This document shows positions 1 through 26,313 of a DNA stretch of 26,313 nucleotides, piece by piece. The stretch covers positions 1 through 26,313 of the IMG/VR virus record IMGVR_UViG_3300009085_000621; one strand, written 5' to 3'. Both the position numbers and the translations under genes were made by a program. The stretch's first letter is position 1, and every line of letters begins with the position of its first letter. Source of the stretch: a virus. The notes below the pieces were generated by a model. It had not been told where the DNA came from, did not search any database, and worked only from the letters and a program-made list of their open reading frames with translations.

Positions 1-1
1 C

Positions 2-424
2 CTTTCAAAGGAAGCCACAGCAAGCCAGCATAACATTTACGATATAGTAAACCACAATAATTTTCATGCTGTCAATAATGAGGATAACGCTTGGCTGAAT
101 CACAGGTTTATTCGTCCTATGGGTTATCATTGGTGCGCCGCAACGCAAGCCTCTAACCTGCGCCGACTTAACGGCTTTGATGAACGCCTTGCAGATGGTT
201 ATTGCTTTGAGGATGACGAACTGCTTGCACGTGTTTCGATGCTTGGTCTGCAGGTTGAAATTACTGATCACCCTTTCGTCGTACACCAATACCATGAACG
301 AACGTATGTTCCCGCTAACTGGCAGGCACTTTTCAATCTGAATAAGCAGCGCTTTCAAGCCATACGCAAGTCACGCAACCCGATAGCGGTACACCAATTT
401 ACACGCAACCTGTATGAAATATAA
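2..424 (+). CDS. Glycosyltransferase (GT-A type), C-terminal part, 5' end cut by window
   Basis: The frame is open from base 2 with no stop, so the gene starts before the window; the first internal ATG (119) is unlikely to be the true start. The visible part has the C-terminal signature of family 2/galactosyltransferase-like GT-A enzymes: GYHWCAAT, then NGFDE, then FEDDELLARV, where the acidic EDDE segment usually helps position the sugar nucleotide or acceptor. It would transfer a sugar from an activated donor; donor and acceptor cannot be told. It is the first visible gene of a six-gene glycan cluster and overlaps the next gene by 11 nt. The family call is fairly sure; the specificity is unknown. 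Confidence 0.75.
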   Translation, partial: LSKEATASQHNIYDIVNHNNFHAVNNEDNAWLNHRFIRPMGYHWCAATQASNLRRLNGFDERLADGYCFEDDELLARVSMLGLQVEITDHPFVVHQYHERTYVPANWQALFNLNKQRFQAIRKSRNPIAVHQFTRNLYEI

Positions 425-1766
425 GGCGATAATAAGCACGCAGGTAAAAGACGAAAACGAATATCTTGACGAGTGGGTAAATCACCACTTGTCAATAGGC
501 TTTGAGCATATTGTAATTTATGACAATGAAAGCGCCTGCCCGGTTAAGAACCGCTGGGGCAAAGCGGTAACAGTAAAGCTTGAACGAAGGCAATTTGAAG
601 GTTCAGCCGCTGACAACTGCCATAACGATACGGTGCGTAACTTTCAAGCCGATTGGATTGCCCGCATTGATGTTGATGAATTTATAGTGCTGAAGCAGCC
701 CGGTGGCATAAATGAGCTGCTTGTACCTTACAAAGACTTTGGCGGGCTGGGGCTTAACTGGCGAATCTTTGGCACGTCAGGTCACGTGCGTAAACCAGCC
801 GGCGCAGTGAGGGATAATTACGTTTGGCGTATGCCCGACCGTTGTGGCTGGGTGCTGAACGGTGGCAGCTTCCAGCTAAAGACCATTATTCGCCGGGAGT
901 TCTGCTTGCAGGTTCATCACCCGCATTTTTGTATTTCATCCCGACCACTTGTGAATGAAGATTTCGTGCCTTACCCCGATGCGTGGACTGACTCAAGCAG
1001 AACCAAAGCAGTCATTCACCATTACGTGACGAAAAGCCTTGATGAATGGCATAAAAAGTACGATCTTTGGCGGCATAAATACGGCTTGCGCACGCTGAAA
1101 GACCTTGCCGATATTGAAACGAATTGTATAGTTTTAGATAAATCATTTACAACCATGACAAACGAAAAGACTTGGGAATGGGCGTCGCATCAACCATTAA
1201 TTAAAGCTGTGCTTGAACTTTACAAACCGGCTTTTATCCTTGAACTTGGCATAGGTGAAAATTCCACGCCGCTTTTCGCCGGGCTGAATTACATAGGCGT
1301 TGAAAATGACAGGGCTTGGATCGATCACCTTACAAAGCTTTACCACACTAATCAGACTTTCATTTGGCACGACCTTGACCGGCAGGTGACTTCGCTGGCT
1401 GATTACTATAATTCATTGCAGCTGCCCGACGTTAAGCCTAACCTGCTCTTTGTTGACAATTACGAAACGTGCCGCATGATTGCAATTAATACGCTGCGCA
1501 CAAAGTTTGACGCCATATTGTTCCATGACTGCGAGCCTGAACCGGGCGCACGCATTAACCATTACGACATGATTAATTCCGAAGGGTTTAACGTGTATTT
1601 TCTCAAAACGCCTGCCAACTGGACAGGGCTGATGGTGAGCATTGCGTCAGGGCTTGACCGTGGCTTCCAGCCTTTGCGGCAGGTGGTTGACAATTACATT
1701 GATGAGTTCATAGGTAAGCACCCGGCGGCGCTTGGTATGCGTTTGAGTAATAAGTACGAAGAATGA
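414..1766 (+). CDS. Two-domain glycosyltransferase (GT92/Glyco_tranf_2_4-like) plus methyltransferase-like domain
   Basis: This 450-residue protein seems to join two folds. Residues 1 to about 240 resemble the GT92/Glyco_tranf_2_4 group: KDENEYLDEWVNHH near the N-terminus, IVIYDNES, then the metal-binding-type motif RIDVDEF at about residue 83-89. From about residue 250 the sequence changes to a Rossmann-like pattern (FILELGIGENSTPLF, YIGVEND, LLFVDNYETC, AILFHDCEPE), like class I SAM-dependent methyltransferase-type domains. An in-frame ATG at 1155 (residue 248) sits exactly at the junction and could start the second domain alone. The gene overlaps its upstream neighbour by 11 nt and the radical SAM gene by 4 nt (ATGA). 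The GT half is better supported than the methyltransferase half. Confidence 0.7.
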   Translation: MKYKAIISTQVKDENEYLDEWVNHHLSIGFEHIVIYDNESACPVKNRWGKAVTVKLERRQFEGSAADNCHNDTVRNFQADWIARIDVDEFIVLKQPGGINELLVPYKDFGGLGLNWRIFGTSGHVRKPAGAVRDNYVWRMPDRCGWVLNGGSFQLKTIIRREFCLQVHHPHFCISSRPLVNEDFVPYPDAWTDSSRTKAVIHHYVTKSLDEWHKKYDLWRHKYGLRTLKDLADIETNCIVLDKSFTTMTNEKTWEWASHQPLIKAVLELYKPAFILELGIGENSTPLFAGLNYIGVENDRAWIDHLTKLYHTNQTFIWHDLDRQVTSLADYYNSLQLPDVKPNLLFVDNYETCRMIAINTLRTKFDAILFHDCEPEPGARINHYDMINSEGFNVYFLKTPANWTGLMVSIASGLDRGFQPLRQVVDNYIDEFIGKHPAALGMRLSNKYEE

Positions 1767-2884
1767 AGGTGCTGCTCGTCAACCCGTGGACTGATGATTA
1801 CCTACCGCCGCCTGCAATCGGTTATCTGCAAGCTGCTTTACGTCATTGGAAGGTTGACGTCAGGGCATACAATCTTGAACAGGCGTTAGCCACGACCGAG
1901 CAGTTTGATCTTGTGGGTGTAACATTTCATTCATTTTCTGTTAGAAGTGCAAATATTCTCCGAAATAAATTCAAATGTAAATTAATCTGCGGTGGTCATC
2001 ATCCGTCGGCTATGCCTGAACAAATGCTGGCAGCCGGGTACGATCAAGTGGTAGTAGGTGAAGGCGAGAACGCCATTATTGCAATAGTGCAGGGCAATAA
2101 CGAACCAATCGTACAGGCGGCAGCACATGAACATAGGTATTTCTTTGGCATTGACGAAATCCCTATGCCTGACTACACCGGTATTAACTTCGGTGGCTGT
2201 GCCGGTATATCAATCATCACGAGCCGGGGCTGCGCCTTCAAGTGTAACTTTTGTGCTTCGTCACACTTTTGGGGGCATAAGTACAAAATGCGCAGCGCCG
2301 ATAATGTCATACTTGAAATTGAACGCCGTAAGGCAGAAGGTTACACGACTTGGATTTTTGAGGATGACAACTTCACATTGAACAAGCAGCGCACCTATGA
2401 AATCTGCCGGGCTTTGGACGGTAAGTATTACTGGCAATGTACGTCACGTGCCGAAGCGCTTGACGCTGACCTTTGTGCTGAACTTTACCGGGCTGGCTGC
2501 CGTAAGCTTTGGCTTGGCGTGGAAACACTTTCGCAGGCGGCACTTGACCGCTGCAATAAAAATACAACAGTTGAACGTATGCTTGCCGGCATTGCAAATG
2601 CTGCAAGGGCTGGCATACCTACAATTTCCCTATTTATAGTCGGCTTGCCGGGCGATACGGCACAGGACGTAGCAATCACACGGGCAAGGATAAAAGATAG
2701 CGCAATTACCGAAATGGGGACTAACCTTGCATGGATTTTGCCCCGCACCGCAATACACGAAAAGGCAAAGGAATACGGCTTTGATGACGGCGTTTACCTT
2801 GAAAGCGGTGCGCCTTTTTATACTTATGAGCAAAGTATTGAAACTTTGCGCAGCTGGGAGTACCAAATAATGACAGCCCGATGA
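1763..2884 (+). CDS. Cobalamin-binding-type radical SAM enzyme
   Basis: The 373-residue protein has the domain order of B12-binding radical SAM enzymes. The N-terminal Rossmann-like part has KVLLVNP, PPPAIGYLQAAL, CGGHHPSAMPE and VVVGEGEN. The radical SAM core has a clear C-x3-C-x2-C cluster at C157, C161 and C164, whose cysteines bind the 4Fe-4S cluster that cleaves S-adenosylmethionine. The later GVETLSQAALDRCNK and FIVGLPGDT segments are also typical. Members of this family methylate or rearrange unactivated carbons. No DxHxxG cobalamin motif is seen, as in many class B relatives. It lies between glycosyltransferases, so a sugar, lipid or nucleotide substrate is an inference. It shares ATGA overlaps with both neighbours. 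Confidence 0.85.
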   Translation: MKVLLVNPWTDDYLPPPAIGYLQAALRHWKVDVRAYNLEQALATTEQFDLVGVTFHSFSVRSANILRNKFKCKLICGGHHPSAMPEQMLAAGYDQVVVGEGENAIIAIVQGNNEPIVQAAAHEHRYFFGIDEIPMPDYTGINFGGCAGISIITSRGCAFKCNFCASSHFWGHKYKMRSADNVILEIERRKAEGYTTWIFEDDNFTLNKQRTYEICRALDGKYYWQCTSRAEALDADLCAELYRAGCRKLWLGVETLSQAALDRCNKNTTVERMLAGIANAARAGIPTISLFIVGLPGDTAQDVAITRARIKDSAITEMGTNLAWILPRTAIHEKAKEYGFDDGVYLESGAPFYTYEQSIETLRSWEYQIMTAR

Positions 2885-3669
2885 TAGCACTCATTACACC
2901 TACCGGCGCACGCCCGGCACAGTTTGAACTTTGTCAAATATTTATGCGCCGGCAGACCTATGCAGGTGATGTAGTATGGCTGATTATTGATGATGCGCAG
3001 CCACGTTCAACCGAAATGGTTCAGGCTGACTTTAAGCCCGGCTGGACTATAATCAAGATTCATCCCGTACCAGTTTGGCAGTACGGGCAGAACACGCAGG
3101 CACGCAATATCGAAGCCGGGATAAACACCTTGCTGGCTAATTACCAGCGTGCGGACATTGAGGCAATTTTCATCATTGAGGACGATGATTATTACCGTGC
3201 CGTTTATCTTGAACGCATGATGGCTCGCCTTGCTAACTTTAAGGTGCTGGGCGAAATGAACACGGTTTACTACAATGTTTTTTACCGTAACTACTTTGTC
3301 AACCGTAACACTTCGCACGTGAGTTTATTCCAGCTGGCTTTTCGCCCTGAAATGATTGAACTTTTTGCCAGTAATTACAACCAGCGGTTTATTGATTTTA
3401 AATTCTTTGAGAAGCTGCATTCCCTGCTTTATGTTCACCGGGGCGAAGTAGGCTTGTTCAATGAAGGTAATTTAGCAATAGGAATGAAAGGTATGCCGGG
3501 GCGTGCTGGTATTGGCGCAGGGCACGGCAAGTTACTCAATATGCGCCCCGATCCACAAATGCTTTACTTAACTCACGAAATACAAGATGATGCAAAACTC
3601 TATGAAGGATATTACGGGAATCACGGTGTGTCACAACACCGAGGTCTTAATGCGCACCGCTTACGATAG
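2881..3669 (+). CDS. GT-A-like glycosyltransferase
   Basis: The 262-residue protein begins with a GT-A type beta strand (MIALITPTGARPAQF), followed by WLIIDDAQ and, near residue 98, FIIEDDDYY, an acidic run in the place of the DxD metal/nucleotide-sugar motif. This suggests a family 2-like transferase, but the rest is divergent. It starts in an ATGA overlap with the radical SAM gene. Its 3' end overlaps the next gene by about 68 nt in another frame, and the last 22 residues look poorly constrained. A non-catalytic GT-fold protein is an alternative. Confidence 0.65.
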   Translation: MIALITPTGARPAQFELCQIFMRRQTYAGDVVWLIIDDAQPRSTEMVQADFKPGWTIIKIHPVPVWQYGQNTQARNIEAGINTLLANYQRADIEAIFIIEDDDYYRAVYLERMMARLANFKVLGEMNTVYYNVFYRNYFVNRNTSHVSLFQLAFRPEMIELFASNYNQRFIDFKFFEKLHSLLYVHRGEVGLFNEGNLAIGMKGMPGRAGIGAGHGKLLNMRPDPQMLYLTHEIQDDAKLYEGYYGNHGVSQHRGLNAHRLR

Positions 3670-4297
3670 TGTACGCAAGTTTCATCCAACAATGCCAATC
3701 ATAATTATTGACGGCAGCACACCCGGCGATCCGTGCTATAATTACGTGCGCACACTTGCAAGCGACGTTACAACCGTAGGGCAAGCCGGCTACAATATTG
3801 GTCATGGCAGGGGAATGGATGCCGCTATTGGAATGTGTAAGACTCGCTTTGCGCTGATCTTTGACAGTGATATTGAAATGATCAAAAGCCCCGTGGAACT
3901 GATGCTCGCCATGATGGACGAAGATACTTACGGCGTGGGCTACCTTGAAAAGACGGGCTTTGATGGTTATGAATACGGGGCGCAGCCGCACCACAAAACG
4001 CAGGGCTTTATGTATATGCTGCATCCGTTCTTTCACTTGCTGCAAATCAGCGAATATTACAAGTTCCATAAGTACGTACATCATGGCGCACCTTGCTTCA
4101 AGGCAGCGCTTGACATACATCAGCACGGGTTGACAGACCGCATCATAAAGCGCTTACCCGATCTTGGTCATACTTCGGGGAAGGGCTGGGTATGGGATGC
4201 AATCAAGCCGGTTTACGTAATACATAACACTGCCGGCACACGACGTAACAGGGCGGCGAAAGGCAAAACTGAAATTGAAGGCGTATGGGAACGGTAG
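3602..4297 (+). CDS. Family 2-like glycosyltransferase
   Basis: The protein (231 residues from the ATG at 3602; upstream in-frame ATGs at 3587 and 3590 are alternatives) begins directly with a GT-A strand, ITGITVCHN. It continues with PIIIIDGST, NIGHGRGMDAAIG and FALIFDSDIEM, where DSD is the DxD-type motif that binds the metal and the sugar nucleotide. This is a good family 2 profile. The start must lie inside the previous gene because the first beta strand is encoded there, so the 68-nt overlap is real. It overlaps the following gene by 13 nt. The acceptor is unknown; the cluster suggests sequential sugar additions on one acceptor. Confidence 0.75.
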   Translation: MKDITGITVCHNTEVLMRTAYDSVRKFHPTMPIIIIDGSTPGDPCYNYVRTLASDVTTVGQAGYNIGHGRGMDAAIGMCKTRFALIFDSDIEMIKSPVELMLAMMDEDTYGVGYLEKTGFDGYEYGAQPHHKTQGFMYMLHPFFHLLQISEYYKFHKYVHHGAPCFKAALDIHQHGLTDRIIKRLPDLGHTSGKGWVWDAIKPVYVIHNTAGTRRNRAAKGKTEIEGVWER

Positions 4298-4800
4298 CAG
4301 TGCTGGGTACAGGCGGTTCGGTAAATGAATACCTGCCGGTTTATGATTACACTATTGGCGTGAACGACATTTGGAAGTACGTCAAAACTAATGCTATTGT
4401 CTGCTTGGATTATCCAAAGGTGTTTAACCCGGAACGCCTGCGGATAATAAACGAAAGCACACCTGAAGCCTTCTTTAGTCAGATTGTGGCATGGGATCAC
4501 CGGGCAGACTTCCGTAAGATTGACCTTATTGCCGGTTACCCCGATCACGCCGTTAATCTTGACCAGCCGGGTTACTACAAAAGCTATTGCAGTCCGTTTG
4601 TGGCGACACAGATAGCTTGGAAGGGCTTTGGTGCTACCGAGATACATTTGTTCGGTGTTGACCTAACAAATCATCCGCATTTGGATAAGGTTCTCTGCGC
4701 TGCGATTACGCTGCACTTTAAAAACCTAAATAAAGCCCTCAAGGAACGGGGCTGTCAGATTGTGGTTCATGGTAACGGGATACTTACTGCACAATTATAG
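4285..4800 (+). CDS. DUF115 / sialyltransferase (GT42)-like small protein
   Basis: The 171-residue protein has a pattern shared by DUF115/MptE-like and GT42-like proteins. A glycine-rich first loop (VLGTGGSVNEY) is followed by IGVNDIW and VCLDYPKVF, and late by SPFVATQIAWKGFGATEIHLFGVDL. In such proteins the Gly loop binds a nucleotide or CMP-sugar, and the late motif closes the Rossmann-like sheet. It could be a glycosyltransferase or a sugar-nucleotide-binding protein; the sequence does not decide. It is the last gene of the glycan cluster and starts 13 nt inside its neighbour. A hairpin and a promoter-like site follow it. Confidence 0.55.
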   Translation: MGTVAVLGTGGSVNEYLPVYDYTIGVNDIWKYVKTNAIVCLDYPKVFNPERLRIINESTPEAFFSQIVAWDHRADFRKIDLIAGYPDHAVNLDQPGYYKSYCSPFVATQIAWKGFGATEIHLFGVDLTNHPHLDKVLCAAITLHFKNLNKALKERGCQIVVHGNGILTAQL

Positions 4801-4810
4801 ACAGCAATTA

Positions 4811-4836
4811 TTTCAAAGCTTGGCATACCTTTGAAA
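4811..4836 (+). terminator. Inverted repeat at the end of the glycan cluster
   Basis: TTTCAAAG (4811-4818) and CTTTGAAA (4829-4836) form a perfect 8-bp stem with a 10-nt loop, 10 nt after the stop of the last glycan gene. There is no T-run after it, so it is a weak terminator at best. It may instead be a protein-binding dyad, because its right arm overlaps a -7-like promoter box. Confidence 0.4.
4826..4833 (+). promoter_or_regulatory. Candidate -7 box of a head-operon promoter
   Basis: TACCTTTG matches the Bacteroidota -7 consensus TAnnTTTG exactly and lies 20 nt before the first small gene of the head operon. No TTTG -33 box is present 19-21 nt upstream, so any activity would need another factor, as might be expected for a phage late promoter. 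The box sits in the right arm of the dyad at 4811-4836. Confidence 0.35.
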
Positions 4837-4853
4837 CTTAAACCTAAAACATC

Positions 4854-5006
4854 ATGGACGAAACTTGTTGTTTTGCTTATAATACGATGAGCACAATACA
4901 GATGGAACAATTTCTTTACCACGATGAATATTCCATGTATAATGAAGATGCAAACGGCGCTCACCAGCTTGACAATCTGATTTACTACCAGTTATTTGAG
5001 TGTTAA
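4854..5006 (+). CDS. Small protein of unknown function at the head of the structural operon
   Basis: A 50-residue ORF (MDETCCFAYN ... LIYYQLFEC) fills the gap before the protease gene, and its stop overlaps the protease ATG by one base (TAATG), the coupling style seen elsewhere in this genome. It is acidic and rich in tyrosine, with no known domain recognised. The A-rich upstream stretch AACCTAAAACATC and the start ATGGACGAAA closely resemble the internal start inside the protease gene at 5591 (AACCTAAAAATAATTTTATA then ATGGACGAAA). Coding is supported by the coupling, not by homology. Confidence 0.55.
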   Translation: MDETCCFAYNTMSTIQMEQFLYHDEYSMYNEDANGAHQLDNLIYYQLFEC

Positions 5007-6121
5007 TGGAATCAGTGTCACTTAAAATCTATGGCGACATTGGCGAACAAATGCCTGACAGCATCTTTGGTGAAGCTGCCGAAATGATCTCTGCAAAATC
5101 CGTTTCAGAATTTCTTGACGCCAACGCTTCAGCGACTGCAATTGAAGTACGCATTAACAGCCGGGGCGGCGACGTACAAGAAGGCTGGGCGATCCACGAC
5201 CTGTTAGTAAATTCGGGCAAGAAAATTACAACCATCGGCGAAGGTAAAGTTTATTCCATTGCTACAATAATATTTCTTGCCGGGGCTGAAAGGCTCGTGA
5301 TGAAGAATGCCGATGCGCTGATACATAACCCATTCATCCCACCTTACACGCTGGCAGACCAGTACGAAAGCGGCGACCTTGAAAAAATTGCCGAAAGTTT
5401 GCGGCAGGAAGAAGAAAAAATCCTAACGTTTTATGCTGAACGTACTGGTACGGCAGTTGATGTGCTTGCCGGATACATGAAGGAAGAAACAAAGCTTTCA
5501 GCCGAGGATATGCTCACGCTGGGCTTCGCCACAAAAATCATTGAACCTGTAAAGGCTTACGCTTATATCAAACCTAAAAATAATTTTATAATGGACGAAA
5601 AGGCTTTTTTTGAGAAACTCGGTGCGACGCTTGACGGCGCTGTGCTGAAGATGAAGAACTTTTCAAGGATTAACCCGGCAGCCCAAACGCTGACCGACGC
5701 CGCTGGCAAAGAATTTAAACTTGAAAAGGAAACTGGCGAACCTGCCGTTGGTGACGCAGCTGCACCGGACGGCACATACACAATGACCGACGGCAAAGTG
5801 ATTGTCATTGCCGGTGGCGTTGTCACTGAAATTAAGGAGGCAGAAGTTGAAAGTGAATTGGATGCAGCCAAGAAGCAAATAGCTGAACTGACCGCTGAAC
5901 TTGAAAACGCAAAGAAAGATCACGAACAAGCTGTGGCTGCAGAAGCATCCTTTCGTCAGCAGGAAACAGAAGCAAAGGCGCTGATTGTTGAACTCTCAAA
6001 CCTGAAGAACAGCTGGAAGCCCGCCGCAAGGGATAAGGGAAGTTCAGCCGAAGCCAATGGCGCTATTGATATGGGACGGGTAAAAGAACTGAAAACAAAG
6101 TTAAACCAAAATAACGAATAA
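5006..6121 (+). CDS. ClpP-like (S14) prohead protease with C-terminal scaffold-like region
   Basis: Residues 1 to about 190 follow the ClpP/S14 phage prohead protease pattern: INSRGGDVQEGWAIHD, the nucleophile Ser84 in VYSIATIIF, His107 in ALIHNP, and LSAEDMLTLGFA at the C-terminal end of the fold. E161 occupies the position of the ClpP catalytic Asp. The enzyme would cleave scaffold and capsid precursors during head maturation. Residues 196-371 are different: Ala/Glu/Lys-rich with a long coiled coil (about 275-340), as in scaffold proteins. An in-frame ATG at 5591 (M196) could give a free scaffold. ATG 5006 is preferred over GTG 5000 because it overlaps the upstream stop. The capsid gene follows after 2 nt. 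Confidence 0.88.
   Translation: MESVSLKIYGDIGEQMPDSIFGEAAEMISAKSVSEFLDANASATAIEVRINSRGGDVQEGWAIHDLLVNSGKKITTIGEGKVYSIATIIFLAGAERLVMKNADALIHNPFIPPYTLADQYESGDLEKIAESLRQEEEKILTFYAERTGTAVDVLAGYMKEETKLSAEDMLTLGFATKIIEPVKAYAYIKPKNNFIMDEKAFFEKLGATLDGAVLKMKNFSRINPAAQTLTDAAGKEFKLEKETGEPAVGDAAAPDGTYTMTDGKVIVIAGGVVTEIKEAEVESELDAAKKQIAELTAELENAKKDHEQAVAAEASFRQQETEAKALIVELSNLKNSWKPAARDKGSSAEANGAIDMGRVKELKTKLNQNNE
5591..6121 (+). CDS. Possible nested scaffold protein from an internal start
   Basis: An in-frame ATG at 5591 would give a 176-residue protein equal to the coiled-coil C-terminal part of the protease gene. The 20 bases before it are almost all A/T, which favours initiation in Bacteroidota, and the start ATGGACGAAA equals that of the small gene at 4854. 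Nested scaffold genes inside protease genes are known from phage lambda (Nu3 within C). Here it is inferred from position and sequence context only. Confidence 0.4.
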   Translation: MDEKAFFEKLGATLDGAVLKMKNFSRINPAAQTLTDAAGKEFKLEKETGEPAVGDAAAPDGTYTMTDGKVIVIAGGVVTEIKEAEVESELDAAKKQIAELTAELENAKKDHEQAVAAEASFRQQETEAKALIVELSNLKNSWKPAARDKGSSAEANGAIDMGRVKELKTKLNQNNE

Positions 6122-6123
6122 TT

Positions 6124-7209
6124 ATGTCACAAGCATCTCCCGTATGTGGTCATACGATAAACCTTGATAACCTGCATTTCTCCGCTGATGAAATCAGGTC
6201 GTTGAATGAACTGGTTGTAGAAGCCGTTCTTCTTGCTCCCGAACTCACGAAGTTTCATACGCTTGTCACCGGGATTAAAAACGACAAACGTATTGGTACG
6301 ATTCCCGGTTCATTCGGTCTGATCGGTAAAGCTGCACAGTCCTGTAACCCGACCGCACAGTGTTACGAACTGCCAGCCACAGAGAAAACATGGTCACCGA
6401 AATATCTTGAACTTATAATTGATATGTGCGTCGACGAACTTAACGACACGTTTTTAAAGTTAGCAGTGAACTGCGGTGTCGATGTTTTCGACCTGACAAG
6501 AACCGAAATTTTCACCTTCTTGCAGGACATACTTATAAAAGACCTCAAGAAGATGGTGTTACGTCATGCTTGGTTCGGTGACGTGAATGCAGCTAACTTC
6601 CCGGTTGGTAATCTTACGCCCGGCATTGACCCTGACTTCTTCAATGTTATCGACGGGTTCTGGGTACAGTTCGCCACAATTTACGCAGCCAATCCGAACC
6701 AGCTGATCGCGCTGCCGGGGAACAATCAAGCAACGACAGCGTTACAGTTCTCGGTCGCTACACCGCTGCTGATGTATAATGCTATTAATAACCTTATTGA
6801 TAGCGCACCGTGCGAACTGGCAGAACAGCCCGACCGCATATTGCTCGTCACGAAGTCCGTAATGGACAGGCTGCGCAGGCAGCTTCAGGCACTCGGCACG
6901 GCGTTTCAGGATTACAAGCTGATGACCAATGGCATTGAGATCGCAATGTGGGACGGCATACCAATCTACTCGGTCTGCCTTTGGGATCAGTGGATACGTG
7001 CCTACGAAAACAATGGTACTACCCTCAACGACCCGCACCGTGCAGTTTATACTACCAAGTCAAACCTGAATATCGGTATGGCTTGTACCAGTGTGTTTGA
7101 AAACATCAATTCATTTTACGATCCACGCAGCCGGTACAACCGCATTGAGGCTGTCGATGCTTTTGATGCAAAGATAATTCAGGATGCGTTGCTAATGGTC
7201 GGAAGATAG
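6124..7209 (+). CDS. Major capsid protein (HK97-type, probable)
   Basis: The 361-residue protein directly follows the protease/scaffold gene, the usual place of the major capsid protein, and has the right length and composition: acidic N-terminal helix region (SADEIRSLNELVVEAV), alternating strands, few charged clusters and no catalytic motif. The C-terminal NSFYDPRSRYNRIEAVDAF looks like the end of the P-domain/spine of capsid proteins from Bacteroidota phages. It would form the icosahedral shell. There is no long cleavable N-terminal delta domain, which agrees with a separate scaffold. The assignment rests on context plus general pattern, not on a motif. The next gene follows after 9 nt with a true Shine-Dalgarno. 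Confidence 0.8.
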   Translation: MSQASPVCGHTINLDNLHFSADEIRSLNELVVEAVLLAPELTKFHTLVTGIKNDKRIGTIPGSFGLIGKAAQSCNPTAQCYELPATEKTWSPKYLELIIDMCVDELNDTFLKLAVNCGVDVFDLTRTEIFTFLQDILIKDLKKMVLRHAWFGDVNAANFPVGNLTPGIDPDFFNVIDGFWVQFATIYAANPNQLIALPGNNQATTALQFSVATPLLMYNAINNLIDSAPCELAEQPDRILLVTKSVMDRLRRQLQALGTAFQDYKLMTNGIEIAMWDGIPIYSVCLWDQWIRAYENNGTTLNDPHRAVYTTKSNLNIGMACTSVFENINSFYDPRSRYNRIEAVDAFDAKIIQDALLMVGR

Positions 7210-7213
7210 GAGG
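7208..7213 (+). promoter_or_regulatory. Shine-Dalgarno sequence AGGAGG
   Basis: A perfect AGGAGG lies 5 nt before the ATG at 7219 and overlaps the capsid stop codon. Strong Shine-Dalgarno sites are rare in Bacteroidota and no other was noticed in this window, so this gene may be set for especially strong or coupled translation. Confidence 0.6.
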
Positions 7214-7218
7214 CTGAT

Positions 7219-7842
7219 ATGACAATAGGTTGTAATCAGATAGTTGATTGTATCCTCAAGAACTGTGAGAACCTTGTTCCGGGGATAAAGGACGTGGCAT
7301 ATTTTATCAACTGGGATTGTGTTGATAAAGACCTTTCCACGTTTGACGCTGATAATCCACTTTTACTTACGCAGCTTGTATTGAAAGCCGCTTCGCCAAC
7401 TTGCTACGCCTTTTGCGTGGAAGGGTACAATTACAGCAACGAACACACGGTTGCAATGGTGAAGAAAACCTATCAAAAGGTATGGGATCATAACTTCATT
7501 TTCCGCATCTTTGATAACACGCCCGAAGTAAAGCAATGGATTGAGAATGCAAAGGACAGCCGGTTCGTGGTAATTATTGAGAACAATTACAATAAGCCCG
7601 ATGCCGTGCTGGGTGCTGGCAGAACGGTCTTTGAAGTGCTGGGCTGGGATTTCGGTTTGGAACTTAACGCTGCCGAAAGGGACGTTAAATCAGACGAGAT
7701 GCTTGGTGGCTGGCTGCTGACAGCTGGTTGTAGCGACTTGCTGAAGGAATCTTATATGCCGCTTTCATTCTTTGTGGGCGGTACGATTGCTGCTACACGG
7801 GCTGCCGTTGCTTCATTGCTTGCGCCTTGTTGTGAAGATTAA
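7219..7842 (+). CDS. Probable abundant structural protein (tail tube-like or head-associated)
   Basis: The 207-residue protein sits between the capsid gene and a terminator, and it has the only strong Shine-Dalgarno seen. Both facts suggest a virion protein needed in many copies. It has seven cysteines near both ends (GCNQIVDCILKNC, PTCYAFC, APCC). The middle has FEVLGWDFGLELNAAERDV, which reminds me of tail tube-like proteins in Bacteroidota phages, but I cannot confirm this. Alternatives are a decoration protein or a head-tail connector. Confidence 0.6.
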   Translation: MTIGCNQIVDCILKNCENLVPGIKDVAYFINWDCVDKDLSTFDADNPLLLTQLVLKAASPTCYAFCVEGYNYSNEHTVAMVKKTYQKVWDHNFIFRIFDNTPEVKQWIENAKDSRFVVIIENNYNKPDAVLGAGRTVFEVLGWDFGLELNAAERDVKSDEMLGGWLLTAGCSDLLKESYMPLSFFVGGTIAATRAAVASLLAPCCED

Positions 7843-7843
7843 C

Positions 7844-7871
7844 AAGCGGGGATTAATTTCCCCGCTTTTTT
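7844..7871 (+). terminator. Intrinsic terminator between capsid and portal genes
   Basis: AAGCGGGGA (7844-7852) pairs perfectly with TCCCCGCTT (7859-7867) around a 6-nt loop and runs into TTTTTT. It is the clearest rho-independent terminator in the window. It starts 2 nt after the stop of the 207-residue gene and ends 4 nt before the next ATG, so it lies inside the late operon and probably lowers expression of the portal side. Confidence 0.85.
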
Positions 7872-7874
7872 ACA

Positions 7875-8396
7875 ATGAGCCTCATTGATGAAGTAATTGC
7901 ATTCAGCCGGGCATACATTAATAGCCCGGCGGCACGTACACCACAACGAAAGAAACAAATTCGGGAGGCATTGCGTGCAATCACCGGGCAAAGCATGAAG
8001 ATTTCATGTGCAACCTGTTACATTGAGGCTTTGTTTAAAATAATTAAATATACAAATATGGCATTCAGTCAATACGAGTTACGCAGAGGCTACGTTGCAC
8101 TTTTAGCCAAGCCTTTTAACGGCATAAAGGCATTTACAAACAAGCAGATAACGGATGAACTTGCACAGGAATTTCTACGGCAGCATCCTGAAAGGGTAGT
8201 TTACTTTACAAAGATGCCACGCCCAGCAACGCCGGGCATACCAGCCGGGATAAACATAGTTGAACCTGCAAAGGTAACCAAGCTTGAAAATCCTGCCGCC
8301 GCTGAAGTTGAGATAATACCACCTGCGCAGCCAGCCGTCAAGCCGAAAACCGCAGCCAAACCACGCAGTCATAAACCTGCTAAAACGACAACATAA
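7875..8396 (+). CDS. Unknown structural-module protein with Pro/Ala/Lys-rich tail
   Basis: The 173-residue protein has a folded N-terminal part (SLIDEVIAFSRAYINSPAAR, ISCATCYIEALFKII, then a helical GIKAFTNKQITDELAQEFL segment). From about residue 120 it has a low-complexity tail rich in Pro, Ala and Lys, ending AKTTT. It is not recognised as a known family. Its ATG lies only 3-4 nt after a terminator T-run, so its ribosome site is the terminator itself. Its stop overlaps the portal ATG by one base, so it is probably coupled to portal synthesis. It may be a small head-assembly protein. Confidence 0.7.
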   Translation: MSLIDEVIAFSRAYINSPAARTPQRKKQIREALRAITGQSMKISCATCYIEALFKIIKYTNMAFSQYELRRGYVALLAKPFNGIKAFTNKQITDELAQEFLRQHPERVVYFTKMPRPATPGIPAGINIVEPAKVTKLENPAAAEVEIIPPAQPAVKPKTAAKPRSHKPAKTTT

Positions 8397-9550
8397 TGCG
8401 AATTTCCGCTACAAAGACGTCACCACGGGTAGAGCGGAACATTTATCTCACTTCAAAACGCATCAAGGGGTACGGCACAAACAATGACTACCCTCAAAAA
8501 GTTCTTGAAATCATAAACAGTTCCGGCACGGGGCGTACCTGTATGGATATTTACGTGAAGTTCGTCGAAGGTGAAGGCTTTACGGACGTCGTGCTGGGCG
8601 AAGCTGTGCTTAATAGCCGGGGTGAACGTGCCAATAGCTTACTACGCAAGGCTGCAAAGGACTTGAAGAACTTTAATGGCTTTGCGTTCCTTGTCAAGTA
8701 TAACGGGCTGGGGCTGCCTTACGAATACCTGAACATCCCTTTTGAACACTGCCGAATTGAAATTAACGCCGAAAAGGAATACACCGGGCGTATAGCCGTG
8801 CATCCCGATTGGACTAACATTACTGGCAAGCGCTTTAATGTTGATGATGTAACGTACATCGATAAGTTTGATCCTAAAGCCGTTGAAGCGCAAATCATAG
8901 CAGCCGGTTCGCCTGAAGCTTATGTCGGGCAAGTAATGTACTTCACGGCTGATGGCGACTTTGAATATCCTATCAGCCCATTTGATCCCGTCATTACTGA
9001 TATGCTCACGGAAGAAAGTGTTTCAACCGTCAAGCACCGCAACGCAAAGTATAACTTCCTGCCAGCCGGCATACTGGTACGCAAGGGAATAAAACCCAAG
9101 ACGCTTGACAGTGGGGCAATTGATACCAGCGACCCGATGTATATCGAACAGCAGGAAAGCGCCACAATGATAAAGCAAATGCAGGGCGACGAGAACGCTG
9201 CGAAGATTTGGGTTGTTGACGTGGACGCTGACGAGGAGAAGCCGGAGTTCATTGAATTTAACGGCAAGAACTTTGACCGCCAGTACGAAGTAACCGAAAA
9301 GACCGTGCAGGAAAACATAGGCAAAATGTTCATCATCCCGCCTATCCTGCGGGGCGTTGACGTAGGGAGCGGCTTTGGGGCTGACCTCATGAACAATGCT
9401 TACAACTTTATGAACAGTGTTACGGCAAATGAAAGGCAGATGATTGAAATTGCCTTCAAGGACTTGCTTGCATACTATGTAATTGAATTTACGGATTATA
9501 GCATTAAGCCGCTTACTTACATTTTACCACCTACAACGCCTGCGCCATGA
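8396..9550 (+). CDS. Portal protein
   Basis: The 384-residue protein shows a portal pattern: an N-terminal arm, YPQKVLEIINSSGTGRTCMDIYVKFVEG (repeated in many small portals as a start-of-core helix), KDLKNFNGFAFLVKYN, a central YEYLNIPFEHCRI strand region, and a C-terminal ERQMIEIAFKDLLAYY helix. Twelve copies would form the ring through which DNA enters and leaves the head. Its length is near the lower end for portals. It is encoded after the capsid gene, not before it as in most HK97-type orders. It overlaps the upstream stop by one base and the adaptor gene by 4 nt (ATGA). Confidence 0.75.
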   Translation: MRISATKTSPRVERNIYLTSKRIKGYGTNNDYPQKVLEIINSSGTGRTCMDIYVKFVEGEGFTDVVLGEAVLNSRGERANSLLRKAAKDLKNFNGFAFLVKYNGLGLPYEYLNIPFEHCRIEINAEKEYTGRIAVHPDWTNITGKRFNVDDVTYIDKFDPKAVEAQIIAAGSPEAYVGQVMYFTADGDFEYPISPFDPVITDMLTEESVSTVKHRNAKYNFLPAGILVRKGIKPKTLDSGAIDTSDPMYIEQQESATMIKQMQGDENAAKIWVVDVDADEEKPEFIEFNGKNFDRQYEVTEKTVQENIGKMFIIPPILRGVDVGSGFGADLMNNAYNFMNSVTANERQMIEIAFKDLLAYYVIEFTDYSIKPLTYILPPTTPAP

Positions 9551-10095
9551 TAAATCTTGTTACAAAAGCTGATCTTGACGCTTACAAGTACATTGCAGAT
9601 TCAATCAAGAATCATACAACGTGGGCGCAGTTCGTCAGTGAGGCGCAGCTGCTTGACGTCAAATACTGGCTGGGTGACGGGCTGCTTTTGGAGATAGTCG
9701 GGCAAGCTTCAACGCTACCAACTACCATCAGCGCCGCAAATCAGACGCTTTTGAATGGTGGCACTTACACATATTTATCAAAGAATTATTACTTTCAGGG
9801 CTTGAAGGCTTGCATCATTTACTATGCCTTTGCCCGGCTGACGAACCGCACGGCGTTCAACTACACCGCTGCCGGGATAGTGGTCAAGGAAAGCGACTTC
9901 AGCACGCCGGTTACCGATAAAGTAATGCAGCGTCTTGAAACTGAAGCACGCCTCACGGCTGACGCCCTCAAGTGTGAAGTAATCGCCTTTCTTAACCGCA
10001 ACTATGCCACGTATCCGCTTTGGCGTGATAGTGCGTATTGCAGCTGTGCAGCAACTTGCACCAATAACAGACCGTTCACCGTACTTGGAGATTAA
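9547..10095 (+). CDS. DUF6712-like head-tail adaptor
   Basis: The 182-residue protein begins MINLVTKADLDAYKYIADSI and continues with EAQLLDVKYWLGDGLLLEI and FQGLKACIIYYAFARL. This pattern resembles DUF6712 proteins, which in Bacteroidota phages lie just after the portal gene and probably act as head-completion/adaptor proteins. The position and the 4-nt overlap with the portal gene fit this role. The C-terminus is Cys-rich (YCSCAATC), which is unusual and may bind metal or form disulfides. Confidence 0.65.
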   Translation: MINLVTKADLDAYKYIADSIKNHTTWAQFVSEAQLLDVKYWLGDGLLLEIVGQASTLPTTISAANQTLLNGGTYTYLSKNYYFQGLKACIIYYAFARLTNRTAFNYTAAGIVVKESDFSTPVTDKVMQRLETEARLTADALKCEVIAFLNRNYATYPLWRDSAYCSCAATCTNNRPFTVLGD

Positions 10096-10113
10096 CCTTA
10101 AACTGAAAATATC

Positions 10114-10437
10114 ATGGCAGAATCGGATAAAAACGCACACCGTCCCTGGCAGAATATCGCAATGGGAAACATTACACGGGTTATTCAGGTCAACTTCAAT
10201 GACCGGTCAAATCCGAACATTGATGCTAACGGCGATTTTGAAGATGAACGTGGGTTTTTCATTCGTTCCGGCACGGGTGGAATAATTAAGTATTGCCCGG
10301 TCGGAAACGAAGATTCGGAAGCGATAACGAAAACCGTTGACGCTACACCGTATTTCGTCGATCCGGAAATATGCCGAAAAGTATTCAAACTTGTGACGTC
10401 GCCGGATACGGAAATTTATATCGGTTACGGCGTATGA
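10114..10437 (+). CDS. Small structural-module protein of unknown function
   Basis: The 107-residue protein (MAESDKNAHRPWQNIAMGN ...) is preceded by an A/T-rich leader (AACCTTAAACTGAAAATATC). It appears mostly beta-rich and contains no known motif. It is followed by an ATGA overlap with the next gene, and the two may make partner virion proteins. From here to about 13.6 kb codon use shifts toward AGA/AGG and GGA/GGG. Confidence 0.65.
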   Translation: MAESDKNAHRPWQNIAMGNITRVIQVNFNDRSNPNIDANGDFEDERGFFIRSGTGGIIKYCPVGNEDSEAITKTVDATPYFVDPEICRKVFKLVTSPDTEIYIGYGV

Positions 10438-10793
10438 ACATTTATTTCAATAACCAGCCTTTTGAAACGGCATTAGTATTTATTGCCGGGAAAACGATTG
10501 ATATGTCATTCAACGTTTATAGGTGGGATATCAGTACGTCAAGTTGGTTATTGTGGGACATGACCGGGATGATAATAACCGGAAAATTCAGACGCATGGA
10601 CGGGCTGCTGATAAAAGAAATTACAAGTTCCGGAGGAACGCCTGAAATAACTATTGCGGGCAGTTCAATGAGTATTTATGATTCGGGATTTACGGAAGCA
10701 AATTTCGGTGAATACGAGATCGAGGTTAACGATAGTGGAGAAACAGTTGCAATTATGCGAGGGTATTTTAACGTGTTGAAAAATATAATTTGA
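10434..10793 (+). CDS. Small beta-rich virion protein (BppU/baseplate Ig-like, tentative)
   Basis: The 119-residue protein starts at ATG 10434 in an ATGA overlap with the previous stop; a longer frame from 10371 would overlap the previous gene by 67 nt without good start context. The strand-rich order (TIDMSFNVYRWD, WLLWDMTGMIITGKFRR, GEYEIEVND, AIMRGYFNV) resembles the N-terminal Ig-like domain of baseplate/receptor-binding proteins (BppU_N type), which attach fibres to the virion. It lies just before a carbohydrate-binding-like gene, which agrees with that. Confidence 0.55.
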   Translation: MNIYFNNQPFETALVFIAGKTIDMSFNVYRWDISTSSWLLWDMTGMIITGKFRRMDGLLIKEITSSGGTPEITIAGSSMSIYDSGFTEANFGEYEIEVNDSGETVAIMRGYFNVLKNII

Positions 10794-11350
10794 TGTCAAT
10801 AGTAATAGGTGTCAACCTGAACAAATTCCGTGGAGGCGGAACGCCAACACCGCCGTCGCCAATTCCTCCGACTTCTTATACGAATCCCGGCGGTAGTGGA
10901 AACAGAGTCGGGTCAATAGCTGTTACTGCTACTTGCGATTTCCAATTTTGGGCGTGGCCACCATTTAACGAGGAATTTATCAATGGTGATTTGACAGGTG
11001 CTGGTCAGGTTTATGAAAATGCCGAAGCCGTTGCGGGGAAATGGGTAAATTTCGACTTTGGGGCAGGGGTGCGGAAAGTCATTGATGAATCGACGTTATA
11101 CATGAGTAACGGGTTGTTTTCAATGGGAAACAGGAAATGGCAGGGCTCGGTTGAAGAATCGGCGACGCCGGCTGACGGTTCATTTGTTGATATTGGCGGG
11201 GCATTCGCCGTCGGAGCAACGCCCCTCGTGATGACTGAATTAGCCGGGAATGCAACCGGGTACAGGCATTATAGGCTGATAGGCGTTAGCGGGAACTGCG
11301 TCGTAAACGCATATTGGAACGAATTTGAATTTAAGATCAGGGATGCTTAA
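10793..11350 (+). CDS. Tail/fibre protein with galactose-binding-like (discoidin) fold, tentative
   Basis: The 185-residue protein has a short N-terminus, a Pro-rich linker (PTPPSPIPPTS at about residues 19-29) and a beta-rich domain. Segments such as GKWVNFDFGAGVRKVID, GNRKWQGSVEESATPADG and YRHYRLIGVSG resemble F5/8 type C/galactose-binding domains, where FDFG and RYVRL-like strands are typical. It would bind a surface glycan on the host. The start at 10793 overlaps the previous stop by one base (TGATG); TTG 10790 is a weaker option. It overlaps the next gene by 8 nt. Confidence 0.6.
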   Translation: MSIVIGVNLNKFRGGGTPTPPSPIPPTSYTNPGGSGNRVGSIAVTATCDFQFWAWPPFNEEFINGDLTGAGQVYENAEAVAGKWVNFDFGAGVRKVIDESTLYMSNGLFSMGNRKWQGSVEESATPADGSFVDIGGAFAVGATPLVMTELAGNATGYRHYRLIGVSGNCVVNAYWNEFEFKIRDA

Positions 11351-12812
11351 CGTTCACAAAATTATAATACTTGCCCTCTGTATGTCATTCAATATTACCT
11401 GTACGGATCCAAATAAATTCAAGGTCGAAGAATACGTTTCGCATCCCGCATTTGAACTTGAATTAACAATCGCCAACCCGAATACACAGGTAACGTTACC
11501 GCTTTTGAGAACATACAATTCCGGGGTGTCTTTTTACCAGTATAACTTCACGGTCAACTACGGCGACGGGACTGATCTGAAAACAATAACGGCATACAAC
11601 GATCCTGACGGAATCCATACTTACGTTAATCCCGGTACGTACAGATTAAAAATATCGGGGCTTTGTGAGAATTTCCATATCAAGGATGCCTATTACGATA
11701 ACACGGCGTTCGGGCTATTGATAACGAGGATAATTCACTGGGGGCAGACGAAATTCATAAATATAAATTTCACGGAATGTTTCAACCTGAAAAGCATTAA
11801 CAAACCGGAAGCCGGGTGCTTTGCCTTAATACAGGATTTCAAACGGGTATTTTATTTATGTATCGGCTTACAGGTAATCCCGGACGGGCTTTTTGATAGT
11901 GCTGTTTCCGCCACAAGTTTTGAAGATACGTTTCTTGATTGCATTAATTTACTTGCGATTCCCGTCGGGTTATTCGATGAAAATATTTTAGTAACGAATT
12001 TCAAGGGGACGTTCCGGGGATGCGTTTCTTTGTCAGTAATCCCAAATAATCTATTCCGATATAATCCGCTTGTCACAACGTTTGAACAAACATTCTACTC
12101 GAACGTGAATCAGCCGTCAGGGATTACTGTAATACCCGATGACCTGTTCAGGTACAACCCGAATGTAATAACATTCAAAGAAACGTTTTTCTTTTCTGAT
12201 ATTCCCGCCATTCCCGCCGGGTTATTCCGGTACAATCCTTTGGTAACGTCGTTCTATGCTACGTTTTGGGGGTGTACGAAATTATTGCAGATTCCAGTCG
12301 GTTTGTTCCGGTACAATACTGCGGTCACGACGTTTTATGGCGTGTTCGTTGATTGTCTTTTGCTGACGACGATCCCGGCTGATCTGTTCCGGTACAATGT
12401 TTTGGCTACCAATTTCGACAGGTGTTTTGAAACGTGTATTGCATTAGCCACGATTCCCGCCGATCTGTTAAGATACAACGTTCTTGCCACGACGTTCGAC
12501 AGGTTATTCATGGACTTGCCGATAACCGTAATCCCGGTCGATCTGTTCAGATATAACGTGGCTGCATTGAATTTCAAACAAGTATTTTATAATTGCGTGT
12601 ATATCGCCACAATCCCCGCCGGGATATTTTCTTATAATACGTTGGTGACAAGTTACGAATCTGCTTTTCAGATGCAGATTCCAAAAGTATTCGCCGGGAA
12701 CGCACCTGCTTTATGGAGTTTAGTACCTGAACCTACTGGGACGAATTGCTTCACGAACTGCACAGGATTCACAAATTACGCTGCAATCCCGAATGATTGG
12801 AAAGGATTGTAA
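11343..12812 (+). CDS. BspA-like leucine-rich repeat protein with export signal (fibre or surface protein)
   Basis: From ATG 11343 (489 residues) the N-terminus NVHKIIILALCMSFNITC looks like a signal peptide, perhaps a loose lipoprotein signal ending at Cys. A PKD-like strand region follows (FTVNYGDGTDLKTITAY, HTYVNPGTYRLKISG). Then come ten BspA-type repeats of about 26 residues with consensus IPxxLFRYNxxVTxFxxTFxxC. The C-terminus, CFTNCTGFTNYAAIPNDWKG, is the usual end of BspA-like phage proteins. Such repeats bind surfaces. It follows fibre-type genes, so a receptor-binding role is likely, but a signal peptide is unexpected on a virion protein and allows a host-surface role. The start at 11325 is less likely. 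Confidence 0.75.
   Translation: MLNVHKIIILALCMSFNITCTDPNKFKVEEYVSHPAFELELTIANPNTQVTLPLLRTYNSGVSFYQYNFTVNYGDGTDLKTITAYNDPDGIHTYVNPGTYRLKISGLCENFHIKDAYYDNTAFGLLITRIIHWGQTKFININFTECFNLKSINKPEAGCFALIQDFKRVFYLCIGLQVIPDGLFDSAVSATSFEDTFLDCINLLAIPVGLFDENILVTNFKGTFRGCVSLSVIPNNLFRYNPLVTTFEQTFYSNVNQPSGITVIPDDLFRYNPNVITFKETFFFSDIPAIPAGLFRYNPLVTSFYATFWGCTKLLQIPVGLFRYNTAVTTFYGVFVDCLLLTTIPADLFRYNVLATNFDRCFETCIALATIPADLLRYNVLATTFDRLFMDLPITVIPVDLFRYNVAALNFKQVFYNCVYIATIPAGIFSYNTLVTSYESAFQMQIPKVFAGNAPALWSLVPEPTGTNCFTNCTGFTNYAAIPNDWKGL
11865..12675 (+). repeat. Ten tandem repeats of about 78-81 bp (BspA-type)
   Basis: The repeats encode IPxxLFRYNxxVTxFxxxF units. At DNA level the core TGTTCCGGTACAAT is kept nearly intact in several units, so they probably arose by recent duplication and can expand or contract by recombination. 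Units stay in frame because the period is a multiple of three. Confidence 0.85.
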
Positions 12813-12825
12813 AACAGTATCGGAA

Positions 12826-13158
12826 ATGAGAATAAAAAAGATGGGGCTGATTTTACGGATAATGACTTTCGGGTGGGCGAGAGGGATTTCACTTGCGCCG
12901 ATCGGAATATTCATCCGGGAAGAACATTTTACCGATCCCGTTCTGATTAACAAGGAGAAAATTCACTGGGCGCAACAAATGGAATTACTCATTCTGCCTT
13001 TTTATGTTTGGTATCTTGCTGAATGGATTATACGGCTTCCGATAAATGGTAAAAGTGCCTATCGTAAGATTTGGTTTGAACAGGAAGTAGCCAAGTATGG
13101 ACATGACTTAAATTATCCGAATATTCGTAAACGTTTCAATTGGTTAACTAAAACTTAA
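12826..13158 (+). CDS. Small membrane-associated protein, possibly a decayed zinc-peptidase-like domain
   Basis: The protein (110 residues from ATG 12826; 12793 and 12841 are other possible starts) has the order GWARGISLAPIGIFI, NKEKIHWAQQMELLILPFYVWYLAEW, then AYRKIWFEQEV. This resembles small Bacteroidota proteins with an HEKIHxxQQ type motif followed by a membrane helix, where His-Glu and His would bind zinc. Here the first His is Asn (NKEKIH), so catalysis is doubtful. The function is unknown. It lies between exported-type genes. Confidence 0.55.
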   Translation: MRIKKMGLILRIMTFGWARGISLAPIGIFIREEHFTDPVLINKEKIHWAQQMELLILPFYVWYLAEWIIRLPINGKSAYRKIWFEQEVAKYGHDLNYPNIRKRFNWLTKT

Positions 13159-13162
13159 AAAA

Positions 13163-13600
13163 ATGAAAGCAATTTTAGTGTTATTTATGGCGGTCTTGTT
13201 ATCTTCATTTTCATCCGTGGATATTAAAAAAGATTTTGTTAAACAGAAATTCGTTGACGGGGAACTGAAAACCGTTCAGTTGATGAAACTTGAAATGTCG
13301 TCAAAAATTACGGGCGTATTAACAAATCTTGCAACAGATGAAGAATACCTGTTAAATGTTAATGGCGACGTCGTTAGTGTTTATGAACCCGCTAAAAACG
13401 AATCAGTTATGATGAATCCCGTTCCTCCCGGCATGGGCTTGTCCTGTACTTGTTGTACTTGCGGTTGTTCGTTTTCAACAAGGATGACAAGTTGGGGCTG
13501 TGTGACGTGTCCGCAATGTTCGGCTAAAATGGGATTTTATGAATGTATTTTCCAGTGCGGTTGCGGAGCGGGGTGTACGATGTTTAAGATTATAGAATAA
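13163..13600 (+). CDS. Secreted cysteine-rich protein of unknown function
   Basis: The 145-residue protein has an N-terminal signal peptide (MKAILVLFMAVLLSSFSS), a charged middle region and a C-terminal knot with 12 cysteines between residues 95 and 138 (SCTCCTCGC, CVTCPQC, CIFQCGCGAGC). Spacing such as CxxC-xx-C suggests metal binding or several disulfides after export. No family is recognised. It starts 4 nt after the previous stop with a poly-A leader. It is unusual among late phage genes and may change the host envelope or sit at the tail tip. Confidence 0.7.
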   Translation: MKAILVLFMAVLLSSFSSVDIKKDFVKQKFVDGELKTVQLMKLEMSSKITGVLTNLATDEEYLLNVNGDVVSVYEPAKNESVMMNPVPPGMGLSCTCCTCGCSFSTRMTSWGCVTCPQCSAKMGFYECIFQCGCGAGCTMFKIIE

Positions 13601-13613
13601 CCACCGGGACTAA

Positions 13614-14018
13614 ATGTACTGGTCGATAATAATATTGGCGGTTCTGATCTGTTTCTGTAACTGCACACAGGACGAAATACGATTCCATTGGGATCGCACG
13701 TTCGGGAAGTGGTTCAAGCCCGATACGTTTTGGTACGATTGGATTAATCCTTCAGTAAGTTGGGCAAATAAGTATTGGAGCAAGAACGCTGTCTTGAGAT
13801 TCCTGTTTTCGACGGTATTGGTATGGATTACCGACCTTTGGCACTTGCTTAAAGCGGTAATCATAAATGCGGTATTCGTTGCGGTGCTGATATTGATTGA
13901 TGAGCCGTTCGTTTGGTGGCGCTGGCTGATCATACTGGCTGTGCTGAACATACTTTGGGGAATACTGTTTGAACTGTTCATCGGGATATACGGGGCGTTA
14001 GGTGATAAAAAAAGGTGA
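13614..14018 (+). CDS. Trp-rich membrane protein with lipoprotein-like N-terminus
   Basis: The 134-residue protein starts MYWSIIILAVLICFCNCT, a short hydrophobic stretch ending in Cys that could be a lipoprotein signal or a first membrane helix. A hydrophilic loop with several Trp follows (FHWDRTFGKWFKPDTFWYDW), then two or three hydrophobic segments (LFSTVLVWITDLWHLL, INAVFVAVLILI, LIILAVLNILWGILFELFIGI). The function is unknown. It overlaps the next gene by 4 nt (GTGA), at the border to the lysis module, so a role in lysis or envelope change is possible. Confidence 0.65.
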   Translation: MYWSIIILAVLICFCNCTQDEIRFHWDRTFGKWFKPDTFWYDWINPSVSWANKYWSKNAVLRFLFSTVLVWITDLWHLLKAVIINAVFVAVLILIDEPFVWWRWLIILAVLNILWGILFELFIGIYGALGDKKR

Positions 14019-14407
14019 AAGCAATAATACAATACGTGGGCTACTTTATGGCGTTAGTCGGTGCTGTGACTGTTATTTGGCGCATAGCAGTTTCATTCCA
14101 AAAGGCTGACGACCTGAACATTCACAACACCGAGGACATAATTGAAATTCGGGATGACATGGTTACCAAGACTGAATGGTATCTGTTCACGGATTCAATC
14201 TATAACCACAATCGCCGGATGCGGTCATCGATGAATGAAATAAAAGTCGGGCTGAATAACCTGCGTAATAGTTATGTTTCTTACCTTCGTAACGACAGCC
14301 GCCTGACGAAGGATGATTTTCTGCGCTACATGGAAGGCATAGAATTTGAACTAAAAAAAAAGCCCGACAACAGTTCATTGCTGATTCCATTGCGACCAAG
14401 CGACTGA
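14015..14407 (+). CDS. Membrane-anchored coiled-coil protein
   Basis: The 130-residue protein starts at GTG 14015 inside a GTGA overlap; ATG 14048 would remove part of the membrane helix, so GTG is preferred. One N-terminal transmembrane helix (QYVGYFMALVGAVTVIWRIAVSF) is followed by an all-helical, charged region (NTEDIIEIRDDM ... MRSSMNEIKVGLNNL). This is a type II membrane protein with a periplasmic or cytoplasmic coiled coil, such as is often found next to phage lysis genes. It could be an i-spanin-like or holin-associated protein, but a one-piece spanin follows downstream. Confidence 0.65.
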   Translation: MKAIIQYVGYFMALVGAVTVIWRIAVSFQKADDLNIHNTEDIIEIRDDMVTKTEWYLFTDSIYNHNRRMRSSMNEIKVGLNNLRNSYVSYLRNDSRLTKDDFLRYMEGIEFELKKKPDNSSLLIPLRPSD

Positions 14408-14447
14408 TGGACACAATTGAGTTTAAAATTAGGATAAGGAAAATCCA

Positions 14448-14684
14448 ATGAGCAACCCACTTGAAAGCGTGCCTGAACATTACATTTTCGGGGAGATTAA
14501 GAAAATCCTCAAGCGTGAGGTCAAGGCTTCATCAAAAGTTATTTCCGATTACGTCTGCAAGCAGGTTGCGGAAACTATCAGCCCGATATGGACTATGCTC
14601 GGCGAAATAAACAAAGCGGTTGAAGATCACGAACGGCGCATAAAAGAACTTGAGAAACGCATCAATGATAAACCTGACACTTGA
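14448..14684 (+). CDS. Small coiled-coil protein
   Basis: The 78-residue protein is helical throughout and ends in a heptad-like segment (INKAVEDHERRIKELEKRI). It has no membrane helix. It is preceded by AGGATAAGGAAAATCC, a weak purine-rich site. It overlaps the lysis enzyme gene by 20 nt and probably belongs to the lysis module, perhaps as a regulator or partner of its membrane neighbour. No family is recognised. Confidence 0.65.
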   Translation: MSNPLESVPEHYIFGEIKKILKREVKASSKVISDYVCKQVAETISPIWTMLGEINKAVEDHERRIKELEKRINDKPDT

Positions 14685-15099
14685 ACGCACCCACCTGAAG
14701 GCAGGTTACACCGTTGGCAAGTTATCCGTCAATGGCAAATACTTTTGTGACACACTTGAGGACACTACCCGTGACCTGAACCACGACGGCGACCTTGACG
14801 ATCCGGGCGAAGGCAAGGTTTTCGGTGAAACTTCAATCCCTTACGGGCGCTACCACGTTCAAGTAACATGGTCACCGAAGTTCAAAAGGCTGCTTCCGTT
14901 GGTGCTGAACGTTTGGGGCTTCATTGGAATAAGGATGCACCGGGGGCGCTGGGCTGCTCATACGCAGGGGTGCATACTCGTCGGTGAAAACAAGATCAAG
15001 GGCGGCTTAATCAATAGCGCCGACTGGGAACAGCGCCTCACGAAGCTGCTCCACGACTATCAGATTGCAGGTGAACAAATTTATATTAACATCATTTAA
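14665..15099 (+). CDS. DUF5675 protein, probable cell wall-degrading (endolysin-type) enzyme
   Basis: From ATG 14665 (144 residues; the longer TTG start at 14650 is less likely) the protein matches the DUF5675 pattern: LERTHLKAGYTVGKLSVNG, CDTLEDTTRD, SIPYGRYHV, and the core GIRMHRGRWAAHTQGCILVG. His92, His99 and Cys103 recall the His/Cys catalytic site of L,D-transpeptidase-like folds. In Bacteroidota phages such genes lie next to holin and spanin genes, as here. It probably acts on peptidoglycan. No lysozyme or amidase is seen elsewhere, so this is the best endolysin candidate. Confidence 0.75.
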   Translation: MINLTLERTHLKAGYTVGKLSVNGKYFCDTLEDTTRDLNHDGDLDDPGEGKVFGETSIPYGRYHVQVTWSPKFKRLLPLVLNVWGFIGIRMHRGRWAAHTQGCILVGENKIKGGLINSADWEQRLTKLLHDYQIAGEQIYINII

Positions 15100-15109
15100 A
15101 CAAACAGTT

Positions 15110-15487
15110 ATGAAAACAATCCTAATGCTTTTACTTTTAATCCTACCGGCTGCGCTTTGCGCCCAGCCCGATTCCACAGCCTACCCACAGCCGGGATCAG
15201 TCTTTGACATTTTCGCAGACCTGAATTACTGGCTGTCAAGTACCGCCACCGTGGCGGGGCTGACAATCTTCCTGACGCTGATTGTTTCAAAGTTCTGGAA
15301 AACAATTACCGCAATTTGGAAACAGGTCGTGGCACTTGTGATTAGCGTCGTACTTATGTTTGCTGGTAATTTGGCTAATATTGGCTTCATGGCGGAGTTT
15401 ACCACCGTCACCACTATTGTCTATGGGCTGGTTGTGGGCTTCATGGCGAACGGCTTGTATGACCTAAAGAACCTAACTAACAAATAA
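15110..15487 (+). CDS. Holin-like membrane protein
   Basis: The 125-residue protein from ATG 15110 starts with a signal peptide (MKTILMLLLLILPAALCAQ) and then has about three hydrophobic helices (STATVAGLTIFLTLIVSKF, VVALVISVVLMFAGNLANI, VTTIVYGLVVGFMANGL), with a short charged end. It lies between the DUF5675 enzyme and the spanin, so a holin that permeabilises the inner membrane is the likely role. The longer frame from 15065 overlaps the previous gene and has no good start. Confidence 0.7.
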   Translation: MKTILMLLLLILPAALCAQPDSTAYPQPGSVFDIFADLNYWLSSTATVAGLTIFLTLIVSKFWKTITAIWKQVVALVISVVLMFAGNLANIGFMAEFTTVTTIVYGLVVGFMANGLYDLKNLTNK

Positions 15488-15506
15488 GCCTCATTTGGGG
15501 CGTTTT
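15488..15506 (+). terminator. Weak hairpin between holin and spanin genes
   Basis: GCCTC (15488-15492) pairs with GGGGC (15497-15501, one G-T pair) around ATTT and is followed by GTTTT. It is short, so it may only reduce transcription into the spanin gene. Confidence 0.35.
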
Positions 15507-15517
15507 AAGCGAAGCAA

Positions 15518-16045
15518 ATGCAAAGCAATGGTATAGTCCGCTTTGGGGCAAGATCGTTTAAATGCGGTCTGTTTGCGCTAATCGTGGCAAGTATTTTGTC
15601 AGGGTGCGTTACGCAACGCCGTTGCTTGGAAAAATACCCGCCGCTGCCAGCTGACACCGTCATTAAGGAAATCGTCACCTACCGGGACACGACCGTTTAC
15701 ATTGCCCTGCCGGCTGATACCCTAACCGATTCAGTTTTTATCCAAGTACCGTGTCCCGGTCTTGACGATTACGTGAGTGACACCGTGCGGGCTGAACAGA
15801 AATTAGCAAGTGCAGCGGCATGGATCGAACACCGAAAACTAAAGGTCGAACTGGCTATGAAGGAAGCCGTACTTGAATTTACGATCGACAGCATAGCGGC
15901 GACGAGGACGAAAACCATCACTATTACCGAAACGGTTTACGTCGATAAAAAAGTTGTGCCACCTTTTTACCGTGCCAGTTTGTTTGTAAATATTATCCTA
16001 ATCCTGCTTTTTATCATTGGCATAATTTTATCTTTGCGTCGTTAG
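15518..16045 (+). CDS. One-piece (unimolecular) spanin
   Basis: The 175-residue protein has an N-terminal lipoprotein signal with lipobox ILSGC (Cys30), the CVTQRRCLEKYPP start common in Bacteroidota phage lysis lipoproteins, a beta-rich and then helical periplasmic part, and a C-terminal transmembrane helix (SLFVNIILILLFIIGIIL) ending in RR. A lipid anchor in the outer membrane plus an inner-membrane helix is the design of a u-spanin such as T1 gp11, which fuses the two membranes at the end of lysis. It follows the holin-like gene and precedes a terminator. Confidence 0.8.
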   Translation: MQSNGIVRFGARSFKCGLFALIVASILSGCVTQRRCLEKYPPLPADTVIKEIVTYRDTTVYIALPADTLTDSVFIQVPCPGLDDYVSDTVRAEQKLASAAAWIEHRKLKVELAMKEAVLEFTIDSIAATRTKTITITETVYVDKKVVPPFYRASLFVNIILILLFIIGIILSLRR

Positions 16046-16087
16046 ACCAAAGGTTTTCATCTTCGTTAATGCAAATTTCGGTCAGAG

Positions 16088-16113
16088 AGGGCGGCTCACA
16101 AGGTCGCCTTTTC
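16088..16113 (+). terminator. Terminator after the lysis genes
   Basis: AGGGCGGCT (16088-16096) pairs with AGGTCGCCTT (16101-16110; some G-T pairs) and runs into TTTT. It lies 43 nt after the spanin stop and fits the end of the late transcript. Confidence 0.55.
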
Positions 16114-16239
16114 GTATTTTATGCGATTTAGTAAATTTGGTCGTTTTTTTAGTATTTGCGCTATTTTCATCATCCAGTAAGGTGTTTGTCCTACCCATCA
16201 TACGAACGTAGTTTAGTCCGGTGGCATGGCGATTTGCGC

Positions 16240-16263
16240 TTGACGATTTTTGAAAGTCGTCAA
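16240..16263. promoter_or_regulatory. Operator-like dyad over the -33 box
   Basis: TTGACGA (16240-16246) and TCGTCAA (16257-16263) form a perfect 7-bp inverted repeat with a 10-bp centre. The -33 TTTG of the promoter at 16249-16281 lies in the centre, so a bound dimeric regulator would block or recruit RNA polymerase. The regulator is unknown. Confidence 0.45.
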
Positions 16264-16281
16264 AAAAATCCCCTATTTTTG
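16249..16281 (+). promoter_or_regulatory. Bacteroidota-type promoter P1
   Basis: TTTG (16249-16252), a 21-bp spacer and TATTTTTG (16274-16281) match the Bacteroidota consensus TTTG-N19-21-TAnnTTTG exactly. It points to the early genes and would leave a leader of about 730 nt before the first gene. Confidence 0.6.
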
Positions 16282-16341
16282 TAATTCCATTTTGTGTTAC
16301 TGCAACGTGCAGACTTTGAACGACTTGCAATAAATCTGATG

Positions 16342-16372
16342 TTTGCACTCAAAATAAATGATGAAATATTTG
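16342..16372 (+). promoter_or_regulatory. Bacteroidota-type promoter P2
   Basis: TTTG (16342-16345), a 19-bp spacer and AATATTTG (16365-16372) are one mismatch from the consensus. Both boxes lie in the repeat TTTGCAC (16342, 16370). It is oriented as P1 and may serve the early genes. Confidence 0.45.
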
Positions 16373-16810
16373 CACAATCCAATTATTAATTCGACCTTTG
16401 ATGTGTTGGTTCTTTGACACGCTGGTTTTCCTGCTCCGCCGCCTCCGGGTTAGCTGATCGCAAAGTTCCGTCGTGATGACAGGTGCGAAGGTCAGTCCTC
16501 CGGGTTCGGTGGGCAAGGTCAACGAAATAATCTCGAAAATATATGGACTGCATTTTGCAGGCAGGTAAAAAAATTGTGCCGAACCTTTAAGCGTCGCCGG
16601 TGGTGGTTTACGATCCGGGCGTCACAATTTGAAAAATGCCGTTTTTTACGGCTACCGAAACAGGCGACCAACGTGATGACTATGGCAGAACCACACGTCA
16701 CGAGTGAACAGAAAGCAAGCCGACCCCATAAAGGATACAGAAGGAAGATCATCCTATTCTCTAACGATCGCTTAACACCGGCGTAGCGACCGCACCTTTT
16801 TAAATGTTGT

Positions 16811-16912
16811 GCAGACACCTCCGACAGTAATGGTAGTAAGGCGAATGGATTGTACTGCTTCGTAGCAGTCACCTCTTACAGTTATGGTAGTCGGGCTAAT
16901 GGATTGAACTGC
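16811..16912 (+). repeat. Two direct repeats of 48 bp, 54-bp period
   Basis: The copies at 16811-16858 and 16865-16912 share GCAG-ACCT, ACAGT, ATGGTAGT, AATGGATTG and ACTGC with about ten differences. Both start GCAG and end CTGC, so each can close on itself or pair with the other. They lie inside the RNA-like element. Confidence 0.8.
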
Positions 16913-16927
16913 ACCTTTTAATTAATG
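16913..16927 (+). repeat. 15-bp repeat, copy 1
   Basis: ACCTTTTAATTAATG recurs exactly at 17454-17468, just before the third early gene. The second copy ends 4 nt before a start codon, so the motif may be a leader or translation element. Confidence 0.6.
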
Positions 16928-17016
16928 CGGGGCGCTTCGGTTCGACGCCGACGCCGGTGGCTAACCGTAAATACATTACGGACTAACTTTTTAATTACTC
17001 ACTAACACTTACGAAG

Positions 17017-17217
17017 ATGACAACACTCAAAGGCATTATGGTACAGGAACTGAAAGATTACTTTCTTGCAAACTATGGTCATATTTCTTTGGAACTAAAC
17101 AACAAAGAAATTTATGACTTGCTCAAGCGCTGGAACTTTAGGGGTTACAGCCTTAAAAGGTGTGCCGATCTGCTTGCTGACCACCTTTTAGCTAATGGCG
17201 CAGAAGCGCAGGAATAA
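17017..17217 (+). CDS. Small early protein of unknown function
   Basis: The 66-residue helical protein has charged segments (ELKDYFLANYG, KEIYDLLKRWNFRGYSLKRCADLLADHLL). No family is recognised; the YSLKRCADLLADHLL part might form a helix-turn-helix-like pair, but this is weak. It is the first gene after the control region and carries the ACGAAG-ATG start context. Early position and size suggest a host-takeover or regulatory protein. Confidence 0.7.
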   Translation: MTTLKGIMVQELKDYFLANYGHISLELNNKEIYDLLKRWNFRGYSLKRCADLLADHLLANGAEAQE

Positions 17218-17235
17218 CAATTAAATATTACGACA

Positions 17236-17454
17236 ATGACAATTAACGAAGCTATTCGGGCAATCGTAACGTATGAAACGTTACCGCCACAGATTGACTA
17301 CACGAAGCCGTGGGAATACAAGGCACGGAAGGCACAGGAACATATTGACCGGCAGCCGTTCAATATTAGGGCTGCGATCAATTCGCAGATTCGCAAGCAG
17401 ATCGCCGAATACTACGGTGAGAACGGCGCAGCACAATACGACAAACTTTTTTAA
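17236..17454 (+). CDS. Small early protein of unknown function
   Basis: The 72-residue helical, charged protein (MTINEAIRAIVTYETLPP ... AAINSQIRKQIAEYYGENG) is not recognised. Its start has the variant context ACGACA-ATG instead of ACGAAG-ATG. It lies 18 nt after its neighbour and is followed by TTTTTTAACC, part of the repeated early leader style. The shorter frame at 17273 in another phase is a shadow. Confidence 0.65.
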   Translation: MTINEAIRAIVTYETLPPQIDYTKPWEYKARKAQEHIDRQPFNIRAAINSQIRKQIAEYYGENGAAQYDKLF

Positions 17455-17468
17455 CCTTTTAATTAATG
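17454..17468 (+). repeat. 15-bp repeat, copy 2
   Basis: This is an exact copy of ACCTTTTAATTAATG at 16913-16927. It lies directly before the start of the coiled-coil gene at 17473, in place of the ACGAAG motif used by other early genes. Confidence 0.6.
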
Positions 17469-17472
17469 TAAA

Positions 17473-17706
17473 ATGAACGCAAAACGAAAAGTACAAATTG
17501 AAAAAATCAAGTCGCAGATTGACGACCTAAAATCAGAACTTGAAAGTCTGCAAAGTGACGAGCAGGAATCATTTGATAATATACCTGAAAATTTGCAGGG
17601 CGGTGAAAGATATGCGGCATCCGAGCAGGCGCTTGACAATTTTGATAACGCCATTAGCAGCTTGGATGATGTTATTTCAAACCTTGATGATATAATTGAG
17701 AATTAA
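17473..17706 (+). CDS. Small acidic coiled-coil protein
   Basis: The 77-residue protein has an N-terminal Lys/Glu coiled coil (QIEKIKSQIDDLKSELESLQ), the conserved-looking middle DNIPENLQGGERYAASEQAL and an acidic helical end (NFDNAISSLDDVISNLDDII). Proteins of this type are common small genes in phages of anaerobes and Bacteroidota, but their function is unknown to me. The start has no ACGAAG motif. Confidence 0.75.
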   Translation: MNAKRKVQIEKIKSQIDDLKSELESLQSDEQESFDNIPENLQGGERYAASEQALDNFDNAISSLDDVISNLDDIIEN

Positions 17707-17732
17707 TTTTTAACCATTTAATTTTTACGAAG

Positions 17733-18197
17733 ATGAAAACAATTGAAATGATCAACCCGGATTTCTTTCTTGATGCTTACCAACAGCAGAAACAAGAACT
17801 GCGCAACTTAACAATGAAGATCATGCTTACACGTATGGTCTTGCAGAACCTTGCTGACATAATCTCACCGAAGCAATGGAAGCTTGAAAAATACGGCTGG
17901 TCGTGGACACGGTTCGTCGCAAATGAAGGCACGACCGTCGCAGACCTTGACCGGCTGGCAAAGAAGCTTTCAATGATTTTTCGTAATAATCCAAGCAAGG
18001 AGATAATGAAGACCAGCATCGTGTTCAGCTGGTATATTCGCCTGAAGCTTGACGACAAGGTGCTGCCGGCTGTGCTGGTTGAACTGGTCGTAGGGAATAC
18101 CGAAAGCTGCGAACTGGTTGAAAAGGAAGTAATCGAAAAGCGTTATGAACTTACCGGTTACTGCAAGCAACTGCAAGAACGTGAATACCTTGTTTAA
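17733..18197 (+). CDS. Early protein of unknown function
   Basis: The 154-residue, mostly helical protein (MKTIEMINPDFFLDAYQQQKQEL ... LTGYCKQLQEREYLV) has no recognised domain. It carries the ACGAAG-ATG context after TTTTTAACCATTTAATTTTT. Its end is followed by a long inverted repeat (18205-18250), so its transcript may stop there. Confidence 0.7.
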   Translation: MKTIEMINPDFFLDAYQQQKQELRNLTMKIMLTRMVLQNLADIISPKQWKLEKYGWSWTRFVANEGTTVADLDRLAKKLSMIFRNNPSKEIMKTSIVFSWYIRLKLDDKVLPAVLVELVVGNTESCELVEKEVIEKRYELTGYCKQLQEREYLV

Positions 18198-18204
18198 TTA
18201 ACCC

Positions 18205-18260
18205 GGCTGGGATGCGTGAAATACCGTATGCCGTAAGTGCGATCCCAGCCACAACTTTTT
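18205..18260 (+). terminator. Stem-loop GGCTGGGAT/ATCCCAGCC followed by T-run
   Basis: GGCTGGGAT (18205-18213) and ATCCCAGCC (18242-18250) form a perfect 9-bp stem with a 28-nt loop that has its own small palindrome (ATACCGTAT). ACAACTTTTTT follows, as in an intrinsic terminator, but the loop is long. It resembles the hairpin at 20256-20298 and could be a regulatory RNA site instead. Confidence 0.5.
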
Positions 18261-18291
18261 TAACCTTTTGTTTCACTAAATAAAAACGAAG

Positions 18292-18678
18292 ATGAGTAAA
18301 TGCGAATTAAAAGTAGAACGCCCGGCAGACTTTCAGCCGGCACTTTGGGAAGCACTCAACAGCAAATTAATGAAGGTGCTGACCGAGAATTTTGAAATCG
18401 ACGCCACGAGTGACGAAGCCTGCAACTGGCTTTTTTACGAGTTCCTCTCTGCACGTCAAATAAAGGACGTTGCGGTAATAGTTTTCGGCAATGACCTGCC
18501 ATACACCTTAAAGGTAGTAACTAACCTGCGCCTAACGGGCGACGGTGCTTGTCCTAACTGCGGCAGCAATGACCGGGCTGACATAACGGGTGACGTAAAG
18601 AATGAAGAAACTTACGGCACTTACTTTGAGATAATCGGCTACAAGTGCAACAGCTGCCTACATAAAGATTACAGATGA
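18292..18678 (+). CDS. Zinc-ribbon-type early protein
   Basis: The 128-residue protein has a helical N-terminal part (PADFQPALWEALNSKLMKVL) and a C-terminal zinc ribbon with Cys87, Cys90, Cys119 and Cys122 (CPNCG ... CNSC). It probably binds zinc and perhaps nucleic acid. It has the ACGAAG-ATG context and overlaps the next gene by 4 nt (ATGA). Confidence 0.7.
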   Translation: MSKCELKVERPADFQPALWEALNSKLMKVLTENFEIDATSDEACNWLFYEFLSARQIKDVAVIVFGNDLPYTLKVVTNLRLTGDGACPNCGSNDRADITGDVKNEETYGTYFEIIGYKCNSCLHKDYR

Positions 18679-18968
18679 AGCGCCGTTATCTTTTAACACG
18701 TAACCGTCGGCGAAGCAAGGCACGTGAACGCCTTGCCCGCATACGCAGCACGGGCGAACTCATTCGCCGGCTAAAGAACTTTCAGGATGGCAGGGTATTC
18801 ATAGTTGATACCCAGCCCCTGAAATGGAATCCACCTTGCCTACGTGTCATTGAGAACCACGAAGGCGTATTGCTTTACGCTAAAGAATTAGCAACTTTAG
18901 CAAGCGCTTTGGAACGCAAATTAATCATACGCACAGAATCTAAACAACTCAATTATTTTATTTACTAA
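18675..18968 (+). CDS. Small basic early protein
   Basis: The 97-residue protein has a strongly basic N-terminus (MKRRYLLTRNRRRSKARERL), which suggests binding to nucleic acid, followed by a beta-like middle (GRVFIVDTQPLKW). It starts in an ATGA overlap with the zinc-ribbon gene, so the two are probably made together. No family is recognised. Confidence 0.65.
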   Translation: MKRRYLLTRNRRRSKARERLARIRSTGELIRRLKNFQDGRVFIVDTQPLKWNPPCLRVIENHEGVLLYAKELATLASALERKLIIRTESKQLNYFIY

Positions 18969-18985
18969 ACCAAATTTTAACGAAG

Positions 18986-20095
18986 ATGTACACAGATGAA
19001 AGGGCTTTATTAGCCAGCAAATTAGAAACTACCCTCACGGGTAAATCACGTTCAATCAGCACAGCTATTGAACAGATTAACCGCACCGGCACACTTCTTG
19101 ACGACTACCTTGTACCGGCGCAGACCATTGACTTCCGCTTACGCCGGGGCGAGCCCGACGAAACTGTGCGGCTCACCTTTAAGCCTGACACTTACCACGG
19201 CGAACAGTTTGATCCGTTCCGCATCCATGACCACGCACTCGGACAGATTGCCGACAAGCTTTCAGTCCCGCCGGTTTACCTCAAGACACTTACGAAGGGA
19301 ACAGACTGGCAGAAGAATCTTGCGCTGACCATAATGCAAACCACCACCGACAATACAACACGTGAACGGGTGCTGGTACGCACGGTTGAAGGTGAGGTCA
19401 GGGGCTTTTTAAGTGACAAGTACCGCCGCCTGAACTCCATGCAGATTTTCATTGCCTTTCTGCAGGCTGCGCAGGCGACCGGTAGCGTGCTGGTAGATGC
19501 ACACGCCGGCGAAACAAAAGGCTTCCTTGAAGTGATCAACCCGAACATCGTTGAGTTTGACACGCCGTTCAATGGCAGGAACTTTATGGCAGTAGGCGCA
19601 CGCATACGCAACAGCGACTTCGGCGACGGGGCTTTGGAAGTTTACCTCTTTGGCTTGCTCGTAAAGTGTATGAACGGGCTGGTCGGTCAGAGTATGCTGC
19701 GGGAATTTCATCTTGGCGGGCGCATACCGGATGACATACGCATCAGCGAAGAAACTTACCGCAAAGATACCGATGCGAAGGCAAGCTTGGTAGGTGACGT
19801 AATGAAGCAGATTTACTTACCCGAAACTACCGAGAACCTTATTGGCAGAATACAGGGCGCTTCAGCAAAGCCGGTTGACCTTGTTAAGGAAGTTGAAAAG
19901 CTGCCGAAGCTTGGCTTAACGCTGGGTGAAAGCGAAGCCGTTGGTAAGGTGCTTATGGAGAACGATCCTAACAATGGCTTGCAGGGTAACCCGACACTTT
20001 GGAAGCTGGTCAATGGCTTGACAGCCGTGGCACGTGACGCCAAGCCGGAACGCAAGCGGGAACTTGAATTAATTGCCGCAGAAATGTTGAAATAG
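18986..20095 (+). CDS. DUF932-like phage/plasmid protein
   Basis: The 369-residue protein matches the DUF932 (phage/plasmid-like TIGR03299) pattern: FRIHDHALGQIADKLSVPPVYLKTL, GEVRGFLSDKYRRLNSMQIF, PFNGRNFMAVGARIRNSDFGDGAL, CMNGLVGQ. Such proteins are frequent in phage and plasmid replication regions and are suspected to act in DNA metabolism, but no reaction is established. It carries the ACGAAG-ATG context. It ends with a helical Lys/Glu-rich tail and is followed by a strong hairpin (20122-20152). Confidence 0.8.
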   Translation: MYTDERALLASKLETTLTGKSRSISTAIEQINRTGTLLDDYLVPAQTIDFRLRRGEPDETVRLTFKPDTYHGEQFDPFRIHDHALGQIADKLSVPPVYLKTLTKGTDWQKNLALTIMQTTTDNTTRERVLVRTVEGEVRGFLSDKYRRLNSMQIFIAFLQAAQATGSVLVDAHAGETKGFLEVINPNIVEFDTPFNGRNFMAVGARIRNSDFGDGALEVYLFGLLVKCMNGLVGQSMLREFHLGGRIPDDIRISEETYRKDTDAKASLVGDVMKQIYLPETTENLIGRIQGASAKPVDLVKEVEKLPKLGLTLGESEAVGKVLMENDPNNGLQGNPTLWKLVNGLTAVARDAKPERKRELELIAAEMLK

Positions 20096-20121
20096 TAAAT
20101 ATTTGTGTAATTTTACTAATG

Positions 20122-20152
20122 AGTAATGGCGGTAAAATGCGCCGCCGTTACT
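20122..20152 (+). terminator. Strong hairpin after the DUF932-like gene
   Basis: AGTAATGGCGG (20122-20132) pairs with CCGCCGTTACT (20142-20152) over 11 bp with one G-T pair and a 9-nt loop. Only TATTT follows, so it is a probable terminator or 3' end-stabilising structure. Confidence 0.55.
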
Positions 20153-20351
20153 TATTTAACATTTACCAAATGATTAACGTTTACAAAATAAGTTTGCGTT
20201 ACAGGCGTGCCAAGTTTGCACACGTGAATAGCACAATGAGATTTAGGGCGTGGATTGTGCGGCTGGAGATTACATTTTGGGATCATTCCAGCCGTGCAAA
20301 AATGCCCGTATTTTGGAAGTTTTACATTACACTGAATTAAAATCAAACGTT
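20153..20351 (+). other. Intergenic segment with a second hairpin
   Basis: TGTGCGGCTGGA (20256-20267) pairs with TCCAGCCGTGCA (20287-20298; two G-T pairs) with a 19-nt loop. The core GGCTGG/CCAGCC and the loop letters GAT/GGGATCAT are like the hairpin at 18205-18250. No clear promoter was found. An ORF starting at 20119 runs through both hairpins and looks spurious. Confidence 0.5.
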
Positions 20352-20600
20352 ATGGTTGTAGACAAAAGCAGATGGAAATATGATTACGATAATCGGCGTG
20401 ATTACAGGGCATATAACTACGTTGCACAATTCGGGAGGGCTCATTTTACTTTAGAATGCCCGTTCTGTTTTAAACGTGTGACAGCCTATGTGTGGAGTCT
20501 TGCGGGCGGCGGTAAAAAATGCCCCGACTGCGGAGCTATTCATACGTCCTTTGGTTCATTCCCATTAATCAATAAAAGTAAAGATGACACAGAAACTTAA
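20352..20600 (+). CDS. Zinc-ribbon-type small early protein
   Basis: The protein (82 residues from ATG 20352) has a Tyr/Arg/Asp-rich N-terminus (RWKYDYDNRRDYRAYNY) and a zinc ribbon with Cys36, Cys39, Cys57 and Cys60 (CPFC ... CPDCG). A longer frame from 20250 has no good start and would run through the hairpin, so 20352 is preferred. It overlaps the next gene by 17 nt. The function is unknown; nucleic acid binding is possible. Confidence 0.65.
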   Translation: MVVDKSRWKYDYDNRRDYRAYNYVAQFGRAHFTLECPFCFKRVTAYVWSLAGGGKKCPDCGAIHTSFGSFPLINKSKDDTET

Positions 20601-20805
20601 GCCGGTATATTCCATTACCGCCAAAGATGACGTTACAGCAACTGCAATTTATTCCTGCCTGAAAACACTTTGTCAGGACTGGCAGCTGATGGATCATTAC
20701 GGGGTAATATGGCGCAGACTTCGAGATGAAGGCTCATACCGGGATGCGAAAGCAATAATCAAAAAGCACAACTTAATTAAAAGCAAGTACGAACGTAAAC
20801 ACTAA
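20584..20805 (+). CDS. Small early protein of unknown function
   Basis: The 73-residue protein (MTQKLKPVYSITAKDDVTAT ...) has a basic C-terminus (AIIKKHNLIKSKYERKH). The start context GTAAAG-ATG is a relaxed form of the early start motif. No domain is recognised. It overlaps the zinc-ribbon gene by 17 nt. Confidence 0.6.
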   Translation: MTQKLKPVYSITAKDDVTATAIYSCLKTLCQDWQLMDHYGVIWRRLRDEGSYRDAKAIIKKHNLIKSKYERKH

Positions 20806-20816
20806 TTAAAACGAAG

Positions 20817-21932
20817 ATGAAACAAGACGAATTAACAGTCAGTCAGATCAAGGCTATGCACTTTGCGGACGACGCCTTGATGTTAAGCCCTTACCCATTG
20901 TACCGCTATGAGTACAAGGGTGACCGCTTTTATTACTACACTAACCCGGAAGAATTACCATACCAACAGGCGGCAGCGCCCGCAGGTGTGACACTTGTCC
21001 CGGAAGTACACTTTGCAGTCGGGGTGACAACACTCACCCGGCGCACAATCCCGCAGAACGAAGGGCTTGTAAAGTGGATTGCAAATATGGGTTACGACGC
21101 TGCCATTGCTTACCGTGACCAGCGTGCAAAGTATGGCAGCTTGATGCACACCTGCTACGCCACGATGCTCATAAAAAAGGTTTTCAATCTTGACCTTTTG
21201 CCTGAAGTTGTTCACAACTACTGCGCTGTGAATAAGCTTGTGGTGAACGAAGCCGTTTGGGTGGATGACCTCAAGCAGGACTTACTTGCCTTTGCAACGT
21301 TCCTGCATGAATACCAAGTGAAGCCGCTGGCGATTGAACTTTCACTCGTTTCGCCCCGGCTTGGCGTGGCTGGTACGCAGGATTTGTTCTGCGAAATGGA
21401 CTATGAAGAAAAGGGTTACTTTGGTGAGGTTTATGCAAGCGGCATTAATAAAGGTCAGCCGAAGGAAACAAAGCGCACCGTTCGCACGCTGGCTATTGTG
21501 GACTTCAAAAGCGGGCGTGACACAACCGGCGGCATACATAATGCTGCGCAGCTGGCAGCCCTCAAGATGATCTTCAAGGATAACTACCCGGCATACGCTG
21601 ACCGTACCATACGGCTTTACAACTTTCACCCGAAGGACTGGCGAAAAGTGCCTACCTATACGCTGGTTGATCAGTCGGACGCCTTTAGCGAAACAGCCGT
21701 AATGAACATCATTGGTCTGTACCATGAATTTGAACCTGCGCCCGAAGAAAAGACGGTAATAGAAATGTTTGGCGTAATTAACCTTGACCAGCCCGGCGGC
21801 GAGAACTTCACAACCAAAGTGATTAAGGAAATTGTGCAGGCTAATGTTGATATTGAGAACACACCTTATCAGCAGTATGACTACGCAGACTTTTATTTTA
21901 ATGACGAATCCGATGAAGGCAGCAGAACGTAA
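20817..21932 (+). CDS. PD-(D/E)XK nuclease (RecB/Cas4-like exonuclease fold)
   Basis: The 371-residue protein has the PD-(D/E)XK pattern: GSLMHTCYA (residues 107-115, a G-x3-H type start motif), Glu174 in AIELSLVS, Asp189 in GTQDLFCEM, Asp229 and Lys231 in IVDFKSGR, and Gln245 in AAQLAALK. These residues bind Mg2+ and cut DNA. In phages such enzymes resemble RecB-like exonucleases used for recombination or host DNA degradation. It has the ACGAAG-ATG context and lies shortly before a Gp3/RDF-like gene, which could be its DNA-binding partner. Confidence 0.8.
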   Translation: MKQDELTVSQIKAMHFADDALMLSPYPLYRYEYKGDRFYYYTNPEELPYQQAAAPAGVTLVPEVHFAVGVTTLTRRTIPQNEGLVKWIANMGYDAAIAYRDQRAKYGSLMHTCYATMLIKKVFNLDLLPEVVHNYCAVNKLVVNEAVWVDDLKQDLLAFATFLHEYQVKPLAIELSLVSPRLGVAGTQDLFCEMDYEEKGYFGEVYASGINKGQPKETKRTVRTLAIVDFKSGRDTTGGIHNAAQLAALKMIFKDNYPAYADRTIRLYNFHPKDWRKVPTYTLVDQSDAFSETAVMNIIGLYHEFEPAPEEKTVIEMFGVINLDQPGGENFTTKVIKEIVQANVDIENTPYQQYDYADFYFNDESDEGSRT

Positions 21933-22263
21933 CTTCATTAGGTTTACACGTAGCAGCATAATAGTATATCAGCCAGTAGTAAGGGAACTTGCGCTGGCTG
22001 ATTTACAGCTGATACACGTTGGTCAGTACCCTGTCAAGTGGAATTGGTACATTGCTTTTTTCTCTAACGATTCATCACTTTTCCCATGGAAAGGGACGGG
22101 AGGTGCGCCACGCTGGCTACACCAAGTAAACCCGCCAGCTGAAACACTTTACGCATATAACTGGACAGCACTTACGGGTGATTTTACAATCGGTAAGGAC
22201 GTTGCAACTTTTAACAATTTACTTTATTTTAAACTTAACAAATACGAAGATGCGAAACAGTAG
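21913..22263 (+). CDS. Early protein of unknown function
   Basis: The protein (116 residues from ATG 21913; ATG 21901 is also possible) is rich in aromatic residues (VKWNWYIAFFS, FPWKGTGGAPRWLHQ). No domain is recognised. It overlaps the nuclease gene by 20 nt and the next gene by 14 nt. The latter overlap contains the whole ACGAAG-ATG signal of the next gene, so that motif works from inside this gene. Confidence 0.65.
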   Translation: MKAAERNFIRFTRSSIIVYQPVVRELALADLQLIHVGQYPVKWNWYIAFFSNDSSLFPWKGTGGAPRWLHQVNPPAETLYAYNWTALTGDFTIGKDVATFNNLLYFKLNKYEDAKQ

Positions 22264-23224
22264 AATTTTAAGACAGAACATTCCAGCGCAGAACACCCGG
22301 TTACCACTAATCGGGCGCATACGCTGCGGCGAGAAAAGGATCAACAGCGCCGGCAAAGAATACCCGGTGAGCCTTGACTACTTTGTTGCAACTGGCAGCT
22401 ATGCCAGCAAGTTCGACGAAGTTTACACCAAGCCCGAACGCATACAGATTGTTTTCATCAGCGACGATGACTTCCAAAGCTGCTATGAAGAATGGGACGG
22501 GCGTGATAAGGAAGGGCGCAGGGCTGGTTATGGCGACGGCGTTACTTACTGGCTTTGGGATTATGCCGGGAAGGAAGAATACAAGCAAACCACCGACCGT
22601 AACGCCGTGCTTGAGTTCAGCAAGAGCCATAACATCAAATGGCGGCAGGTGCTGACCATTAACTTCATACTCCCTGCAATCAAGGGCGTCTTTGGCGTTT
22701 GGCAATTTCAAACCGGCGGCGACAAGAGTTCAATCAGCGCCATACGGAATACCTTTGACGAGATCAAGGAACAGGCTGGCACGGTTGTAAATATCCCGTT
22801 TGACCTTGTAGTAAAAAAGGTCACCAGCAACAAACCGGAGGCGAAAAGCGTCTACCCGGTCGTGAGCCTTATCCCAAACATCAGCGCCGAGAATATGGAG
22901 ACGCTGCGAGCCTTTTTTGAGGCTGGGCTGGACATACGCAAGCAGGGCATACTGAACGAACAAAAGCTGACAGCCTTGCAGGAACACGCCGTAGTTGAGA
23001 TACAGCCGCTTGAAGAAGCGCCACCAAAGCAGCCAGCCGCCAAGCCGCCCAGCGAACCGGTCACGCATGACGATTACGTGCTGCGGCAGATTGCCGCCTG
23101 CACTACGCTTGACCAGCTGCGGGAACTTTACAGCAATGAGCCGGGCTTATTCATGGAGGATGAGAACTCACCGCTGGGCAAAGCTTACGCCAGCCGGTTT
23201 AATGAATTGCAGAATGGAAACTGA
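22250..23224 (+). CDS. Gp3/recombination directionality factor-like protein, possible ssDNA-binding role
   Basis: The 324-residue protein from ATG 22250 has IGRIRCGEKRINSAGKEYPVSLDYFVATG, KPERIQIVFISDDDFQSCYEEWDG, RRAGYGDGVTYWLW and NFILPAIKGVFGVWQFQTGGDKSSI. This order resembles the phiC31 Gp3-like family (recombination directionality factors and related phage proteins). No integrase is seen nearby, so a role in DNA recombination or ssDNA binding with the RecB-like nuclease is more likely. After a Pro-rich linker (about residue 280) a short helical end follows. The ACGAAG-ATG context fixes the start. Confidence 0.6.
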   Translation: MRNSRILRQNIPAQNTRLPLIGRIRCGEKRINSAGKEYPVSLDYFVATGSYASKFDEVYTKPERIQIVFISDDDFQSCYEEWDGRDKEGRRAGYGDGVTYWLWDYAGKEEYKQTTDRNAVLEFSKSHNIKWRQVLTINFILPAIKGVFGVWQFQTGGDKSSISAIRNTFDEIKEQAGTVVNIPFDLVVKKVTSNKPEAKSVYPVVSLIPNISAENMETLRAFFEAGLDIRKQGILNEQKLTALQEHAVVEIQPLEEAPPKQPAAKPPSEPVTHDDYVLRQIAACTTLDQLRELYSNEPGLFMEDENSPLGKAYASRFNELQNGN

Positions 23225-23225
23225 C

Positions 23226-24041
23226 ATGGCAAAACTGCGCAGCGTGAATACGCACTTTTGGCAGGACGACTACATTTGCGAACTGCCAGCCGAACAGAAA
23301 TTGTTATTTCTGTATCTGCTTACCTGCCCGCTTTCAAACATTGCCGGCGTTTACGAGATCACCCGCCGGCAGATTTGCTTTGACACCGGGCTGACGCCTG
23401 AACAGCTTACGGCAGCTATAACAAAGTTCATAGCCGACCGCAAGTTATTCTACGCCGATAACTACATTATGCTGGTTAATCACCATAAGAACCAAAAGCT
23501 TAACCCGTCAATGGAGAAGGCACGCCGTATGATTATCAAGGCGTTACCGAAGCGGGTGCATGATATTTACGAAAGTTGTCTGGTACAGGATGCCGACACC
23601 ATGCGACAGGATGGGGACACCATGCCGCCATCCTGCCTAAAAGATAAAGATAAAGATAAAGATAAAGATAAAGTGGAAGTTAAAAGAAAAGCTTTCGCTG
23701 CCGAACTTTATCATAAGGATTATCTTAAGTATGGTACACAAATGCTGCAAAACTTTTGCAATTACTGGACTGAACTCAATGCCAGTAAGACCAAAATGCG
23801 CTACGAACTGCAACTTACTTGGGAACTGCCCCGGCGGCTTGCCACGTGGGCGGCACGTGAAAACATATCAACGACCGCCAAGAAAAGCGAATTGCTCACC
23901 TACAACGAATACCTTGAAGTTATTAACAAGGGCGGCAGGGGTGAAGATTACCAAGTTGTGAAGCAGGACGGTAAAACGTTTTGGGTACACGTAACGAATG
24001 TTCACAAATACACAAACGAAGATGAGCAAAAAGAAACATAG
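23226..24041 (+). CDS. Replication initiator-like protein with winged-helix N-terminal domain
   Basis: The protein (271 residues from ATG 23226; ATG 23214 is an alternative) starts MAKLRSVNTHFWQDDYICEL and continues with KLLFLYLLTCPLSNIAGVYEITRRQICFDTGL, typical of phage replication/DnaD-like wHTH proteins. A Lys-Asp repeat linker (about residues 139-149) separates this from a helical C-terminal domain (LTWELPRRLATWAARE). Such proteins bind the origin and help load helicase. It lies in the replication block before a DnaA-like gene. Confidence 0.75.
   Translation: MAKLRSVNTHFWQDDYICELPAEQKLLFLYLLTCPLSNIAGVYEITRRQICFDTGLTPEQLTAAITKFIADRKLFYADNYIMLVNHHKNQKLNPSMEKARRMIIKALPKRVHDIYESCLVQDADTMRQDGDTMPPSCLKDKDKDKDKDKVEVKRKAFAAELYHKDYLKYGTQMLQNFCNYWTELNASKTKMRYELQLTWELPRRLATWAARENISTTAKKSELLTYNEYLEVINKGGRGEDYQVVKQDGKTFWVHVTNVHKYTNEDEQKET
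23641..23672 (+). repeat. Short tandem repeat (GATAAA)n
   Basis: About five copies of AAAGAT/GATAAA encode the Lys-Asp linker of the replication protein. The 6-bp unit allows length change without frameshift. Confidence 0.85.
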
Positions 24042-24306
24042 GAAGTTAAAGGCGCAGGTATTTGACCTGCTCAAGAACCAGCCCCTCACCCGTGAGAGTG
24101 ATCGGGAACTGGTTGCGCTTTACTGGCAGATTGAACAGCCGATGCTATTTGCCTTTCGCCCAGCCGAAGCCGTACTGCGTGCCTACATCAATGCTGAACT
24201 TACAAGCGTTGAAAGCATCACACGCACCCGGCGGCAAGTGCAAAAGGAACACCCGGAATTAGGACGCTGGGGCAAACAGGTATTAACTAATTTCCCAGCG
24301 CCATGA
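24022..24306 (+). CDS. Small early protein of unknown function
   Basis: The protein (94 residues from ATG 24022) has a basic start (MSKKKHRKLKAQVFDLL) and a conserved-looking end, SVESITRTRRQVQKEHPELG, of a kind seen in small phage proteins near replication genes. The start carries ACGAAG-ATG inside the end of the preceding gene (20-nt overlap). It overlaps the next gene by 4 nt. The function is unknown; the helical basic end suggests DNA binding. Confidence 0.7.
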   Translation: MSKKKHRKLKAQVFDLLKNQPLTRESDRELVALYWQIEQPMLFAFRPAEAVLRAYINAELTSVESITRTRRQVQKEHPELGRWGKQVLTNFPAP

Positions 24307-24845
24307 CCAGCCAGCAAAGGATAGTATTCAGGGGCAGACACTTCACGTATGGTGAAGTGCTTGCCTTTGCACAATTTTACCACCTGCACCACGGCGAGAA
24401 CAGCCCGGATAACTTGCTTGCAAACTACTTCCGCTGGAAGGAAATTTCAAAAGAGTTTTCGGCGACCGCCCGGCGGCTGCTTGTTGTTGAAGAAACGGTG
24501 GTGAACTATTACGGGCTTGACATGGCAGACGTCAGGGGGAAGCGCCGGTACAAGGAACTGGTCAGGGCACGGCAGGTGATTGCATACCTGACGGTGCACT
24601 ATGCTTCGCAGAACGCTATTACCGGCGTTATTGGCATGAACCGTAACAACGTGCAGTTCAGTAAGACTAAATGCGGTATCCTCATGGAGACCGAAAAGCT
24701 TTTACGGCAGGAGGTTGCTGAAATTGAACAGCGCCTCAAGCCGCAACTACTTGAAATTGACGAAGAAGTAAAACGCCTTGAACAGCAAGAGGCAAAACGT
24801 TTTAACGAAGATGAAACAGCTGAAGCAAATACAACAGGAACTTGA
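24303..24845 (+). CDS. DnaA domain IV-like DNA-binding protein
   Basis: The 180-residue protein has, at residues about 62-124, the pattern of the DnaA C-terminal domain: VEETVVNYYGLDMADVRGKRRYKELVRARQV, AYLTVHYA, and IGMNRNNVQFSKTKC in place of the GRDHTTVxHA signature. That domain reads DnaA boxes. No AAA+ domain is present. The C-terminus is a Glu/Lys coiled coil. It could help recognise the phage origin or act on the host DnaA boxes. It starts in an ATGA overlap and overlaps the next gene by 35 nt. Confidence 0.7.
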   Translation: MTSQQRIVFRGRHFTYGEVLAFAQFYHLHHGENSPDNLLANYFRWKEISKEFSATARRLLVVEETVVNYYGLDMADVRGKRRYKELVRARQVIAYLTVHYASQNAITGVIGMNRNNVQFSKTKCGILMETEKLLRQEVAEIEQRLKPQLLEIDEEVKRLEQQEAKRFNEDETAEANTTGT

Positions 24846-25140
24846 CGCCCTGCGCAAACAGGGAAAGGACGCAGTTTTCACGGAGCAGCGCAAAATTGAG
24901 AAGCGCATTTTGTTTCTTGAGATGTGCCGGCTTTACCTTGAAACAAAGCCCCGTGAGGAGTTCATAAAAAAGCAGCTTGAATCGATTGGCTTTATAGTGG
25001 GCACACTTGAGAGCCGCTTTGGTCAGTGGGCAAGCCACCGCACGGGCGGGAACAAAGAACTGCGCCGGGAGTATAATGCTTTGTGCCAAATACCAAAGTA
25101 CAAACAGCAGATCAAGACGCTGAAATTTCTGCCTGACTGA
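24811..25140 (+). CDS. Coiled-coil early protein of unknown function
   Basis: The 109-residue protein from ATG 24811 is helical and basic (LKQIQQELDALRKQGKDAV, IEKRILFLEMCRLYLETK, ELRREYNALCQIPKYKQQI). It has an exact ACGAAG-ATG context inside the 3' end of the DnaA-like gene, which picks this start over the frame opening at 24778. It may act together with the DnaA-like protein, whose end is also coiled coil. Confidence 0.65.
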   Translation: MKQLKQIQQELDALRKQGKDAVFTEQRKIEKRILFLEMCRLYLETKPREEFIKKQLESIGFIVGTLESRFGQWASHRTGGNKELRREYNALCQIPKYKQQIKTLKFLPD

Positions 25141-25142
25141 CT

Positions 25143-25682
25143 ATGTTCACTATGGCAGTTTTGCAGGAGATAATTGACTACTGCACAGCGCAGGCGCAGC
25201 GCTATAACTTTGGGCTGCGCTATACGGCGAACGGCACAAAGGAACAGCAACTGACGGGCTTAATAGGTCAGTCGGTTGTGATGACTTGGTTCGGGGCAGG
25301 GTTAATCAGCGGTGAGGATGGTTGTGACGGCGGGCTTGATGTGCTTTACGCCGGGCGCAGGATTGATGTCAAGACTATGGGGCGCACTACCGCCGTCAAA
25401 CCATACTACACTAACAATTTCCTTGCCTTGCAGGCAGATTACAAAACTGATGTTTACATTTTCTGCAGCTACAATAAACTCAAGGCAGAACTAACGGTTT
25501 GCGGCTGGGTGACAAAACAGGAACTCGCAGCCGCCCGGCGTTATTACCCACGGGGCACGTTACGGCAGCGTAGCGACGGCACAACGTTCACAACCTTTGC
25601 CGATCTTTACGAGATTGACAACTGCGCCTTACATGACGTCACCGGCGTAACTGACCTTTTAGTGCAGCTTGCAGGGTTGTGA
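25143..25682 (+). CDS. PD-(D/E)XK-type nuclease, second
   Basis: The 179-residue protein (ATG 25143; ATG 25152 is also possible) has GLIGQSVVMTWF (Gln43 where many have Glu), Asp66 in GGLDVLYAG and Asp75/Lys77 in RIDVKT. This is the D...DxK layout of small PD-(D/E)XK nucleases such as Holliday junction resolvase- and restriction-like enzymes. It probably cuts branched or foreign DNA during replication. It starts 2 nt after the previous gene. The active site is inferred from spacing only. Confidence 0.65.
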   Translation: MFTMAVLQEIIDYCTAQAQRYNFGLRYTANGTKEQQLTGLIGQSVVMTWFGAGLISGEDGCDGGLDVLYAGRRIDVKTMGRTTAVKPYYTNNFLALQADYKTDVYIFCSYNKLKAELTVCGWVTKQELAAARRYYPRGTLRQRSDGTTFTTFADLYEIDNCALHDVTGVTDLLVQLAGL

Positions 25683-25691
25683 GAAAATAAA

Positions 25692-25723
25692 TTTGTTTAC
25701 ATCACGAATATTGCAGTAATTTG
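25692..25723 (+). promoter_or_regulatory. Candidate promoter before a short leader
   Basis: TTTG (25692-25695), 21 bp and TAATTTG (25717-25723; one base short of TAnnTTTG) form a near-consensus promoter. The transcript would start at about 25730 and meet the terminator at 25751-25799 at once. Confidence 0.35.
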
Positions 25724-25750
25724 TTTCATGGTAACCATCGGCATACTTCG

Positions 25751-25799
25751 AGCAGGCTCATGACGTTGCGGACGCAACCGACTGATGCCTGCTTTTTTT
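25751..25799 (+). terminator. Compound intrinsic terminator
   Basis: AGCAGGC (25751-25757) pairs with GCCTGCT (25787-25793) and TTTTTTT follows. Inside is a second perfect stem, GTTGCG/CGCAAC (25765-25778). It ends the early transcript or acts as an attenuator before the VRR-NUC gene. Confidence 0.75.
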
Positions 25800-25818
25800 A
25801 TGCCCTCACCCGCCGCAG

Positions 25819-26253
25819 ATGAAGGAAGAAGCTTACAGTCATGCCGCACTTTGCAATTACATACGTGCCAATCACCCGGACGTAATTTTTACCAGCGACC
25901 TTTCGGGCGTGCGCCTGCCTATCGGGCTGGCACGTGCCGTCAAGCCGCTGAAAAGCAGCCGGGGCATACCTGACATAATAATACTGCACCCGGCGGGCTG
26001 CTATCATGGCTTGCTGATTGAACTCAAAGCGCTGGACGTGCGCCTTTACCGCAAGAACGGGCAGCTGGTCAGCGACGAACACCTTGCCGAGCAGGCTTTG
26101 GCTATCACCCGGCTGCGCAGCGTTGGCTATGCAGCTTTTTTCGTTTGTGGCTTTCATGCCGGGCGCAGGCTTGTTGACGAGTTCTTCGCTTTGCAGCCGA
26201 TTTGCGGAATCCTAAACGTTGGTGATGGTGTTGAGCCACTCGTTTATCGATAG
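25819..26253 (+). CDS. VRR-NUC nuclease
   Basis: The 144-residue protein fits the VRR-NUC group of PD-(D/E)XK nucleases: SSRGIPDIIILHPAG with Asp52, GLLIELKALD with Glu68 and Lys70, Gln92 in AEQALAITRLRSVGY. Stand-alone VRR-NUC proteins are common in phage replication blocks and cut branched DNA (Holliday or flap structures). It has its own transcription context after the terminator. The length is typical. Confidence 0.82.
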   Translation: MKEEAYSHAALCNYIRANHPDVIFTSDLSGVRLPIGLARAVKPLKSSRGIPDIIILHPAGCYHGLLIELKALDVRLYRKNGQLVSDEHLAEQALAITRLRSVGYAAFFVCGFHAGRRLVDEFFALQPICGILNVGDGVEPLVYR

Positions 26254-26313
26254 TGTAACCTGCCTAACGTGGTTAGGTAACTTTTGCAATAAACCAACAA
26301 AAGCAATATGAAA
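26254..26313 (+). other. Intergenic end with hairpin and possible next start codon
   Basis: CCTAAC-GTG-GTTAGG (26263-26277) is a perfect 6-bp hairpin followed by TAACTTTT, a possible weak terminator. An ATG at 26308 after AAAAGCAAT could start the next gene, but only two codons are visible. Confidence 0.4.

Follow-up and report, generated by a model that had tools for sequence, protein, structure and literature searches.

A candidate antisense RNA at the late/early gene boundary of a phage and its complementarity to an early start motif

Shutoff of early genes in phages is mainly known as transcriptional control or as the work of protein repressors. T4 RegA is a protein repressor that silences many early phage mRNAs near their start codons, and the C4 RNA of P1/P7 is one of the phage antisense RNAs with a single target. 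In bacteria, 3′ UTR-derived sRNAs combine a seed with the intrinsic terminator that ends a coding transcript, and they pair with the translation-initiation regions of several mRNAs. The phage antisense RNAs sar of P22 and OOP of lambda act on one gene each, and sar interferes with the initiation of ant translation (PMC12197685). For cluster K mycobacteriophages a repeated motif beside the starts of non-structural genes, the start-associated sequences (SAS), was described in 2011 (PMC3203893), and its role was still open in papers from 2024 and 2025 (PMC11373665, PMC12699233). In Flavobacterium johnsoniae, initiation is favoured by A at positions −3 and −6 (PMC6847099).

The locus analysed here belongs to a virus group whose hosts are probably Bacteroidota bacteria. 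With the Kozak-like context of these bacteria it shares A at −3 and −6, whereas its motif is a far more specific 6-mer that only some of the early genes carry and that has an antisense counterpart. As for sar, OOP and C4, a phage-encoded RNA would pair with phage mRNA; those RNAs hit one gene, whereas here the starts of at least eight genes fit one seed, which changes in step with its targets. A multi-target phage antisense RNA would be new compared with the single-target ones, and a search of the open-licence literature found no description of a phage RNA whose single seed serves many starts of the same phage. The build of seed and terminator is that of 3′ UTR-derived sRNAs, while the targets of the putative RNA would be the phage's own early genes. 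Shutoff of multiple early mRNAs near their starts is also the task of T4 RegA, which is a protein, whereas the candidate described here is an RNA. SAS are alike in being a repeated motif by non-structural gene starts and, in subcluster K1, in having one reversed copy off gene starts; they differ in sequence and host and contain a Shine-Dalgarno core. The SAS consensus GGGATAGGAGCCC near starts is not matched by the motif described here, so that the architecture alone resembles SAS, and no antisense function is proposed in the SAS literature that we compared.

The start motif of the early genes

The window, i.e. the whole virus record of 26,313 bp, carries its late genes from left to right up to position 16045, including a radical-SAM gene, a head maturation protease and a portal-like gene. 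The early module begins at 17017 on the same strand. Ahead of it, at 16818–16915, inspection by eye revealed an imperfect direct repeat with two units of about 43 bp, CACCTCCGACAGTAATGGTAGTAAGGCGAATGGATTGTACTGC and CACCTCTTACAGTTATGGTAGTCGGGCTAATGGATTGAACTGC.

The 9-mer ACGAAGATG occurs nine times in the window against 0.13 copies expected by chance, and none of the shuffles reached nine. Eight of the nine copies lie on the plus strand, each at the start of an early gene and exactly where the initial annotation had reported them. The same annotation had noted a near-miss, ACGACA, before the start at 17236, which was found as well.

17011–17019, plus strand: start motif, gene 17017–17217 (66 aa)
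17230–17238, plus strand: near-miss ACGACA-ATG, gene 17236–17454
17727–17735, plus strand: start motif, gene 17733–18197; longest match to the antisense element (ACGAAGATGAAAAC)
18286–18294, plus strand: start motif, gene 18292–18678
18980–18988, plus strand: start motif, gene 18986–20095 (phrog_1362); conserved in L002 and G004
20811–20819, plus strand: start motif, gene 20817–21932 (phage exonuclease, phrog_298); conserved in L002 and G004
22244–22252, plus strand: start motif, gene 22250–23224 (Gp3-like, PF18897); conserved in L002, L004 and G004
24016–24024, plus strand: start motif, gene 24022–24306; within the end of a DnaD-like gene
24805–24813, plus strand: start motif, gene 24811–25140; within the end of gene 24303–24845 (DnaA C-terminal-like)

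The bare hexamer ACGAAG is less strongly enriched in the window (30 copies vs. 12.3 expected); it is the fusion of ACGAAG to the ATG start that matters, rather than the hexamer alone. About half of the early genes do not carry the start motif. Head, tail and lysis genes had been said to lack it, and indeed none of the late genes of the window has ACGAAGATG. The nearest resemblance among them, ACGAAGAATG with one base too many, is seen at the start of gene 1763–2884 in the late half, which encodes a B12-binding radical-SAM protein and is retained in G004, G008, G020 and G031. Nor is the motif equally frequent within genes or at late genes, the outcome named in advance as speaking against it: in the related genome G004 four of the five same-strand copies are early-gene starts. 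Three copies had been placed inside the 3′ end of an upstream gene; all three overlap an upstream frame, but for the copy at 22244 this frame (21832–22263) is without a family match.

ACGAAG abuts the ATG directly, occupying −6 to −1 with A at −3 and −6, and thus agrees with the Kozak-like Bacteroidota context. The view that it is not a Shine-Dalgarno sequence holds, as it is without GGAGG and no stretch of at least 6 nt of CATCTTCGT is present in the 16S, 23S and 5S rRNA of E. coli, which is rRNA from outside the Bacteroidota. On this E. coli result pairing of the motif with rRNA was rejected.

The antisense copy at the late/early boundary

The ninth copy of ACGAAGATG, overlooked in the initial annotation, lies on the minus strand at 16066–16058, outside the interval 17011–24813 considered there. 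The strand of the genes reads CATCTTCGTTA at this place, 12 nt past the last late stop codon and just ahead of an intrinsic terminator. Eight exact 9-nt matches to this seed are present at early starts in the window.

15518–16045, plus strand: last late gene, 175 aa (ORF list), upstream neighbour of the antisense element; the G004 homologue has the same place and is 50% identical
16029–16036, plus strand: TATCTTTG, similar to the −7 box TAnnTTTG of Bacteroidota; may be a promoter for the element, but G004 has not conserved it
16058–16068, plus strand: antisense seed CATCTTCGTTA, exact complement of TAACGAAGATG
16085–16113, plus strand: intrinsic terminator directly 3′ of the seed, 12-pair stem (terminator scan); same place in L002, G004 and G018

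A small gene on the minus strand at 16066 was considered and rejected: the frames in the window and two relatives have unequal lengths (10, 67 and 12 codons), and what lies upstream is the terminator hairpin, so that the minus-strand copy was not taken as a gene start. An Rfam search of the window, L002 and L009 revealed no family above the gathering score. According to predicted foldings the seed is mostly open or in a loop when the RNA is short, and partly paired when it is longer.

The strand of this copy bears on whether an RNA-binding protein of phage or host, comparable to T4 RegA, recognises the motif, the boundary copy being a decoy or a chance occurrence. A position at early start codons would suit such a repressor, as is generally known for RegA. 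Nevertheless, the transcribed strand at the boundary carries the complement of the site, whereas a protein needs the site in the same sense, and we regard this explanation as the least probable of the alternatives weighed here.

L002 and G004, the latter judged to be a complete genome by its 127-bp end repeats, are divergent relatives which share the early module of the window. In both of them the order late stop, antisense seed and terminator recurs, with exactly one antisense copy between the last late gene and the terminator and with 10 nt of the seed invariant; in an alignment of the three late/early boundaries no invariant block is longer than CATCTTCGTT. For the three lineages, an antisense 9-mer would fall in the boundary region by chance with a probability of 0.004, 0.004 and 0.0004 per genome, and in G004 the boundary copy is the only antisense copy. 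ACGAAG at the starts 18986, 20817 and 22250 is preserved in L002 and G004, where the proteins are about 60–75% identical and the flanks have diverged. The phrog_1362 gene of G004 is an 80-codon remnant joining the two ends of the gene, with the start motif intact (L009 397–639, minus strand). In L004, with about 90% identical DNA, two starts have changed to ACGAGG and ACGAAA while gene 25819 has gained ACGAAG; single sites thus come and go.

A second seed and the wider family

A search of this portal family reported 262 relatives, 80 of which were retained. Forty-two records with related portal genes were searched for the start motif; six of them contain one copy each and none contains a series. 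One of these records, G018, has a different early module with repeated start motifs of its own, AACAGAG and GCAAAGAGATG, the latter found by listing 8-mers enriched at starts. A search for the antisense of this motif revealed one outstanding same-strand place, GTTTTCATCTCTCTGTTG, located between the last late gene, which it adjoins, and a terminator. The putative RNA at the late end of G018 has a different seed, CATCTCTCTGTTG, which matches the starts of G018 itself. It is exactly complementary to CAACAGAGAGATG at start 31613, pairs with the GCAAAGAG copies with one A–C mismatch, and also matches AACAGAG in other early genes, farther from the start codon and at variable distance. Within 28,675–34,482 of the oriented G018 record at least nine early starts carry GCAAAGAG or AACAGAG, at variable distance to the start codon. 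AACA[AG]AG or GCAAAGAG is present at 11 of 68 starts in G018 compared to 0–2 in every other genome, whereas ACGAAG-ATG is confined to genomes with the first seed, so that motif counts separate by seed class. Judged from these sequences, seed and targets changed together in G018, and two seed classes are strongly supported, the second of them from this one genome.

Pairing of the seed was quantified by a duplex test of the seed only against the genome's own early starts (top third), with 200 shuffled seeds for comparison. When the entire RNA with its terminator was used, the terminator stem dominated the duplex energies and made them uninformative; the calculation was therefore repeated with the seed alone. 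Early-start pairing reached z values of −6.75 in the window, −4.6 in L002, −6.6 in G004 and −9.0 in G018, and the late starts of the same four genomes gave values between −0.14 and −0.97. In a matrix of nine elements and nine genomes, elements paired best with the early starts of their own genome (p 0.003; 0.026 when distinct seeds alone are counted); for late starts no clear preference of this kind was seen (p 0.15; 0.08 with distinct seeds).

An unbiased scan for CAT sites that have a terminator behind them and pair fully with three or more starts yielded five matches. Four are the boundary elements of the window, L002, G004 and G018, and the fifth, in G008, overlaps its own start; shuffled seeds gave 0–3 matches per round. 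Since the scan was run once the elements were already known, it demonstrates specificity rather than independent discovery, and in G018 three of the four fully paired starts lie outside the proven early region.

If ACGAAG were merely a favourable Kozak-like initiation context which has spread among early genes, the antisense copy being unrelated, its location at exactly −6 to −1 would be accounted for, as would A at −3 and −6, bases known to increase initiation in F. johnsoniae (PMC6847099). The known determinants, however, require neither C at −5 nor G at −4, and it would be left unexplained why three lineages have the antisense copy at the same fixed position and why G018 has a different yet matching seed. 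We therefore consider this explanation improbable.

A T-rich stretch, a CAT and a variable seed also separate the last late stop from a terminator in five other genomes whose late and early genes are in line (G020, G030, G034, G038, G013) and in the fragments L019 and L024; this suggests that the boundary layout is general in the family. In the five genomes the seed is only weakly complementary to the early starts (early z −1.3 to −3.2), and G030 and G038 show equally good pairing at late starts. No boundary element was seen at the late end of G008, G031 and G042, in which the early genes are opposed to the late genes. The repeated hexamers ACGGCA and GACGTA of G031 have no antisense copy at the late end and were rejected as start motifs, since they look like sequence inside frames. 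G008 (IMGVR_UViG_3300037486_000228, oriented 22,700–33,000) has a portal 95% identical, yet a different early module on the opposite strand, and whole early modules appear to have been exchanged between these phages.

All genomes in which the element was seen have their early genes behind the late genes on one strand. This would also be expected if early transcription started inside the last late gene and seed and terminator formed an attenuator in the early leader. Promoter-like boxes are indeed located upstream of the seed, TATCTTTG at 21 nt in the window and TATATTTG at 29 nt in L002, but none is kept in G004, and an attenuator acting in cis would have no need to match start codons as far as 9 kb downstream; we rate this arrangement as unlikely, slightly more so than a mere initiation context. 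The boxes in the window and L002 may instead belong to a promoter of the element itself, in which case a different timing of the RNA would be possible.

Searches beyond these genomes revealed no further cases. A scan of the collection for WWWAAACGAAGATGAAA returned scattered hits without any new genome in which they cluster, bacterial genomes contained no relatives, a search with a G004 protein yielded no further members, and both motif and element are absent from the distant phages P2559S (first 23 kb only) and TCUEAP2.

A putative RNA switch and start-associated sequences

According to the model that we favour, the start motif would be the landing site of an RNA encoded by the phage itself. 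The 3′ end of the late transcript, or a short RNA of about 60–90 nt from there, would carry the seed CAUCUUCGUU, followed at once by the intrinsic terminator. The seed would pair with ACGAAGAUG, comprising the start codon and the preceding 6 nt, in at least eight early mRNAs and would thereby block ribosome binding at these starts. With late transcription on, the RNA would shut off the targeted early genes together.

Typical features of an antisense sRNA are present, namely seed complementarity to multiple mRNAs, an intrinsic terminator after the seed, and co-variation of seed and targets, the latter in one genome. Start motifs, the complementary seed, the terminator, the fixed late/early position, conservation and the joint change in one relative are directly visible in the genomes. 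From this evidence we consider it likely that pairing with the boundary element is what the start motif is for. A trans-acting antisense RNA probably switches the early genes off once the late genes are on; that a stable RNA is expressed, that its pairing represses and that it acts late we infer from this arrangement, with less confidence in repression and late timing than in pairing.

The initial annotation had offered two roles for the motif, a translation signal or the target of a regulator sorting early from late mRNA. The terminator-linked antisense copy and the co-changing seed support the regulator target, whereas a pure translation signal leaves this copy unexplained; the candidate regulator would be an RNA rather than a protein. 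Nevertheless, as ACGAAG has the A at −3 and −6 that favours initiation, the motif may be both a good start context and a target, and the two roles are compatible.

A comparable arrangement was found in mycobacteriophages. Four K1 genomes contain 13–16 forward SAS copies and one reversed copy, with one mismatch, in the loop of a predicted stable hairpin.

Anaya 59870, Adephagia 58682, Angelica 58634, CrimD 58835 (records L252–L255): reversed SAS forming the loop of a predicted very stable intergenic hairpin

The K3, K5 and K6 genomes have no comparable reversed SAS, which makes the K1 parallel a lead and not a proof. In ZoeJ (K2) the reversed copy abuts the start of a minus-strand gene, and Aminay (K7) has no such hairpin.

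Only tentatively, and as a reading that we hold to be possible rather than probable, we propose an RNA switch at the late/early junction whose seed is complementary to much of the early regulon, seed and targets being swapped along with early modules, and a separate origin of the same principle in mycobacteriophages that would explain their start-associated sequences. The antisense reading offers a concrete and testable idea for these SAS, and any phage genome can be screened for its signature, many start motifs combined with one antisense copy ahead of the late terminator. If true, many start codons would be controlled at once by a single RNA, an inexpensive and rapid switch that fits hosts rarely using Shine-Dalgarno pairing.
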